From an uncultured Bacteroidia bacterium (GTDB taxonomy: Bacteria; Bacteroidota; Bacteroidia; Bacteroidales; UBA932), in NCBI GenBank assembly GCA_902778105.1, contig CACYWN010000001.1:62001-126000 (forward strand): DNA of 64,000 bases. Direction: 5' to 3'. Below, in pieces: positions 1 to 64,000 of this stretch. The stretch's first letter is position 1. Every line of letters begins with the position of its first letter. Under the pieces are notes generated by a model. That model saw only the letters and a program-made list of their open reading frames with translations, was not told the DNA's origin and did no database searches. A program made the translations under genes and the position numbers.

Positions 1-1012
1 CCCGAACGTACGGAAATCCGTGCAGGAAGGCTATGCCGACTACATTCCCACGCACCTGAGCGAGTCGCAGGCGATGTACCGCAGCGGTGCCCTCCCCTGC
101 GACGTCGCCATGGTGCAGGTCTCCATGCCGGCGGACGGCATGGTGTCCCTGGGCACGTCGGTGGACTGTTCCATCGCCGCCCTGGAAGTGGCCCGGCTCA
201 AACTTGCCGTGGTCAATCCGAACGTTCCCTTCGCCTTCGGCGACCTCGTTCCCGTGGACCGTTTCGATGCCCTGGTCCGGGACGATACGCCCCTGTTCAC
301 CAAGGATTACGTGGAGCCGACCGACATCGACCGCCTGATCGGGCGGAACTGCTCGGAACTGGTACCCGACGGGGCCTGCCTGCAGATGGGCATCGGCTCC
401 CTCCCCAATGCCGTGTGCTAGATGTTTGCCGACGGGGCCCTGGAACTCATCCGGAAGGGCATCATCGACGGCTCCTGCAAGAAGATCGATACCGGGAAGG
501 TCGTTGCCTCGTTCCTCCTCGGGTCGCAGCAGGTGTATGATTTCATCGACCGGAACCCGTCCGTCCAGATGCGGGACATCGCCTACACGAACGACCCCTG
601 GGTCATCTCCCGCAACCCGCGGGTGGTATCCATCAACTCGGCCACGGAAATTGACCTCACCGGCCAGGTGTGCGCCGACTCCATCGGCACGCGTATCTAT
701 TCCGGAACCGGCGGCCAACTGGACTTCGTCCGCGGCGCGAAGATGTCTGAAGGGGGCAAGGCCATCATCGCCCTGGCCTCCCGTACGGCGAAACTCGCGC
801 CCAAGATCGTCCCCACCCTGAAGCCTGGCGCCGGCGTCGTCACGCCCCGGGCCGACGTGCAGTGGGTCGTCACTGAATACGGCGCCGTGAACCTCTATGG
901 CAAATCCCTCCAGGAACGCGCCCGGCTCCTCATCTCCATCGCCCATCCCGACGACCGGGAAGCCCTGGACCGTGCTGCGTTCGAGCGCTTCGGACCGCAC
1001 TGGAATTATTAG
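1..1012 (+). pseudogene. Acetyl-CoA hydrolase/transferase family gene, 5'-truncated by the window and interrupted
   Basis: The frame is open from the window edge (base 2), so the start lies upstream. The product resembles acetyl-CoA hydrolase / 4-hydroxybutyrate CoA-transferase enzymes, which move CoA between short acyl acids. After LQMGIGSLPNAVC there is an in-frame TAG at 419-421, and the same frame resumes directly with MFADGALELI and runs to a TAG at 1010-1012. In family members about 15 residues ending in an HTE motif normally lie between PNAV and the M-F-x-D-G segment. Here only one codon and the stop remain, so a small in-frame deletion plus a stop has occurred. The C-terminal half keeps the segment INSATEIDLTGQV, whose Glu is the usual catalytic residue, and the GTGGQ glycine motif. 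Either a recent pseudogene or an assembly error. Confidence 0.75.
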
Positions 1013-1072
1013 ATTCTTCGCTTCGCCGGAAAGACGGACCAAGGCCGATATGGGATATCGGAGAAAAATCCG

Positions 1073-1080
1073 TATCTTTG
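1073..1080 (+). promoter_or_regulatory. -7 promoter element upstream of prfA
   Basis: TATCTTTG matches the Bacteroidota consensus TAnnTTTG and ends 19 nt before the prfA ATG. No clear -33 TTG is seen. Confidence 0.6.
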
Positions 1081-1099
1081 CAGACTGAATCAGTTTTTT

Positions 1100-2197
1100 A
1101 TGGCAGAGAATACATTGCTGGAGAAGGTCCTGAGCCTGCAGGACAAATACAAGAAGCTGGAAGAGTCCCTCGCGGACCCGGCCGTCATCGCGGACATGAA
1201 GAAGTTCGTGCAGCTGAACAAGGACTACAAGGAACTGCAGCCCATCATCGCGGCCGGCCTGGAGTATAAACGCATGCTGGACGAGCTTGCCCAGGCGAAG
1301 GACATCCTCATGAATGAAAAGGATGAGGACCTGCGCGAGATGGCCCGGGATGAGGTGAACGAGATCGAACCCAAGCTCCCCGACATGGAGCAGAACATCA
1401 AGCTCCTGCTGATCCCTGCCGATCCGGACGACTCCAAGAACGCCATGGTGGAAATCCGCGGCGGTACCGGCGGCGACGAGGCGGCGATCTTCGCCGGCGA
1501 CCTGTTCCGCATGTACCAGCATTTCGCAGAGCGCCGCGGGTGGAAACTCGAAGTCACCGACCAGGCCCCCGGCACGGCCGGCGGCTACAAGCAGATCGTC
1601 TTCAAGCTTTCCTCCAGCCAGGACGGCGTCTATGGGATCATGAAGTACGAGTCCGGTGTCCACCGCGTCCAGCGCGTTCCGCAGACGGAAACCCAGGGCC
1701 GCATCCAGACATCGGCCGCCTCCGTGGCCGTATTCCCGGAAGCCGGTGAATTCGATGTGGAGCTGAATCCGGCCGACATCCGGAAGGACCTCTTCTGCGC
1801 CTCCGGCCCGGGCGGACAGGGCGTGAATACGACTTATTCCGCCGTGCGCCTGACCCATATTCCGTCAGGCCTTGTGGTCCAGTGCCAGGAGGAGCGTTCC
1901 CAGCTCAAGAACCTGGACCGGGCGATGGAGGAGCTCCGTACCCGTCTGTACAACCTGGAGCACCAGAAATACCTGGACGGCATCGCCGCGAAGCGCAAGA
2001 CCATGGTCTCCACCGGCGACCGTTCCGCCAAGATCCGTACGTACAACTATCCGCAGGGCCGTGTGACGGACCACCGCATCGGCTGGAGCATGTACAACCT
2101 GCCCGTCTTCATGGACGGTGACATCCAGGAGTGCATCGACCAGCTCCAGATCGCGGAGAATGCCGAACGGCTCAAGGAAGCAGGGGAGGAGGCATAA
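1100..2197 (+). CDS. prfA: Peptide chain release factor 1
   Basis: Recognises UAA and UAG in the ribosomal A site and triggers hydrolysis of peptidyl-tRNA. The 365-residue length is normal for RF1. The GGQ catalytic motif lies at residues 238-240 ([10 protein letters not shown]). The stop-codon-reading loop has the RF1 form P-x-T (Pro194-Gln-Thr196), not the SPF of RF2, which fixes the paralogue. The ATG at 1100 follows a TAnnTTTG promoter. queF starts 2 nt after the stop codon, so the two are probably co-transcribed. prfB also lies in the window (59489). Confidence 0.97.
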
Positions 2198-2198
2198 G

Positions 2199-2654
2199 AT
2201 GGCGCGCAATCCCGAAGATCTCAAGATCCTGGGCCGTCAGACCACCTACAGCCAGGACTATGCACCCGAGGTGCTGGAAACCTTTGAGAACCAGCATCCC
2301 GACCACGATTACTGGGTCCGTTTCAACTGCCCGGAATTCACAACGCTCTGCCCCATCACCGGCCAGCCGGATTTCGCCGAAATCCGGATCAGCTACGTCC
2401 CGGACGTGCGGATGGTGGAGTCCAAGAGCCTGAAACTGTATCTTTTCAGCTTCCGCAGCCACGGCGATTTCCATGAGGATGTCGTGAACATCATCATGAA
2501 GGACCTGGTCAAGTTGATGGATCCGAAGTATATCGAAGTTACCGGGTTGTTCACCCCGCGCGGCGGCATCTCCATCTATCCTTATGTGAACTACGGCCGT
2601 CCCGGCACCCGGTGGGAGCGGTTGGCGGAGCAGCGTTTCGCTGCGCACGAGTAG
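2199..2654 (+). CDS. queF: NADPH-dependent preQ0 reductase (7-cyano-7-deazaguanine reductase)
   Basis: Reduces the nitrile of preQ0 to preQ1 in queuosine biosynthesis (tRNA wobble modification). The 151-residue product is the short, single-domain QueF form. It has the nucleophilic Cys51 in CPITGQPD, with Asp58 seven residues later, the spacing known for the B. subtilis enzyme, and the ESKSLKLY substrate-binding segment. I chose the ATG at 2199, 2 nt after the prfA stop; a longer upstream extension would run inside prfA. No other que genes are nearby, so the link to prfA is a shared transcript (both act on translation) rather than a full pathway operon. Confidence 0.96.
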
Positions 2655-2659
2655 TTGTT

Positions 2660-3532
2660 TCAGTCCTTTTCACTGAACCGTTCCAGGACACTCCCGATAT
2701 AGGTTTTCGTGACCGGTATCGGGGCGATGGCTTCGTTGTCCAGGGTGATTTCATACGTCGCACCCACCTTCTGCAGCACTTTTACTTTCTGCATGTTTAC
2801 GATGAACTTCCGGTGGCAGCGGATGAGGTCCGATCCGGCGAAACTCTCTTCCACCGTCTTCAGGCGGCAGCGGAGCATATAGGTCTGGAGTTCTCCCTTG
2901 TTGTCGGAGTACCAGACCTTGATGTAGTTGTCGTCCGACTCTACGTAATAGAGGTTGGCGCTGGAAACGGAGAGCTTCAGGACGCCGTTGTTGTCGAACA
3001 GGGTGAATTTCTGCTCGGTGGCGGCCTCGTCGGTGCTTTCTTCGGTGATGACATCCTGCATGTTCATCAGCCGGATGGTCCGGTTCTGGTCGATGATGGT
3101 GAAGAACATCCCCGCGATGATGGTGGGAATCCCGAGGCAGATGAAACTGTAGATCAGGGAGTGGAGAAAAATGGCCAAGCCGTCCTGGTCCTCGGGTTGC
3201 GCAATGGTGACGGTAAAGACCGTGTACAGGACGGAGATCAGGGCGATTTCGGACAGACACCAGCCGCTGTATCCCCAATAGGTCATCGGGAGATGGCGGG
3301 TCTTGTACATCGTGACTTTGCTTGCGATGAGGATGAACAGTGACAGCATGGCGAACAGGGCGGTAAAACCGAAAAAGGTGCTGTTACCGAGCCGGAACCA
3401 GGCATTGTTCGAGAAGGGGATGCTCACCAGGAGGAACACTACCGAAAACAGCGCTGCGAAGGTGACCGTGCCCAGCAGCTGGTAGCGTTCCCGGAGATAG
3501 CCCGGTATATATTTTCTTGTTCCTTCTTCCAT
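2660..3532 (-). CDS. Membrane-anchored LytTR-type transcriptional regulator
   Basis: The 290-residue protein has an N-terminal membrane region of about four predicted helices (roughly residues 15-145), a short linker, and a C-terminal LytTR DNA-binding domain (about 185-285) with the typical segments YYVESDDNYIKVWY, LIRCHRKFIVN and PVTKTY. There is no receiver domain, so it is a one-component membrane regulator whose ligand is unknown. I prefer the ATG at 3532 to the upstream TTG at 3550, because the TAnnTTTG promoter (3548-3555) overlaps the TTG codon. It converges on queF with a 5-nt gap. Whether it regulates a neighbour cannot be told from sequence. Confidence 0.85.
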   Translation of the reverse strand: MEEGTRKYIPGYLRERYQLLGTVTFAALFSVVFLLVSIPFSNNAWFRLGNSTFFGFTALFAMLSLFILIASKVTMYKTRHLPMTYWGYSGWCLSEIALISVLYTVFTVTIAQPEDQDGLAIFLHSLIYSFICLGIPTIIAGMFFTIIDQNRTIRLMNMQDVITEESTDEAATEQKFTLFDNNGVLKLSVSSANLYYVESDDNYIKVWYSDNKGELQTYMLRCRLKTVEESFAGSDLIRCHRKFIVNMQKVKVLQKVGATYEITLDNEAIAPIPVTKTYIGSVLERFSEKD

Positions 3533-3547
3533 CGTGACAATATCATA

Positions 3548-3555
3548 CAAATGTA
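3548..3555 (-). promoter_or_regulatory. -7 promoter element of the LytTR regulator
   Basis: TACATTTG on the minus strand, ending 15 nt before the ATG at 3532. Its position argues against the upstream TTG start. Confidence 0.5.
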
Positions 3556-3661
3556 CTTAAAATAATCCGAGATTTCACCACTTTTGGCTCGATTTTACCC
3601 CAGAATGCCCTCCGGGGGCGTTCTTTCGCCACTTTTTTTTGGCTGTTCGGAGGTAGTGGCT

Positions 3662-3669
3662 TACTTTTG
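3662..3669 (+). promoter_or_regulatory. -7 promoter element upstream of fabH
   Basis: TACTTTTG fits TAnnTTTG and ends 28 nt before the fabH ATG. A small hairpin (3602-3624, 9-bp arms with one G-T pair) precedes it with a T8 run at 3633-3640. Its role is unclear because no plus-strand gene reads into it. Confidence 0.5.
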
Positions 3670-3697
3670 TCCTGAAACCTATATCAAACATCAGCGA

Positions 3698-4645
3698 ATG
3701 AAACTCATCGGTACCGGAAGTGCGCTTCCCCGCAAGGTAGTCACCAATGACGACCTTTCCCGTTTCCTCGATACCTCCGATGACTGGATCTATCCCAGGA
3801 CCGGCATCAAGACTCGTCACATCATCTCGGATGAGCGGCTGGAGGACCTGGCCGCCGAAGCGGTGCGGAAGGCGCTCGATAATGCAGGGGTCACCCCCGA
3901 AGACATCGACCTGCTGATCTGCTCCAACGTCGTCAACGAATACCTGACCCCCGGGCTGGGATGCATTATCTCGGCGGCGACGGGCATCACCTGTCCCTCG
4001 ATGGACATCAACTGCGCCTGTCCCGGCTTCATCTACGCGATGGACATCGCGGAGAACTATTTCCTGGCCGGACGGGTTCGGAACGTCCTGATCGTCTGTG
4101 CCGAGGAACCCACCCGGATGGCATCCTGGGAGGACCGGTCGACCTGTGTCCTGTTCGGTGACGGGGCGGGGGCTGCCGTGTTCACCCGGGGAGACAATTA
4201 CAAGGGAACGATTCTCCGCGCCCAGCCCGATCCGTCCAAGATCTGGCAATACCGTCCGTTGGGTGCGACACCCTTCGACACCCGCGTGGTGAGTGGCGTG
4301 CCGTTGCAGATGCATGGCAGGGAGGTTTTCCGTTTTGCCGTAACGGCTGCCGTGCAGGATATCCATGCGATGCTGCAACGGAACGGGATGGGGATGGAGG
4401 ATATCGATTATTTCATGATCCACCAGGCGAACCTCCGCATTGTGGAGGGCATCCGCGAGCGGATCAATGCACCGGCTTACAAGTTCCCTTCCAATATCCG
4501 GGACCACGGGAATTCCTCTTCTGCCTCCTGCCCCATTCTCCTGGACGAGTGCAACCGGGCTGGCCTTTTCAAAAGTGGCGACAAGCTGATTTTCAGTGCT
4601 TTCGGCGCTGGTCTTCAGTCGGCGGTGGCACTGATGGAATGGTAA
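3698..4645 (+). CDS. fabH: Beta-ketoacyl-ACP synthase III
   Basis: Condenses acetyl-CoA (or another acyl-CoA) with malonyl-ACP to start type II fatty acid synthesis. The 315-residue length fits KAS III. The catalytic triad is visible as Cys108 (in CACPGF), His242 (HQANLR) and Asn272 (HGNSSSAS). The proline after the active-site Cys replaces the more usual Ser or Ala. I chose the ATG at 3698 because a promoter element sits at 3662-3669 and family members start close to the GTGSALP segment. It is followed by fabF (43 nt away, with its own promoter) and fabZ. No acpP or fabG is adjacent, so primary or secondary fatty acid synthesis cannot be decided here. Confidence 0.93.
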   Translation: MKLIGTGSALPRKVVTNDDLSRFLDTSDDWIYPRTGIKTRHIISDERLEDLAAEAVRKALDNAGVTPEDIDLLICSNVVNEYLTPGLGCIISAATGITCPSMDINCACPGFIYAMDIAENYFLAGRVRNVLIVCAEEPTRMASWEDRSTCVLFGDGAGAAVFTRGDNYKGTILRAQPDPSKIWQYRPLGATPFDTRVVSGVPLQMHGREVFRFAVTAAVQDIHAMLQRNGMGMEDIDYFMIHQANLRIVEGIRERINAPAYKFPSNIRDHGNSSSASCPILLDECNRAGLFKSGDKLIFSAFGAGLQSAVALMEW

Positions 4646-4660
4646 TTGAGGATTATTTCG

Positions 4661-4668
4661 TATATTTG
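4661..4668 (+). promoter_or_regulatory. -7 promoter element upstream of fabF
   Basis: TATATTTG ends 20 nt before the fabF ATG, in the short fabH-fabF gap. It suggests fabF-fabZ can be transcribed without fabH. Confidence 0.5.
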
Positions 4669-4688
4669 CAGTCTGTTGTACTGAAATT

Positions 4689-5945
4689 ATGGAACCGAAA
4701 AGAGTTGTTATTACCGGTATGGGTGTCATCTCATCCGTCGGCAACGACGTCGACACCTATTGGAAAAACCTGGTGGACGGAGTCTGCGGCATCGATTTCG
4801 TCGAGGACTTCAAGGACATGCCGGTCACCATTGCCGGCAAAGTGAAGGACTTCGATCCTGAAAAATACGGAATGGACAAGGCCTTTGTCCGGAAGCAGGA
4901 CAAATTCACCCAGTTCGCCCTGGCTGCGGCCTATCAGGCGATGGAGGCTTCCGGCCTGCACACGGAAGGGGAGGAACAGAACATCGACCCGTTCCGCCTG
5001 GGCGTCTATGTGGGCTCCGGTATCGGTGGCTTCGAAATCCAGTTTCGTGAAACCGCCAAGATGGTCGAGGACCCCACCGGCCGTTGGGTTTCCCCGCTGT
5101 TCATTCCCACGATGATTTCCAATATCGCTGCGGGTCACATAGCCATCAGCCATCAGGCGAAGGGTCCGTGCCTGGACATCGTGACGGCCTGCGCCACGTC
5201 ATCGCACTGCATCGGCGAGGCGTTCCGCGCCGTCCGTCACGGATATGCCGACGCCATCATCGCCGGCGGCTCCGAGCATGCGTCCATCCCCATCGGCGTG
5301 GCCGGTTTCGCCAACGCGAAGGCCCTTACCCGCGCGACGGATCCCAAGTATGCCTCCCTTCCGTTCAACAAGAACCGCCAGGGCTTCGTGATGGGCGACG
5401 GCGCTGCCATCCTCATCCTCGAGTCCCTGGACCATGCACTGGAGCGCGGCGCTCCGATTTTCGGCGAGATCGTGGGCTACGGCAACACCTGTGACGCGTA
5501 TCATGCCACCGCTCCCCGTCCGGACGGTTCCACCCAGGCGCGTGCCATCACCCTCGCCCTGGAAGAGGCCGGTTTCGATCCGGAGAAGGACAACCTGTAC
5601 ATCAACGCGCACGGTACCGGTACGCACCTGAACGACATCGCCGAGACCATCGCCTACAAGGTCGCGCTCGGTGACTATGCCTACAAGGCCCATATCAGTT
5701 CCATCAAGTCGATGACCGGTCATATGTTCGGCGCCGCCGGTGCCGCCGAGGCCATCGCCACGATCCTGGCGCTGCGGGACGGCATCATCCCGCCCACCAT
5801 CAACCTGGACTGCCCGGATCCGGAGTGTGACCTGGACTATACGCCGAACGTCGCCGTGAAGAGCGACATCACCCTCGGCATTTCGGATTCCCTCGGTTTT
5901 GGCGGCCACGACGCGTGCGTCGCATTCCGCAAGTACACTGAATAA
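4689..5945 (+). CDS. fabF: Beta-ketoacyl-ACP synthase II
   Basis: Elongating condensing enzyme of type II fatty acid synthesis. At 418 residues it is full length. The Cys-His-His triad is Cys168 (TACATSS), His308 (NAHGTGT) and His345 (MTGHMFGAAG). The C-terminal FGGHDA replaces the commoner FGGHNA. The stop codon shares one base with the fabZ ATG (TAATG), so the two are translationally coupled. In layout and feel FabF and FabZ resemble clostridial homologues, an impression that needs a tree. Confidence 0.94.
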   Translation: MEPKRVVITGMGVISSVGNDVDTYWKNLVDGVCGIDFVEDFKDMPVTIAGKVKDFDPEKYGMDKAFVRKQDKFTQFALAAAYQAMEASGLHTEGEEQNIDPFRLGVYVGSGIGGFEIQFRETAKMVEDPTGRWVSPLFIPTMISNIAAGHIAISHQAKGPCLDIVTACATSSHCIGEAFRAVRHGYADAIIAGGSEHASIPIGVAGFANAKALTRATDPKYASLPFNKNRQGFVMGDGAAILILESLDHALERGAPIFGEIVGYGNTCDAYHATAPRPDGSTQARAITLALEEAGFDPEKDNLYINAHGTGTHLNDIAETIAYKVALGDYAYKAHISSIKSMTGHMFGAAGAAEAIATILALRDGIIPPTINLDCPDPECDLDYTPNVAVKSDITLGISDSLGFGGHDACVAFRKYTE

Positions 5946-6379
5946 TGACCAGAGAAGAAATCAAACAGCATATTCCCCACCGGGAACCGATGCTCCTCAT
6001 TGACGAGGTGACGATGGATCCGGACGGTGTCGGCCACGGCAAGTACCGCATCCGTGACGACGAATTTTTCTGCCGGGGCCATTTTCCGGGTAACCCCATG
6101 GTCCCTGGTGTCATCCTCTGTGAAATCATGGCACAGAGCTGCACCCGCCTGATGCTGGAGGTGCTGCCGGGCAACCTGGCCGTCTACCGCGGTATCGACC
6201 AGGTGAAGTTCAAGAATACGGTCCGCCCCGGCGACCTGTGCGAGGTCACCTGCCGCATAGACGACACCAAGGCTGGCATTTTCCACTGCTCGGCCAAACT
6301 GGAGGTGGGCGGCAAGCTCTGTTGTCGCGGCAAACTGACTTTCGCGGTGATTCCCGACCCCCTGAAGGCTACAAAGTAG
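5945..6379 (+). CDS. fabZ: 3-hydroxyacyl-ACP dehydratase FabZ
   Basis: Dehydrates 3-hydroxyacyl-ACP to trans-2-enoyl-ACP. The 144-residue hot-dog-fold protein carries the active-site His46 in GHFPGNPMVPGV and Glu60 in CEIMAQ. The start overlaps the fabF stop by one base. The 3' end overlaps the convergent uridine phosphorylase gene by 11 nt. FabZ is standard in this pathway; the FabA isomerase function is unlikely because FabA has Asp where this protein has Glu. Confidence 0.93.
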   Translation: MTREEIKQHIPHREPMLLIDEVTMDPDGVGHGKYRIRDDEFFCRGHFPGNPMVPGVILCEIMAQSCTRLMLEVLPGNLAVYRGIDQVKFKNTVRPGDLCEVTCRIDDTKAGIFHCSAKLEVGGKLCCRGKLTFAVIPDPLKATK

Positions 6380-7259
6380 ACATCCGCTCGACGGCGATTT
6401 CCACGAGACGGCGGATGACCGGCTTGTAGTCCGGATTGGAACTTTGGAGATAACGGTTCGCAATGGCGCAGCACACGGTGCAGGCGTTGTGCCCGAGGTG
6501 TGCACCGAAGCCCGCAAGCGGGGCGCTTTCCATCTCGAAATTCGTGATCCGGCGCTCCATGCCGCCGGCTTCGAAGCGGAAGGATTCGATCTTTTCCAGC
6601 ATGTCCGGCATCGCAAGCGGGATGCGGACGACGCGGCCCTGGGGACCGTAGAAGCCCGGGGCGGAAATCGTGACGCCCGGAACGGTGACGTCCTTCATCA
6701 GGTCGATGATCTTGTCGGACGCTTTCACGAAATACGGTGACTGGAGGGTCTTTTCCCAGTTCATATGGGCCTTGAAGGCCTCCTCGACCTCGGGGAGGGT
6801 GACCTTGTCGCGGTCCGCGTACCAGTTCATCACGCCGTCGAAGCCCACGGAATAGTGGGAGAGGATGTAGGAGCCGAGGGGAATGTCCGCGTGCAGGGCG
6901 CCGGAGGTGCCGATGCGGAGGATGTTCAGGGCCTTGTGCTCCGGTTTGACTTCGCGGGTGGCGAAATCCACGTTCGCCAGGGCGTCCAGCTCCGTCATCA
7001 CGATGTCGATGTTGTCGGGGCCGATGCCGTGGGAAAGGGCCGTGATGCGCTTGCCGTTGCGGGTTCCTGTCACGGAGACGAATTCGCGCGAAGCGTGACG
7101 GAACTCCAGGTCGTCCAGCATTTCGGCAATCATGTCCACGCGGCCGGGGTCTCCCACGAGGATGACGTTGTCAGCCAGTTCTTCGGGCTTGAGGTGGATA
7201 TGGAATACGGAGCCGTCGCCGTTGATGATCAGTTCGGATTCAGGGATTCTCATGGTCAT
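6369..7259 (-). CDS. udp: Uridine phosphorylase family nucleoside phosphorylase
   Basis: Phosphorolyses uridine (or a related nucleoside) to the base and ribose-1-phosphate for salvage. The 296-residue protein shows the phosphate-binding LVGDPGR near the N-terminus, a GTSGAL segment in mid-protein and FEMES, the ribose-binding signature of the NP-I family. Two start codons are possible (7259 or 7253). Both lie more than 20 nt after the TAnnTTTG element. The assignment to uridine rather than another nucleoside rests on overall similarity. Confidence 0.85.
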   Translation of the reverse strand: MTMRIPESELIINGDGSVFHIHLKPEELADNVILVGDPGRVDMIAEMLDDLEFRHASREFVSVTGTRNGKRITALSHGIGPDNIDIVMTELDALANVDFATREVKPEHKALNILRIGTSGALHADIPLGSYILSHYSVGFDGVMNWYADRDKVTLPEVEEAFKAHMNWEKTLQSPYFVKASDKIIDLMKDVTVPGVTISAPGFYGPQGRVVRIPLAMPDMLEKIESFRFEAGGMERRITNFEMESAPLAGFGAHLGHNACTVCCAIANRYLQSSNPDYKPVIRRLVEIAVERMSTL

Positions 7260-7279
7260 TTGCGTTATGTGGTCAATTA

Positions 7280-7287
7280 CAAATATA
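7280..7287 (-). promoter_or_regulatory. -7 promoter element of udp
   Basis: TATATTTG on the minus strand, 20 nt before the udp ATG. It is divergent from the promoter at 7309-7316. Confidence 0.55.
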
Positions 7288-7308
7288 GGTTTTTCCGCGG
7301 ATTATTCC

Positions 7309-7316
7309 TATTTTTG
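7309..7316 (+). promoter_or_regulatory. -7 promoter element of the DUF4293 gene
   Basis: TATTTTTG, 16 nt before the ATG at 7333. It forms a divergent pair with the udp promoter. Confidence 0.55.
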
Positions 7317-7332
7317 TACAAATAATCGAACT

Positions 7333-7776
7333 ATGTGGCAACGGATCCAAACCCTATACCTGGCGGTCTCCACCGTCCTCCTGTTCATCCTTTTCTTCAA
7401 TGACGCCTATACAATCGCCGCGCCGGACGGGATGCAGTATGTGAAATACCTCCAGATCCAGAAACCGTACTTCGGCATCCTGCTGGGCATCCTGTTCGCG
7501 ATGACCCTGCTCGCACTCGTCACCTTCAAGGTCCGCATCCTCCAGATGCGGCTGGCAACCCTCTCAGGCCTCGTGGCCCTGGGCATGACCGGCTGGCTGG
7601 CGTACTATTATTTCACGGCGCCGGAGAATGTCACCTTCAAGTGGACCGTCATCTTCCCGTTCGTCGTCGCGGTATGCAACTTTCTCGCGGCGCGCGGATG
7701 CTTCCAGGACCAGCTGATGGTGGAAAGCGCCTACCGGATCCGGGATTCCCGCAAGCGCGACCGCAAAAAAAAGTAG
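7333..7776 (+). CDS. DUF4293-type inner membrane protein
   Basis: The 147-residue protein begins MWQRIQTLYL, the characteristic start of the DUF4293 family found in Bacteroidota. It has four predicted membrane helices (about 5-22, 50-68, 75-96 and 103-122) and a highly basic C-terminus ending in RKRDRKKK. The function of the family is unknown. The ATG at 7333 follows a promoter element at the right distance; upstream in-frame codons would overlap it. Confidence 0.8.
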   Translation: MWQRIQTLYLAVSTVLLFILFFNDAYTIAAPDGMQYVKYLQIQKPYFGILLGILFAMTLLALVTFKVRILQMRLATLSGLVALGMTGWLAYYYFTAPENVTFKWTVIFPFVVAVCNFLAARGCFQDQLMVESAYRIRDSRKRDRKKK

Positions 7777-7818
7777 GGATTTTTTCTCATTGTGCTTCGG
7801 TTTGGCACAAGGCAAGGG

Positions 7819-7826
7819 TACCTTTG
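7819..7826 (+). promoter_or_regulatory. -7 promoter element of the 41-residue ORF
   Basis: TACCTTTG, 25 nt before the ATG at 7852. Its presence is part of the case that the small ORF is real. Confidence 0.45.
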
Positions 7827-7851
7827 CACCAGAAACCATACGAACGAAGTC

Positions 7852-7977
7852 ATGAGAAACACGGACTACAACATCAACGCCCTCGGTTCCTTCCTTTCCA
7901 AGGACATCTCTTTCCAGGCGCTCCAGGATATCATCGACGACCTCGGCCTCGAGGTGGAATCCGTCACTGAGCTTTAA
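7852..7977 (+). CDS. Small uncharacterised protein (41 residues)
   Basis: The product starts MRNTDYNINALGSFL and ends in an acidic helix (DDLGLEVESVTEL). It has no signal peptide, membrane segment or cysteine, and I do not recognise a family. Support for translation is the TAnnTTTG element at 7819-7826, a good ATG and a codon usage like that of the neighbours. The last 14 nt overlap the 3' end of the convergent clp gene. It could be a small regulator or a chance ORF in a transcribed leader. Confidence 0.45.
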   Translation: MRNTDYNINALGSFLSKDISFQALQDIIDDLGLEVESVTEL

Positions 7978-10297
7978 GCGACACGGCGATGGACTCCTTG
8001 TCCGTTCCCAGTCCGACCTTGAGTTCCCGGATCTCCTCGATCCCTTTCTGGCGGGAGACCAGGATCCGGTCGGAGATGATGAACTCGGACACGGGATCCT
8101 CGATGTACTTGGTGATGGCGCGCCTGAGGGGCCTGGCCCCGTAAGCGGGGTCGTAGCCCGCTTCCGCCACGAACCGCTTGGCCGCCGGGGTGACCGTGAT
8201 CCGGTATCCCGCCTCCAGCGCCCGCGCTTTCAGGCCCTTCAGTTCGATGTCGATGATGCGCTCGATATCCTCCCTGGACAGGGAGTTGAAGTAAATCTGC
8301 TCGTCCACCCGGTTGATGAATTCCGGCGGGAACGCCTTCTTGACTGCCTTGGCCAGCACGTTCTTCCGGTCGACCTCCACTTTCCTTCCGGCCGTCGCGA
8401 ATCCGATGCCGCTTCCATACTCCTCCACTTCCCGGCTTCCTACGTTGGACGTCATGATGACGATGGTGTTCTTGAAGTCCACCACGCGGCCGTTGCTGTC
8501 GGTGAGCCGGCCCTCGTCCATCACCTGCAGGAGCAGGTTGAAGATGTCCGGATGGGCTTTCTCGATCTCGTCCAGCAGCACCACGCAGTAGGGCTTCCGC
8601 CGCACCTGCTCGGAGAGTTGCCCGCCCTCTTCGTAGCCCACGTATCCCGGAGGCGCTCCGATGAGCCGCGAGACCGAGAACTTCTCCATGTATTCGCTCA
8701 TGTCGATGCGGACCATATTTTCCTCGGAGTCAAACAGATACTCGGCCAGGGACCGCGCCAGCTGGGTCTTTCCCACGCCGGTGGGACCGAAGAAAAGGAA
8801 TGTGCCGATGGGACGGTGCGGGTCCTTGAGACCGGCCCGGCCGCGCTGGATGGCGCGCACCACCGTGTCGATGGCTTCGTCCTGCCCGATGATCCGGGAC
8901 TGGAGACGCTTCTTCATCTTGAGGATGCGGTTCCCTTCGCTTTCCGCTACCCGGTTGACCGGGATGCCGGTCATCCGGGACACGACGGAGGCGATGTCCT
9001 CGGCCGTCACCGTATCCGCTCCGCCTTTCTTGCGGGCGAGGTTCAGCCGCACCATCGAACCGGCTTCGTCCAGGGCGTCGATGGCCTTGTCCGGCAGGGA
9101 TTTGTCGGTCAGGTAGCGGTCGGTCAGGCGGACGGCGGCCTCCACGGCCTCGTCGGTATAGGTGATATGGTGGAATTCCTCGTAATGGGGTTTCAGATGC
9201 CGGAGGATCTCGATGGATTCCGGAACGTCCGTCGGTTCCACGACGATTTTCTGGAACCGGCGGTCCAGGGCGCCGTCCTTCTCCACGATCTTCGTGAACT
9301 CGTCCATCGTGGTGGCTCCCACGCACTGGAGCTCGCCGCGGGCAAGGGCCGGTTTGAGCATGTTGGCGGCGTCCAGGCTTCCGGAGGCTCCGCCGGCGCC
9401 GACGATGGTGTGGAATTCGTCGATGAACAGGATCAGGTCCGGATCCGACTGGGCTTCCTTGATGATGGCTTTCAGGCGTTTCTCGAAGTCGCCCCGGTAC
9501 TTGGTGCCGGCTACCACGGAGGCGATGTCGAGCGAGATGATGCGTTTTTTCGCAAGGGCGGCGGAGATGTCTCCGGAGGCGATCCGGAGGGCGATCCCTT
9601 CGACGATCGCGGATTTTCCCACACCGGGTTCGCCGATGAGCATCGGATTGTTCTTCTTGCGTCGTCCCAGGATCTCGATCACCCGGGCGATTTCGATGTC
9701 CCGTCCGACGACCGGATCCAGTTTCCCTTCCCGGGCCGCTTTCGTGAGGTCGTAGCCGAAATCCTCGATGTCCATCTCCTTCTTCTGGGTGCCGGGCTGC
9801 ACTTCCTCCTCGTCCTCGTCGCTCTGGGCGGGTTGCTGTTCCTGCTTCTGGATCTGCAGGAGCCCCTCGCTCTCCATGAACGACAGCATCCGGCCGTAGT
9901 CCACGCCGCGGGCGCGGAGATAGGCCTGCCCGTAGCTGTCCGTCGTCCGGCACAACGCCAGCAGCAGGTGGTGCGGAGCCGCCTCCTGGCTCTTGAGCCG
10001 GGTGGCCTCCATCACCGTGATGCTCAGCACGTTCTGCGCCTGTCGGGAGAAGTTGATGTGGTCGATTTCGGAGTAGGGGATGGTCTCGTTCGTGAAGATG
10101 CGGCCGTCGATGAAGGTCTTCAGTTCGGCCGGTTCCACGCCGAGTCCCTGGAGCACCTGGAACGCGGTGTTGTCCTCGTGCCGGATGATGCCCAGGAACA
10201 GGTGGTCGGGGCCGATGCCGTAGCTGCCGGTGCGCATGGCTTCCTCGCGGGCGTACTTGATGATGCCGTTGAGCTGGTCGGATATCTGGATTTGCAT
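7964..10297 (-). CDS. ClpA/ClpC-type AAA+ protease unfoldase
   Basis: ATP-driven unfoldase that feeds substrates to ClpP. Layout of the 777-residue protein: Clp_N double repeat (about 1-150), an acidic linker, AAA1 with Walker A GEPGVGKS, AAA2 with Walker A GPTGVGKT and a C-terminal D2-small domain. A GIGF tripeptide loop in AAA2 fits ClpP docking. The ClpB/ClpC middle coiled-coil is missing between AAA1 and AAA2, so the layout is that of ClpA (758 residues in E. coli) rather than ClpC, and it is not the disaggregase ClpB. The ATG at 10297 lies exactly 6 nt after a TAnnTTTG element; the upstream TTG overlaps that element. Transcribed divergently from gyrA. Confidence 0.9.
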   Translation of the reverse strand: MQIQISDQLNGIIKYAREEAMRTGSYGIGPDHLFLGIIRHEDNTAFQVLQGLGVEPAELKTFIDGRIFTNETIPYSEIDHINFSRQAQNVLSITVMEATRLKSQEAAPHHLLLALCRTTDSYGQAYLRARGVDYGRMLSFMESEGLLQIQKQEQQPAQSDEDEEEVQPGTQKKEMDIEDFGYDLTKAAREGKLDPVVGRDIEIARVIEILGRRKKNNPMLIGEPGVGKSAIVEGIALRIASGDISAALAKKRIISLDIASVVAGTKYRGDFEKRLKAIIKEAQSDPDLILFIDEFHTIVGAGGASGSLDAANMLKPALARGELQCVGATTMDEFTKIVEKDGALDRRFQKIVVEPTDVPESIEILRHLKPHYEEFHHITYTDEAVEAAVRLTDRYLTDKSLPDKAIDALDEAGSMVRLNLARKKGGADTVTAEDIASVVSRMTGIPVNRVAESEGNRILKMKKRLQSRIIGQDEAIDTVVRAIQRGRAGLKDPHRPIGTFLFFGPTGVGKTQLARSLAEYLFDSEENMVRIDMSEYMEKFSVSRLIGAPPGYVGYEEGGQLSEQVRRKPYCVVLLDEIEKAHPDIFNLLLQVMDEGRLTDSNGRVVDFKNTIVIMTSNVGSREVEEYGSGIGFATAGRKVEVDRKNVLAKAVKKAFPPEFINRVDEQIYFNSLSREDIERIIDIELKGLKARALEAGYRITVTPAAKRFVAEAGYDPAYGARPLRRAITKYIEDPVSEFIISDRILVSRQKGIEEIRELKVGLGTDKESIAVSLKAQ

Positions 10298-10303
10298 AGG
10301 ATA

Positions 10304-10311
10304 CAAAAATA
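10304..10311 (-). promoter_or_regulatory. -7 promoter element of clp (leaderless spacing)
   Basis: TATTTTTG on the minus strand with 6 nt (tatcct) before the ATG. The transcript probably starts at or next to the start codon. Confidence 0.55.
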
Positions 10312-10370
10312 AGCAAAATCCCTTTCATCAACAATCGTGCGCAAATCCGGGTCCGGACATTTTGTCAGTC

Positions 10371-10401
10371 TTTGAAAAGTCAGGAAAAGTAGCTATATTT
10401 G
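10371..10401 (+). promoter_or_regulatory. Consensus promoter of gyrA
   Basis: TTTG at 10371-10374, a 19-bp spacer and TATATTTG at 10394-10401, a full match to the Bacteroidota primary sigma factor consensus. It ends 25 nt before the gyrA ATG. Confidence 0.75.
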
Positions 10402-10426
10402 TACGTTTATAGATAGCACTGTAAAA

Positions 10427-12988
10427 ATGGACAACAACGAAGAGAAGAATCCGGTGGAAGAGCCCCAGTCGACGGGGCTGATCCAACCTGTGGAGATCGA
10501 CCACGAGATGCGGACCGCGTACATCGACTACTCGATGTCGGTGATCGTGTCCCGCGCGCTTCCCGATGCCCGGGACGGCCTCAAGCCTGTACAGCGCCGC
10601 GTGCTCTACGGTATGAACGAGATGGGAGTCAAATATAACGGCCAGACCAAGAAATCCGCCCGTATCGTGGGTGACGTGATGGGTAAGTACCATCCCCACG
10701 GCGACTCCAGCGTATATGACGCCATGGTCCGTCTGGGCCAGTGGTGGAACCAGCGCTACCCGCTGGTGTGGGGACAGGGCAACTTCGGTTCGATGGACGG
10801 CGATTCCCCGGCCGCCATGCGTTACACCGAGGCCAAGCTCGAGAAGATGTCCGAGGATGTCCTCGCCGACATGGACAAGGACACCGTCGACATGACCCTC
10901 AACTTCGACGACACCCTCCAGGAGCCCACGGTCCTTCCCACGAAGGCCCCGCTGCTGCTGTTGAACGGCGCTTCCGGCATCGCCGTGGGCATGGCCACGA
11001 ACATGGCCCCCCACAATCTCGGCGAGTGCTGCGATGCGATCTGCGCCTACATCGACAATCCGGACATCACCACTGAGGAGTTGATGCAGTACATCAAGGG
11101 CCCCGATTTCCCGACCGGCGGCATCGTGATGGGCCGCAGCGGCATCAAGGAAGCCTATGAAACCGGCCGCGGCCGCGTCGTAGTACGTTCCAAGACCGAA
11201 ATCGAAGTGGACGACAGGGGGCATGAGACCATCGTCGTCACCGAGATCCCCTACATGGTGAACAAGCGCGAGATGATCGAGAAGATCGCGCAGATGGCCG
11301 ACGACAAGAAGATCGAAGGCATCTCCTACATCAACGACGAGAGTTCCCGCGAGGGCATCCGCGTCGTGATCCGCCTCAAGCAGGGCGTGAATTCCGGCGT
11401 CGTGCTGAACACCCTGTTCAAGTACACCCCGCTCCAGTCCAGCTTCTCGTTCAACAACGTCGCCCTCGTGAAGGGCCGTCCACGCACCCTCTCCCTCAAG
11501 GAAATCCTCCAGAATTTCATCGATTTCCGCCACGAGGTGGTCGTCCGCCGTACGAAGTTCGAACTGGACAAGGCGCTCAAGCGTGCCCACATCCTGGAAG
11601 GCCTTCTCAAAGCGATGGACATCATCGACGAGATCGTCCATGTGATCCGCTACGAGGCCAAGAGCCGCGACGATGCGAAGGTCATCCTGATGGACCGGTA
11701 TGAGTTCTCCGAGCCGCAGGCATCCGCCATCGTCGCCCTCACCCTCGGTCAACTCGCCGGACTCGAACGGGAACGCCTCCGTAACGAATACGAGGAACTG
11801 GAGAAGTTCATCGCCCACTGCGAGGCCGTCCTCGGGAGCGTCGAGCTCCAGTTGGGCATCGTCAAGGACGAAACCCGCGAACTCAAGGAGAAATACGGCG
11901 ATCCCCGCCGTACCGAAATCACCCTCTCCGAGGATGAATTCAACCCCGAGGACTTCTATTCCGACGAGGACCAGGTCATCACGATCTCCCATCTGGGCTA
12001 CATCAAGCGCACCGCGCTCACCGAGTTCCGCACCCAGAACCGCGGCGGCGTGGGCGTGAAGGCCAGCGCCACCCGGGACGCGGACTTCATCGAACATATC
12101 TACATCGCGAGCAACCACTCGACCCTCCTCCTGTTCACGCAGAAGGGCCGCTGCCATTGGCTCAAGGTGTACGAGATCCCGGAGGGCAACCGTGCCTCCA
12201 AGGGCCGTGCCATCCAGAACATCCTGATGATCGATCCGGACGACAAGATCAAGGCCTATGTGAACGTGAAGACCCTCAAGGACGAGGATTTCGTGAACAA
12301 CAACTATATCATGATGGTCACCCGGAACGGCATCGTGAAGAAGACTTCCCTCGAGGCCTATTCCCGTCCGCGCACCAATGGCGTGAATGCCATCAACATC
12401 CGCGAGGACGACGAACTGCTCGAGGCCATTCTCACCAACGGCCGCTGTTTCATCATGATCGCCGCCCATGGCGGACGCTGCGTCCGCTTCGACGAACAGG
12501 AGGCCCGGCCGCTCGGCCGCACGTCCACCGGCGTGCGTGGCATCAATCTTGATGAAGGGGACTATGTGATCGGTGTCGTATGCCAGGATCCGGAGGCCGA
12601 AGGCGCCCTGAACCGCCAGGTCCTCGTGGTTTCCGAGAACGGTTACGGCAAGCGTTCCGATCCGATGGAATACCGTCAGACCGCCCGTGGCGCGAAGGGT
12701 GTCCGCACCCTCAACATCACGGAAAAGACCGGAGCCCTGGTGGCCATCAAGAATGTCTGCGACGAGGACGACCTGATGATCATCAACCGGTCCGGAATGA
12801 CGATCCGGATGCCGGTCAGCACCATTCGCGTGGCAGGACGTGCCACCCAGGGCGTCAAGCTGGTAAGCATCCGCGAAGGAGACGCCATCGCCGCCGTGTC
12901 CGTGGTGGCCCACAGCGACGAAGAGGAAAGCCAGGCCGCCGAAAACCAGGAAATGCCCCAGGCACCCGAAGAGAACAATAACATCTAA
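10427..12988 (+). CDS. gyrA: DNA gyrase subunit A
   Basis: Breakage-reunion subunit of gyrase; with GyrB it introduces negative supercoils. The 853-residue protein has the catalytic Tyr133 in [10 protein letters not shown] (Tyr122 in E. coli). The quinolone-resistance region reads [10 protein letters not shown], with Ser94 and Asp98 at the positions of E. coli Ser83 and Asp87, that is, the sensitive-type residues. The C-terminal beta-pinwheel repeats are present, but the best GyrA-box candidate reads QNRGGVG instead of QRRGGRG. The next gene, a TPR protein, follows after 16 nt and probably shares the transcript. Confidence 0.96.
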
Positions 12989-13004
12989 TTAACCTTTTAT
13001 AACG

Positions 13005-14312
13005 ATGAAAAGAGTATTTCTTGCCCTCGCGCTCGTTGCCTCGCTGCAGGTAGCAAACGCCCAGATCAAGTCTGACGCCGACATCCAGAAGGCGATCGAC
13101 AAGGCGGAAGCCACTGCCAATGACGCCAAGAAAGGCGCCAAGCCGGCTCCCTGGATGAAGCTCGGCCAGGCTTACGTCACCGCTTACTCCAATCCGACGG
13201 CGAACATCTCGACGGGCATCGACAAGCAGACCTTTGCCCTGATGGCCGGTGAAAAGCCCACCGCCACCGAGACGGTTACCCTGGATGGCCAGACCTACGA
13301 GAAGCAGGTCCTCAGCCGCGCCAACGTCTATTTCACTCCGTCCGGCCAGCTGGCCTTCTTCGAGGTGACCAAGCCGTCCGTGGCCGGCGATCCGCTTGAG
13401 AAGGCCGTCAAGGCCTACGTCAACGCTTTCCAGCGCGGCGCCAAGGAGAAGGATGTGGATTCCGCACTCCAAGGCATTGTCGGCCATTACTATACCGACG
13501 CCATCACCGCCTACACGCTGGGCAACCTGGCCAAGGCCAGCGACCTCTTCGGCAAGGCCGCCGAGACATCGATGACCGCTCCCTGCTCCAAGATCGACAC
13601 CAACGCCGTGTACAATGCCGCTTTCACCGCTGCCAATTCCGGTGATATCGCCCGCGCCAAGAAGTACTACAACAAGTGCCTTGACATGGGTTACGCCGCC
13701 GAAGGATCCGTGTATGCCGCCCTGTCCACCTGCGCCCTTGCCGACAAGGATACCACCGCTGCCAAGCAGTTCCTCGCCGACGGTCTCCGTCTGTATCCGG
13801 ACAACTCCAGCATCCTCACCAACCTCATCAACCTCTACATCCAGATGAAGGAGGATCCGAAGAAGATCGTCGAACTCCTGGACGAGGCCAAGGCCCAGAT
13901 GCCGGACAATCCTTCCCTCTACTATGTGGAAGGCAACATCCTGCTGGGTATCAAGGACTATGACGGTGCCCTTTCCGCTTACCGGAAGTCCGTCGAACTC
14001 GACCCGAACTACGAGTGGGGTTACTATGGCGAAGGCTCCCTCTGGGCCCAGCGCCAGGGGGATGCCATCGAAGAGGCCAACGCCCTCCCTGTGACGGCTT
14101 ACAAGGAGTACGACGCCAAGATGGCCGAAAGCGCCCAGTACCTGAAGAATGCGATCGCTCCGTTCGAGTCCTGCTTCGCCAAGGCGCAGGATGCCAACGT
14201 GAAGAATGCGGCTGCCGACTTCCTGAAGCGCATCTATTTCCTCCTTCGTGGCGAGAGTGCCGAGTACCAGGCCGCTTATGAAAAGTACAACGCTTATGTC
14301 GGCGCCGAGTAA
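13005..14312 (+). CDS. Secreted tetratricopeptide-repeat protein
   Basis: The 435-residue protein has a clear signal peptide (MKRVFLALALVASLQVANAQ) and several TPR-like helical pairs between about residues 160 and 345, for example the repeat NPSLYYVEGNILLGIKDYD. It is therefore a periplasmic or surface-facing scaffold protein. It lies 16 nt after gyrA and just before a strong terminator, so it is the last gene of that operon. No enzymatic motif is visible; the partner is unknown. Confidence 0.85.
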   Translation: MKRVFLALALVASLQVANAQIKSDADIQKAIDKAEATANDAKKGAKPAPWMKLGQAYVTAYSNPTANISTGIDKQTFALMAGEKPTATETVTLDGQTYEKQVLSRANVYFTPSGQLAFFEVTKPSVAGDPLEKAVKAYVNAFQRGAKEKDVDSALQGIVGHYYTDAITAYTLGNLAKASDLFGKAAETSMTAPCSKIDTNAVYNAAFTAANSGDIARAKKYYNKCLDMGYAAEGSVYAALSTCALADKDTTAAKQFLADGLRLYPDNSSILTNLINLYIQMKEDPKKIVELLDEAKAQMPDNPSLYYVEGNILLGIKDYDGALSAYRKSVELDPNYEWGYYGEGSLWAQRQGDAIEEANALPVTAYKEYDAKMAESAQYLKNAIAPFESCFAKAQDANVKNAAADFLKRIYFLLRGESAEYQAAYEKYNAYVGAE

Positions 14313-14334
14313 TCGGTAGACCTGATGTTGAATC

Positions 14335-14369
14335 CGCGGGCAGAAACGATGTTTTTGCCCGCGTTTTTT
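14335..14369 (+). terminator. Intrinsic terminator of the gyrA-TPR operon
   Basis: A 13-nt left arm (14335-14347) and right arm (14351-14363) differ at one pair, with a GAT loop and a T6 tail (14364-14369). The capA promoter begins at 14371. Confidence 0.85.
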
Positions 14370-14370
14370 G

Positions 14371-14378
14371 TATCTTTG
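14371..14378 (+). promoter_or_regulatory. -7 promoter element of capA (leaderless spacing)
   Basis: TATCTTTG with exactly 6 nt (tgccgc) before the ATG at 14385. It directly follows the preceding terminator. Confidence 0.55.
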
Positions 14379-14384
14379 TGCCGC

Positions 14385-15512
14385 ATGAGAAGATGGTTAC
14401 TGACAGGAGCCCTCGTGTTGGCTCTGGGAGGGTCGGCCGCCGCCCAGCGGCTGCCGGAACGCATGCCCTCCCGCGGACCGGTCTTCGAATCCCTCTGGCC
14501 CCTGAAATTCGATTTGCTGCCGCCCCGGCCCGACACGGTGTCCATCTTTGTCGTCGGTGATGTCCTGAGCCATCGCGCTGTATCCAAAAGTGCTGAGGAA
14601 CACGGATATGCGTCTTTTTTCCGATATGTCGAAGACCGGATCGCGAAAGCGGACCTGGCCATAGCGAATATGGAGTTTCCCCTGGCGGGAAAACCTTATA
14701 TGGGCTATCCCTCCTTTTCGGGTCCGGACGAGTTTCCCCAGTATCTTTCCGACGTAGGATTCGACGTCCTCTTGGCGGCGAACAACCATATCCTGGACAA
14801 AGGTACTGCGGGAATGCGGCGCACGATCGAGGTCCTTGACCGTAAGGGTTTGATCTACACCGGTATCGCGGCCAACGAAGCGGCGGATACCCTGTTTAAT
14901 CCCTTGCTGCTCCATGTGCATGGAGTCCGCATCGCCATCGTGAATTTCACATACGGGACGAATAACGGCTCTTCGGAAAAATGGCCCAAAGTCCACTACA
15001 TGCGGAAAAACGACATCCTGCCGATGCTCCAGCGGGCGAAAGCGGCGGAACCGGATTTCATCCTGGTACTCCCGCACTGGGGAACGGAATACCAGCTTCG
15101 CCATAACAGGGTCCAGGAGGAGATGGCGCAATGGCTAGTGGAGAACGGGGCCGACATAATCGTCGGAGCCCATCCGCACGTGATCCAGGATGTCCAGTAT
15201 ATCGGTGACGTTCCGGTCGTCTATTCGCTCGGGAACGCATTGTCCAACCAGAATGACCTGATCGCCAGGCTGGAACTGGCCCTGACACTGCGTATCGTCC
15301 TGGAGGAGGACAAGGAACCCCGTCTCCTGGAACCCGCTTTCGAGTACCTGTGGTGCACGAAGCCCGGGATGGTGGAGGATTCGTATTCCACCGTTCCCGT
15401 CACCCTGCCGGAAACCTTTTGGCGGCAGAAATCCGACTATCAGAACATGATGTCCACCTATCGGAAAGTATATGAAGAAAACCATTACGTTGGAAGCGGT
15501 CGACCCCGTTGA
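14385..15512 (+). CDS. CapA-family (PGA_cap) metallophosphoesterase-like protein
   Basis: The 375-residue secreted protein belongs to the CapA family of poly-gamma-glutamate capsule proteins, which have a calcineurin-like phosphoesterase fold. It shows the ordered family motifs VVGDVLSH, IANMEFPL, LAANNHILDKG, VLPHWGTEY and GAHPHVIQ, whose Asp, Asn and His residues bind metal. A signal peptide (MRRWLLTGALVLALGGSAAAQ) leads it. I chose the ATG at 14385, placed 6 nt after the promoter element. No capsule synthesis genes are nearby, so the family name does not prove a capsule role. The 3' end overlaps phoH by 41 nt. Confidence 0.85.
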   Translation: MRRWLLTGALVLALGGSAAAQRLPERMPSRGPVFESLWPLKFDLLPPRPDTVSIFVVGDVLSHRAVSKSAEEHGYASFFRYVEDRIAKADLAIANMEFPLAGKPYMGYPSFSGPDEFPQYLSDVGFDVLLAANNHILDKGTAGMRRTIEVLDRKGLIYTGIAANEAADTLFNPLLLHVHGVRIAIVNFTYGTNNGSSEKWPKVHYMRKNDILPMLQRAKAAEPDFILVLPHWGTEYQLRHNRVQEEMAQWLVENGADIIVGAHPHVIQDVQYIGDVPVVYSLGNALSNQNDLIARLELALTLRIVLEEDKEPRLLEPAFEYLWCTKPGMVEDSYSTVPVTLPETFWRQKSDYQNMMSTYRKVYEENHYVGSGRPR

Positions 15513-16437
15513 ACTGTACGGGGCCGGCAACAAGATCCTGACCGAATTCTGTTCCTATTTTCCCCACCTGAAGGTGGTGGCGCGGGGGCACGAACTCATC
15601 CTGGAAGGCCGGGAAGGCGACATTGAGGAGTTCCAGGTCCGCTTCGGTGAACTGGTGGAGCGCCGGCACCGGAAAATGAACCTTACCGTATATGACGTGG
15701 AGGATATCTTTGACGGAACAGCCTCCGCTGAGAAATTCCGGCTGACCGGGGATGCCATCATCGTCCACGGCACGGACGGGAAACCCATCCGTGCCCGCAA
15801 CAAGACGCAGGAAGAACTGGTGAAGGCCTACTTCGACAATGACCTTGTCTTTGCGGTGGGGCCGGCCGGTACGGGAAAGACCTATATCGCTATCGCCCTG
15901 GCTGTCCGTGCGTTGAAGAACCGGGAAATCAAGCGGATCATCCTGACGCGTCCCGCCGTCGAGGCAGGGGAGCGCCTGGGTTTCCTTCCGGGCGACCTCA
16001 AGGACAAACTGGACCCCTATCTCCAGCCGCTGTATGATGCGCTGGAGGACATGATCCCTTCCCGCAAACTGAATGAGTTCATGGCCGACGGAACCATCCA
16101 GATCGCACCGCTGGCCTATATGCGCGGCCGCACCCTGGACCGGGCCTGCGTGATCCTGGATGAAGCGCAGAATACGAGTCTGGGGCAGTTGAAGATGTTC
16201 CTGACCCGGATGGGCACGAACGCCAAGTTCATCGTCACCGGCGATGCCACCCAGGTGGACCTGCCCCGCCGGAGTGATTCGGGCCTGTTGACGGGCATGC
16301 GTCTCCTGAAAGGACTCAAAGGGGTCGCGATGATCACCTTCCGGAATGAGGACATCGTCCGGCATCCGCTGGTGGTCAAGATCGTCAAGGCTTTCGACGA
16401 AGTCGAAAACCCGGCCGGGAATTTTGATGCCGACTGA
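15472..16437 (+). CDS. PhoH-like P-loop ATPase (YbeZ type)
   Basis: A cytoplasmic NTPase linked in other bacteria to ribosome maturation and RNA metabolism together with YbeY. The 321-residue protein has an N-terminal KH-like region (about 1-100), Walker A GPAGTGKT near residue 137 and Walker B VILDEAQN near 225. The start lies inside the end of capA (41-nt overlap), so translational coupling is likely. ybeY is not in the window. Confidence 0.9.
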   Translation: MKKTITLEAVDPVELYGAGNKILTEFCSYFPHLKVVARGHELILEGREGDIEEFQVRFGELVERRHRKMNLTVYDVEDIFDGTASAEKFRLTGDAIIVHGTDGKPIRARNKTQEELVKAYFDNDLVFAVGPAGTGKTYIAIALAVRALKNREIKRIILTRPAVEAGERLGFLPGDLKDKLDPYLQPLYDALEDMIPSRKLNEFMADGTIQIAPLAYMRGRTLDRACVILDEAQNTSLGQLKMFLTRMGTNAKFIVTGDATQVDLPRRSDSGLLTGMRLLKGLKGVAMITFRNEDIVRHPLVVKIVKAFDEVENPAGNFDAD

Positions 16438-16445
16438 AAAACCAT

Positions 16446-16453
16446 TAACTTTG
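16446..16453 (+). promoter_or_regulatory. -7 promoter element of the SPOR-lipoprotein leader
   Basis: TAACTTTG just after the phoH stop. It lies 6 nt before a six-codon ORF and 89 nt before the SPOR lipoprotein ATG, so it would give a long leader RNA. Confidence 0.5.
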
Positions 16454-16459
16454 CCAATT

Positions 16460-16480
16460 ATGGCCGGGTACTACGGTTGA
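16460..16480 (+). CDS. Possible leader peptide MAGYYG
   Basis: A six-codon ORF (ATG to TGA) whose ATG is exactly 6 nt after TAACTTTG, the same spacing as four full-length genes here that look leaderless. It overlaps the first leader hairpin, so its translation would open that stem. It could still be chance. Confidence 0.3.
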   Translation: MAGYYG

Positions 16481-16525
16481 GCCGGCTGAAATAGCGTTCC
16501 GATGCCGTTCCAACCGTTGCATCGG
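16463..16525 (+). promoter_or_regulatory. Structured 5' leader with two hairpins and complementary loops
   Basis: Hairpin 1 pairs GCCGG (16463-16467) with CCGGC (16482-16486). Hairpin 2 pairs CCGATGC (16499-16505) with GCATCGG (16519-16525). The loop sequences ACGGTTG (16473-16479) and CAACCGT (16511-16517) are exact 7-nt complements, which allows a kissing-loop pseudoknot or an alternative long-range pairing. I cannot match it to a known riboswitch class. It precedes the SPOR lipoprotein ATG by 17 nt. Confidence 0.45.
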
Positions 16526-16542
16526 CCTAAAAGAGAGAAAGA

Positions 16543-17076
16543 ATGAAACGGTCTGTCCTCCTGTCCCTTGCCCTTGCCGCCTTGGTCCTGAGCGGCTGCG
16601 ATTTCCTGCGTTCCCTGGCCGGGAAACCCACGTCTGAGGAGTTGGATGAAAAGCGTGAGCGGATCCTTCAGCTGGAGGAAGAGGCCCGGCTTCAGGCCAA
16701 GTTGGACTCCATGGAGAAGGTCCGCCAGCGGATGGCCGATTCCCTGGCCGCGCTGGAAGGCCACCTGCTGGATTCCCTTTCACAGACCAAGGGGACGATT
16801 CTCAATCCGTCCAAGCTCGGCGGTCTGTTCACGACGAAGCTGGAAGCCAGGTACTATATCGTCGTGGGCGCTTTCAGAACCCGTTCCTATGCCGAGCGCA
16901 AGTTGGAAAAATGCAACGAGGCCGGTCTTACCGCCACGATCATCAGTTTTCGGAACGGACTGCTGGCGGTCGGAGTATGTCCGTCGGACAGCCTGAACGG
17001 CACCTTGAAGACTCTCCACGAACTGCGCGGGAACGGAATTTGCCCGGAGGATGCCTGGATTCTGATCAATGAATGA
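16543..17076 (+). CDS. SPOR-domain lipoprotein
   Basis: The 177-residue protein has a lipoprotein signal (lipobox LSGC, Cys19), a charged coiled-coil (about 30-75) and a C-terminal SPOR domain beginning near ARYYIVVGAF. SPOR domains bind peptidoglycan stripped of stem peptides, typically at division septa. It would be periplasmic, tethered to a membrane and bound to the wall. The next gene starts 4 nt after its stop (or overlaps it), so the two probably act in the same envelope process. It is preceded by an unusual structured leader. Confidence 0.85.
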   Translation: MKRSVLLSLALAALVLSGCDFLRSLAGKPTSEELDEKRERILQLEEEARLQAKLDSMEKVRQRMADSLAALEGHLLDSLSQTKGTILNPSKLGGLFTTKLEARYYIVVGAFRTRSYAERKLEKCNEAGLTATIISFRNGLLAVGVCPSDSLNGTLKTLHELRGNGICPEDAWILINE

Positions 17077-17080
17077 AGGC

Positions 17081-18445
17081 ATGAGCAAGCATTTCCTCCT
17101 CGCAGCAGTCTGCCTGCTGCTTTCTACGGCTCTTCCGGCCCAGTTCCGGTCCGGTACCGGTCCGTATGACGACTTGTATGATTCCGAGACGGTCCGCTCC
17201 CTCAAGGAGCACGTTTCCTATCTTTCCTCCGCTGCCCTGGAAGGCCGGAAACCCGGATCGGAAGGGGAGCGGGAAGCGGCGGAATATGTCGGCGGCGTGC
17301 TGGAACGTTATGGCATCGACCTGCTGAGCCCTTCTTCCGGGCAGGAGTTCAGCATCGCCCGCGAAGGGGCCGATACCCTGACCTCCCGCAATGTCGTCGG
17401 TTTTCTCCAGGGATGGGACAAGTCCCTGAACGGACGGTATATCGTCATCGGCGCCCGCCTGGACAACCTGGGAATGGACACCTATCTGGTGGACGGGGTG
17501 GAAACCCCGCGCATCTATTTCGGGGCGAACGGGAACGCCTCCGGTCTGGCGATGCTTCTCGAACTGGCCTCCCGCCTTTCGACGAACCGGGTCCTGCTGC
17601 GTCGCAGCGTCCTTTTCGTCGCCTTCGGCGCTTCTACGGAGACCCTCGCCGGTTCGTGGTATTTCCTGAACCGGTCCTTCTCCGATGCCAACCTGATCGA
17701 CGCGATGGTGAATTTGGATATGCTGGGAACGTCCGAGCGGGGATTCTATGCCTACACCTCTGCGAATGAGGATATGAACCGGAGCGTACGGGCCCTTCAG
17801 GGCGAACTTTTGCCCATCCAGGCGGAACTGACGGACGAAGAGCCTTATTCCTCCGACCACCGGGCCTTCTATGACCGGGAGATTCCTTCCGTCTTTTTCA
17901 CGACGGGACGCTATCCCGAGCATGCAACGGGCCGCGATTCTTTCGGAATCGTCGATTTCGACGGGATGGAGAAGGAACTGGAGTACCTCTATACCTATAC
18001 GGTGGCCTTGTGCAACGGCCAGCGGCCGGTTTTCCGGCAGGACAGCTCCAAGGCGCCGGCCCAGGAAGCCGGAGCCATTTCCTGGAACGACTGTGACGTC
18101 AAACCCATGTTCCTGACTTCCAGCGATCCTTCCTATTTCCTGGAAAAATGGGTTTATGCCTATCTGAAATATCCCAGATATGCCGTGGAGAACGGTATCC
18201 AGGGCCGCGTGTTCGTGGATTTCATCATCGATGAATCCGGAAACGTCCGGGACGTGAAAGTCTCCCGCAGCGTACATACCGCCTTGGACGAGGAGGCCGT
18301 GCGGGTCATTTCCGCTTCTCCGAAATGGCGCCCCGGTCGCCATCGGGGCAAGAAAGTGAAGGTGGCGATGACGGTCCCGGTGGATTTCCGGTTAGAGAAG
18401 ACGGGAAAGCCCGTCCTGGGCATCAACGGCGTACGAGTGAAATAA
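17081..18445 (+). CDS. Degenerate M28-family peptidase fold fused to a TonB C-terminal domain
   Basis: A secreted 454-residue protein with a signal peptide ([20 protein letters not shown]). Residues about 35-325 follow the M28 zinc aminopeptidase fold. Most catalytic positions are lost: the AHYDHLG motif is ARLDNLG (His to Arg126), GANDNASG is GANGNASG (Asp to Gly151), and the AEE pair is AST (Ser185, Thr186). The Asp of NLDMLG and the final His (SSDH) remain. Residues about 360-445 form a TonB_C-like domain ([20 protein letters not shown]). It is therefore probably a binding protein, not a peptidase. A start at 17069, overlapping the SPOR gene, is possible but gives a worse signal peptide. 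Confidence 0.8.
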
Positions 18446-18461
18446 ATATTCAACTATACCT

Positions 18462-21221
<2,760 letters not shown>

Positions 21222-21223
21222 CC

Positions 21224-22141
21224 ATGGCAAAGAGCAAGGTTCTGATAGGCATCTACGACTATGTCGTCATCACCCTGGGCGTGATCCTGTTCGTGATGGC
21301 ATGGCAGTGCTTTCTCCTTCCCAACAACATGATCGACGGAGGCCTGACCGGTGCGTCCGCCCTCCTCTCGATGGTTACCGGCATTTCCGTGGATATCTGG
21401 TACTTCGGCATCAATGTACTCCTGCTGATCCTGGCCTGGATCATCCTCGGCCGTGGATTCGGCATCAAGACGATCTATGCCATCCTGCTGTCCACCGCCC
21501 TTTTCCGGCTCCTCGGAAGCGAGAGCATGTCCTGGCTCTGGTCCGTGGAGGGGAATGTGCTCCATGTCAAGGAAGGCATTCTTGTTCCGGTTATCGGCGG
21601 TCTCCTGGAGGCGGTGGGACTGGCGATGATCATCATGCGCGGGGGCTCCACGGGAGGAACTGACATCCTGGCGCTCATCGTGAACAAATTCTGGCCCATT
21701 ACCGTCGGCCGGTTCTACCTGTACGCCGACTTCGTGGTGATCACCCTGCTGATCCTGGTCCCGGGGCACTGCTTCACGGACGTGGTGTACGGCTATATCA
21801 CCATGGGTGTCTGCTCGTATGTGCTGGACCTGATCATGCTGGGCAAGGATTCCACCGTCCAGGTGATCGTTTTCTCGGATAAGATCGAGGAGATCGGAGA
21901 TTATATCACCAAGGATATGGAGCGGGGGGTCACCGCCCTCAAGGCGATCGGCTGGTACACCCGGAAAGACCGCCTGGTGCTGATGGTCATGCTCCGGAGG
22001 ACGGAACTCCCCGAACTCGTGAAATCCGTCAAGGACCTGGATCCCAAGGCTTTCGTAACCGTGGTCCCTGCCAACAACGTCTTCGGCGAAGGCTTCGACG
22101 AAATGAAGGTGGGTATCCCCCGTAAAAAGAAAAAAGATTGA
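21224..22141 (+). CDS. YitT-family membrane protein, copy 1
   Basis: The 305-residue protein has five to six predicted helices in a DUF161 (YitT) region and a cytoplasmic C-terminal DUF2179 domain (from about residue 220). The glycine-rich MRGGSTGGTDILAL segment is a family signature. The function is not established. It is followed 3 nt later by a paralogue, which suggests a heteromeric pair. The adjacent leuS is probably only a transcriptional neighbour. Confidence 0.85.
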   Translation: MAKSKVLIGIYDYVVITLGVILFVMAWQCFLLPNNMIDGGLTGASALLSMVTGISVDIWYFGINVLLLILAWIILGRGFGIKTIYAILLSTALFRLLGSESMSWLWSVEGNVLHVKEGILVPVIGGLLEAVGLAMIIMRGGSTGGTDILALIVNKFWPITVGRFYLYADFVVITLLILVPGHCFTDVVYGYITMGVCSYVLDLIMLGKDSTVQVIVFSDKIEEIGDYITKDMERGVTALKAIGWYTRKDRLVLMVMLRRTELPELVKSVKDLDPKAFVTVVPANNVFGEGFDEMKVGIPRKKKKD

Positions 22142-22144
22142 ATT

Positions 22145-23125
22145 ATGTCCGTACTCAAACAATCCTTCTGGACCATCGCCAAGGAGTGGGCGCTCGTCAC
22201 CCTGGGCATCACGATCTATGTGACAGGCTGGACCATCTTCCTGATGCCCAATAACCTCGTGGGCGGGGGTGTCTCCGGTATCGCCTCCATGATCCAGTAT
22301 GCCACGGGCGGAGCGATCCAGATGGGCTACTCCTATTTCACGCTGAACGCCATCCTGATCATTGCGGCCGTCGTGGTGATCGGAATGGGCTTCGGGGCGA
22401 AGACCATCTATGCCATCATCCTCGCCTCCGTCGGGTTGCGGTTCCTGCCGGAAATCATCCCTCTGGAGATTATCCAGACCCTCGCCCTGCAGAATGGCAA
22501 ACTCATGTCCACCCTTTGCGGCGGCGTGATGGCCGGCATTGGCATCGGCATGTCCATCTCGAACGGTGGCAGCACGGGGGGAACCGACATCATCGCGCTG
22601 ATTTATACCAAGTACCGCAACGTATCGCCGGGCAAGGTGATCCTGTACCTGGACTTCGTCATCATCCTGTCCTCCCTGCTGGTCCCGTCCATCGTTCCCG
22701 ACCTGGACCCGCAGACGGGAAAACAGCTCCTGGGGGCGGACGGGCAGCCTCTCTCGCACCTGATGCCGTTCTCTGAGAAGGTGACGACGGTCATCTACGG
22801 CCTTATCCTCGTGACGGTGAACGGGCGTGTTATCGACGCCTACCTCTCCGGTTCGCAGCAGAGCGTCCAGTTGTTCATCCTGTCCAAGAAGTTCGCGGAA
22901 ATCGCCGACTCCATCACCCATGAACTCCACCGGGGCGTCACCGTCCTGGACGGAAAGGGCTGGTATACCCAGGATCCGACCGAGGTCCTTATGGTGATTA
23001 CCCGGAAAACCGACCTGAATCTTCTCCTCCGATATATCAAAGCCATCGATCCCAAGGCGTTCCTGTCCGTCTCTTCGGTAAACGGAGTCTACGGCCAGGG
23101 CTTCGATACGATCAAGGGGAAGTAG
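22145..23125 (+). CDS. YitT-family membrane protein, copy 2
   Basis: A 326-residue paralogue of the preceding gene with the same layout: DUF161 membrane region with SNGGSTGGTDIIAL, then DUF2179. It differs by an insertion of about 20 residues (DLDPQTGKQLLGADGQP) between helices 5 and 6. The tandem arrangement points to an ancient duplication, since the copies are clearly diverged. Confidence 0.85.
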   Translation: MSVLKQSFWTIAKEWALVTLGITIYVTGWTIFLMPNNLVGGGVSGIASMIQYATGGAIQMGYSYFTLNAILIIAAVVVIGMGFGAKTIYAIILASVGLRFLPEIIPLEIIQTLALQNGKLMSTLCGGVMAGIGIGMSISNGGSTGGTDIIALIYTKYRNVSPGKVILYLDFVIILSSLLVPSIVPDLDPQTGKQLLGADGQPLSHLMPFSEKVTTVIYGLILVTVNGRVIDAYLSGSQQSVQLFILSKKFAEIADSITHELHRGVTVLDGKGWYTQDPTEVLMVITRKTDLNLLLRYIKAIDPKAFLSVSSVNGVYGQGFDTIKGK

Positions 23126-23164
23126 GGAGCGTCCTTTCCCTGCCGGGCGGAAGACAGTCAGCCT

Positions 23165-23680
23165 ATGAAGATAGTCCTGTACTTGTTTTTCGCTGCGGCC
23201 CTCCTGGCCGGAGTATATTTCCTGGGCCGCCGTCACGCCCTCCGCGGACGTCCCCGGCGGCCGGCAGCCCTTCCTTCGAAGGGTGTCAGCACCGAATCAC
23301 AGGCAGACGGGCCTGCTGGCGTCGACCAGTTCCTGTATGACAGGTGTTGCCGGTACATGGCGGAGCGGAAGCCATTCCTGGTGGAATCCTTCTCCCTGGA
23401 AGACCTTTCGCGTGCGCTGTTTACCAACAGGGTGTATCTCTCCAAGACCATCAACTACTTTTCCGGAAAGAATTTCAGGAATTACGTCAACTATTACCGG
23501 GTGATGTATGCGATGGAGTTGTTCCGGAAGAACAGGTCGCTCAAGGTGACGGAACTCGGCAACCTGGCCGGCTTCCACTCGGGTACGACTTTCAACCAGG
23601 CCTTCAAGACCGTGATGGAAGAATCGCCGAGCACCTGGTGCGCCAGGTTGAGGAAAAAGAACAGGGAGTCATCCAGATAG
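23165..23680 (+). CDS. Membrane-anchored AraC-type DNA-binding protein
   Basis: The 171-residue protein has one N-terminal membrane helix (about 2-22) and a basic stretch, then a C-terminal AraC/XylS-type double helix-turn-helix domain (about 70-165), seen as SLEDLSRALFTNRVYLSKTI and VTELGNLAGFHSGTTFNQAF. There is no ligand domain. Such proteins resemble the C-terminal end of Bacteroidota hybrid regulators. The target is unknown. It is the last gene in the leuS direction. Confidence 0.75.
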   Translation: MKIVLYLFFAAALLAGVYFLGRRHALRGRPRRPAALPSKGVSTESQADGPAGVDQFLYDRCCRYMAERKPFLVESFSLEDLSRALFTNRVYLSKTINYFSGKNFRNYVNYYRVMYAMELFRKNRSLKVTELGNLAGFHSGTTFNQAFKTVMEESPSTWCARLRKKNRESSR

Positions 23681-23706
23681 ACTCCGCCCGTCAGGGAAAG
23701 AACCGG

Positions 23707-23732
23707 ACCCCGTCTCCTTCCGGAGGCGGGGT
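23707..23732. terminator. Hairpin between convergent araC-like and rluA genes
   Basis: Eleven-nt arms (23707-23717 and 23722-23732, one G-T pair) around a TTCC loop. Neither strand has a good T tail, so termination is only probable. Confidence 0.4.
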
Positions 23733-23739
23733 TCACCGT

Positions 23740-24450
23740 CTAGATACCTTTCCAGGAGGCCGGAACCGGGGCTTCGAGGGCGATTTCCGTCTTCTTCACC
23801 GGGTGGATGAACCGGATGGAGCGGGCGTGGAGCGAGATGCCTCCGTCGGGGTTGGAGCGGGGAGCGCCGTACTTGAGGTCGCCCTTGATGGGGCAGCCGA
23901 TGTGGGCGAGCTGGCAGCGGATCTGGTGATGACGGCCGGTGAGGAGTTCCACCTCGACCAGATGATAGCGTTCGGTGCTTTTCAGGTAGCGGTACCGGAG
24001 CTTCGCCTCCTTGGCTTCGCGGCCCGGCCCCTTGGCGATGAAGGACTTGTTCAGCTTTTCATTCCGGGTCATCCAGTCGGTCAGGAGCGCCTCGGCCGGT
24101 TCGGGCCTGGCGCAGCACAGTGCCCAATAGGTTTTGTGGACTTCTCCCTCCCGGAACATCGCATTCAGGCGTTCCAGGGCCTTGGAGGTCTTGGCCAGGA
24201 CCACGATGCCGCTCACCGGGCGGTCCAGGCGGTGGGGAACTCCCATGAACACCTGGCCGGGTTTTTCGTCCCTTTGTGCGATGAAGGCCTTCAGCGTCTC
24301 ACTGACCGGCTCGTCGCCCGTCTTGTCGCCCTGGACGATTTCGCCCGCGCGCTTGTTGAAAATGAGCAGATGGTTGTCCTCGTAGAGGATGCGTCCTTCG
24401 ATGGACTGGAATTCCTGGTCGTCGAGTTGCCGGTAGATCATCGCTGTCAT
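23740..24450 (-). CDS. RluA-family 23S rRNA/tRNA pseudouridine synthase
   Basis: Isomerises uridine to pseudouridine in structured RNA. The 236-residue protein has the catalytic Asp76 in HRLDRPVSG and the GRHHQIRCQLAHIGCPI segment typical of RluA. An N-terminal S4 domain is absent. I placed the start at 24450 (MTAMIYR), 9 nt after a TAnnTTTG element; an ATG at 24441 is also possible. An uninterrupted frame continues upstream across dnaK on this strand, but it is a codon-bias artefact. Confidence 0.9.
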   Translation of the reverse strand: MTAMIYRQLDDQEFQSIEGRILYEDNHLLIFNKRAGEIVQGDKTGDEPVSETLKAFIAQRDEKPGQVFMGVPHRLDRPVSGIVVLAKTSKALERLNAMFREGEVHKTYWALCCARPEPAEALLTDWMTRNEKLNKSFIAKGPGREAKEAKLRYRYLKSTERYHLVEVELLTGRHHQIRCQLAHIGCPIKGDLKYGAPRSNPDGGISLHARSIRFIHPVKKTEIALEAPVPASWKGI

Positions 24451-24459
24451 AGTTTTCCG

Positions 24460-24467
24460 CAAAGATA
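24460..24467 (-). promoter_or_regulatory. -7 promoter element of rluA-type gene
   Basis: TATCTTTG on the minus strand, 9 nt before the ATG at 24450. No comparable plus-strand element is seen for dnaK. Confidence 0.5.
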
Positions 24468-24570
24468 GTGACAATTTGGCAGAATTGTTCCGTTGGCACA
24501 ATGTTCGATAAACAGGAGTCGTCGTCCAGGGCGGACGGCATTGACAGAAACAATAAAACAAAGCAATATT

Positions 24571-26490
24571 ATGGGAAAGATTATCGGTATCGACCTTGGA
24601 ACCACGAACTCGTGCGTGGCCGTGATGGAAGGCAACCAGCCTACCGTCATCATCAATAACGAGGGACAGCGCACCACGCCTTCCGTCGTGGCATTCACCG
24701 ACGGCGGCGAGCGCAAGATCGGCAACCCGGCCAAGCGCCAGGCCATCACCAACCCGAACAACACCGTGTTCTCCATCAAGCGTTTCATGGGTGAAACCTT
24801 CGAGCAGGTCACGAAGGAAGTGGAGCGGATGCCCTACAAGGTGGTCCGTGGCGAAAACAACACCCCGCGTGTGGACATCAACGGCAAGCTCTACACCCCG
24901 CAGGAAATCTCCGCGATGATTCTCCAGAAGATGAAGAAGACCGCCGAGGAGTACCTCCGTCAGGAGGTGACCGAGGCTGTGATCACGGTGCCGGCTTACT
25001 TCTCCGACTCCCAGCGCCAGGCCACCAAGGAGGCCGGCCGCATCGCGGGTCTGGATGTGAAGCGTATCATCAACGAACCTACCGCGGCCGCCCTGGCCTA
25101 CGGCCTGGACAAGAAGGACAAGGACATGAAAGTCGCCGTCTACGACCTTGGCGGCGGTACCTTCGATATCTCCATCCTGCAGCTCGGTGACGGTGTTTTC
25201 GAGGTGCTCTCCACCAATGGTGACACCCACCTCGGCGGTGACGACTTCGACCAGGTCATCATCGACTGGCTGGCCCAGGAGTTCGCCTCCGAGAACGGCG
25301 GCGTGGACCTGAAGAAGGATCCGATGGCCCTCCAGCGTCTGAAGGAAGCGGCGGAGAAGGCAAAGATCGAGCTCTCCAGCCAGACTTCCACGGAGATCAA
25401 CCTCCCGTACATCATGCCGGTGGACGGCATCCCCAAGCACCTGGTGAAGACCCTTACCCGGGCGAAGTTCGAACAGCTCTCCGACAGCCTGTTCCAGCGT
25501 TCCATCGCCCCTTGCCGCCAGGCTCTGTCCGACGCACACCTCAATCCATCCGACATTGACGAGGTCCTTCTCGTGGGCGGTTCCACCCGTATCCCTTATG
25601 TCCAGGAGCTCGTGAAGAACTTCTTCGGCAAGGAGCCCAACAAGAGCGTGAACCCGGACGAGGTCGTCGCCATCGGCGCCTCCATCCAGGGCGGTGTCCT
25701 CGCCGGTGATGTGAAGGATGTCCTTCTGCTGGATGTCACTCCGCTTTCCCTGGGTATCGAGACCCTCGGCGGCGTGATGACCAAGCTCATCGATGCGAAC
25801 ACCACCATCCCGGCCAAGAAGTCCCAGGTGTTCTCCACCGCGGCCGACAACCAGCCTTCCGTGGAGATCCGCGTCCTCCAGGGCGAGCGTCCGATGGCCA
25901 AGGACAACAAGCAGATCGGCGTGTTCCACCTGGACGGCATCGCTCCGGCTCCGCGTGGCATCCCGCAGATCGAGGTCACCTTCGACATCGACGCCAACGG
26001 TATCCTGAACGTCTCCGCGACGGACAAGGCGACCGGCAAGGAGCAGCACATCCGCATCGAGGCCTCTTCCGGCCTGTCCGATTCCGAAATCCAGCGGATG
26101 CGGGATGAGGCGAAGGCCAACGAGGCTGCCGACAAGGCTGAGAAGGAGCGCGTGGACAAGATCAACAACGCCGACGCCCTCACCTTCCAGGCCGAGAAGT
26201 TCCTCAAGGAGAACGGCGACAAGATCCCCGCTGACGTCAAGGGCGAGGTCGAGAGCAACTGCAACCTCCTCAAGGAGGCTGTCAAGAGCCAGAACATGGC
26301 CGACATCGAGCGCTACTCCGACGCGCTGAACAAGGCCTTCGAGAAGATGTACCAGGCTGGCGCCGGCGCCCAGCAGCGTGGCCCGCAGGGCGGTCCCCAG
26401 GGTCCGTTCGGAGGTGGCCCCCAGGGTCCTTTCGGCGGTGGACAGCCGGGCGGCAACCCTGGCGGAGACCAGGGCCCGGACGAGCAGTAA
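24571..26490 (+). CDS. dnaK: Hsp70 chaperone DnaK
   Basis: ATP-dependent protein-folding chaperone. The 639-residue protein starts [15 protein letters not shown] and contains the ATPase domain (1-385), the conserved linker [13 protein letters not shown], the substrate-binding domain and a glycine/proline-rich tail with GPFGGG repeats. I chose the ATG at 24571 on homology. The 100-nt upstream region has neither TAnnTTTG nor a CIRCE inverted repeat, so its heat-shock control cannot be read. dnaJ and grpE are not adjacent. Confidence 0.97.
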
Positions 26491-26500
26491 TTCAGAATGG

Positions 26501-26527
26501 ACGGCACCCGGTTCCGGGTGCCGTTTT
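26501..26527 (+). terminator. Intrinsic terminator of dnaK
   Basis: ACGGCACCC pairs with GGGTGCCGT (further pairing possible to a 2-nt loop), followed by TTTT. It starts 10 nt after the dnaK stop. Confidence 0.75.
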
Positions 26528-26531
26528 CCGT

Positions 26532-26563
26532 CTTGCGCGGACCGGAAATATTGTGTAATTTTG
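26532..26563 (+). promoter_or_regulatory. Promoter of the coiled-coil protein gene
   Basis: TTG at 26533-26535, a 20-bp spacer and TAATTTTG at 26556-26563, ending 23 nt before the ATG at 26587. Confidence 0.6.
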
Positions 26564-26586
26564 CAGAAACAGAAATTGTATCGGTT

Positions 26587-27267
26587 ATGAAGAAGATCAT
26601 TGTCTTGGGAATGGCAGCTCTCCTGGGCGCCTCCGTTCCTGCTTTCGCGCAGAATACCGTTGTCGAACAGGCTGAACAGCAGGTCCAGCAGAAGCAGGAT
26701 GCCCTGGATGACGCGGAGCGCGTCCACCGCCAGCAGCAGGCTGAGAGCCGCCGCGCCATCAACGCGGCCCAGCGCGACATCGATTCCAATAAGGCCTTCG
26801 TCGATCAGGCCAAGAAGCGTATCCAGACATTGAAGGACGATATCAAGGCCCGGGAGGCCGCCCTCAAGGTCAAGAAGGACGCCCTGAAGGTGGAGAAGAA
26901 ATCCCTCAAATTGGACGGAAGCCTGGATGCTACCGACAAGGCCCGTCTCAAGATGGACGGGGATGAAATCAAGATGCTGACTCGCGAACTCAAGGGGATC
27001 AAGCGGACCCTCAAGGAGGAAAATGCCCGCCTGAAGGAGGCCAAGAAGGCCATCTCCTCCAGCAAGAAGGACATCCGCGAGAGCAAGAAGGCCGAGCGGT
27101 CCGCCCGTCAGGGTGTCCGCGACGCCCGGAAGGATGTCAAGGCATCCCAGAAGGAATTGAAGAACGCCGCTCAGGTCCAGAGTGAACTGGAAACCGCCCG
27201 CGAGGCCGTGGAGGCGGCCGAGAAGAAAGCGGCCGAGACCACCCAGAAAGTGGATGAGACGCTCTGA
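26587..27267 (+). CDS. Secreted coiled-coil protein
   Basis: The 226-residue protein has a signal peptide (MKKIIVLGMAALLGASVPAFAQ). Almost all of the rest is charged, Lys/Glu/Ala/Gln-rich heptad-like sequence (residues 24-222) without cysteine, so it is predicted to be one long periplasmic coiled coil. I do not recognise a family with a known function. It has its own promoter and ends 26 nt before copA. Confidence 0.75.
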   Translation: MKKIIVLGMAALLGASVPAFAQNTVVEQAEQQVQQKQDALDDAERVHRQQQAESRRAINAAQRDIDSNKAFVDQAKKRIQTLKDDIKAREAALKVKKDALKVEKKSLKLDGSLDATDKARLKMDGDEIKMLTRELKGIKRTLKEENARLKEAKKAISSSKKDIRESKKAERSARQGVRDARKDVKASQKELKNAAQVQSELETAREAVEAAEKKAAETTQKVDETL

Positions 27268-27293
27268 AACGGGTTAGATAGGATTCAGAGAGA

Positions 27294-29477
27294 ATGGGCT
27301 TCAAGAGAAGAAACTTCCCGGTTCAGGGAATGGGATGCGCCGCCTGCGTGGCGCGCGTGGAGAATACCCTCAAGGCCTGCAAGGGCGTGAGCGGCGTGAA
27401 TGTGTCACTGGCCTCCAATTCCGCCCAGGTCGATTACGACCCGGCGGTGGTGACGCCCGGTGAGCTGAAGAAAGCCGTCCAGGATGCCGGTTACGACATG
27501 CTGGTGGACGGTTCCGACGACGAAGCCGACTCGGAAGCCGAGATAGCCCGCCAGGACGCCTTCAGCGCCCTGAAGAAAGATACGCTCCTCGCCTGCGTCG
27601 TGGCCGCCCTCGTGATGCTGCTCAGCATGGGCTTCGAGGATTTTCCCGGAAAAGGATTCGTCCTGTGGGCCCTCGCGACCCCGGTCGTTTTCTGGTGCGG
27701 ACGCCGGTTCTTCAAGGCCGGGTTCAGCGCCCTTCGCCATGGCAGTGCCAACATGGACACGCTCGTGGCCCTGTCGGTGTCCATTTCCTATCTGTTCAGC
27801 GTCTTCAACCTTCTGTTCCCGCAGGTCTGGACCTCGCAGGGGCTGGAGGCCCATCTGTATTTCGAATCGGCGACGATGATCGTCGCCTTCATCCTCATCG
27901 GCCGGCTGCTGGAGGAACGGGCGAAGCACAGCACGACCGCCGCCATCCGCAAACTGATCGGGCTGCAGGAGAAGGGCTCCACGGCCCGTCCCGGGGAGAC
28001 GGTCCTGGTGAAGCCGGGCGAACGCCTCGCGGTGGACGGCCTGGTCACCGACGGCTCCTCCTACGTGGATGAAAGCACGCTGACCGGCGAACCGGTCCCG
28101 GCCCTCAAGCAGGCCGGCTCCCATGTCTATGCCGGTACCATCAACCAGAACGGCGCCCTGACCGTGAAGGTGGAGAAAGTGGGGGAGAACACCCTCCTTT
28201 CCGGCATCATCCGGATGGTGCGGGACGCCCAGGGATCCAAGGCCCCGATCCAGAAGACGGTGGACCGTATCGCGGCGGTCTTCGTCCCCGTCATCATCGG
28301 CATCTCCGTCCTGACGCTCCTCATTTGGATCCTTTGTGGGGAAGTCACCCTGGGACTCCTGTCCATGGTGACGGTCCTCGTCATCGCCTGCCCGTGCTCG
28401 CTGGGCCTGGCCACGCCGACCGCCATCATCGCCGGCATCGGCAACGGGGCCTCCAAGGGCATCCTCATCAAGGATGCGGAGAGCCTGCAGGTCGCCCGGA
28501 AAGTCCAGGCGATGGTCATGGACAAGACCGGCACCCTCACGGAAGGGAAGCCCTCCGTGGTGGAATCCGTCTGGGACCCTTCCATCACGACGGAAGACGA
28601 TCCCACGGCTTTGAACCTCCGCGACGTCCTGTACGCGCTGGAACACCGTTCCGAGCATCCGCTCGCCCTAGCCGTCTGCGAGTCCCTCCGGGGCTGCGAA
28701 GACCTTCCGGTGGAGGATTTCGAGGCGGTCCTGGGCAAGGGCATCGCCGGTACGGTCCACGGACGGCGCTACTATGTGGGCAATATGGACCTGCTCCGGG
28801 ACGTGTGCGGCAACCTGCCCGAGGCGACGAACCCCATGGTGGGCGACAGCATCGGCCCCTGGATGGACGCCGGCCATACGGTGACGCTCCTCTTCGACAA
28901 GGTGAAGGTCTATGCCGTCCTGGCCCTTTCGGACGAGCTCAAGGACACCTCGGTCCAGGCCGTCAAGGCCCTCCAGTCCCAGGGAATCGAAATCCACATG
29001 CTTACGGGTGACAACGAAGTGGCCGCCCGCCACATCGCCGAGGAAACCGGCATCTCCCATGTGAAGGCCCATGTCCTCCCGCAGGACAAGGCCGAATACG
29101 TGAAGAGGCTGCAGGCCTCCGGCAAACGGGTCGCCATGGTGGGCGACGGCATCAACGACAGCGCCGCCCTGGCGCAGGCCGACCTGGGCATTGCGATGGG
29201 GCAAGGAAGCGACATCGCCATCGACACGGCGCAGGTGACCATCGTCTCCTCCGACCTTTCGAAACTCAGCGACCTCGTTCGCCTTTCCAAACGTACGGTC
29301 ACGATTATCCGGGAAAACCTTTTCTGGGCGTTTATCTACAACCTGCTGGCCGTTCCCCTGGCCGCCGGCGTCCTGTATCCGGCGAGCGGCTTCCTCCTGA
29401 ATCCGATGGTAGCCGCCGCCTGCATGGCACTGTCAAGCGTCTGCGTGGTGACGAATTCGCTGCGGCTCAGGAAATGA
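27294..29477 (+). CDS. copA: Copper-type P1B ATPase
   Basis: Exports Cu(I) across the inner membrane using ATP. The 727-residue protein has one N-terminal heavy-metal domain with GMGCAAC (Cys15, Cys18), eight predicted helices, the transport CPC motif at 366-368, the phosphorylated Asp410 in DKTGTLTEG, the HP motif in EHRSEHPLA, and GDGINDS. The actuator domain looks shortened: LIGLQEKGSTARPGETVLV (residues 221-239) lacks about 12-15 residues usually found between the helix end and the PGE loop. No CsoR or CopZ gene is adjacent. Confidence 0.92.
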   Translation: MGFKRRNFPVQGMGCAACVARVENTLKACKGVSGVNVSLASNSAQVDYDPAVVTPGELKKAVQDAGYDMLVDGSDDEADSEAEIARQDAFSALKKDTLLACVVAALVMLLSMGFEDFPGKGFVLWALATPVVFWCGRRFFKAGFSALRHGSANMDTLVALSVSISYLFSVFNLLFPQVWTSQGLEAHLYFESATMIVAFILIGRLLEERAKHSTTAAIRKLIGLQEKGSTARPGETVLVKPGERLAVDGLVTDGSSYVDESTLTGEPVPALKQAGSHVYAGTINQNGALTVKVEKVGENTLLSGIIRMVRDAQGSKAPIQKTVDRIAAVFVPVIIGISVLTLLIWILCGEVTLGLLSMVTVLVIACPCSLGLATPTAIIAGIGNGASKGILIKDAESLQVARKVQAMVMDKTGTLTEGKPSVVESVWDPSITTEDDPTALNLRDVLYALEHRSEHPLALAVCESLRGCEDLPVEDFEAVLGKGIAGTVHGRRYYVGNMDLLRDVCGNLPEATNPMVGDSIGPWMDAGHTVTLLFDKVKVYAVLALSDELKDTSVQAVKALQSQGIEIHMLTGDNEVAARHIAEETGISHVKAHVLPQDKAEYVKRLQASGKRVAMVGDGINDSAALAQADLGIAMGQGSDIAIDTAQVTIVSSDLSKLSDLVRLSKRTVTIIRENLFWAFIYNLLAVPLAAGVLYPASGFLLNPMVAAACMALSSVCVVTNSLRLRK

Positions 29478-29478
29478 C

Positions 29479-29509
29479 AAAAAGCGGCGCTCATCCGAGC
29501 GCCGTTTTT
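29479..29509. terminator. Bidirectional terminator between copA and trpS
   Basis: CGGCGCTC (29485-29492) and GAGCGCCG (29497-29504) flank an ATCC loop, with T5 on the plus side and A5 before the stem, so it can serve both converging genes. Confidence 0.85.
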
Positions 29510-29512
29510 AAC

Positions 29513-30517
29513 TTAGATCTGGTAGAATCCGACCTTCTTATAGACCTTCCGAAGGGTCTTGTTGGCCACGTAGGAAGCTTTTTCAGCCCCCTTCAGGTAC
29601 ACATCGTTGAGATAGGCCTTGTCCTTCATGAGGCGCTCGGCCTCTTCACGGATGGGACGCAGGGCCTCCACCACGGCTTCGCCGACAGCGGGCTTGAAGA
29701 CGCCGTAGCCCTGTCCGTCGAACTCCGCCTCAATCTCGGGGATGGTCTTGCCGGTCAGGGTGGCGTAGATGTTCATGAGGTTGGCGACGCCGGGCTTGTT
29801 CTCCTTGTCGAACCGGACGCAGTTCTCGCGGTCCGAGTCGGTCACGGCGCGCTTGAACTTCCGGCGGATGTCATCGGGGGAGTCCATGAGGAAGACGCAA
29901 CCGTCGGGAACGGATTTGCTCATCTTGTCGCCCGGGGTGGTAAGACCGTAGATCCGGGCGCCTGTCTTGGCGATCAGCGGCTCGGGAATCTTGAACACGT
30001 CGCCGTAGATGCTGTTGAAACGCTGGGCGATGTCCCGGCAGATTTCCACGTGCTGCTTCTGGTCCTCTCCGACCGGAACGTAATCGGGCTGGTACAGCAG
30101 GATATCCGCCGCCATCAGGACCGGATAGGTGAACAGGCCGGCGTTGATGTTGTTGCTGTATTTGGCCGACTTGTCCTTGAACTGGGTCATGCGGGACAGT
30201 TCCCCGAACATCGTATAGCAGTTCAGCACCCAGGCGAGCTGGCTGTGTGCGGGCACGTGCGACTGGAGGAAGAGCACGTTCTGCTCGGGATCCAGGCCGC
30301 AGGCGATGTACTGGGCCAGCTGGTTGACCGAGCGCTTGCGGAGCTCGGCCGGATCCTGCCGGACGGTGATGGTATGGAGGTCGGCCATGAAGTAATAACA
30401 CTCATAATCGTTCACCCGGTCCGCCCAGTTCTTGATGGCACCGAGATAGTTTCCGAGATGAAGGTCTCCGCTGGGCTGGATGCCGGACAGCATTCTTTTC
30501 TTCTGCAATTCTTCCAT
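29513..30517 (-). CDS. trpS: Tryptophanyl-tRNA synthetase
   Basis: Charges tRNA-Trp. The 334-residue class I enzyme shows the HIGH-type motif GDLHLGN at residues 17-23 and KMSKS at 198-202. The length is normal for bacterial TrpRS. The ATG at 30517 follows a promoter element by 30 nt. The gene is monocistronic, set between two terminators. Confidence 0.97.
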   Translation of the reverse strand: MEELQKKRMLSGIQPSGDLHLGNYLGAIKNWADRVNDYECYYFMADLHTITVRQDPAELRKRSVNQLAQYIACGLDPEQNVLFLQSHVPAHSQLAWVLNCYTMFGELSRMTQFKDKSAKYSNNINAGLFTYPVLMAADILLYQPDYVPVGEDQKQHVEICRDIAQRFNSIYGDVFKIPEPLIAKTGARIYGLTTPGDKMSKSVPDGCVFLMDSPDDIRRKFKRAVTDSDRENCVRFDKENKPGVANLMNIYATLTGKTIPEIEAEFDGQGYGVFKPAVGEAVVEALRPIREEAERLMKDKAYLNDVYLKGAEKASYVANKTLRKVYKKVGFYQI

Positions 30518-30547
30518 GTCGTATTGTCGTGTATCGATTCAAGTCTG

Positions 30548-30555
30548 CAAAAATA
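30548..30555 (-). promoter_or_regulatory. -7 promoter element of trpS
   Basis: TATTTTTG on the minus strand, 30 nt before the trpS ATG. No T-box-like leader fits into this space. Confidence 0.55.
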
Positions 30556-30579
30556 CGCAAATCCTTTGAAAATACTGTT

Positions 30580-30609
30580 GAGGCTGACCAAAAAGTTTTG
30601 ATCAGCCTC
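30580..30609 (-). terminator. Terminator of the tricorn-like protease gene
   Basis: Eleven-nt arms (30580-30590 and 30599-30609, one G-T pair) 30 nt beyond the stop of the minus-strand gene. The T tail is interrupted. Confidence 0.55.
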
Positions 30610-30638
30610 TTGTCTTTCCGAGTGAAGCGAAGGAATCC

Positions 30639-33600
30639 CTATTCCATTTCCGGAAGTCCGAGGTCCTTGAAGGTTCTCGGGGCCGGGATACCCGGAAGCG
30701 GCTTGCGGTCCTTGATCTGCTCGAGGGCCACTTCGATGGCCTTGAGGAGTTGCTGGTCCTCGCCGGCCTGTTCGCGGATGGGGTCGTTGTCCAGGAGGAT
30801 GTCCGGATCCACGCCATGGTTCTCCACGATCCACTGTCCGGTTTTAGCATCATAGTTCGTGAAGAACGGGACACGGACGTCGGTCCCGTCCATGTACGGC
30901 AGGGAGCCGCTGATGCCCACGATGCCGCCCCAGGTGCGCGTGCCGATGACGGTGCCCAGGTTGTTGGCCTTGAAGCTCCACGGGAACAGGTCACCGTCGG
31001 AAGCGGAGTATTTGTTGATGAGGAGCACCTTCGGGCCGGTGTGCGTCCCTTCCGGAACGGTAACGGTCAGGGTGGAGCCGCGGCGCATCGTCATCCGGTA
31101 CACCTCGCGCTGGAGGCGTTCGATGATCATCGGAGAGATGTTTCCGCCGCCATTTTCCCGGTCGTCGATGATGAGGGCTTCCTTGTCCAGCTGCGGATAG
31201 TAGTAGCGGGCCCATTCGTTCAGGCCTTCCGCGCCCATGTCCGGGATGTAGATGTAACCCACCTTGCCGCCGGAGAGCTTGTCCACCGTCTCGATGTTCT
31301 TCAGGATCCATTCATAGTGGTAGAGCGGATACTCGTCGGCGATGGGCTTCACGACCACTTTCTTTCCGCCGACGGTAAGTTCCGTGAGGACATCGGCCTT
31401 GCCCACCAGGAGCTTGTAGATATTGTCCACGTCCTTGAGGGAGACGCCGTCGATGGCGGTGATGACATCGCCTTCCTTCACGCCGAGACCGGGCTCCTGG
31501 AGCGGGGAACGCAGTTCCGGCCGGTAGGTTGCTCCCTGGAGGATGCGGTCGATGCGGAAGCCGTCCTTCACCTTGGAGAGTTCGGCACCCAGCAGGCCCA
31601 TCGGAATCCGTTCCGGCTTGGGATAGTCGGCAGGAGCGGTGACGTATGCGTGGCCGCTCGCCACTTCGGAGATCATTTCCCCGATGATGTAGTTCACGTC
31701 CAGGCGGGTCTTGGCATAGGGAACCAGGACTTCGTACTTGGCCTTGACGGCCTTCCAGTCGCGTCCATGCATGTTCTCCAGGTAGTAGCCGTCGCGGAAG
31801 GCGCGCCAGACCTCGTCATAGAGCTGGGGCCATTCCTGGGCATAGTCCACCGTGGCGACGAGACCGTCCAGGGCTACTTTGTCCTTCAGGCCCACTTTGG
31901 CGGCGGGAGCGGCCACGTACAGGTCGCGTTCCTTCATGAAGATGGCCTTCTTGTCCCCGTTGCGGACCATCATCCGGGCGTCGGTGCACTCTTCGTCCTT
32001 CTGGGTGGCGAAGTCGAAGACCCGGGTGCCGCGGCCGGCGCTGTACCAGAGCTTGCTGCCGTCGCTGTAGAAGCCGCGCCCCTTGACGGGCAGCTTGATG
32101 ATGCGGTCGATGATCCCGTCGGGATCCACCTTCGTGGCGGATTTTTCAGCGGTCTTCGGAGCACCGCCTTTCTTGGCATCGGCCTTAGGCTCGTCTGCTG
32201 CGGGCTTTTCCACCTTTACGACCGGGTCCTTCGCAATCAGCGGGGACGGCGTATCCTTGGACAGCATGGCCATATACACGCCGGACATGTCGCCGTAGGC
32301 GTAGTTCCATTCGATTCGGCTGTACTGCGGATTGAGGTCGCGGTCGGAGGTGAAGATGAGGTACTTGCCGTCGGCGCTGAAAGTGGGGCTGCCGCTGTTG
32401 TACCAGCGCTCGGTGACGGGGTATTCCTTCCCGCTGGCGAGGTTGTACAGATAGACGATGCTCATCTCGTTGGCTGCGGGCTTGGTGTAGGTAAGCCACT
32501 GGCTGTCAGGAGAATACTCGACACCGTAGAACTCCGCTTCCGGGTTTTGCATCACGGTACGCTTGGTCTTGGCGAACGGATCCACCTCCACGATGCGGTT
32601 CTTGCGGTCGGTGTAGAGGAGGTGCTTGCTGTCCGGGCTCCACTGCAGGGAGCGGATGTAGGTGTCGGCTCCCTTCGTGACCTGTACCGGATCACCGCCC
32701 TTGACGGCATCATACAGATAGATTTCCGTCTCGCCGGTGGCATCGCCGATCCAGGCGATCCACTGGCCGTCCGGACTCCAGTCGGCGCTCCGGTCGTTGG
32801 AGCCGGGCGTACGGCTGATGTTACGGGTGACACCCTGTTCCACAGGAACGTCGAAGACTTCGCCGCGGGCGGTCACGACCATGCGGGCACCGTCCGGAGA
32901 CAGGCTCATGCCCGTCCGCTTGTCGGCGACGGATTTCCGTTCGGTACGGCCGTAGATATCGTCTGAGGCCAGCGTGACGGGAATCCGGGTGGCTTTCCGG
33001 GTCTTCGGATCCAGCTTATAGAGCCAGCCGCCGTTCTCGAAGACGATGGTCCTTCCGTCGGTGGACGGGAACTTGACATCGAATTCCTTGAAGTCCGTCA
33101 CTTTCTCCGTCGTCCCGGTCTTCGTGTTGTAGACGAACAGGTTCATGACCATATCCCGGTCGGAGGCGAAGAAGATCTCGTCGCCGATCCACATCGGGAA
33201 GATGTCCTGGGCGTCGTTGTTGGTGACGTTTTCCACTTTCCCGGCCTTCGGGTCGTATACCCATACATCGTCCGCCATACCGCCGCGATAATACTTCCAG
33301 GTGCGGAATTCACGCATCACACGGTTGTAAGCAAGCTTCTGTCCATCAGGGGAATATGAGCAGAACCCACCCTCCGGAAGGGGAACCTGTGCGGGCATCC
33401 CGCCTTCCGGTGCGACGGTCCAGAGCTTGCCGGGGAAACCGTCGCCGATCCGGTTGCGATAGACGATCCGCTTCCCGTCCGGGGACCAGGCCATCACGAT
33501 GTTGTTCGGGCCCATCCGGTCTCCCAGGTCGTCGCGTCCGTTGGTGGCGGTATAGGTGAGCCGTACGGGTTCGCCGCCCTTGGCCGGAATCAGGTACACC

Positions 33601-33863
33601 TCCCGGTTGCCATCATATTCGCCTGTGAACGCAATGCACTTTCCGTCGGGGGAGTAGCGGGCGAACATCTCGTAACCGATGTGGGACGTGAGCCGCCGGG
33701 CTTCACCGCCCTGGATCGGGACCGTCCACAGGTCGCCGGCGTAGGAGAACGCCACTTCGGAAGAATTCGTGGCCGGGAAGCGCAGCAGGCGCGCTTCATC
33801 GGCCCGCGCCGTCAGGCAGGCCGCAGCGGCCAGCAGCGCGAAAGTCGCAATCAATCGTTTCAT
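30639..33863 (-). CDS. Tricorn-like S41 protease, secreted
   Basis: A 1074-residue secreted protein with signal peptide MKRLIATFALLAAAACLTARA. Two beta-propeller regions with YSPDGK / WSPDGQ repeats fill about residues 25-600. They are followed by a PDZ domain (about 770-850) and an S41 catalytic domain with His in SGHAYV and the nucleophile Ser in NKYSASDGD. Tricorn proteases degrade oligopeptides; in Bacteroidota secreted forms are common. I chose the ATG at 33863 because the frame upstream holds the promoter. An acidic/basic Lys-Ala-rich insert lies near residues 545-580. Confidence 0.92.
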   Translation of the reverse strand: MKRLIATFALLAAAACLTARADEARLLRFPATNSSEVAFSYAGDLWTVPIQGGEARRLTSHIGYEMFARYSPDGKCIAFTGEYDGNREVYLIPAKGGEPVRLTYTATNGRDDLGDRMGPNNIVMAWSPDGKRIVYRNRIGDGFPGKLWTVAPEGGMPAQVPLPEGGFCSYSPDGQKLAYNRVMREFRTWKYYRGGMADDVWVYDPKAGKVENVTNNDAQDIFPMWIGDEIFFASDRDMVMNLFVYNTKTGTTEKVTDFKEFDVKFPSTDGRTIVFENGGWLYKLDPKTRKATRIPVTLASDDIYGRTERKSVADKRTGMSLSPDGARMVVTARGEVFDVPVEQGVTRNISRTPGSNDRSADWSPDGQWIAWIGDATGETEIYLYDAVKGGDPVQVTKGADTYIRSLQWSPDSKHLLYTDRKNRIVEVDPFAKTKRTVMQNPEAEFYGVEYSPDSQWLTYTKPAANEMSIVYLYNLASGKEYPVTERWYNSGSPTFSADGKYLIFTSDRDLNPQYSRIEWNYAYGDMSGVYMAMLSKDTPSPLIAKDPVVKVEKPAADEPKADAKKGGAPKTAEKSATKVDPDGIIDRIIKLPVKGRGFYSDGSKLWYSAGRGTRVFDFATQKDEECTDARMMVRNGDKKAIFMKERDLYVAAPAAKVGLKDKVALDGLVATVDYAQEWPQLYDEVWRAFRDGYYLENMHGRDWKAVKAKYEVLVPYAKTRLDVNYIIGEMISEVASGHAYVTAPADYPKPERIPMGLLGAELSKVKDGFRIDRILQGATYRPELRSPLQEPGLGVKEGDVITAIDGVSLKDVDNIYKLLVGKADVLTELTVGGKKVVVKPIADEYPLYHYEWILKNIETVDKLSGGKVGYIYIPDMGAEGLNEWARYYYPQLDKEALIIDDRENGGGNISPMIIERLQREVYRMTMRRGSTLTVTVPEGTHTGPKVLLINKYSASDGDLFPWSFKANNLGTVIGTRTWGGIVGISGSLPYMDGTDVRVPFFTNYDAKTGQWIVENHGVDPDILLDNDPIREQAGEDQQLLKAIEVALEQIKDRKPLPGIPAPRTFKDLGLPEME

Positions 33864-33883
33864 AATCAGTCTTGTGCTTTGTA

Positions 33884-33914
33884 CAAAGATAGCCAATCGG
33901 AGAGGAAAAGTCAA
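33884..33914 (-). promoter_or_regulatory. Promoter of the tricorn-like protease gene
   Basis: On the minus strand, TTG (33914-33912), a 20-bp spacer and TATCTTTG (33891-33884), ending 20 nt before the ATG. Confidence 0.65.
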
Positions 33915-34024
33915 CCCTTCCGGCAAAAAACGGAAGTTGGTACTTTTCCGCGGGATCCGCCCCACGAACCCTGCAGATAAACCAAAAACTATGTGAAACG
34001 GGCCGTTCTGCACAGTTACACTGC

Positions 34025-34059
34025 AAAAAAGGGGGTCGGCTCACTATTGAGTCGACCCC
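34025..34059 (-). terminator. Intrinsic terminator of fba
   Basis: Twelve-nt arms (34032-34043 and 34048-34059, one G-T pair) around CTAT. On the minus strand the stem is followed by a T6 run. Confidence 0.85.
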
Positions 34060-34082
34060 GTCATTCATACAGTTACAGGGGA

Positions 34083-35084
34083 TTACTCCGCCTTTCCGTC
34101 GGAACCGAGGACGTTGACGATCTTGTGGATGTACATCTTCTTCATCTCCTCACGGGCGGGCTTGAGGTACTGGCGTGGGTCGAAATGGCTCGGGTTCTCG
34201 GCCAGGTGCTTGCGGATGGCGCCGGTCATCGCGAGACGGGAGTCGGAGTCGATGTTGATCTTGCAGACCGCGCTCTTGGCGGCCTCACGGAGCTGCTCCT
34301 CAGGAATGCCGATGGCGTTCGGGAGGTTGCCGCCGTACTTGTTGCACATGTCCACATACTCCTGCGGCACGGAAGAGGAACCGTGGAGGACGATCGGGAA
34401 GCCGGGGAGCTTCTTTTCAATCTCGTGCAGGACGTCGAAGGCGAGCGGCGGGGGAACCAGACGGCCGGTCTTCGGGTCGCGGGTGCACTGCTCCGGAGTG
34501 AACTTGTAGGCGCCGTGGGAGGTGCCGATGGAGATGGCGAGGGAGTCGCAGCCGGTGCGGCTGGCGAAGTCGATGACCTCTTCCGGCTTGGTGTAATGGG
34601 ATTCCGCGGCGGAAACCTCATCCTCGACACCGGCGAGCACACCGAGTTCGGCCTCGACGGTCACGTCATACTGGTGGGCGTAGTCGACGACCTTCTTGGT
34701 GAGGGCGATGTTCTCCTCGTAGGGGAGGGAGGAAGCGTCGATCATCACGGAGCTGAATCCCATGTCCACGCAGTTCTTGCACAACTCGAAGCTGTCGCCG
34801 TGGTCCAGATGGAGGACGATCTGGGGCTTTTCCCAGCCGAGTTCCTTCGCATAGGCGACGGCACCCTCGGCCATGTAGCGGAGAAGGGTGGCGTTGGCGT
34901 AGTTGCGGGCGCCCTTGGAGACCTGAAGAATCACCGGGGACTTGGTCTCGGCCGCGGCCTGGATGATGGCCTGGAGCTGCTCCATGTTGTTGAAATTGAA
35001 AGCGGGGATGGCGTAGCCGCCATCAACGGCCTTGGCGAACATTTCACGGGTGTTCACAAGACCCAATTCTTTGTAAGAAACCAT
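34083..35084 (-). CDS. fba: Class II fructose-bisphosphate aldolase
   Basis: Zinc-dependent cleavage of fructose-1,6-bisphosphate in glycolysis and the reverse reaction in gluconeogenesis. The 333-residue protein shows HLDHGD at 92-97 (a zinc His and the catalytic Asp region), TVEAELG, GTSHGAYKF with a second zinc His, and HGSSSVP. The start MVSYKELG is the usual one for this subgroup. It has its own promoter (35126-35133) and terminator. Confidence 0.95.
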   Translation of the reverse strand: MVSYKELGLVNTREMFAKAVDGGYAIPAFNFNNMEQLQAIIQAAAETKSPVILQVSKGARNYANATLLRYMAEGAVAYAKELGWEKPQIVLHLDHGDSFELCKNCVDMGFSSVMIDASSLPYEENIALTKKVVDYAHQYDVTVEAELGVLAGVEDEVSAAESHYTKPEEVIDFASRTGCDSLAISIGTSHGAYKFTPEQCTRDPKTGRLVPPPLAFDVLHEIEKKLPGFPIVLHGSSSVPQEYVDMCNKYGGNLPNAIGIPEEQLREAAKSAVCKINIDSDSRLAMTGAIRKHLAENPSHFDPRQYLKPAREEMKKMYIHKIVNVLGSDGKAE

Positions 35085-35125
35085 AGTATAACGATGTTAA
35101 CAGATTACGCTTCTGTATGCATCCG

Positions 35126-35133
35126 CAAATATA
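35126..35133 (-). promoter_or_regulatory. -7 promoter element of fba
   Basis: TATATTTG on the minus strand, 41 nt before the ATG. It lies just beyond the end of the small Cys-rich gene. Confidence 0.5.
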
Positions 35134-35140
35134 CCGATTT

Positions 35141-35506
35141 TTAAAATAAATTAAAAGTATCCGGCCCTTCTTGGGCGGAAAAATCTTGTATGATTTCGAC
35201 AGGATCTCCCATCTCGGGCGGTACGGGATCTCCTTGCAGCATCGGTTCCGGGTCTTCCGGTGAACAGGCGGCGACGACGGTCCCGATTCCGGCAGCGAGA
35301 CCGGCCAGGCGGGTGGCCTTTCCCAGGGAGCGGCGGCGCTCCAGTTGCTCCTCCAGGTATCGGACTTCGGCTTCGCATTTCGGACAGGTCCCGGCGCAGT
35401 CGCCTTTATGCCTGCACTCGGAAGTGATGAAGGCGATGTCATTTGCTTCCGCAATCTGACGGCGGATGTCCTTCAGGATCTTACAGGTCTGTTTTCCCCT
35501 TTCCAT
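35141..35506 (-). CDS. Small Cys-rich protein paired with a radical SAM enzyme
   Basis: The 121-residue protein has an N-terminal helical part (KILKDIRRQIAEAND), a four-Cys cluster C31-x5-C37-x3-C41-x2-C44 (CRHKGDCAGTCPKC), a charged helix, and a hydrophobic stretch ending in a lipobox-like VVAAC (Cys81). An acidic, proline-rich tail of 40 residues follows. The Cys cluster could bind an iron-sulfur cluster or zinc. The hydrophobic stretch is internal, so a normal lipoprotein signal is doubtful. The gene start lies 26 nt inside the radical SAM gene, so the two are co-translated. I do not recognise a named family; it may be the substrate or partner of the enzyme. Confidence 0.7.
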   Translation of the reverse strand: MERGKQTCKILKDIRRQIAEANDIAFITSECRHKGDCAGTCPKCEAEVRYLEEQLERRRSLGKATRLAGLAAGIGTVVAACSPEDPEPMLQGDPVPPEMGDPVEIIQDFSAQEGPDTFNLF

Positions 35507-36113
35507 TTCGTATGTCGGTTTTATAGTTGAATCGGTCAAATCGGGTAAAGCCCATTTCACGGAGCGCCGCCTCGCTGCGGTCGCGGTGAGCATTGGAGTT
35601 ATATCCCGGGATGAGTGGCAGCCGCAGGGTGCAGTCATCGGCCCGCGAGGCGAGAAGACGCAGGTTTTCCACCACGGGGGCATTGTCCTTCCCGGTATAG
35701 GAACGGTAGACCTCAGGGTCCATGTCCTTGATATCGATGAAGAAGTGGTCAACCACCTCCCTCAGTGTCTCAACCTTCCCGGACGGCACGTTCAGGGCGG
35801 TCTCCAGGTCGATTTTCCAGTCGCATAGGGCACGGAACCGGGCGATGAAATCCGCCCGCAGGGCCGGCTCTCCGCCGCCGAAGGTGATTCCGCCGCCGGT
35901 CGCCCGGAAGTACAGGTCGTCCACCTTCACCTTCTCCAGCAGCCCTTCCGGAGAATAGCGGGGAAAATGGTCTTCCGGCCAGTTGGTTTCGGGATTGATG
36001 CAGAAACGGCAGGTCAAGGGACAGCCGGGAAAGCATACCAGCGTATGCACTCCCGTTCCGTCAATGCCGATGCGATGTCGCGCGACGGCCATCACAGGTA
36101 CTTTTCCGTCCAT
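35481..36113 (-). CDS. Radical SAM protein, glycyl-radical-enzyme-activase-like
   Basis: The 210-residue protein has the radical SAM motif Cx3Cx2C at Cys31, Cys35 and Cys38 (CPLTCRFC), the glycine-rich GGGITFGGGEP that binds SAM, and an IDIKDMD segment as in PflA/NrdG-type activases. It has no ferredoxin insert and no SPASM domain. The short start segment RIGIDGTGVHTLV precedes the cluster. Start at 36113 (or 36092, both ATG). No glycyl radical enzyme is in the window. The partner may be the overlapping Cys-rich gene downstream, or an enzyme elsewhere. Confidence 0.85.
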   Translation of the reverse strand: MDGKVPVMAVARHRIGIDGTGVHTLVCFPGCPLTCRFCINPETNWPEDHFPRYSPEGLLEKVKVDDLYFRATGGGITFGGGEPALRADFIARFRALCDWKIDLETALNVPSGKVETLREVVDHFFIDIKDMDPEVYRSYTGKDNAPVVENLRLLASRADDCTLRLPLIPGYNSNAHRDRSEAALREMGFTRFDRFNYKTDIRNGKGKTDL

Positions 36114-36161
36114 CCCTTGAAAAGAATCCCAAAAGTCGGGCAACCTTGCATGATTCTCCGT

Positions 36162-36192
36162 CAAAATTAGTATTTTTGTATGAATAAGCCAA
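36162..36192 (-). promoter_or_regulatory. Promoter of the radical SAM operon
   Basis: On the minus strand, TTG (36192-36190), a 20-bp spacer and TAATTTTG (36169-36162). It physically overlaps the divergent gmk promoter, so the two may compete. Confidence 0.65.
36171..36178 (+). promoter_or_regulatory. -7 promoter element of gmk
   Basis: TATTTTTG, 19 nt before the ATG at 36198. It lies within the spacer of the divergent radical SAM promoter. Confidence 0.6.
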
Positions 36193-36197
36193 TCTTT

Positions 36198-36764
36198 ATG
36201 AGTAATAAGGTACTGATTTTCTCCGCCCCGTCCGGTTCGGGCAAGAGCACCATCGTGAACCATATCCTGGGTCTTCATCCGGAGATCGAGTTTTCCGTTT
36301 CCGCCACTTCCCGGCTGCCGCGGGGCGAGGAGAAGGACGGCGTGGAATACTTCTTCTATTCGGCCGACATCTTCCGCCTCCTGGTGCGGGACGACAAGTT
36401 CGTGGAATACGAGGAGGTCTATCCGGACCGTTTCTACGGCACCCTCAAGGCGGAGGTGAACCGGATCTGGGCCCGCGGGCACGTCATCATCTTCGACGTG
36501 GACGTCAAGGGCGGGGTGAACCTGAAGAAATACTTCGGCGACCAGGCCCTTTCCGTCTTCATCCAGGCCCCTTCCGTGGAGGTCCTCCGTGAACGGCTCG
36601 TGAAGCGCGGCACCGACTCCGCCGAGGACATTGAAAAACGTGTCGCCAAGGCCGCCGAGGAAATGACCTACGCCCCCAAGTTCGACAAAGTCCTTGTCAA
36701 TGACGACCTGGCCACCGCCCTTGCCGAGGCGGAGGCGATGGTCGATACTTTCCTTTCAGCGTGA
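36198..36764 (+). CDS. gmk: Guanylate kinase
   Basis: Phosphorylates GMP to GDP. The 188-residue protein has the P-loop SAPSGSGKST at residues 9-18 and the GMP-binding segment SRLPRGEEKDGVEYFF. I chose the ATG at 36198, since the in-frame ATG at 36180 lies directly on the promoter element. The 3' end overlaps nadD by 4 nt (GTGA). Confidence 0.96.
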   Translation: MSNKVLIFSAPSGSGKSTIVNHILGLHPEIEFSVSATSRLPRGEEKDGVEYFFYSADIFRLLVRDDKFVEYEEVYPDRFYGTLKAEVNRIWARGHVIIFDVDVKGGVNLKKYFGDQALSVFIQAPSVEVLRERLVKRGTDSAEDIEKRVAKAAEEMTYAPKFDKVLVNDDLATALAEAEAMVDTFLSA

Positions 36765-37318
36765 GGATCGCGGTCTATTCCGGGAGTTTCAACCCGCTGC
36801 ATATCGGCCATCAGGCCATCATGGAGTACCTGACGCGGGATGCGGCGTTCGACTGGGTGTACCTCATCGTGTCGCCGCAGAGTCCGTTCAAGGATGCGGA
36901 GAATGCGTTGACGGGGGAGCAGCGGTATGAGGCCGCCGTGGCCGCCGTGAAGCGGCATCCGGAGATCCGGGTATGGGTGGACGATATCGAGCTGGGCATG
37001 GAACCGCCTCATTATACGATCCGTACGCTGGATGCACTGCGGGAGCGGGAACCGGAGAACGCGTTCACGCTGGTCATCGGCGCGGACAACCTGGAGAGTT
37101 TTCCCCGCTGGCGGGACTACGGGCGCATCCTCCGGGAGTACGGTGTCGCGGTCTTTCCCCGGAAGGGCTATCACCGGGGCCATCTCAAGGCCCGCCTCCT
37201 TCGGGAATGTCCGGATTACCGGATCGACCTCCTGAAGGCCCCCCGCGTGGACATTTCCTCCACCGAAATCCGCGACGGCCTTGCCGCCGGGCGGGATATG
37301 AGCGCTTTTCTGATGTAG
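36761..37318 (+). CDS. nadD: Nicotinate-nucleotide adenylyltransferase
   Basis: Joins ATP and nicotinate mononucleotide to make deamido-NAD in NAD synthesis. The 185-residue protein has GSFNPLHIGH at residues 8-17 and the C-terminal ISSTEIRDGL, both nucleotidyltransferase signatures. It starts with GTG overlapping the gmk stop by 4 nt, so translation is coupled. Confidence 0.94.
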   Translation: MRIAVYSGSFNPLHIGHQAIMEYLTRDAAFDWVYLIVSPQSPFKDAENALTGEQRYEAAVAAVKRHPEIRVWVDDIELGMEPPHYTIRTLDALREREPENAFTLVIGADNLESFPRWRDYGRILREYGVAVFPRKGYHRGHLKARLLRECPDYRIDLLKAPRVDISSTEIRDGLAAGRDMSAFLM

Positions 37319-37321
37319 CTT

Positions 37322-37819
37322 ATGCAGATAGAAACCGAACGGAAGTTCCTCGTGACAGGGGACGGGTACAAGGCGGAGGCGGTGGAAAAGCACCGGATCC
37401 GCCAGGGGTATATCGCCCATGACAGCGGTCGCAGCGTGCGCGTGCGCATCAGCGACGGGCAGGGCTTCCTGACCATCAAGGGACCGTACATCGCTCTGGG
37501 GAGCCGTCCGGAGTGGGAGAAGGAGATATCCCTGCAGGAGGCGGAGGACCTGTTTGTACTGTGCAAGCCGGGGAGCATCGACAAGACCCGCTGGATCGTG
37601 CCGATAGATTCCTTCGCTCCGCTCGGAATGAAAGACGCTTCCCGTTTCTTCGAGGTGGACGAGTTCCATGGGGAGAACGAGGGTCTCGTGCTGGCCGAAA
37701 TCGAACTCTCCGAGGCTGACGAAGCCTTTCCCCGGCCGTCCTGGCTGGGGAAAGAAGTGACGGACGACAAGCGTTACTACAACGGCTATCTCGCGCGGAA
37801 ACCCTTCAAATCCTGGTAG
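37322..37819 (+). CDS. CYTH-domain protein (triphosphate tunnel metalloenzyme)
   Basis: The 165-residue protein carries the defining ExExK motif at residues 4-8 (ETERK) and alternating Arg, Lys and Glu strands that line the tunnel (VRVRIS, LTIKG, EKEI, AEIELS). Related enzymes hydrolyse inorganic triphosphate or nucleoside triphosphates. It follows nadD after 3 nt, so it forms an operon with gmk and nadD. Confidence 0.88.
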   Translation: MQIETERKFLVTGDGYKAEAVEKHRIRQGYIAHDSGRSVRVRISDGQGFLTIKGPYIALGSRPEWEKEISLQEAEDLFVLCKPGSIDKTRWIVPIDSFAPLGMKDASRFFEVDEFHGENEGLVLAEIELSEADEAFPRPSWLGKEVTDDKRYYNGYLARKPFKSW

Positions 37820-37836
37820 AATTTCCTTTTTTTTCG

Positions 37837-37844
37837 TATTTTTG
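37837..37844 (+). promoter_or_regulatory. -7 promoter element of the cobalamin-riboswitch transcript
   Basis: TATTTTTG just before the riboswitch aptamer, preceded by a T8 tract. Confidence 0.6.
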
Positions 37845-37849
37845 CGCCG

Positions 37850-38017
37850 GATGAGGGTGCCCGGACCGGGAGTCTTCCCGGTGGGCTCAAAAGGGAATCC
37901 GGTGCGAATCCGGGACTGTGCCCGCAGCTGTGTCGTCCATAACGGCTCCGAATCATTGCCATTGTCCCCCCGGGGATGAGAAGGCCGGGGCCGGGACCAG
38001 TCAGAAGACCTGCCATC
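37850..38017 (+). promoter_or_regulatory. Cobalamin riboswitch
   Basis: The leader contains the B12-box parts in order: GGGTGCC near the 5' end, AAAAGGGAA, a CCGGTGCGAATCCGG hairpin, GGACTGTGCCCGCAGCTGT and the closing CAGTCAGAAGACCTGCC. The ends can pair as GATG (37850-37853) with CATC (38014-38017). It precedes btuG by 61 nt. The intervening GGGACAAGTCC region probably forms the expression platform controlling translation initiation. Adenosyl- or other cobalamin would repress btuG-btuB. Confidence 0.93.
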
Positions 38018-38078
38018 GTCAAGTTGCACAAAAGGGCTCGGGGACAAGTCCTTGTGGGAACGTAAACCATTGTAATCC

Positions 38079-39257
38079 ATGAAAAAAGCGATGCTGCTTT
38101 TGCTTTGCGGTTCGCTGTGCCTCTGTGCATGCCGCAAGGATCCCGTACCGGAAACTCCGTCCAAGGATGCGGACTTGACCGGTCAGTATGTCGATGTCTC
38201 GAGCTTCCCGGAGTCCTTCCGGAAGATCTTCCTGCTCAATGAAGGTGGGATGGGCTCGAACAATGCCACGCTCGATTTCCTCCGCCTCTCCGACGGAATG
38301 TATGTGAGCGGAGCCTTCCGGAAGATGAATCCGGATGTAGCGGCCGGTCTGGGCGATGTGGGGAACGACATTGCGGTCCACGGCGACGAGGTCTGGATCG
38401 TAGTGAACAATTCCGGCCTGGTCGAGGTCGTTTCCGCCCGTGATGAGACGGAAATCGCGGCTGTCCCGGTCCCGACGCCCCGTGCCGTCGCCTTCGATGA
38501 CAGGTACGCCTATGTCACTTCCTGGGCAGGAGCTTATGCGACAGGAAGTTACGACGAGAATGGGAATTATTCTGTGACGGACTCCAGGAACCCGAAAGGA
38601 CAGGTATATCGGATCGACCTGAAAACCAGGAAGGTCGATGGCTCGGTGGAGGTGGGATACCAGCCGGAAGGGATCGCCTTTTATGACGGAAAGCTGTATG
38701 TCGCCAATTCCGGCGGCATTTCCAGCCAGCTTCCCCCGGACTATGCCTATGACAATACCGTCAGCGTCATCGACACGAAGAGCTTCAAGGTTACGCAGAC
38801 CGTGGATGTGCAGGTGAACCTGAAGAACGTCTATTCGGACGGAAAGGGCAACATCTATGTGACGACACTGGGCAATTACTGGGATGTCCATTCAGGGCTG
38901 TACCGGATATCCACGAAGGCCGGAAGCGGAGACACCGTTTCCAAAGTGGGGGATTATGTGAGCGTTTCCGCCCTGTGCGGGGATACGGTCTATTGCATCG
39001 GGACGGATACGGAATTCGACTGGACGGCTACGCATGTTTATAAAGCCTGGCGCGTTCAGGACGGAAACAGGGCGGATTGGCCCCTGGATGTGTCGGCGAC
39101 GGTCCCGTACGGCCTTTGTGCGCTGGATGCGGACACCTTCCTGGTCGGGGATGCCGGTGATTATTTCAATCCCGGTTCCGTGTCCTGTTACAGCAAGGGT
39201 GCCCGGATTTGGAACGTGAACGCCGGCGTCTGCCCGGGGCATTTCGCCGTGTATTAG
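38079..39257 (+). CDS. btuG: BtuG-like surface cobalamin-binding lipoprotein
   Basis: The 392-residue lipoprotein has lipobox LCAC (lipidated Cys18) and then a beta-propeller of YVTS / LYVANSGG / IYVTTLGNYWD repeats, the DUF5074/YncE-like fold of BtuG. BtuG proteins of Bacteroides bind B12 very tightly at the cell surface and pass it to BtuB. The cobalamin riboswitch upstream and the overlapping btuB gene support this. Its TAG stop shares a base with the btuB GTG start. Confidence 0.88.
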   Translation: MKKAMLLLLCGSLCLCACRKDPVPETPSKDADLTGQYVDVSSFPESFRKIFLLNEGGMGSNNATLDFLRLSDGMYVSGAFRKMNPDVAAGLGDVGNDIAVHGDEVWIVVNNSGLVEVVSARDETEIAAVPVPTPRAVAFDDRYAYVTSWAGAYATGSYDENGNYSVTDSRNPKGQVYRIDLKTRKVDGSVEVGYQPEGIAFYDGKLYVANSGGISSQLPPDYAYDNTVSVIDTKSFKVTQTVDVQVNLKNVYSDGKGNIYVTTLGNYWDVHSGLYRISTKAGSGDTVSKVGDYVSVSALCGDTVYCIGTDTEFDWTATHVYKAWRVQDGNRADWPLDVSATVPYGLCALDADTFLVGDAGDYFNPGSVSCYSKGARIWNVNAGVCPGHFAVY

Positions 39258-41242
39258 TGCGGAAGGCCGGTCTCATAGCGTTGGCCCTCGTCCTGTCCGT
39301 TTCATGGACCCTGAACGCCCAGGACGCGGACACGCTGGCCGCGGCTTCGGTCTGGTCCGTCCAGGTATTCCCCGTGGTCCGGCCAGCCGAACAGGTGGAC
39401 CTGTCCGCCGCTGTGGCGCCGCCTGACCAGGTTGCCGACGTCCTCCGCCGGTTCACCGGTGTCCAGGTAAAGGATTACGGAGGCGTAGGCGGCCTCAAGA
39501 CCGTCAATGTCCGGAGCCTCGGCAGTGAGCACGTAGGCATTTTCCTGGATGGCATCCAGGTGGACAACGCCCAGAACATGCAGGTGGACCTGGGACGGTT
39601 TTCCACGGATGGGATGTTCATGGTCTCCTTGTATAACGGGCAGAAGACCAGGCGTTTGCAAACGGCGAAAGAGTACGCTTCCGGTGCAGCCGTGCACCTG
39701 GACGCGGCGCCGCCCCTCCTGGTGGACCGGGACGCGGGAAAGGTCCGTCTCCGGGGCGGTTCGTTCGGGACTTTCCAGCCGTCCATCCAATGGGACCGTT
39801 CGTGTGGTCCTGTCATCCTCCGTGTCTCGGCCGAGGGGGTGGTCAGCGATGGCAAGTATGAATATCCTTACTATGACACCACCCTGGTCCGGGAAAACGG
39901 AGACATCCGGAGCTTTCGGCTGGAAACCACGCTGTTCGGCCGCTTGCGGCAAGGTGATTGGCGCATCCGCCTGTATGGCTACGGGTCGGAGCGGGGATTT
40001 CCCGGACCGGTCGTCCGGCGGGCCCTGGGCTTCCCTTTCAGCGCCGAGCGTCAGGCCGACCGTGACCTTTTTGTCCAGGGCGGCTGGAACCAGGACTGGA
40101 CCACGCGCTATTCCACGGCCGTCAAGTTCAAGTTCGCCGACGATTACACACACTACGACACCCATCCGGAGAAGAATCCGATGGCCTTGCCCTATGACCT
40201 GCACTACCGTCAGCGGTCCGGCTATCTGTCCGTGGCCCAGTCGCTCATCCTGGCCGATTCCTGGTCGCTGGACCTGGCCACCGACCTGCAGCGGAACGCC
40301 CTGGATACCGACGCCGGCCAGTCCGTCACGCCGCGCCGGACCGTTTTCACGGGCGCGCTGGCGATACGGGCCGCTTGGGAAAGGTTCCGGACGGCGGCCC
40401 ATCTGGTGTATCTGGGCGCCTGGGACCACTTTCAAACGCCGCAGGCGGGCGGCTGGTCCCGCGAGGACGCCTTCCGGGATGCCTGGATGCCGTCCTTGAG
40501 CTTTTTCTATGCGCCCTTCCCCTTCCTGGAGCTGGATGCCTTCCTGAAGCGCACGTATCGGCTTCCATCCTTCAATGACCTGTATTACAGCCTGATGGGA
40601 AATGCCTCCCTCGTCCCCGAATCCGCGGCTCAGGCCGGGGTCGATATCCAGCTGAAGCATGGGTCCGGGCCGTGGACCTGGAAGGGGAGAGTCTCACCCT
40701 ACCTGAACAGGGTCACCGACAAGATCGTGGCCATCCCGACGGCCTCCCAGTTCCGCTGGACGATGCTCAACATCGGAACCGTGGATGTGGCGGGGCTGGA
40801 TGCCAAGGCCGAAGTGGGCTATGACCGGAAAGAGTGGAAACTCGAGGCCGTCCTCCGCTACTCTTTCCAGCGGGCACTGGACCATAGTGACGTGTCGGGC
40901 AGCACTTTTGGCAACCAGATCCCTTATATTCCCCTGCACAGCGGCGGCATCGACCTGGCGACCGGCTGGAAGGACTGGTCTTTCCACTGGCAGACCGAAC
41001 TTGTCGGCGCCAAATGGTCCCGGACGGCCAACACGCCGGACTACTACATCGCCCCCTGGACGGTCAGCGACGTTTCCCTGTCCCGAAAGATGTCATTGCC
41101 CCTGTTTAGACACCGGGTGTCCGTACCGGAGGTGAATGTGGACCTGACTGTCCGGAATCTTTTCAATCACCGGTATCAGATCGTCCAGGGGTATCCGATG
41201 CCGGGACGGAATTTCATGCTGACGGTTACTTATCTCTGGTAA
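39257..41242 (+). CDS. btuB: TonB-dependent outer-membrane cobalamin receptor
   Basis: The 661-residue receptor has a signal peptide ending in NAQ, a plug domain (about 30-160, with the segment VKTVNVRSLG-like at KTVNVRSLGSEHVGIFLDG) and a 22-strand barrel ending in an aromatic residue (VTYLW). I chose the GTG at 39257 (TAGTG overlap with btuG) because it places the signal peptide correctly; the upstream TTG at 39209 would add 16 basic residues. BtuG caps the BtuB barrel in Bacteroides, so the pair is a B12 uptake unit. btuC/D/F are not in the window. Confidence 0.9.
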   Translation: MRKAGLIALALVLSVSWTLNAQDADTLAAASVWSVQVFPVVRPAEQVDLSAAVAPPDQVADVLRRFTGVQVKDYGGVGGLKTVNVRSLGSEHVGIFLDGIQVDNAQNMQVDLGRFSTDGMFMVSLYNGQKTRRLQTAKEYASGAAVHLDAAPPLLVDRDAGKVRLRGGSFGTFQPSIQWDRSCGPVILRVSAEGVVSDGKYEYPYYDTTLVRENGDIRSFRLETTLFGRLRQGDWRIRLYGYGSERGFPGPVVRRALGFPFSAERQADRDLFVQGGWNQDWTTRYSTAVKFKFADDYTHYDTHPEKNPMALPYDLHYRQRSGYLSVAQSLILADSWSLDLATDLQRNALDTDAGQSVTPRRTVFTGALAIRAAWERFRTAAHLVYLGAWDHFQTPQAGGWSREDAFRDAWMPSLSFFYAPFPFLELDAFLKRTYRLPSFNDLYYSLMGNASLVPESAAQAGVDIQLKHGSGPWTWKGRVSPYLNRVTDKIVAIPTASQFRWTMLNIGTVDVAGLDAKAEVGYDRKEWKLEAVLRYSFQRALDHSDVSGSTFGNQIPYIPLHSGGIDLATGWKDWSFHWQTELVGAKWSRTANTPDYYIAPWTVSDVSLSRKMSLPLFRHRVSVPEVNVDLTVRNLFNHRYQIVQGYPMPGRNFMLTVTYLW

Positions 41243-41328
41243 GCGGGGCGGATGCGGTGTTCGTTCCGGGCCCCTTGCCGCCATCTATCGTGGAAATATC
41301 TGTCAATCAGTTATTTGACATAAAGCAA

Positions 41329-41364
41329 ACGGCAAGGGGTATCGGATTTCGTACCCCTTGCCGT
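41329..41364 (-). terminator. Intrinsic terminator between btuB and the FKBP gene
   Basis: Thirteen-bp perfect stem (41329-41341 and 41352-41364) with a 10-nt loop. It is followed on the minus strand by an interrupted T-rich stretch. A third copy of the arm (CCCCTTGCCG) lies at 41271-41280 and could pair with the left arm instead. Confidence 0.7.
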
Positions 41365-41421
41365 TGTAAAGATGCGGAATGTCTGATAATCAGCGTGTTA
41401 TGAATTATGACGCGGCAGAGG

Positions 41422-42027
41422 TTACAGAACCTCAATAAGCTCCACGACAAACTTCAGGGCGCTGTACGGAGGAATGGCGTTGCCGGCTCCGTGCTCGCCG
41501 TAGGCCAGGTTGTACGGCAGATACAGCTCGTATTTGGCGCCTTCGGCCATCAGCTGGAGGCCTTCGGTCCAGCCCTTGATGACCTGGTTCAGGCCGAAGA
41601 CGGCGGGTTCGCCGCGCTTGTAGGAGCTGTCGAAGATCTGCCCGTTGGGGAAAGTCCCCTCGTAGTGGCACTTGACCTGGCTCGTCGCAGAGGGCTTCTT
41701 GCCGGTGCCTTCCTTCAGGACCTTGTACATCAGGCCGCTGCCGGTGGCGCGGACCTCGGGGTCGCGGGCGGCCTGGGCGAGGAACTTCTCGCCTTCCTCC
41801 TTCGCGGCCTTTCCGGCGACGGCGGCCCGCTCGGAGGCTTCCTCTTCCATTTCCTTGTAGAACGCTTCCAGGGCTTCACCGGCCTCGTTCATGGAGATGG
41901 CGAGTTTCTCACCCTGCAGCATAGCCTTCAGACCGGCTACGAAGTCGTCGAAATTGAGCCCGTGCACGCCCGACTGGAGCAGGTTGCCGGCGAGGCTCAT
42001 ACCGAATGCATAACTTTTCTTGTCCAT
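41422..42027 (-). CDS. FKBP-type peptidyl-prolyl isomerase
   Basis: The 201-residue protein has an N-terminal helical dimerisation domain (1-90; SYAFGMSLAGNL) and a C-terminal FKBP domain with VKCHYEGTFPNGQIFDSSY and GWTEGLQLMAEGAKYELYLP. This is the FklB/Mip layout. It has no signal peptide, so it is cytoplasmic. It has its own promoter and is divergent from pnuC. Confidence 0.92.
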   Translation of the reverse strand: MDKKSYAFGMSLAGNLLQSGVHGLNFDDFVAGLKAMLQGEKLAISMNEAGEALEAFYKEMEEEASERAAVAGKAAKEEGEKFLAQAARDPEVRATGSGLMYKVLKEGTGKKPSATSQVKCHYEGTFPNGQIFDSSYKRGEPAVFGLNQVIKGWTEGLQLMAEGAKYELYLPYNLAYGEHGAGNAIPPYSALKFVVELIEVL

Positions 42028-42047
42028 TGTGTCGTAATGATTGTCTG

Positions 42048-42055
42048 CAAAGGTA
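42048..42055 (-). promoter_or_regulatory. -7 promoter element of the FKBP gene
   Basis: TACCTTTG on the minus strand, 20 nt before the ATG at 42027. Confidence 0.55.
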
Positions 42056-42078
42056 CGGATTTTTCCTGTTATTTTGAT

Positions 42079-42086
42079 TATCTTTG
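42079..42086 (+). promoter_or_regulatory. -7 promoter element of pnuC (leaderless spacing)
   Basis: TATCTTTG with exactly 6 nt (tacgtt) before the ATG at 42093. No room is left for a TPP or other riboswitch. Confidence 0.55.
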
Positions 42087-42092
42087 TACGTT

Positions 42093-42665
42093 ATGGACAT
42101 CATTCAAGCCATTGAGATTTTCGCATTCGTGACGGGTGTCGCCTACGTCGTCCTGGAGATCCTCCAGAAGAATGCGATGTGGGTGGTGGGCATCCTGACC
42201 GGAGTCGCCTGCGCCTACAGTTTCGCGGTGCAGCGGAGCTGGGGGATGACGGGACTGAACATCTATTACGTCGTGATGTCCGTCATCGGCCTCATCCAGT
42301 GGCGGAAAGACAGCGCCGCCGTGGGGGAGGATGTGATCCATCTGCGGCCCCTGCCGAAGAAAACGGCCCTCTGGAGCGCCGTGGCTTTCGTCGTGGGCTC
42401 CCTCGCCCTGACCTGGGCATTCCGTGCCCTTGGGGATACGGTGTCCGAGCTGGACGCTCCCGCGACGGTCCTCAGCGTCATCGCCACCTGGTGGCTCACC
42501 CGTTCCTATATCCAGCAGTGGATGCTGTGGGTGGTGGCCGATACCCTTACGACCGCTTTGTGTGTGGTGAACGGGCAGTACTGGATGGCCCTCCTGTATC
42601 TTGCTTACGTCGCTTCTGCCGTATACGGCTATTACCATTGGAAAAAGAAAGGAGTGGAACTATGA
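42093..42665 (+). CDS. pnuC: PnuC-family vitamin transporter
   Basis: The 190-residue membrane protein has about seven helices and the family features: N-terminal amphipathic helix, NIYYVVMSVIGLIQW, and WVVADTLTTALCVVNGQYW. PnuC proteins carry nicotinamide riboside, and relatives carry thiamine or riboflavin. The lack of a TPP riboswitch makes thiamine less likely but does not exclude it. It overlaps the next gene by 4 nt (ATGA). Confidence 0.87.
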   Translation: MDIIQAIEIFAFVTGVAYVVLEILQKNAMWVVGILTGVACAYSFAVQRSWGMTGLNIYYVVMSVIGLIQWRKDSAAVGEDVIHLRPLPKKTALWSAVAFVVGSLALTWAFRALGDTVSELDAPATVLSVIATWWLTRSYIQQWMLWVVADTLTTALCVVNGQYWMALLYLAYVASAVYGYYHWKKKGVEL

Positions 42666-43477
42666 TCCTGATTGTCGAAAGCGGCGCCACCAAGACCGAC
42701 TGGTGCCTTGTGGATGCCGGAAAGCCGGTCCGCAGGCTGCAAACTCCGGGAATGAACCTGTCCACGATCGCTGCGGAGGCCAATTCCGCCGTTTTTGCGG
42801 AGGCGGTCGATGCTTTCACGGATGTGGACGAGGTCCATTTCTACGCGGCCGGCCTGCTGGAATTCCCCACGGAACTGGACCGCGTGTTCAAGGGGCGGTT
42901 CCCGCATGTCCGATGCGAATACGCGTCCGACCTCCTGGCGGCTGCCCGTGCGGCCTGCGGCCACTCATCGGGCCTGGCCGCCATCCTGGGCACCGGCTCC
43001 AACACCTGCCACTATGACGGGGAAAAGATTGTCCGGAACATCCATGGCGGCGGTTTCATCATCGGTGACGAAGGCAGTGCCGCGGCCCTGGGGCGGATGT
43101 TCCTGGCCGACCTGGTAAAGGACCTGGTCCCTGCTGATATCGCGGATGCGTTTGCCGCCGGGCACGAAGCGGATTACGCTTCCCTCGTCCGGAACGTCTA
43201 CAAGACTCCCGCCCCTTCCCGTTACCTGGGAAGTCTCGCTCCCTTCATTCTGGCACATCGGGGAAATGCTTATGTGGACGCGCTGGTCGAGCGGAACTTC
43301 CGTGACCTGTTCGAACGGGCGCTCCTGCGATACGACCGGCTCCCCGTGGGCGTTGTCGGCGGTTTCGGATGCGCCTGCCGGGCGGAACTGGAGGGCCTCG
43401 GTGCCGCGTATGGCCTGTCTTTCTCCCGTTTCATCCCTTCCCCGATGGAGGGACTCATCGACTATCATGGCGTATAA
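42662..43477 (+). CDS. BadF/BcrA-type ATPase (N-acetylglucosamine-kinase-like)
   Basis: The 271-residue ASKHA-fold protein starts with the phosphate-1 motif VESGATKTDWCLVD and has LGTGSNT, the phosphate-2 loop, and GDEGSAAALG. This matches the small Bacteroidota N-acetylglucosamine kinase-like proteins. It could phosphorylate an amino sugar from wall turnover; the NamZ/AmpG genes at 52-57 kb would supply such sugars. The start overlaps pnuC by 4 nt and the end overlaps recR by 11 nt. Confidence 0.8.
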   Translation: MILIVESGATKTDWCLVDAGKPVRRLQTPGMNLSTIAAEANSAVFAEAVDAFTDVDEVHFYAAGLLEFPTELDRVFKGRFPHVRCEYASDLLAAARAACGHSSGLAAILGTGSNTCHYDGEKIVRNIHGGGFIIGDEGSAAALGRMFLADLVKDLVPADIADAFAAGHEADYASLVRNVYKTPAPSRYLGSLAPFILAHRGNAYVDALVERNFRDLFERALLRYDRLPVGVVGGFGCACRAELEGLGAAYGLSFSRFIPSPMEGLIDYHGV

Positions 43478-44093
43478 AGAGAAATACCCTTCCGAACTCC
43501 TTTCCGATGCGGTCGATGCCATTGGCTCCCTGCCCGGCGTGGGCCGTCGCAGCGCCCTCCGGCTGGCCTTGCACCTGCTCCGGCAGCCGCAGGAGAATGT
43601 CCACCATTTCACAGAGTCCATCAACCGTCTCCGGGACGAGGTCCGCTACTGCCGGGAATGCCGGATGATTGCGGACGGCGACATCTGCTCCCTCTGCGCA
43701 GACCATTCCCGCGACCACAGCGCCATCTGCGTGGTGGAGAGCGTCCGGGATGTGATGAGCATCGAGAACACCGGGCAGTACCACGGCGTGTACCACGTGC
43801 TGGGCGGCATCATTTCCCCGATTGCCGGCATCGGCCCTTCCGACTTGAGTATCAGTGAGCTCGTCCGTCGCGTGGAGGCCCTGGAACAGCCGGAAAACGC
43901 CGAGGTCATCTTCGCCCTCAGCGGCGATGTGGAAGGGGAGTCCACCGCCTTCTATATCTATCGGAAAATCGCCCATACCGGGGTCCGGGTATCCTCCCTG
44001 GCCCGCGGGCTCGGATTCGGGGACGACCTGGAGTATGCCGACCAGCTGACTCTCGGACGTTCCATCGTCAACCGCCAGGAATTCAAGCCATGA
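43467..44093 (+). CDS. recR: Recombination mediator RecR
   Basis: Acts with RecO and RecF in loading RecA at gaps. The 208-residue protein has the N-terminal helix-hairpin-helix (SLPGVGRRSALRLALHL), the C4 zinc motif CRECRMIADGDICSLC and a Toprim domain (VVESVRDVMSIE). The start overlaps the kinase gene, and its stop overlaps mntP by 4 nt. Confidence 0.96.
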   Translation: MAYKEKYPSELLSDAVDAIGSLPGVGRRSALRLALHLLRQPQENVHHFTESINRLRDEVRYCRECRMIADGDICSLCADHSRDHSAICVVESVRDVMSIENTGQYHGVYHVLGGIISPIAGIGPSDLSISELVRRVEALEQPENAEVIFALSGDVEGESTAFYIYRKIAHTGVRVSSLARGLGFGDDLEYADQLTLGRSIVNRQEFKP

Positions 44094-44665
44094 CCGGACT
44101 GCTGGACGCCATCCTGATCGGCCTTTCCCTCTGCGCCGACTGTTTTGCGGTTTCCCTGTGCTCTTCCTTCCTGGTGCCGAAAGAAGAACTGCGGAAAAAG
44201 GTGGCGGTCGTCGCCCTTGTCTTCGCGGTGGTCCAGACCGGGCTCCTTCTGGCCGGATGGCTGCTCGGCGCGTTTGCGACGGACCTCATCTCCGCCCATG
44301 TCGCGCATTTCGAGACAGCCGCCCACCTCATCGGTTTCCTCCTGCTCCTGTATGTCGGCGGGGCGATGTTCCTGGACGGCGTACGCGGCAAGTCCGAGCA
44401 CTTGAGCCTGGATGGCTTCAGGGGAATCCTGCTCGGTGGCGTGGCGACCTCCATAGACGCGGCGGTCGTTGGCCTGTCCATGGCTATGGACACCGCATCC
44501 TGGGCTTCCATCGCCCCGATTTCGGTGTCCGTCTTTGTCTTCACGGCCCTGTCGGTCGTGGCAGGTATGTGTTCAGGCAGTTTTGTCGGCCGGAAACTCG
44601 GCTATTCCGCCCGCATCATCGGCGGGCTCGTCCTCATCGGCCTGGGAATCAACATCCTTCTTTAG
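44090..44665 (+). CDS. mntP: MntP-type manganese efflux pump
   Basis: The 191-residue protein has six predicted helices and two inverted repeats of three, each with the conserved acidic motif (GLSLCADCFAVS near residue 12 and GGVATSIDAAVVGLSM near 116), as in the LysE-superfamily MntP/YebN exporter. No yybP-ykoY manganese riboswitch precedes it, since it overlaps recR. Its 3' end overlaps the convergent LOG-family gene by 17 nt. Confidence 0.87.
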   Translation: MTGLLDAILIGLSLCADCFAVSLCSSFLVPKEELRKKVAVVALVFAVVQTGLLLAGWLLGAFATDLISAHVAHFETAAHLIGFLLLLYVGGAMFLDGVRGKSEHLSLDGFRGILLGGVATSIDAAVVGLSMAMDTASWASIAPISVSVFVFTALSVVAGMCSGSFVGRKLGYSARIIGGLVLIGLGINILL

Positions 44666-45791
44666 GTTCCGTCCTCGTGTAAGAGAGCACCGTCTCGATG
44701 GCCTCTTCGGGGTCGTCGGTCACGGAAATGATGAGATTCTTGTATTTGTCCCGCGCCAGAAGGTCTTCCAGCAGCGGATAGATGGGGATTTCCCGGGTGA
44801 AGAAGTCCTTTCCCAGGAAGACCATCGGGCTGGGGGCGCCGAAGGTCTGGTAGTGGTTCTGCGCGGCATCCTGGAAGATCTCCTGGATGGTGCCGGCCGA
44901 GCCGGGGGAGTAGATGATGCCGCCCTTGGCGATCGAAAGGAGGGTGTCCTCGCGGACGCTGTTGTAGAAGTACTTGGCAATCTCCGTAGCGAACGGCGAG
45001 GCCGGTTCATGCCCATAGAACCAGGTGGGGATGCCCAGGCTGTGGTACTTGGATTGCGGATACTTCTTCCGGACCTGGAAAGCCGAACGCAGCCAGCCTT
45101 CGTCCCGGAAGGTCTGTGCGACGGAGAGGATGCCGAGGGCGTCCTCGAACTCCTCGTCCGTCCGGCCGGCCATCCAGGCGCCCAGATGTGTCGCTTCCAT
45201 CGCGCCCGGGCCGCCGCCCGAAGCCATCAGCTTGCCTTTCTCAGTCAGTTTCTTGCTGATATAGGCGACATTCCGGTATCCGGCATCGGAGCGGTTCAGG
45301 GCGTGGCCGCCCATGATGGCGACCACCTGCTGCTCGTCGAACTTCCGCAGGAATTCCCGCATGGCGTCGCCCATGGCGCGGTCGTGCAGCGTACGGCCCA
45401 GCGTTTCCCGGACATCGCCGCACTGCTGTCCCTTTTCCTTGTAGTCCGCATAGACGCGGGAGTCGAAACAGGTCTCGAACGTGTCCTCGTTGTCCGGATC
45501 GTACCCTTCATACAGGTCTTCACCCGAATACAACCGGCTGCGGAATACATTGTATGAACGTCCCATCCGGGGGAAGATCAGGCAGGTCCGCCCGATGTTC
45601 CCCTCCATCTCCGATGGAATCTCACATCCCAGGAAGCAGCAGTCCGAGTAGCGGTGTCCCGCCGCAAGGTACTGCGGTACCTTGAAGAAGTCGAGATACT
45701 GGAAAACATAGTGGGAAATGATTCCCGTCTCGTCCGGAGCGGGAAGCTGGGAAAGGTCGGATATTTCCTGGTAGGGTCTGTCGGTCATCAT
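44649..45791 (-). CDS. LOG-family Rossmann-fold nucleotide-binding protein
   Basis: The 380-residue protein has an extended N-terminal region (1-150) and a LOG/TIGR00730-like domain with SGGGPGAMEATHLGAWMAG and PGSAGTIQEIFQ, a variant of the PGGxGTxxE motif that keeps the Thr and Glu. Family members remove ribose-5-phosphate from nucleotide monophosphates. The gene with its neighbour at 45819 lies on the minus strand with a 27-nt gap, so they may share a transcript. Start at 45791 or 45788. Confidence 0.82.
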   Translation of the reverse strand: MMTDRPYQEISDLSQLPAPDETGIISHYVFQYLDFFKVPQYLAAGHRYSDCCFLGCEIPSEMEGNIGRTCLIFPRMGRSYNVFRSRLYSGEDLYEGYDPDNEDTFETCFDSRVYADYKEKGQQCGDVRETLGRTLHDRAMGDAMREFLRKFDEQQVVAIMGGHALNRSDAGYRNVAYISKKLTEKGKLMASGGGPGAMEATHLGAWMAGRTDEEFEDALGILSVAQTFRDEGWLRSAFQVRKKYPQSKYHSLGIPTWFYGHEPASPFATEIAKYFYNSVREDTLLSIAKGGIIYSPGSAGTIQEIFQDAAQNHYQTFGAPSPMVFLGKDFFTREIPIYPLLEDLLARDKYKNLIISVTDDPEEAIETVLSYTRTEPKEGC

Positions 45792-45818
45792 TTTGTTTGT
45801 AAAGAGAGTCGGTAGGGA

Positions 45819-46691
45819 TTATTCGCCTTTGTCCTGCTCCGGAGCTTGTCCGTGCAGCACTCCTCCCAGAATCGCCTTCGCCTCCGGGGTCAGGAAACGT
45901 TCGATGTCGGCATAGGGGATGGTGAAACTGGGCATTCCGGCGACATACGGGGCGATTTCGTATTGCCCGTAGGTGAAGACCAGCCCTTCGTCGGAAGGCT
46001 CCAGCGACATGGCCGGGAAGGGGATGATGTCGCTTTCCAGCATCAGCCATTCATTCAGTTCGCGGTTGCTGATCTTCTGGCCGTCCTCGGAGAAATACTC
46101 CCGGAGCCCGTTCCGGATCAGCGGTTGTATGTCATTCAGGCAGGACGGGACCAGGAAATGCGCGATCAGGCTGCCGTCGGATTTGTTGAAAGTCATCGGA
46201 CCGTCTCCGAATACCCCACCGTGGGCGCCGCCCAGATAGGCATAACCCGTGGCGTTGAAAACCACGTAGTTATCCGTCTCGCGGGTCTTTTGGACAGTGT
46301 ACTCGTATTCATATCCCGGCATTTCCCCGTAGTCTTCATGGGCTTCCTCGGCGTCTTTGGCAAATGCCTCAAAAGCCTTTTCGTGGCAATATGCGACCAT
46401 TTTTTCTGCATTCCCGGTATCTCCGTCGTAGGCGGGAAAACTCCGCCGGTCATACTGGACGATATGACTGAGTTGTCCGTCCAGCACGTCGAGGAGTTTC
46501 TTGCGGATCTGATCCGCCGCTTTTCCCTGGCCGGGAGCAGGAAGCTCAACTACGGTGGTGAGATGGGCAAAAGAAGAAGAATCGGCGTAATGGAGTTTTT
46601 CGGTGTCCAGGTCCCTGTTGGCGCTCGTTTGATGGCATGCTATCAGGATCAAAGCAGACAGCGTTGCGAAAAACAGACTGTATTTTTTCAT
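45819..46691 (-). CDS. RsiV-like (DUF3298) lipoprotein
   Basis: The 290-residue lipoprotein has lipobox LIAC (Cys19) and a DUF4163/DUF3298-type domain seen in the extracytoplasmic part of the anti-sigma factor RsiV, with features such as FNATGYAYLGGAHG and a C-terminal FTYGQYEIAPYVAGMPSFTIPY. No sigma factor is adjacent, and the protein has no transmembrane anchor beyond the lipid. Its role, perhaps binding lysozyme or another wall-active ligand, is inferred only. Confidence 0.8.
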   Translation of the reverse strand: MKKYSLFFATLSALILIACHQTSANRDLDTEKLHYADSSSFAHLTTVVELPAPGQGKAADQIRKKLLDVLDGQLSHIVQYDRRSFPAYDGDTGNAEKMVAYCHEKAFEAFAKDAEEAHEDYGEMPGYEYEYTVQKTRETDNYVVFNATGYAYLGGAHGGVFGDGPMTFNKSDGSLIAHFLVPSCLNDIQPLIRNGLREYFSEDGQKISNRELNEWLMLESDIIPFPAMSLEPSDEGLVFTYGQYEIAPYVAGMPSFTIPYADIERFLTPEAKAILGGVLHGQAPEQDKGE

Positions 46692-46722
46692 GATGGTCAG
46701 GTTGTGGATTCAGTTCCAGATT

Positions 46723-46730
46723 CAAAAATA
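46723..46730 (-). promoter_or_regulatory. -7 promoter element of the RsiV-like gene
   Basis: TATTTTTG on the minus strand, 31 nt before the ATG at 46691. Confidence 0.5.
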
Positions 46731-46751
46731 CAAAAAATCCGTTAATTTATG

Positions 46752-46759
46752 TACATTTG
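46752..46759 (+). promoter_or_regulatory. -7 promoter element of the 46789 gene
   Basis: TACATTTG, 29 nt before the ATG. Divergent from the RsiV-like promoter 22 nt away. Confidence 0.5.
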
Positions 46760-46788
46760 TAAAAATGCAAGAATAGAAACCGTCCGTT

Positions 46789-47508
46789 ATGAAAAGAATC
46801 ATTAAATTGGTTGTCGCCCTCGTCATCATTTTCCTGGGCGTTAGGCTTTGTACCCGCAGCGTGGGGAGCATCATCCCCATTCCCGGGGGAACGGGAACCG
46901 GAAGTTCCAATGAATCAGGAGGCTGGTTCAGCCCGAAAGGACAGGAATCCGGCGGGGCTGTCATCGATGACATCGACATCAAGGACCTGGAGAGGGAACT
47001 GGGAGTCGGAACGAACCGGGGACAGACGACAACCCCTACGATTCCTTCCACCACGCCATCGTCTTCGGCCCCGCTGACTTTCAAAGGCATTCCCATCACC
47101 GGCACCTTGTCGGCCTTCGGGTCCGAACTGGTCAAGGCCGGATTCCGGAATGCGGGGAACGGTACCTATGTCGGTGATTTCGCAGGCTACAGCGGGTGCA
47201 AGGTCACGCCCATCGGCAACAATCCGGTCCAGGAAGTCCGTGTGGATTTCCCGGTCATCTCGGACTGGGACGCGCTGGAGAAGGCCTACGACAACCTCCA
47301 GGCGGATCTGACGCGGAAATACGGTATGGAGCCGAATGCCAATCCCGCTACCAGCAATCTCGCCGTCTACAACCTGCCTAACGGAACCATTTCCCTGGAT
47401 GCCGACGTGAAAGACCGCTCCACCTGGCACGTGACCCTGACCTACTCGAGCCTTCCGTCGATGACCGTGACTACTTCTTCCGGAAGGAATCCCATCGACG
47501 ACCTGTGA
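46789..47508 (+). CDS. Uncharacterised membrane-anchored envelope protein
   Basis: The 239-residue protein has an N-terminal hydrophobic anchor (residues 3-19), a Gly/Ser/Thr/Pro-rich linker (30-100), and a compact C-terminal domain (105-230) beginning LTFKGIPITGTLSAFGSELVKAGF. The C-terminal domain resembles small Bacteroidota secreted domains of unknown function. No catalytic motif is visible. It ends before a terminator. Confidence 0.7.
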   Translation: MKRIIKLVVALVIIFLGVRLCTRSVGSIIPIPGGTGTGSSNESGGWFSPKGQESGGAVIDDIDIKDLERELGVGTNRGQTTTPTIPSTTPSSSAPLTFKGIPITGTLSAFGSELVKAGFRNAGNGTYVGDFAGYSGCKVTPIGNNPVQEVRVDFPVISDWDALEKAYDNLQADLTRKYGMEPNANPATSNLAVYNLPNGTISLDADVKDRSTWHVTLTYSSLPSMTVTTSSGRNPIDDL

Positions 47509-47573
47509 TCGGCCGGGAAAGTATCAGTCATTGGTGTATAAACTGTGCAAATGAAAGCGAACAACCAGGCAGT

Positions 47574-47606
47574 GACGGTCAACTCGAAAGGTTGGCCGTC
47601 TTTTTT
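47574..47606 (+). terminator. Intrinsic terminator downstream of the 46789 gene
   Basis: Ten-bp stem (47574-47583 with 47591-47600, one G-T pair), 7-nt loop and a T6 tail. Confidence 0.8.
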
Positions 47607-47706
47607 GAAAAGGACCCCCGCCGATGGAGTGAAGGTCCAGCGTGGATAGGTGAGACATATTACAGGGTGTTCGGTCTGCGGTCTTTGAGCGAAGACAAAA
47701 TAGCCC

Positions 47707-47777
47707 GTTTTTGCTTCCAGCGAGAAACTTTAGTGCGTCGTCGGGGACGTTTTCAAGGGTTTTTGCTTCCAACGAGA
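47707..47777 (+). repeat. 19-bp direct repeat pair
   Basis: GTTTTTGCTTCCAGCGAGA at 47707-47725 and the same sequence with one change (A for G) at 47759-47777, 52 bp apart start to start. No gene spans them convincingly. Confidence 0.55.
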
Positions 47778-47803
47778 GGAATAGACTAGTCGGAAAATTG
47801 AAT

Positions 47804-47837
47804 AAAAAAGCACCTGCGAGTTCGCAAGTGCTTTTTT
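47804..47837. terminator. Bidirectional terminator after tRNA-Asn
   Basis: Ten-nt arms (47809-47818 and 47823-47832, one G-T pair), AGTT loop, with A6 before and T6 after, so on the minus strand it ends the tRNA transcript. Confidence 0.8.
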
Positions 47838-47840
47838 GAG

Positions 47841-47917
47841 TGGCTCCCCCTGTTGGACTTGAACCAACGACCCTCTGATTAACAGTCAGATGCTCTAACC
47901 AACTGAGCTAAGGAGGA
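47841..47917 (-). tRNA. tRNA-Asn (anticodon GTT)
   Basis: Read on the minus strand, the acceptor stem pairs TCCTCCT with AGGGGGA, followed by discriminator G and an encoded CCA. The D arm AGCTCAGTTGGTTAGAGC, the anticodon loop CTGTTAATC (GTT) and the T arm GGTTCAAGTCC are all present. It has a perfect promoter upstream and a terminator downstream. Confidence 0.97.
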
Positions 47918-47960
47918 ATATTTCACCGCTGCGCGGCGCCCTTGTTTCATTTCGGGAATG

Positions 47961-47991
47961 CAAAGGTACAACCTTTTTTCGAATCTCCAAA
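47961..47991 (-). promoter_or_regulatory. Promoter of tRNA-Asn
   Basis: On the minus strand, TTTG (47991-47988), a 19-bp spacer and TACCTTTG (47968-47961), a full consensus match 43 nt before the tRNA. Confidence 0.75.
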
Positions 47992-48012
47992 TAAATTGTG
48001 CAGTTTTTTCGC

Positions 48013-48020
48013 TATCTTTG
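48013..48020 (+). promoter_or_regulatory. -7 promoter element of the HU-domain gene
   Basis: TATCTTTG, 26 nt before the ATG at 48047. Confidence 0.55.
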
Positions 48021-48046
48021 CGGAGCAATCTAAAACCGAACCGGCG

Positions 48047-48952
48047 ATGGATATCGATCTGCTTGCAAAGATGGTCAAGGAGGCAATCCTTGACAACGAT
48101 ACCGTGACCCTCCCAGGGGTCGGGTGTTTCGTGGCCGAACTGATGCCCTCCACCTTCTCTGACAAAGGGTACACGATCCATCCGCCGTACCGTAGGCTCT
48201 ATTTCTCGCCCCGGCAGGGGAGCGACAACCATCTGGCGGCGCTTTATGCCCGTGATAACGAAGGGGTTGACCTGGAAACGGCCACCCGGATCCTGGCCGA
48301 GTTCCTCTCCGAGATGAAAGAGGTCCTCAAGGTCCGTAAAACGGTCGTCTTTCCCGGATTGGGCCGTCTCCGGGCCACACGGGAGAACCATTTCTTCTTC
48401 GTGGCCGATGAGGACCTGGACATCTATCCCGAAGGCCTCGGCCTCGCCCCCGTCTCCCTGAAGACGCACGTTGAAACTCCGGAAGAGGTTGCCTCCGCCG
48501 TTGCGGGCCTGGCCGATCTGATGGAGACCCCTGCGGCCGTGGAGCCTCCCGTTGCCGAGGAGGAGCCGCCCATCGCCGAGGTGAAACTTCCTATTGTCGA
48601 CGAGGAACCGCCCGTTCCCGTGGTGGAGCCCCCTGTTCCCGCGGAAGAACCTCCTGTCGTTGAGGCCCCCTCCGTTGCCGAAGAACCTTCGGCGGAGGCC
48701 GAGGAGTCTCCTGTCACCGGGGAACCGGACCACGCCATCCCGGTTTCCGAGGCATTCAAGGAAACCCAGCGTGCGGAATACAGGATCCGCCGCAGGAGGA
48801 AGATTGGGCTGAAGGTGTTGAAAGTGTCCCTCTGGGTGTTGGCAGTCCTGCTGGTCCTTCTGCTCCTTTTCATCGTGGTTTCCCGGGTCGCTCCGAACTT
48901 GCTGGACCCGCTCCTGTATTCCCGGGAGGAACTTGAAATTCTCCGTTATTAA
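48047..48952 (+). CDS. Membrane-anchored tandem HU-domain (CCDC81-like) protein
   Basis: The 301-residue protein has two HU/IHF-like domains of the bacterial CCDC81 type (about 1-60, with TVTLPGVGCFVAE, and 61-135, with KTVVFPGLGRLRA). A Glu/Pro/Val-rich linker (160-225), a basic patch RIRRRRK (246-252) and one membrane helix (about 257-279) follow. Related Bacteroidota proteins usually end in a periplasmic SPOR domain; here only about 20 residues follow the helix. The HU part is cytoplasmic and could tether DNA to the membrane or act at division. The function is unproven. Confidence 0.8.
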   Translation: MDIDLLAKMVKEAILDNDTVTLPGVGCFVAELMPSTFSDKGYTIHPPYRRLYFSPRQGSDNHLAALYARDNEGVDLETATRILAEFLSEMKEVLKVRKTVVFPGLGRLRATRENHFFFVADEDLDIYPEGLGLAPVSLKTHVETPEEVASAVAGLADLMETPAAVEPPVAEEEPPIAEVKLPIVDEEPPVPVVEPPVPAEEPPVVEAPSVAEEPSAEAEESPVTGEPDHAIPVSEAFKETQRAEYRIRRRRKIGLKVLKVSLWVLAVLLVLLLLFIVVSRVAPNLLDPLLYSREELEILRY

Positions 48953-48955
48953 TGC

Positions 48956-48963
48956 TAATTTTG
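48956..48963 (+). promoter_or_regulatory. -7 promoter element of the thioesterase operon
   Basis: TAATTTTG, 22 nt before the ATG at 48986, just after the previous stop. Confidence 0.55.
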
Positions 48964-48985
48964 CAGCCGCAAAAGCGAAGTTAGT

Positions 48986-49747
48986 ATGAGTGAAGTCAGA
49001 AGAGAAGGTTACAAGTTCTGCCAGGATATCTGCGTCCCCTGCTACGAAACGGACGCTTCCTTTTACCTGAAACCGGCCGCCTTCATGGACATGGCGCAGG
49101 AAATCGCTTACTGGGCCGCCCAGATGCTGGGTTTCGGCTATGACGACCTGCATGTCCACCATACGGCCTGGGTCCTGTCCCGGATGCACTTCCATTTTGC
49201 GGATCCACCCCAGTGGCGGGACAATGTCACCCTGTACACCTGGCACAAAGGCCCTTCCGGCCTGTTCTTCCTCCGTGATTTCTACCTGCAGGATGCCGGG
49301 GGGCATCGCCTGGTGACCTGCACCAGTTCCTGGGTCGTGATCGACGAACAGACCCGTCGTCTGGTCCGCCCCGAAGAAATGTCCCACTTGCTTTCTCTGG
49401 AAGAGGAAGTGGACAGCGCCATTGCGGAACCGGCCCCGAAGGTCATGATGCCGCGGGGAACCGATCCGGAACCGGCCGGTGAACATGTCGTCACCTATTC
49501 CGACGTGGATATCCTGGGTCATTCCAACAACGCCCGCTACATGGTCTGGGCCATGGATGCCCTGGACTACGGGGTTGTCTCGACCCGGAGGGTCAGGGAT
49601 GTCTATCTCAATTTCAACAAGGAAACCACGCCTGGCACCGTCGTCCGTCTGTTCCGCCTTCAGACGGAGGAGGACGGCAACCCGGTCCATTATGTGGAAG
49701 GACGCGTGGACGGCAAGGCAGTCTTCTGCGTCAAGATGGTATTTTAA
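48986..49747 (+). CDS. Acyl-ACP thioesterase (FatA/FatB-like)
   Basis: The 253-residue protein has two tandem hot-dog domains. The N-terminal one includes AFMDMAQEIAYWAA and AWVLSRMHFHF, and the C-terminal one has the substrate-binding VTYSDVDILGHSNNARYMVW, with the Asn and His typical of the family. It would release free fatty acids from acyl-ACP. The next gene follows after 3 nt. Confidence 0.87.
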   Translation: MSEVRREGYKFCQDICVPCYETDASFYLKPAAFMDMAQEIAYWAAQMLGFGYDDLHVHHTAWVLSRMHFHFADPPQWRDNVTLYTWHKGPSGLFFLRDFYLQDAGGHRLVTCTSSWVVIDEQTRRLVRPEEMSHLLSLEEEVDSAIAEPAPKVMMPRGTDPEPAGEHVVTYSDVDILGHSNNARYMVWAMDALDYGVVSTRRVRDVYLNFNKETTPGTVVRLFRLQTEEDGNPVHYVEGRVDGKAVFCVKMVF

Positions 49748-49750
49748 GCT

Positions 49751-51436
49751 ATGAAAGATCTGTTTCTCGGGCAAGGTGTCGCCCACACCATCCTCCTGCT
49801 TGCCTTCGTCATCGGCGTGGGAATCTATCTCGGACGGTTCAAGGTCAAGGGTGTGTCCCTGGGTTCCACCTGGATCCTTTTCGTGGGCATCCTGGTCAGT
49901 CATTTCGGTTTCCGGGCCGATTCGGAAATCCTCCATTTCGTCAAGGAGTTCGGCCTGATCCTGTTCGTCTTCTCCATCGGCCTCCAGGTCGGTCCCGGTT
50001 TCTTCCATTCTTTCAAGTCCGGGGGCGTGAAGATGAATCTGCTCGCCGCGATGAACATCCTGCTGGCGGTCGCCGTCACCTGGGTCATCTCCGCGACGAC
50101 GGGCGAGGACCTCAGGACGATGGTCGGCGTCATGTCCGGCGCGGTAACCAACACCCCGGGCCTCGGTGCTGCCCAGCAGACGTTCGTCGACGTGGCTTCC
50201 GCGGGTGGCCTGGATCCCGTTGAGGCCTCCCGGGCCGCTTCGGGGCTGGCTTCCGGCTATGCCGTGGCCTATCCGATCGGCGTCATCGGCGTCATTGCCG
50301 TCCTGATCCTGGGCAAGAGTCTCTTCAAGATCGATGCGGCGAAGGAGCTTTCGGAACTGGAATCCCGGGAAGACAATGCGGGCCAGGCCCGCCGGATGCA
50401 CCTGGCCGTGGAAAACCCCGCCATCTTCGGAAAGAAACTCTATGACATCCTGCGTGAGTTCGGCGGCGATTTCGTCGTTTCACGCATCATGAAGGGGGAA
50501 GAGGTGGTTTTCCCTACCGGTGACACGGTCCTGGAGGAAGGAGACAAGGTCCTGGTGGTCACCTCGCAGGACGAGGTGGACAAGCTCCGTATCCTGTTCG
50601 GCCAGGAAGTGCCGATGCATGTGGGGGACTGGGTTGAGAAAGACCATCATCTGGTGACCCGCCGCGTGACGGTCACTAAGTCTTCCCTTACCGGTAAGAA
50701 GTTGAAGAACCTGCATTTCCGCGGAGCATACGAGGTCAGTGTGACCCGCGTCATCCGCGCCGGTGTCGAGCTCGTCGCCCGCCCGGACCTGTATCTCCAG
50801 ATGGGTGACGCCCTGATCTGTGTCGGCGCCGAAGAGAACATCCAGCGCGTGGCCGAGACCGTGGGCAATTCCAGCGGCGCCCTGGACAAACCCAACCTCG
50901 TGCCCATCTTCCTGGGCATCGTGGTCGGTATCATTTTCGGCTCTCTCCCCATCCGTTTCCCGGGCATTCCCCAGGCCATCAAGCTCGGCCTCGCAGGCGG
51001 ACCGCTCATCATCGCCATCCTGATCGGCCATTTCGGCCCCCGTTACAAGATCACGACCTATACGACCATGAGTGCCAACCTGATGATCCGCGAGATCGGC
51101 ATCTCCCTCTTCCTGGCAGCGGTCGGTCTCGGGGCAGGGGAGAACTTCGTCAGTTCCATCGTGAACGGCGGTTACTGGTGGATTCTGTACGGGGCGCTGA
51201 TTACGATCGTGCCGCTGTGCATCACCTTCGTCATCGCCCGTGTTTTCGCCCATCTGAACTTTTACCAGATCTGCGGCCTCATCTCCGGTTCCTGTACCAA
51301 TCCTCCCGTGCTGGCTTTTGCACAGGGGATGTATGGAAGTGACTATTCTTCCGTGAATTACGCGACGGTTTATCCGCTTTCGATGTTCCTCCGCGTGCTG
51401 GTTGCCCAACTGCTCATCCTCATTTCCTTCGCCTGA
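49751..51436 (+). CDS. YidE/AspT-type membrane transporter
   Basis: The 561-residue protein has two membrane halves of about five or six helices each (1-185 and 380-560) and two central RCK_C (TrkA-C) domains (about 205-290 and 295-375). This is the aspartate-alanine exchanger superfamily layout. The glycine-rich MSGAVTNTPGLGAA and SGSCTNPPVLAFA segments are the duplicated pore motifs. The substrate is unknown. The stop overlaps the Nudix ATG by 1 nt (TGATG). Confidence 0.87.
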   Translation: MKDLFLGQGVAHTILLLAFVIGVGIYLGRFKVKGVSLGSTWILFVGILVSHFGFRADSEILHFVKEFGLILFVFSIGLQVGPGFFHSFKSGGVKMNLLAAMNILLAVAVTWVISATTGEDLRTMVGVMSGAVTNTPGLGAAQQTFVDVASAGGLDPVEASRAASGLASGYAVAYPIGVIGVIAVLILGKSLFKIDAAKELSELESREDNAGQARRMHLAVENPAIFGKKLYDILREFGGDFVVSRIMKGEEVVFPTGDTVLEEGDKVLVVTSQDEVDKLRILFGQEVPMHVGDWVEKDHHLVTRRVTVTKSSLTGKKLKNLHFRGAYEVSVTRVIRAGVELVARPDLYLQMGDALICVGAEENIQRVAETVGNSSGALDKPNLVPIFLGIVVGIIFGSLPIRFPGIPQAIKLGLAGGPLIIAILIGHFGPRYKITTYTTMSANLMIREIGISLFLAAVGLGAGENFVSSIVNGGYWWILYGALITIVPLCITFVIARVFAHLNFYQICGLISGSCTNPPVLAFAQGMYGSDYSSVNYATVYPLSMFLRVLVAQLLILISFA

Positions 51437-52026
51437 TGTTCGAACTGGTCTATCCCCTGGAGCCGGCGCCGGTCTACCCCCGGCCGACCGTGGACCATCC
51501 CGGCACGTCGGCCGTTACCTCCGGCGAGATGCTCCCGCTTATCGAGCCCAGCGGTCTGGTGTATGGCCAGGCTTCCCGGGATTGGTGCCATAGCGGAGCC
51601 AAGCCCCTGCATCCCGTGGTCCATCTGCACCTTGTCGACCGGCTGGGCCGGGTCTTTCTCCAGAAACGAGCGATGTCCAAGGACCTCCTGCCCGGCTATT
51701 GGGATACCGCTGTGGGCGGACACGTCACCTATGGTGAGTTGGCGGAGGAATCCCTGTACCGGGAAGCAGCTGAGGAATTGGGACTTACAAATTTCAATCC
51801 CGTTTTTCTCGGCACGTCGGAATGGGAGACGGAAAGGGACCGGGAATTCGTCTTCATCTTTGCCTCGGTGGGCCATCCCGACCTGCATCCGGATAATGAG
51901 GAAGTCTCCGAGGGACGCTGGTGGACCCAGGAGGAACTCACGGCCGCCATCGGCAAAAACCTCCTGACCCCCAATTTCGAGGCGGAATATGCCCGGATCC
52001 AGGGAAAGCTTCTTGCGCTCCTGTAG
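51436..52026 (+). CDS. Nudix hydrolase (isopentenyl-diphosphate-isomerase-like)
   Basis: The 196-residue protein has the full Nudix box as GGHVTYGELAEESLYREA followed by AEELGL, around residues 95-117, with the REAAEEL core Glu residues for metal binding. The HPVVHLHLVDRLGRVFLQKR lead-in is typical of Idi-like Nudix proteins. The substrate is not predictable. It overlaps the transporter stop, so it is in the same operon. Confidence 0.87.
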   Translation: MFELVYPLEPAPVYPRPTVDHPGTSAVTSGEMLPLIEPSGLVYGQASRDWCHSGAKPLHPVVHLHLVDRLGRVFLQKRAMSKDLLPGYWDTAVGGHVTYGELAEESLYREAAEELGLTNFNPVFLGTSEWETERDREFVFIFASVGHPDLHPDNEEVSEGRWWTQEELTAAIGKNLLTPNFEAEYARIQGKLLALL

Positions 52027-52061
52027 GAAATACCCTGAAAAATGCCTACCTTTACAAGGTT

Positions 52062-54272
52062 ATGGCAATCGACATCGATAAATTCGTCCACGACCAGCTG
52101 TCGGTATGGCCGGCCGTTGCAGCGAAATACCGGGCGCTTAAAAGCACCCAGACCCGCCAGCTGCCTGTCGGCGGTCTCCTCGCCACCCTCCAGTCCAATC
52201 CCGGACGCATGCCCATCTTCGACCACGGCTGCCCGCTCTGCGAGGAAAACTACCTGCCCTACCAGCATTTCCTTTCCTTCGAAGGCCGGAAGGGGCGGAA
52301 ATACCGCGTCCTGGTGAACCGGGCCCCCATCTTCCCGAACCACCTGGTCATCACCCGGGACGTCCACGTGCCCCAGACTATCTGGCACCGTTACCCGGAC
52401 ATGCTGGACCTCTCGGCCCAGTTCCCCGACTATGTCGTCTTCTATAACAGCCCTTTCAGCGGGACCACGGTTCCGGGACATGCCCATTTCCAGGCCTGCC
52501 CCAAGGGCTATATGCCTCTTGAACGCACCGCGGAGCGCATCCTTCATGCCATCGCCGTGAATAAAGGGCAGGTCCCTGAGAACCTGTCCGCTGACATCTC
52601 CTTCGTGGCTTCCGCGCGGGATGCCCAACTGTTCCATTACAAGCACTTTACACGAGGGGTGTTCTTCCTCCGGGCGGAAACCGCCAAGTCGATGGCGAAG
52701 ATGTTCTACCGGCTGCTGGACTGCTGCGACCTGGCGGAAGGGGAGAGTGAACCACGGTTCAACGCACTGACTTTCCGCAGTGAAGGGGAGTATCGGGCTG
52801 TCGTGATGTGCAGGGCCCTCCACCGTCCGCATCATTTCTATGCGGAAGGGGAGGACCATTTCGCCCTGAGCCCCGGCGCCGCCGACATGGCCGGCTTCTT
52901 CGTCATTCCGGAAGTGGCCGATTATGACCGGCTTACCCGGGAGAAACTGACGGAAATTCTCCAGGAGGTCTCCCTTTCCGAGAAACAGGAGGAGCAGCTG
53001 CTCTGGCGCCTGGTCCGCACGCAGCCCAGGATCGAGGTGGGCATCATGTCCGGCCCGGAAATCACTTTCGAGATCATCTCCGACGGCGCCGGTCCCCAGA
53101 AGGTCTCCTATCGCGAAGGGAAAATCGATTACAACGGTACCCTCTACGATGAACTGGTCTTCGAAGCCCCCACGGTTTCCACCCTCTTCGCCGAGCCATC
53201 GTTCATCCTGTACGGGGTGACCATCGGGGTCGATTTCCATTGGCAGCGGCAGCAGGACCAGCGGTTCGCCGGCGCGCTCAAGTTTATCGTGGATGAGGGT
53301 AAAGTGGTGGCTGTCAATTCCATCGGCGTGGAGGACTATCTTCTCAGCGTGATCTCTTCCGAAATGAAGGCGACCGCTTCCCCGGAGTTTTTGAAGGCCC
53401 ATGCGATCATCTCCCGCTCCTGGGTGATGGCGCAGATCGCCCACCGTCAGGTGCATCGGGAAGTGGAGGTCCCGTTCCGGTTCGACAATGTCCCCGCACT
53501 GGTGACCTGGCTGGATACGAATCATTCCTCCTCCCCGGACCATCCTACCGGCGAAATCATCCGCTGGTTCGACCACGACGACCATCGGCGCTTCGACGTC
53601 TGTGCCGACGACCACTGCCAACGCTATCAGGGACTTACCCTGGCGGTGGGTGCCAAGGTCCGGGAAGCCATCGATGCGACCTGGGGCCTGGTGCTCAAAA
53701 GCGGAGGCGAGCTGGTGGACGCCCGCTTCTCCAAGTGCTGCGGCGGTCGGACCGAACGCTTTTCCACGGCCTGGGCCGATCGGGATTATCCCTATCTGAC
53801 GGTCCATGACGACCCCTGGTGCGATACCCGCGACAAGGATATCCTCGGCCAGGTCCTCAACGACTATGACCTGGAGACCGAGGATTTCCACGACTGGACG
53901 GTCCGCTACGGCCGGGCTGAATTGTCGGCGCTGATCAGCCGGAAGTCCGGCGTGGATATCGGTGAACTGACCGCCCTGGAACCCTTGGAGAGGGGTGGCT
54001 CCGGCCGGATCAAACTCCTCCGGATTGTCGGTACCAAAGCGACATTAACCGTTGGCAAGGAGCTGCTTATCAGGCGTTTCCTTTCCGAAAGCCATCTCTA
54101 CAGCTCCTGGTTTGACGTGGAGATGACTCCGACCGAGGTCATTCTCCGCGGTCATGGCTGGGGCCATGGCGTCGGCCTGTGCCAGATCGGCGCCGCCGTG
54201 ATGGCCGCCCACGGAAAGACTTTCGGGCAAATCCTCTCCTTCTACTATCCCGGCACCACCCTCGAACGATGA
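52062..54272 (+). CDS. DUF4922-SpoIID fusion protein
   Basis: The 736-residue protein joins two parts. Residues 1-310 are DUF4922, with a histidine-triad-like HAHFQACP (His140, His142, Gln144) as in GalT/Ap4A-phosphorylase type nucleotidyltransferases, and a CPLCEEN Cys pair. Residues about 330-735 are SpoIID/LytB-like (NSIGVEDYLLSVISSEM, AHAIISRSW, FSKCCGGRTE, GHGWGHGVGLCQIGA). SpoIID cuts peptidoglycan glycan strands or aids amidases. There is no signal peptide, so the protein appears cytoplasmic. It is in an ATGA overlap with the AmpG-like gene and followed by NamZ, so a role in wall salvage is likely. Confidence 0.85.
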   Translation: MAIDIDKFVHDQLSVWPAVAAKYRALKSTQTRQLPVGGLLATLQSNPGRMPIFDHGCPLCEENYLPYQHFLSFEGRKGRKYRVLVNRAPIFPNHLVITRDVHVPQTIWHRYPDMLDLSAQFPDYVVFYNSPFSGTTVPGHAHFQACPKGYMPLERTAERILHAIAVNKGQVPENLSADISFVASARDAQLFHYKHFTRGVFFLRAETAKSMAKMFYRLLDCCDLAEGESEPRFNALTFRSEGEYRAVVMCRALHRPHHFYAEGEDHFALSPGAADMAGFFVIPEVADYDRLTREKLTEILQEVSLSEKQEEQLLWRLVRTQPRIEVGIMSGPEITFEIISDGAGPQKVSYREGKIDYNGTLYDELVFEAPTVSTLFAEPSFILYGVTIGVDFHWQRQQDQRFAGALKFIVDEGKVVAVNSIGVEDYLLSVISSEMKATASPEFLKAHAIISRSWVMAQIAHRQVHREVEVPFRFDNVPALVTWLDTNHSSSPDHPTGEIIRWFDHDDHRRFDVCADDHCQRYQGLTLAVGAKVREAIDATWGLVLKSGGELVDARFSKCCGGRTERFSTAWADRDYPYLTVHDDPWCDTRDKDILGQVLNDYDLETEDFHDWTVRYGRAELSALISRKSGVDIGELTALEPLERGGSGRIKLLRIVGTKATLTVGKELLIRRFLSESHLYSSWFDVEMTPTEVILRGHGWGHGVGLCQIGAAVMAAHGKTFGQILSFYYPGTTLER

Positions 54273-55555
54273 AAGCAAGAAATCCCTGGCTCTGGGTTCC
54301 CACCCTGTATTTCGCGGAAGGCCTTCCGTATTTTATCGTGAATACGATATCCGTCGTGATTCTCAAGGACCTCGGCATGGACAATGCCCGGCTGGCCCTG
54401 CTGACCAGCCTCATCGGCCTTCCCTGGCTCGTCAAGCCGCTTTGGAGCCCCTTCGTGGACATCTTCAAGAGCAAGCGCTGGTGGATCGTGACGATGCAGC
54501 TGCTGATGGCGGTTTCCGTCGGCGTCCTCGCATCGACCCTTCCTGCGTCTTCCACCTTCACGTGGATGCTCATCCTGTTTGTCATTACGGGATTCGCCTC
54601 CGCTTCCCACGACATCGCGGCGGACGGGTACTATATGCTGGCTCTCGACGAGGGACGGCAATCGGCGTTCGTAGGCATCCGGAACACTTTCTACCGGATA
54701 GCGATGGTGTTCGGACAGGGGGTGCTCATCGTACTGGCCGGCATGCTGGAAAAACAGACCGGAGACGTGTCCAGGGCCTGGTCCTGGACGCTCCTGGCCA
54801 CAGCGGCCATCCTGGCCCTGGTGACTGCCTATCACGCCTTCGTCCTGCCCCGTCCCGCCGAGGACCGGACGGCCGGGCGGAAATCCACCGGCGAGGTATT
54901 CTCGGAGTTCGGCGAGGCGTTCCGGAGCTTTTTCACGAAGCCGGGCATCGGCCTGCTCGTAGCCTTCCTCCTTCTGTACCGCCTTCCGGAGGCGCTGTCC
55001 GTCAAACTTCTGTATCCCTTCTTCAGCGACGGTATCGCGGAAGGAGGCCTGGGTCTGGACAAGGCTGCTTACGGGATGGTGTATGGTACCGCCGGGGTGA
55101 TTGCGCTGCTCGTGGGCGGCATCCTGGGCGGATGGCACATTTCCCGCCGGGGCCTCCGCAGCTGTCTGCTTCCGATGGCCCTCAGCCTAGCCCTGCCGTG
55201 CGCCGTGTACCTGTTCCTGGCTATTGTCCAGCCCTCCTCCGTGTGGACGGTCGGCGCCTGCGTCGTTTTCGACCAGTTCGGCTATGGCTACGGCTTTACG
55301 GCCTACACGGTTTACATGATGTACTTCTCCGACGGTCCGCTCAAGACCTCGCACTATGCCATCTGCACCGGTTTCATGGCCCTGTCCATGCTGCTGCCGG
55401 GCGCTGTGGCGGGCTATCTGCAGAGCGGGTTGGGCTACGTGGGTTTCTATTCCTTGGTGATGGCTTGCTGCCTGGCCACGGTTTTTGTCACCCTGTATGC
55501 CCGCCGCCGCATACCGGCCGATTATGGACGCGCTAGAACAACTGATCATGAATAG
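54269..55555 (+). CDS. AmpG-like muropeptide permease (MFS)
   Basis: The 428-residue protein has about twelve membrane helices and the AmpG/MFS signatures YFAEGLPYFIVNTISVVILK, KPLWSPFVD and the conserved SHDIAADGYY. AmpG-type permeases import GlcNAc-anhydroMurNAc or related wall fragments. It starts in an ATGA overlap with the preceding gene and overlaps NamZ by 8 nt, so the three genes are one operon. Confidence 0.88.
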   Translation: MKARNPWLWVPTLYFAEGLPYFIVNTISVVILKDLGMDNARLALLTSLIGLPWLVKPLWSPFVDIFKSKRWWIVTMQLLMAVSVGVLASTLPASSTFTWMLILFVITGFASASHDIAADGYYMLALDEGRQSAFVGIRNTFYRIAMVFGQGVLIVLAGMLEKQTGDVSRAWSWTLLATAAILALVTAYHAFVLPRPAEDRTAGRKSTGEVFSEFGEAFRSFFTKPGIGLLVAFLLLYRLPEALSVKLLYPFFSDGIAEGGLGLDKAAYGMVYGTAGVIALLVGGILGGWHISRRGLRSCLLPMALSLALPCAVYLFLAIVQPSSVWTVGACVVFDQFGYGYGFTAYTVYMMYFSDGPLKTSHYAICTGFMALSMLLPGAVAGYLQSGLGYVGFYSLVMACCLATVFVTLYARRRIPADYGRARTTDHE

Positions 55556-56849
55556 AGTTCTTTTCCTTTTCTCCTTCCTGGCCTGCCTGGGCTGTTCGCA
55601 CCCGGCTTCCAGTCAGTCCCAGCCTCAAGCGCTGTCTCCTTCACCTGCCGGATCCCCGTACCAGCCGGTCGTGTATACCGGCATCGACATGCTGGAACGC
55701 TATGACTTCGAAGACCTCAAAGGCAAGCGTGTGGGTTTGGTGACGAATCCCTCCGGCGTGGACCGGAATCTCCGCTCCACCATCGACGTCCTTTTTGACG
55801 CCCCCGAAGTGAATCTCGTCGCTCTCTACGGGCCGGAACATGGGGTGAGGGGAGATGCCTATGCGGGCGACCATGTCTCCAGCGGAAAGGATCCCAAGAC
55901 CGGCCTTCCCGTCTATTCCCTCTACGGCTCCACCCGGAAGCCCACGCCGGAGATGCTGAAAGGAATCGATGTCATGGTCTATGATATCCAGGATGTAGGA
56001 ACACGCTCATACACATTCATTTCCACCCTTGGCCTCGTCATGCGGGCCTGTGCCGAGCAGGATATCGAAGTGATGGTCCTGGATCGGCCGAACCCCTTGG
56101 GAGGCCTGAAGGTCGAGGGCTGCCTGGTCGAGCCGGGATTCCATTCATTCGTCAGTGAATTCCGCATTCCCTATGTGTATGGCCTAACGGTCGGCGAACT
56201 GGCCGGACTTCTCAACGAGGAAGGCCTGAACTGCGGAGTCAGTGGCGACGAGAAGCCGCTTAAATGCCGTCTGACGGTCATCCCGATGAGCGGATGGGAA
56301 CGCTGGATGCTGTACCGGGATACCGGTCTGCCCTGGATCCTTCCCTCGCCGAACATCCCTTCGGACGTGTCGGCCATCGGCTATCCTTCCGCGGGCATCG
56401 CCGGCGAGTTCGGCTATCTGAACATCGGTGTCGGTTACACGATTCCTTTCCAGGTTTTCGCCGCCCCCTGGATTGATGCGGACAAACTCAAGCAGAAGCT
56501 TGACAGTTACCGGATTCCGGGCACGGCTTTCCGCACCATCCACTTCAAGCCCATGGCTGGATCTGCCCCCCAGATGCAGCACGGCGTCCAATTTTTCTAT
56601 ACCGAGTATGAATCTGCAACCATCACGCTGACGCAGTTTTATGTGATTCAGGCCATCCAGGAGCTGTATCCGGACCACAATCCGTACAAGACTTTCAAGA
56701 AAACCCGGATGATGGATATCGTTTGTGGCACGGATTATGTGAGAAGGGAGTTCGGGAAGCGTCTGAAAGTCGAGGATATCCAATCCTACTGGATGAAAGA
56801 TGCCGACGCTTTCAAGGAGCTTTCCCGGAATTATTACCTATATCGCTAA
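55548..56849 (+). CDS. namZ: NamZ-like exo-beta-N-acetylmuramidase lipoprotein (DUF1343)
   Basis: The 433-residue lipoprotein has lipobox CLGC (Cys16) and a DUF1343 domain, shown by GKRVGLVTNPSGVD, LYGPEHGVRGD, YDIQDVGTRSYTFI and DRPNPLGG. DUF1343 proteins of Bacillus and Tannerella (NamZ) remove MurNAc from the non-reducing end of wall fragments. It would act in the periplasm or at the surface before uptake by the AmpG-like permease. I chose the ATG at 55548 because it gives the lipoprotein signal. A start at 55524 is possible. Confidence 0.87.
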   Translation: MNRVLFLFSFLACLGCSHPASSQSQPQALSPSPAGSPYQPVVYTGIDMLERYDFEDLKGKRVGLVTNPSGVDRNLRSTIDVLFDAPEVNLVALYGPEHGVRGDAYAGDHVSSGKDPKTGLPVYSLYGSTRKPTPEMLKGIDVMVYDIQDVGTRSYTFISTLGLVMRACAEQDIEVMVLDRPNPLGGLKVEGCLVEPGFHSFVSEFRIPYVYGLTVGELAGLLNEEGLNCGVSGDEKPLKCRLTVIPMSGWERWMLYRDTGLPWILPSPNIPSDVSAIGYPSAGIAGEFGYLNIGVGYTIPFQVFAAPWIDADKLKQKLDSYRIPGTAFRTIHFKPMAGSAPQMQHGVQFFYTEYESATITLTQFYVIQAIQELYPDHNPYKTFKKTRMMDIVCGTDYVRREFGKRLKVEDIQSYWMKDADAFKELSRNYYLYR

Positions 56850-56868
56850 CTTTTAAAACGAAAAAGCC

Positions 56869-58536
56869 ATGAGAAGGATGATCAACAACTTAGCCGCCCT
56901 CTTCATCGCGATGACGATGATTGCGGCTCCTGAGGCCATCGCCCAGGCCCGCCGTTCCGGCGGATCCTCCACCACCTCCCGGTCGTCCTCTTCGCAGACT
57001 ACGACTCGTGGATCTTCTTCCAGCCGTTCCACCGGCTCCGTCGCCACCGGCCGCGGATCCTCCGGAACTTCCTATACCCGTTCGGCCAGCGCCGCACCCA
57101 GCCGTTCTGCCGTAGTGCAGAATGACCGGACCCGCTCCACGGGCACGACCACACGTTCCACGGGTTCTTCCACCCAGCGCGGTACCGGAAGCGCCACCAG
57201 AAGCACGGGCTCCAGCTCCACTTCCCGCGGTTCTTCCTCCGCTGTAACGAGCCGTTCCTCCGGTTCTTCCACCACCCGTTCCGCGGGTACCGTGGACCAG
57301 AACACCCGGACCACCCGTTCCACCGGCAGCAGCACTGCCACCCAGCGTGGCACTGGAAGCGCCACCAGAAGCACGGGCTCCAGCTCCACTTCCCGCGGTT
57401 CTTCCTCCGCTGCGACGAGCCGTTCCACCGGTTCTTCCACCACCCGTTCCGCGGGTACTGTGGACCAGAACACCCGGACCAGCCGTTCCACCGGTTCTTC
57501 CACCACCCGTTCCGCGGGTACTGTGGACCAGAACACCCGGACCAGCCGTTCCACCGGCAGCAGCGCTGCAACCAGCCGCAGCACTGGCAGCAATGCCCGT
57601 AGCTCCGCTTCTTCCAGCCGCAGCTCTTCCGCTTCTACCGACCGGGGCACCGGCGCCGTCCGCTCTTCCAGCAACGTCACCCGCAACGGTCTCGGCTATA
57701 ACGCCGGAAACGACAACTCCGCCGCTTCCGTGAAGAATACCGAGCCTGTCCGCGACCGTGGCGGCAACTACCGCTACAATGACGACTTCCGGATGGATGA
57801 AGGCCACAACCTCTACCGGGTACCTCCGCGCGAGCGTGACTTCATGCCGTGGGACCGTCCGGGCTACTTCTGGGACAACCGTCCTCACTATTTCGGCTAC
57901 CGGATCCAGGTACTGCCTCCGCGCTACCGCCGGATCACCCACTGGGGCATCGACTACTACTTCTATGAGGGTATTTACTACCGTCCGTTCGGAGGTGTGT
58001 ACGTCGTCTGCCGTCCGCCTTACTTCACTCCGCTCGAGAGAGCGATTGACAGGGCCCTGTTCAACCTGGTCAAGTTCTCCTACTACTGCAACACGTACCG
58101 GACCTACAACACGGTCTTCGACAATTACAACGTGATTGCCCAGCAGAACCTGATCATCGCCCAGAACAACGCCCGCATCGCCGCCCAGAACGCCACTTAC
58201 GCGCTCAACAACGGCCGCGCCCTCTCCGCCTACGAGCTGGCCAACAAGCTCGGCCTCGTGCAGAGCTACGCCTACGCCAACTCCGAGTACTTCTACCAGG
58301 ACGGTGTCTTCTACAGTGTGAATGCCTCCGGCACTTACACGACCATCGTCCCGCCGGCCGGAGCCCTCGTGACCTCCCTCCCGGACGACTACGAGACCAT
58401 CGTGCTGAACGGCATCGAGTATTACATGGTCGATAACACGGTTTACCGCACCATCCTCTTTGACGGACAGCCTTATCTCGAAGTCCTGGGCCAGATGTAC
58501 GGGTCGATGTACAACCAGTACAGTATCTACCGGTAG
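56869..58536 (+). CDS. Repetitive Ser/Thr/Arg-rich secreted protein with a C-terminal DUF6515-like domain
   Basis: The 555-residue protein has a signal peptide (to about residue 26). A low-complexity region of Ser, Thr, Arg and Gly (27-265) is built from tandem repeats (56 and 21 residues). The C-terminal domain (about 300-555) is rich in Tyr and Asn (YFGYRIQVLPPRYRRITHWG; FYQDGVFYSV), as in Bacteroidota DUF6515-like proteins. The repeat part is rich in positive charge and could bind nucleic acid or anionic polysaccharide, but no function is known. Confidence 0.8.
   Translation: MRRMINNLAALFIAMTMIAAPEAIAQARRSGGSSTTSRSSSSQTTTRGSSSSRSTGSVATGRGSSGTSYTRSASAAPSRSAVVQNDRTRSTGTTTRSTGSSTQRGTGSATRSTGSSSTSRGSSSAVTSRSSGSSTTRSAGTVDQNTRTTRSTGSSTATQRGTGSATRSTGSSSTSRGSSSAATSRSTGSSTTRSAGTVDQNTRTSRSTGSSTTRSAGTVDQNTRTSRSTGSSAATSRSTGSNARSSASSSRSSSASTDRGTGAVRSSSNVTRNGLGYNAGNDNSAASVKNTEPVRDRGGNYRYNDDFRMDEGHNLYRVPPRERDFMPWDRPGYFWDNRPHYFGYRIQVLPPRYRRITHWGIDYYFYEGIYYRPFGGVYVVCRPPYFTPLERAIDRALFNLVKFSYYCNTYRTYNTVFDNYNVIAQQNLIIAQNNARIAAQNATYALNNGRALSAYELANKLGLVQSYAYANSEYFYQDGVFYSVNASGTYTTIVPPAGALVTSLPDDYETIVLNGIEYYMVDNTVYRTILFDGQPYLEVLGQMYGSMYNQYSIYR
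57172..57557 (+). repeat. Tandem coding repeats (168 bp and 63 bp)
   Basis: A 168-bp unit (56 codons) starts at 57172 and again at 57340 with few changes. A 63-bp unit (21 codons, STTRSAGTVDQNTRTSRSTG core) starts at 57432 and 57495. Both multiples of three keep the frame, so the region can expand or contract by slippage or recombination. Confidence 0.85.
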
Positions 58537-58555
58537 TTTACGGTCCAATTGAAAA

Positions 58556-58589
58556 ATGGCGTCACTTTTTGGGTGGCGCCATTGTTTTT
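58556..58589 (+). terminator. Intrinsic terminator of the repetitive-protein gene
   Basis: Ten-nt arms (58556-58565 and 58573-58582, one G-T pair), followed by a T5 run (58585-58589). Confidence 0.75.
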
Positions 58590-58602
58590 GATAATCAATG
58601 TG

Positions 58603-58664
58603 TTAATGGGGTATGCCCTGTGTTTGGAATCACAGGGCATATCTATTTAATGCGTTTATAATCA
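58603..58664 (+). repeat. REP-like palindrome, copy 1
   Basis: Left arm 58603-58622, 8-nt loop, right arm 58631-58650, with core TATGCCCTGTG / CACAGGGCATA. A TATAATCA tail follows 26 nt after the right-arm start (58657-58664). It has no T tail, so it is not a terminator. It lies downstream of murI. Confidence 0.75.
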
Positions 58665-58681
58665 GGTGAATATGTGCCAAG

Positions 58682-59431
58682 CTATAACAGCGCGAAGATT
58701 CTTTGCAAAGATGCCGGCTCTCCCGAGAAATACAGATCCACGCTGAAGGGACCCTCGCCGATAGGGATACCGCGTTTGTCGAGCATGCGGACCGTCTGGC
58801 GGGCGACGGCGGGGGCCGGGTCGATGACTTGGACAGAGGGACCGGCGATGGCCTCGATGATGGTACGGAGAAAAGGATAGTGCGTACATCCGAGGACAAT
58901 GCGGTCCGCGCCGGCGTCCAGCAGGGGCTGAAGGGAGCGGCGGACTGTCTCATGGGCCTCCGGACCGTCCAGGATGCCGTTTTCCACCAGTTCCACAAAA
59001 CCTTCGCCTACGTGTTCCACGATGCGGACATCGTCTTCGAAACGGCCTTTCGTCTTCAGGTATTTCGACCCTTTCAGTGTTCCTGCCGTTGCCAGGACAC
59101 CGATGACCCCGGTTTTCGTGCCAAGGGCTGCCGGTTTCACGGCGGGTTCCATTCCGACGAACGTCGTGTCCGGATACGTTTCCCGAAGCATGGCGATGGC
59201 CGCTGCTGTGGCGGTGTTGCAGGCGACGACGATGATGTCGGCACCCATCCCCAGCAGGATGTCGGTAATGGTGCGGGCGCGGTCCTGGATGTATTCCACC
59301 GACTTTTCACCGTACGGGCAATGAGCGTTGTCCGCGAAATAGACATACCGTTCCTGCGGGAGAAGTTTCACGATCTCCCGATACACGGACAGGCCGCCGG
59401 AGCCAGAGTCGAATATGCCGATGGTCGCCAT
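58682..59431 (-). CDS. murI: Glutamate racemase
   Basis: Makes D-glutamate for peptidoglycan. The 249-residue protein has the paired active-site motifs: FDSGSGGLSVYREI near the N-terminus, VACNTATAAA (first catalytic Cys) and VLGCTHYPFL (second catalytic Cys). I chose the ATG at 59431, 6 nt after the TAnnTTTG element; the upstream TTG overlaps it. It is divergent from prfB. Confidence 0.95.
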   Translation of the reverse strand: MATIGIFDSGSGGLSVYREIVKLLPQERYVYFADNAHCPYGEKSVEYIQDRARTITDILLGMGADIIVVACNTATAAAIAMLRETYPDTTFVGMEPAVKPAALGTKTGVIGVLATAGTLKGSKYLKTKGRFEDDVRIVEHVGEGFVELVENGILDGPEAHETVRRSLQPLLDAGADRIVLGCTHYPFLRTIIEAIAGPSVQVIDPAPAVARQTVRMLDKRGIPIGEGPFSVDLYFSGEPASLQRIFALL

Positions 59432-59437
59432 ACAATG

Positions 59438-59445
59438 CAAATATA
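59438..59445 (-). promoter_or_regulatory. -7 promoter element of murI (leaderless spacing)
   Basis: TATATTTG on the minus strand with exactly 6 nt (cattgt) before the ATG at 59431. Confidence 0.55.
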
Positions 59446-59459
59446 AGGGAAATTATTCG

Positions 59460-59467
59460 TATTTTTG
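59460..59467 (+). promoter_or_regulatory. -7 promoter element of prfB
   Basis: TATTTTTG, 21 nt before the prfB ATG at 59489, divergent from the murI promoter. Confidence 0.55.
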
Positions 59468-59488
59468 TACGTTTATACGGAAAGACCT

Positions 59489-60634
59489 ATGACGACCCTC
59501 GAACAAATCAAGGACCTGCGCGAGCGACTGGATACCCTGGAAAAATGCCTGGACATCGCAGGAAAGCGGAAAGAAGTGGAGCAGAAGACGAAGGAGAGCC
59601 TCTCGCCCGATTTCTGGAACGACCCCAAGGCCGCCGAGCTGTTTCTCAAGAAACTCGCCGGCGTGAAAGCCTGGGTGGCGGATTTCCAGAAGGCGGCCGG
59701 TTTCGTGGACGACCTGGACGTGCTGTACGATTTCGCGAAGGACAGCGTCAGCGGCACGGAGGACGAAGCTGTCGAGACCGACGAAACCCGCGAACTGGAC
59801 GCTACTTACGCGAAGGCCGTCGAGGCTGTTGAAGCACTGGAGCTCAAGAACATGCTGGGAAATGAAGGCGACAACCTGGGCGCCGTCCTCACCATCAACT
59901 CCGGGGCCGGCGGCACGGAGGCGAACGACTGGTCGTCGATGCTCATGCGCATGTACCTCCGCTGGGGCGAACGGAACGGCTACAAGATGACCGTCACCTC
60001 CCTCCTGGAAGGGGAAGAGGCCGGCATCAAGTCCGCCACCATCGAAGTCGAAGGGGACTATGCCTATGGTTATCTCAAGGCGGAGAACGGCGTACACCGC
60101 CTGGTCCGCATCTCCCCGTTCAATGCGCAGGGAAAGCGCCAGACCACCTTCTCGTCGGTCTTCGTCTATCCGCTGGTCGACGATTCCATCCACATCGAAA
60201 TCAATCCCGGCGACCTGGAATGGGATACCTTCCGCTCCGGCGGCCACGGCGGCCAGAACGTGAACAAGGTGGAAACCGGCGTCCGCGTGCGGCACATTCC
60301 CTCGGGCATCATGGTGGAGAACACCGAAACCCGCTCCCAGCAGGACAACCGCCAGCGCGCCCTCCTTATCCTCAAATCGCGCTTGTACGACATCGAGCTC
60401 AAGAAGCGCCAGGAGAAACAGGCCGAACTGGAAGGCCAGAAGAAGCGCATCGAATGGGGCTCCCAGATACGCAACTACGTCCTCCATCCCTACAAACTTG
60501 TGAAAGACCTCCGTACCGGTTACAGCACCGCCGACACCCAGGGCGTCCTGGACGGTGACCTCAACGAGTTCATGAAATCCTTCCTGATGGGCAACGGCGC
60601 GGCCGTTACGGATGTGGACGAAGACCTGGAGTAG
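59489..60634 (+). CDS. prfB: Peptide chain release factor 2
   Basis: Recognises UAA and UGA stops. The 381-residue protein has the RF2 tripeptide SPF at 209-211 and GGQ at 254-256. The frame runs unbroken past the position where many bacteria have an in-frame UGA and a programmed +1 shift (here LEKCLDIAGKR), so this copy has no frameshift autoregulation. The ATG at 59489 follows a promoter element. Confidence 0.96.
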   Translation: MTTLEQIKDLRERLDTLEKCLDIAGKRKEVEQKTKESLSPDFWNDPKAAELFLKKLAGVKAWVADFQKAAGFVDDLDVLYDFAKDSVSGTEDEAVETDETRELDATYAKAVEAVEALELKNMLGNEGDNLGAVLTINSGAGGTEANDWSSMLMRMYLRWGERNGYKMTVTSLLEGEEAGIKSATIEVEGDYAYGYLKAENGVHRLVRISPFNAQGKRQTTFSSVFVYPLVDDSIHIEINPGDLEWDTFRSGGHGGQNVNKVETGVRVRHIPSGIMVENTETRSQQDNRQRALLILKSRLYDIELKKRQEKQAELEGQKKRIEWGSQIRNYVLHPYKLVKDLRTGYSTADTQGVLDGDLNEFMKSFLMGNGAAVTDVDEDLE

Positions 60635-60672
60635 TTCCTTCTGTGTCAGTTAATTGCTTGATGAGTAGCTTT

Positions 60673-60734
60673 TTATGGGGAGATGCCCTGTGATTCCGTT
60701 CACAGGGCATCCCTATGTTGGAGTCTTATAATCA
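60673..60734 (+). repeat. REP-like palindrome, copy 2
   Basis: Left arm 60673-60692, loop ATTCCGTT, right arm 60701-60720, with core ATGCCCTGTG / CACAGGGCAT. The TATAATCA tail is at 60727-60734, 26 nt after the right-arm start as in copy 1. It lies directly downstream of the RAYT gene. Confidence 0.75.
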
Positions 60735-60755
60735 AATAGTTAGATGACACTGCAG

Positions 60756-61670
60756 TTATAAATCCAAAAACTTCTTCAACTGGTAGTAAGTGGCACCGGT
60801 ACGTTGTTGAAGGATATTCGCTATCCTTATCTTTTCTGCTTTGGGAAGAACAAGCATCGCTTTGGGATTATCGGCAAAGGAAGAATGCTGACAGGCTTTC
60901 AGTATTTCCCTGTAAATGGTATGAGGCTCGTTGTCGAAGTCTTCTTTAATATCATACTCGCTGCCTGTATTTGAGTTGATGGCTGTCAACATGGTCTGGT
61001 AATTTCCATACAGAAGGGATCGTTCCTCTTTGTCGATGGGAAGGTATGTGTATATGATAAAGTCGATGAGTTGTTCTGCCTCATTCTTTTTCAATCCGTC
61101 AAATAAGTCACGAAGGATCCGATAAGATAGATATGCATTGGCTTTGAAGAAAGCTTCCACCCTTTTCATGGAACGCAGAAGTTTTCTGGAGGCATGGCTT
61201 CTGACAATCTTTTCGGAAAAAGGATGGGAACTATCCAGAAAAGCGATGGCATTCCAACGGTCCTGCTCGGCTTTCTCAAACAACATTTTCTCGACAGCGT
61301 TGTTGTCTATATAAGAAACGTTTGTCCGGATCTTCTTCGCCCCGATCTTGGGCGCATTTCCATAGGCGCATCGGAATAAAGGACCATGTCGACCGATATC
61401 CCTATTGAATTCCATCGCATAAACCGACGTGTAGTCCCTTACAAAATCTCCCATTCGTGACGGCTCTTGAAGTCGGACGGATGAATGGGTATGATCATAC
61501 ATCAATGAAATGGCTAGAACCTGGGCATGATACTTTCGCGCCATCGCTGCAAATGCGGTGTAATAGACCAGACGGTCCATGTCATTGTAAAACAACAGCA
61601 CACCCCGACAGGTGTTCTGATAAAGATGTTGAAATGCATTCTCGATGATTCTTCTTTTCCTGACACGCAT
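60756..61670 (-). CDS. REP-associated tyrosine transposase (Y1_Tnp / RAYT)
   Basis: The 304-residue protein has the HUH nuclease core. The motif MYDHTHSSV (His60, His62) matches the HxH metal site. Downstream, FVRDYTSVYAMEFNRDIGRH supplies the catalytic Tyr (Tyr84, or Tyr80) followed by the FNR...GRHGPLF signature of RAYTs. A helical C-terminal part follows (150-304). Its AT-rich composition and codon use differ from neighbours, suggesting transfer. REP-like palindromes lie on both sides (60673 and 61809) and a third at 58603. RAYTs are single-copy relatives of IS200/IS605 transposases that mobilise REP sequences. Confidence 0.8.
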   Translation of the reverse strand: MRVRKRRIIENAFQHLYQNTCRGVLLFYNDMDRLVYYTAFAAMARKYHAQVLAISLMYDHTHSSVRLQEPSRMGDFVRDYTSVYAMEFNRDIGRHGPLFRCAYGNAPKIGAKKIRTNVSYIDNNAVEKMLFEKAEQDRWNAIAFLDSSHPFSEKIVRSHASRKLLRSMKRVEAFFKANAYLSYRILRDLFDGLKKNEAEQLIDFIIYTYLPIDKEERSLLYGNYQTMLTAINSNTGSEYDIKEDFDNEPHTIYREILKACQHSSFADNPKAMLVLPKAEKIRIANILQQRTGATYYQLKKFLDL

Positions 61671-61687
61671 ACTCTCTCACTCTTTTT

Positions 61688-61695
61688 CAAAGCTA
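61688..61695 (-). promoter_or_regulatory. -7 promoter element of the RAYT gene
   Basis: TAGCTTTG on the minus strand, 17 nt before the ATG at 61670. The rest of 61696-61800 is AT-rich with no gene. Confidence 0.45.
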
Positions 61696-61808
61696 TCCTT
61701 TTTGGGTGATTCTGTCAAGAGCCCCGTGTATATTTTTATGTTTTTTATTGATTTTTACGATTCTTATGATTTTTGAAGCTGGCACATAATATGTTGATTT
61801 GCAGAATG

Positions 61809-61870
61809 TTGAATGGGTATGCCCTGCGACTGAAATCACAGGGCATACCCATTCAACGTATTGATTACCA
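61809..61870 (+). repeat. REP-like palindrome, copy 3
   Basis: Left arm 61809-61828, 8-nt loop, right arm 61837-61856. The arms pair over 20 nt with one mismatch, the best preserved copy. The tail (GATTACCA, 61863-61870) aligns only partly with TATAATCA in the other copies. It lies upstream of the RAYT gene. Confidence 0.75.
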
Positions 61871-61877
61871 AATAGAA

Positions 61878-61903
61878 AGGCGCCATCGGGAAAGATGGCG
61901 CCT
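61878..61903 (-). terminator. Terminator of the fumarase gene
   Basis: Perfect 10-bp stem (AGGCGCCATC, 61878-61887, with 61894-61903) and a 6-nt loop, 21 nt beyond the fumarase stop. The minus-strand T tail is weak. Confidence 0.6.
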
Positions 61904-61923
61904 GAAGTGAGGGATCGTCGCTT

Positions 61924-63552
61924 TTACAGCCCGATCGTCTTGAAAAAGTCGTTCCCCTTGTCATCCACGAGGATGAAGGCGGGGAAGTCTTCGACTTCGA
62001 TCTTCCAGATCGCTTCCATGCCCAGTTCCGGATACTCTACGCACTCGATGCTGCGGATGCTGCTCTGGGACAGGACGGCGGCCACGCCGCCGATGGTTCC
62101 GAGGTAGAAGCCGCCGTGCTTCTGGCAGGCATCGGTGACCGCCTTGGTGCGGTTGCCCTTGGCAATCATCACCAGGGAAGCGCCGACTTCCTGGAATTCG
62201 TCCACATAGGGGTCCATGCGGTTGGCCGTGGTGGGGCCCATGCTGCCGCAAGGGTAGCCTTCCGGGGTCTTGGCGGGGCCGGCGTAGAGGATGGGGTGGT
62301 CCTTGAAGTAGGACGGCATCCCTTCGCCCGCATCCAGACGAGCCTTGAGCTTCGCGTGGGCGATGTCGCGGGCCACGATAATCGTGCCCTTCAGGTTCAC
62401 GCGGGTTCCCACGGTGTATTTGGTGAGTTCGGCGCGCACGGCGTCGATGCCCTTGTCCAGGTCGATCTCGATGCCCTTCGGGCCCTCGCCGGGACGGCGG
62501 AGCGCCTCGGGAATCAGCTCGGACGGGTTGGTGTCCATCTTTTCGATCCAGACACCGTCGGCGTTGATCTTGGACTTGATGTTCCGGTCGGCGCTGCAGC
62601 TGACGCCCATGCCGATCGGGCAGCTTGCCCCGTGGCGGGGGAGACGCACCACACGGATGTCGTGGGCGAGATACTTGCCGCCGAACTGGGCGCCCAGGCC
62701 GATCTTCTGGGCTTCCTTCAGGAGTTTTTCCTCCAGGTCGATGTCACGGAACGCCCGGCCGGTCTCATCGCCGGTGGTGGGCAGGGCGTCGTAATACTTG
62801 ATGCTGGCGAGTTTGACCGTGAGGAGGTTCTTCTCGGCCGAGGTGCCGCCGATGACGAAGGCGATGTGGTAGGGAGGGCAAGCCGCGGTGCCCAGGCTCT
62901 TCATCTTCTCCACCAGGAACGGAAGGAGCGTTCCCTCGTTCTGGATGGTGGCCTTGGTCATGGGGTAGAAATAGGTCTTGTTGGCGCTGCCGCCGCCCTT
63001 GGCGACCATGATGAAGCGGTATTCACTGCCCTGGGTAGCCTCGATGTCGATCTGCGCGGGAAGGTTGCACTTGGTGTTCACTTCGTTGTACATGTCCAGC
63101 GGGGCGTTCTGGCTGTAGCGGAGATTCTCCTGGGTATAGGTGTCGAAGACACCGCGGCTCAGGGCCTCTTCGTCTTCGAAACCGGTCCATACGTGCTGTC
63201 CCTTTTCACCGTGGATGATGGCAGTGCCGGTGTCCTGGCAGAACGGAAGCACTCCCTTCGCGGCGGTTTCCGCATTGCGCAGGAACTGGAGGGCGACGTA
63301 CTTGTCGTTGTCGCTGGCTTCGGGATCGTCCAGGATGGCCGCCACCTGCTCGTTGTGCGCGCGGCGGAGCATGAACTGGCAGTCGTGGAATGACTGCCGG
63401 GCGACCAGCGTAAGGGCCTCCGGGGAGACTTCCAGGAGGGTTTTATCGCCGCAAGTGCAAGTTTTTACGAGTTTTTCGGAACCGGGGATCTTGTAGTACT
63501 CGGTTGTGTCGGGACCCAACTGGAACATGGGTGCGTATTTGAATTCGGCCAT
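61924..63552 (-). CDS. Class I (iron-sulfur) fumarate hydratase
   Basis: Converts fumarate and malate using a [4Fe-4S] cluster. The 542-residue protein is the single-chain class I form. It has an N-terminal alpha-type domain ([19 protein letters not shown]) and a C-terminal beta-type domain ([32 protein letters not shown]). I chose the ATG at 63552 by homology ([13 protein letters not shown]), since the frame upstream contains the promoter. In anaerobic Bacteroidales this enzyme serves the reductive branch to succinate. Confidence 0.93.
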
Positions 63553-63582
63553 ATGGAACTTGAATTGGTTTCTTTTATCATA

Positions 63583-63590
63583 CAAAGATA
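63583..63590 (-). promoter_or_regulatory. -7 promoter element of the fumarase gene
   Basis: TATCTTTG on the minus strand, 30 nt before the ATG at 63552. Confidence 0.55.
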
Positions 63591-63639
63591 GTGTTTTTCG
63601 TCCGATTTGTAAATTTCTTGAAATAATTAGTACCTTGTA

Positions 63640-63671
63640 TTGCAAAGTATCAAAAAAAAATTATATCTTTG
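63640..63671 (+). promoter_or_regulatory. Promoter of the PspC-type gene
   Basis: TTG (63640-63642), a 21-bp spacer and TATCTTTG (63664-63671), 23 nt before the ATG at 63695. Confidence 0.55.
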
Positions 63672-63694
63672 CATCGACAAATATTTTGTACGAT

Positions 63695-64000
63695 ATGAAA
63701 CGCGTGACCAATGCTTGTATCGGAGGGCGCAATTTCACCCTCAACGATGATGCCTACAATCGCCTTGACGCCTATCTGCGCAACTTCAAGGCCAAGCTGA
63801 ACGTTCCCGAAAGCCAGAAGGGGGAAGTGATGGACGACATCGAGAGCCGGATTTCCGAACTGTTCTACCAGGAGGTAGGGGAGAGTTCCCGGGTCGTGAC
63901 CCTGGAAATGGTGGAAAAGGTGGTGTCGACCCTCGGCATGCCCGACGGGTCGGCGGAAACCGGATACACCTATTCCAGCGCATTCCCGGAGGATAAGGCC
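63695..64000 (+). CDS. N-terminal part of a PspC-type envelope protein (runs off the window)
   Basis: The frame is open to the window end (102 codons). The visible part starts MKRVTNACIGGRNFTLNDDA and continues with AYNRLDAYLRNFKAKL, DDIESRISELF and VEKVVSTLGMPDG. This is the N-terminal domain that precedes PspC in many Bacteroidota proteins. The PspC membrane domain itself would lie outside the window. PspC proteins respond to membrane stress. Confidence 0.7.
   Translation, partial: MKRVTNACIGGRNFTLNDDAYNRLDAYLRNFKAKLNVPESQKGEVMDDIESRISELFYQEVGESSRVVTLEMVEKVVSTLGMPDGSAETGYTYSSAFPEDKA

Follow-up and report, generated by a model that had tools for sequence, protein, structure and literature searches.

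The RAYT locus

Towards the end of the window, the 64,000-nucleotide stretch of contig CACYWN010000001.1 analyzed here, a gene for a RAYT-like HUH/Y1 transposase lies between two nested palindromes, with a third farther upstream in coordinates (Table 1). The gene is AT-rich, as a preliminary description of this DNA had said, with a GC content of 43.7% against 59% for the window. The same description's assignment of the product to the HUH/Y1 transposases with a RAYT signature is borne out by a match to PF01797 (Y1_Tnp) above the cut-off, by a top fold match to 4er8, an HUH/Y1 protein of the RAYT fold, and by the invariant H60 and H62. PF01797 is matched at E<=0.01 by 33 of the 34 subfamily members in our protein alignment, from which seven of 41 RAYT loci had been dropped (no parse, a fragment or an incomplete frame). 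The consensus Y motif of the subfamily is YxxNNP, in place of which the window protein has YIDNNA; by analogy with the RAYT Y motif, Y120 is presumably the catalytic tyrosine. The C-terminal domain, about 150 aa and helical, has no Pfam family of its own: the best family matches cover at most two of 33 members, and Bac_DnaA_C, HTH_23 and HTH_28 are absent among the listed matches of this domain (25 of 34 families).

A grouping with IS200/IS605 elements, present in many identical copies, had been named as an outcome to look for. In a tree made without one mis-parsed IS200 sequence and a duplicate E. coli row, the window protein is nearer to the RAYTs than to IS200 TnpA, and each of the six Y1_Tnp genes of the genome (G000) has diverged from the other five.

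Table 1. Features of the RAYT locus, in window coordinates
Feature	Position	Strand	Remarks
Element copy 1, 108-nt nested palindrome	58573..58680	.	Site without unit in several relatives
Copy 1 left TGATNATCA box, TTGATAATCA	58588..58597	+	Right half-box TTATAATCA at 58656-58664
Copy 1 inner hairpin	58610..58643	.
Element copy 2, 108-nt nested palindrome	60643..60750	.	E 2.3e-10; end 5 nt from RAYT stop codon
Copy 2 left box, TTGATGAGTAG	60658..60668	+	Right half-box TTATAATCA at 60726-60734
Copy 2 inner hairpin	60680..60713	.
RAYT-like HUH/Y1 transposase gene	60756..61670	-	304 aa
C-terminal helical domain, residues 151-304	60759..61220	-	Kept throughout subfamily
Y120 in YxxNN, presumed catalytic tyrosine	61311..61313	-	Y120, N123, N124 invariant in 34/34
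HUH-type motif H60-T-H62	61485..61493	-	H60, H62 invariant (34/34 aligned subfamily members)
Element copy 3, 108-nt nested palindrome	61779..61886	.	108 nt upstream of RAYT start
Copy 3 left box, TTGATTTGCAG	61794..61804	+	Right box TTGATTACCA at 61861-61870
Copy 3 inner hairpin	61808..61857	.	Arms 22 nt, complementarity 95%

Anatomy of the palindromic unit

The gene and the three palindromes are present as first described, but each palindrome forms the middle of a nested inverted repeat of about 108 nt, in which an outer arm is followed by TAA, a TGATNATCA box, TTA and an inner hairpin, and then by the mirror image of these. The feature had been taken to start at 58603; since the first unit occupies 58573-58680, it begins upstream of that point. 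The 20-nt arms ascribed to all three palindromes hold roughly for copy 3 (22 nt, 95% complementary) but not for copies 1 and 2. The common core is a pattern found at all three, although copy 2 has GATGCCC/GGGCATC in place of TATGCCC and one core pair is mismatched in copy 3, while the TATAATCA "tail" exists but is the right-hand half of the TGATNATCA box, which stands on both sides and is conserved across RAYT families.

The spaced core pattern has five matches in the window (three on the forward strand, two of these also on the reverse), all at the three copies, and none in 100 shuffles. With one mismatch allowed there are 16 places, three of them the elements, against 12 for a control pattern read backwards. 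Of 50 positions, 31, 32 and 33 are complementary in copies 1, 2 and 3 taken as 108-nt units, and none of 10,000 letter shuffles of each copy matches its complementarity. The unit is computed to fold as one long interrupted hairpin with a single central hairpin, and the end consensus of the window type is GTGG...CCAC.

Distribution across the genus

Our R2 model detects elements at 51 of 56 subfamily RAYT loci, or at 31 of 36 when the 20 loci used in its building are excluded. At E<=1e-3, it finds none at 29 RAYT loci from an order-wide profile search, none at the three other RAYT types of the genome and none at E. coli rayT. Flanks were analyzed for 47 of the 51 loci (L061, L068, L077 and L145, with matches that are partial, or full-length yet weak and short, were omitted), and units stand on both sides of the RAYT in 31 of the 44 with a parsed ORF, L078, L094 and L154 being without one. 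Two members of the subclade, L059 and L086, are flanked by other palindromes.

The letters of the unit differ between RAYT families and the geometry is constant. Anchored on the box, 37 of 38 units are 105-110 nt long, and gaps are confined practically to the loop in the 33 units aligned; nine of 47 symmetry matches were dropped from the geometry set, of which two (L081, and L082 at 1365) resemble real elements with wrong ends. The ends are CGTC, CGTT, CGTA, CTGG or others, depending on the family.

Elements occur in 57 of 58 genomes with a subfamily RAYT and in 20 of 43 without one (Fisher p 5e-10), a per-genome count of 38 (both strands together) in this survey meaning at least 38. Two assemblies at least 95% complete, G030 and G088, have elements and no detected subfamily RAYT. 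RAYTs that were lost, unassembled or diverged could explain the elements in genomes with no detected subfamily RAYT. All three subfamily RAYTs of G000 have same-locus relatives in other genomes, and comparison with the 77% identical yak homologue gives 58/38/172 differences by codon position, a third-position bias at a fixed locus. We read these sequence comparisons as pointing to vertical inheritance of the subfamily RAYT.

Copies in the genome and polymorphic sites

A search of the whole genome for the palindrome had been proposed, and further copies do exist. There are 14 strong window-type copies, 13 of which belong to the alignment behind the window-type model, and, with 150 of 513 candidates scored at E<=1e-4, G000 has at least 60 strand-wise matches to units of any type. 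At eight of ten dispersed sites, the unit is missing in at least one of ten relatives, and R2 finds no unit at the polymorphic sites in the junction-spanning relatives examined. At C6:64651, seven relatives are empty and G389 and G003 hold a window-like unit at the same place, so that this insertion is old or has been repeatedly lost; some polymorphic sites are not young gains. Two relatives have 51 nt in place of the RAYT and both of its elements (1,290 nt). The boundaries of the unit vary between sites: about 18-19 nt aligning with one element end persist in the alternative allele at C9:83168, and likewise at the C20 RAYT.

Matching of RAYTs and units

There is a strong tendency for one RAYT to correspond to one element family. 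Sixty of the elements listed by the all-type search were retrieved, 20 per genome, and 45 of 54 dispersed elements (from G000, G034 and G028) match best, among 47 RAYT loci, the element of a resident RAYT. Arm and stem similarity falls as RAYTs diverge, from 0.80 for arms and 0.67 for stems in pairs at least 60% identical (n=9) to about 0.55 and about 0.46 in pairs less than 50% identical (permutation p 2e-4 each). Overall, arms or stems correlate weakly with protein distance (Mantel r 0.00-0.16), and of the Mantel tests run, only stem versus C-terminal domain gave a clearly low p. L129, an orthologue of L082, was omitted from the Mantel, cognate-match and pair comparisons. In the covariation count, paired cells are partly built in because its units were chosen by symmetry; covariation is modest when the window type is taken by itself. 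The C15 and C20 RAYTs have the outer arm CGTYGAATGGAA in common and different inner hairpins, thus arms and hairpins seem to be separately changeable.

Alternative explanations

We considered the possibility that the palindromes serve at gene 3' ends as intrinsic terminators or as some other RNA structure, with RAYT proximity being incidental. A stop codon closely precedes many copies, and in copies 1 and 3 the outer arm coincides with one arm of a terminator-like hairpin. However, the unit has a fixed length and a sequence that follows the resident RAYT, ordinary terminator-like hairpins occupy the same place in relatives lacking the whole unit, none of 13 copies examined has a T-run after its right end, and nothing in Rfam comes close to gathering scores. 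C29:22933, empty in ten of ten relatives, fits instead a precise gain of a whole unit, and we regard the terminator explanation as very unlikely.

Inverted terminal arms, a length of about 108 nt, dispersal and polymorphism would also suit MITEs of an ordinary DDE transposon, with the RAYT genes as passengers between two MITEs. This is most improbable given that each RAYT is adjoined by an element of its own type, that units stand beside subfamily RAYTs but not beside the other RAYTs tested, and that no consistent target duplication is seen at the aligned sites. It is also unlikely, if somewhat less strikingly so, that the RAYT and its two flanking elements form one autonomous transposon (IS-like or TIRtron) from which the dispersed elements derive. 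The loci with elements on both sides and the two relatives lacking the entire block would fit such a transposon, but the Y1_Tnp genes of G000 are mutually diverged, RAYTs of different genomes occupy the same locus, and a dispersed unit is a full two-ended palindrome, not a left end joined to a right end.

Proposed mechanism and significance

That a flanking palindrome is scattered in the genome, and that relatives have differently spelled pairs, suggests that the RAYT spreads small co-evolving DNA elements. We consider it probable, on the sequence comparisons, that these elements are non-autonomous and REPIN-like, and that a cognate RAYT passed down vertically mobilizes them in trans. The proposal of a REP/RAYT-like system with its own palindrome in Bacteroidales is supported, on a larger scale than first described. 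Beyond the anatomy, copy number, fixed geometry and presence/absence polymorphism, which were observed directly, we infer that the unit folds as single-stranded DNA in the cell and is cleaved and mobilized by this RAYT. The resident RAYT, an N-terminal HUH/Y1 domain with a family-specific helical C-terminal domain, would act in trans on the ~108-nt elements. A single-stranded element, most simply on the lagging-strand template, would fold into the long interrupted hairpin, juxtaposing both element ends; the RAYT would recognize the conserved TGATNATCA/TAA/TTA skeleton plus the outer arm and inner hairpin peculiar to the family, cleave at the element ends, and transfer or copy the unit to the ends of genes. 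Its own gene would stay in place and pass down vertically.

Which part of the RAYT would read which part of the unit can be suggested only tentatively. The genus might hold naturally orthogonal HUH nuclease-substrate pairs on one scaffold, in which the fixed skeleton (TAA, TGATNATCA, TTA, ~108-nt spacing) serves the conserved part of the protein, and the outer arm and inner hairpin are two exchangeable specificity modules for its diverging parts, with the C-terminal domain involved in recognition.

In the available portion of one account, the choice of palindrome by RAYTs and their joint change have been elucidated for a small number of proteobacterial pairs (E. coli, S. maltophilia and Marinomonas; PMC8266576). 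In the present genus, cognate elements built on a shared scaffold can be read at more than 40 RAYT loci, several of them within one genome, and specificity could therefore be mapped through exchanges of arms, stems and domains. The finding also extends REP/RAYT-like systems to ruminant-gut Bacteroidales known from metagenomes, with a substrate that is large and unusual.

Comparison with known systems

Canonical REPs are hairpins of 20-40 nt with a GT[AG]G foot, in more than about 100 copies per genome, whereas the unit here is 108 nt with family-variable ends, and its 14 strong window-type copies are far below the number of classical REPs. A REPIN consists of two REPs in inverted orientation that form one long hairpin; the present unit is computed to fold into a long interrupted hairpin, at whose centre stands a single hairpin instead of an adjacent pair. 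IS200/IS605 elements are mobile, multi-copy insertion sequences with a Y---Q transposase, and do not match what is seen here: Y---Q is absent, and the types are diverged and single-copy. NF033573 was not found in G000 at E<=1e-15.

TnpAREP/RAYT proteins with REPs or REPINs are known in Proteobacteria (E. coli rayT, Pseudomonas). As far as the available text of PMC8266576 describes them, these share with the present system the HUH/Y1 RAYT fold, low copy number, vertical inheritance, and a specific, dispersed short palindrome of their own on the flanks. The present system differs in its 108-nt unit of outer arm, box and central hairpin, in its variable ends without a fixed GTAG foot, in having tens rather than hundreds of copies, and in the extra C-terminal domain of about 150 aa (PMC8266576, same portion).

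Subclass 2.6 of TnpAY1 (RAYT group 5) comes from the same phylum, Bacteroidetes, and its genes have on their flanks "atypical secondary structures" lacking GT[AG]G that, like the units here, have further copies elsewhere in the genome; the excerpted text of PMC6006769 describes neither a 108-nt nested unit nor RAYT-specific arms for it. Its proteins are about 179 aa long with a WQ and YIH[QN]NP signature, whereas ours has 304 aa and YxxNN (PMC6006769, in the same excerpt). The window protein lacks a W within residues 93-110, where a single member of the 34, L089, has LWE; with this W missing and a length of 304 aa, the protein falls outside subclass 2.6. The "double foot" REPs of subclass 2.4 have, like our units, a foot and its complement at both ends; the window-type GTGG...CCAC fits their GT[AG]G...C[TC]AC, and the Y motif YIxNNP resembles that of our subfamily, but our other families have different end letters, and subclass 2.4 proteins, as excerpted, show a variable insertion ahead of their Y motif and a core without downstream extension (PMC6006769). 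Subclass 2.1.2 proteins have C-terminal DNA-binding-like domains, of HTH type, and the excerpt reports no REP-like sequence near subclass 2.1 genes (PMC6006769).

TIRtrons, or TIRYT, likewise have long inverted repeats beside RAYT-like genes, some self-complementary and dispersed; the available portion of PMC3733652 names examples from Acidobacteria and Proteobacteria and describes no fixed 108-nt unit. The RAYT of a TIRYT has long inverted repeats on its flanks that bear no relation to REPs; long inverted repeats stand on the flanks here too, a likeness by description in that portion (PMC3733652). We read the present system as one of REP/RAYT type with a new kind of substrate, not a canonical REP.

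The window locus and the 108-nt unit

The window covers positions 62001-126000 of contig C1 in the source assembly, a 2.66-Mb draft in 48 contigs. Its RAYT gene encodes 304 aa on the minus strand and, like the three palindromes, lies between prfB-like and fumarase-like genes (names that come from a reading of the translations only); the protein carries a Y1_Tnp domain (E 7.6e-6, above the family cut-off). The preliminary description had placed three palindromes of one design around a RAYT-like gene, and this was confirmed, the core ATGCCCTGTG being common to all three. Alignment of 13 copies from the source genome (G000) identifies this core as the centre of a 108-nt unit with the layout GTGGCGC-n-TAA - n4 - CTGATNATCAG - spacer - ATGGGTATGCCCTGTG - loop - mirror image. 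Each window unit has 31-33 complementary positions of 50, which was matched by 0 of 10,000 shuffles.

The outer arm of copies 1 and 3 doubles as an arm of a neighbouring terminator-like hairpin (GGCGCC...), as if these copies were placed within or next to terminators. The ORF immediately upstream of copy 1 contains many Ser/Thr/Arg-rich near-repeats (RSTGSSTTRSAGTVDQNTRT). A further nested palindrome of the window, degenerate or orphan, has the inner stem AACGGCAAGGGGTA and a TGATAATCA box; R2, our general covariance model across element types, gives it E 0.32, and it has no assigned RAYT here. A look-alike with GCGGCAAGGG and TTATAATCA occupies the C34 site in genome G319.

Coordinates of units and associated features in the window and in extracted loci (L numbers)
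Feature	Sequence	Positions
Unit copy 1	window	58573-58680
Unit copy 2	window	60643-60750
Unit copy 3	window	61779-61886
Terminator-like hairpins, copies 1 and 3	window	58558-58583; 61879-61902
555-aa ORF	window	56869-58536
Degenerate or orphan palindrome	window	41289-41409
Degenerate or orphan palindrome	L354 (G319:C63), look-alike	about 320-530
Hairpin pair, other RAYT subfamily	L028	1406-1497
Hairpin pair, other RAYT subfamily	L028	2503-2594
Hairpin pair, other RAYT subfamily	L030	1377-1461
Element at C9:83168	L013	1458-1565
Element at C20 RAYT	L029	2515-2622
Element at start of gene	L012	1458-1600
Element at start of gene	L355	324-433
Element at start of gene	L356	306-414
Element at start of gene	L034	900-1071

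Copies across the source genome

A genome-wide search revealed further palindromes. R1, a covariance model built from the 13 copies, finds 14 strong full-length window-type copies in G000 (E<=1e-8), namely the 13 model copies and a duplicate, and also gives weaker matches, part of them other element types. The strict core pattern occurs at 11 places. A one-mismatch core adds 16 places (control, the pattern read backwards: 12 chance places), three of which have the same outer structure; two of these three, on contigs C8 and C29, belong to a single stretch that is present as an inverted duplicate.

The RAYTs on contigs C15 and C20 belong to the same subfamily as the window RAYT; the units beside them both have the outer arm CGTYGAATGGAA, and their inner hairpins differ. 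The flanks of two RAYTs from another subfamily, on C23 and C6, hold paired hairpins of 30-40 nt whose starts are always 52 nt apart and whose letters are RAYT-specific (TGATGGTGGTCCA vs TGATGGAGATGTCC); these constitute a second REP-like system in G000.

A shared design in the genus

In a protein search of 61 genomes, the subfamily was present in 23 of 37 from the genus, the source genome included (G035 only at E 1.6e-4), and was not found in any of the 24 from other families. Its RAYTs are mostly flanked by nested palindromes that have new letters in an unchanged layout. In a set of 38 units, left after 9 of 47 symmetry matches were dropped, the box-anchored length is 105-110 nt in 37, the remaining one being mis-anchored, and in an alignment of 33 units the gaps are confined to the loop, except for one end column in three rows. 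Across element types the end reads (C)GT or CTG, positions 11-12 are AA, and YTGATWATCAR and TTA are kept, while stem positions are mostly variable. Two-sided pair changes fill 309 cells, compared with 108 in shuffles, although the units were chosen by symmetry and their pairing is thus partly built in, which does not apply to the fixed length and the box. For the window type alone, the covariation gain over shuffles is modest.

With a threshold of E<=1e-3, R2 matches elements at 51 of the 56 RAYT loci of the subfamily, the exceptions being L059, L064, L086, L093 and L095; 20 of the 56 gave sequences to the model, and 31 of the 36 outside model building have an element. At the same threshold it matches none of 29 RAYT loci from an order-wide profile search (weak scores at L321 and L316, E 0.05-0.09); E. 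coli rayT and the remaining three RAYT types of G000 give no match either. One or more units occur at every one of the eight relatives' loci in named database records; the records come from MAGs labelled Bacteroidales or Bacteroidia, and four have titles that mention goat, yak or water buffalo gut. At L059 and L086 the subfamily RAYTs are bordered by palindromes of other kinds, namely TACTCGTG/CACGAGTA hairpins in pairs and a GGACTTCTCCCC hairpin, and the element type may have switched inside the clade.

Association of RAYT and element

Among 101 genus genomes drawn, 77 have elements and 58 a subfamily RAYT at E<1e-50. Elements occur in 57 of these 58 versus 20 of the other 43 (Fisher p 5e-10), a group that includes 14 genomes with weaker RAYT matches only. 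The sole subfamily genome without elements, G036, has a RAYT flanked by another palindrome.

Cognate matching in three genomes with several RAYTs (G000, G034 and G028) drew on 60 fetched elements and 11 window-type copies, 54 of which are not RAYT flanks. For 45 of these 54 dispersed elements, the best match among 47 RAYT loci, only 3 or 4 of them resident per genome, is the element of a same-genome RAYT; with just the outer arm the count is 34, with just the inner stem 40. In a set of 43 RAYTs, the nine pairs with an identity of 60% or more have an arm similarity of 0.80 and a stem similarity of 0.67, as against 0.62 and 0.50 at 50-60% identity and near 0.55 and 0.46 below 50%.

Presence, absence and inheritance

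Of 10 dispersed sites compared with 10 relatives, 8 are without the unit in one relative or more, the other two having just one flank matchable in relatives. Site C29:22933 is empty in all 10 (spacing 312-322 nt, 320 expected), and an R2 search of junction-spanning relatives gave no unit there. At C6:64651 seven relatives are empty along the entire query, but in G389 (R2 E 2e-8) and G003 (R2 E 1e-8) this position is occupied by a window-like unit. Two relatives carry 51 nt at the window locus where G000 has 1,290 nt comprising the RAYT and both its elements; copy 1 is absent from several relatives, and L167 has an unlike palindrome at its site with a weak R2 match (E 0.009).

No consistent target duplication was seen among the aligned sites. 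At C9:83168 and at the C20 RAYT, the alternative allele retains 18-19 nt that align with one element end, without the remaining ~90 nt. These remnants could be scars of one-ended excision, or they could reflect a preference for look-alike targets.

In four of the extracted loci, an element seems to provide the start and first codons of secreted-protein-like genes. The N-termini at the C6 site read MRKLSAT (G000), MKRLAAT (G389) and MKRLTAS (G003), and MKKILF where relatives lack the unit; at C26 the N-terminus reads MNKLNAT.

The RAYT gene itself remains in place: the window RAYT has counterparts at the same locus in a yak MAG, with 77% identity, and in G093, with 99%, and the C15 and C20 RAYTs have same-locus relatives too. 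The differences of the window RAYT from the yak homologue by codon position (58, 38 and 172), together with a dN of 0.15 (dS was not computable and is taken as saturated), point to purifying selection.

Place among known systems

In the available text of PMC6006769, TnpAY1 subclass 2.6 is from Bacteroidetes and has atypical structures, subclass 2.4 has 'double foot' REPs, and subclass 2.1 has C-terminal HTH domains and no REPs; the available text of PMC3733652 describes TIRtrons. Because neither open-licence text describes the 108-nt unit or the C-terminal domain of this RAYT, the system, as far as these sources extend, belongs to the REP/RAYT kind in a hitherto undescribed form.
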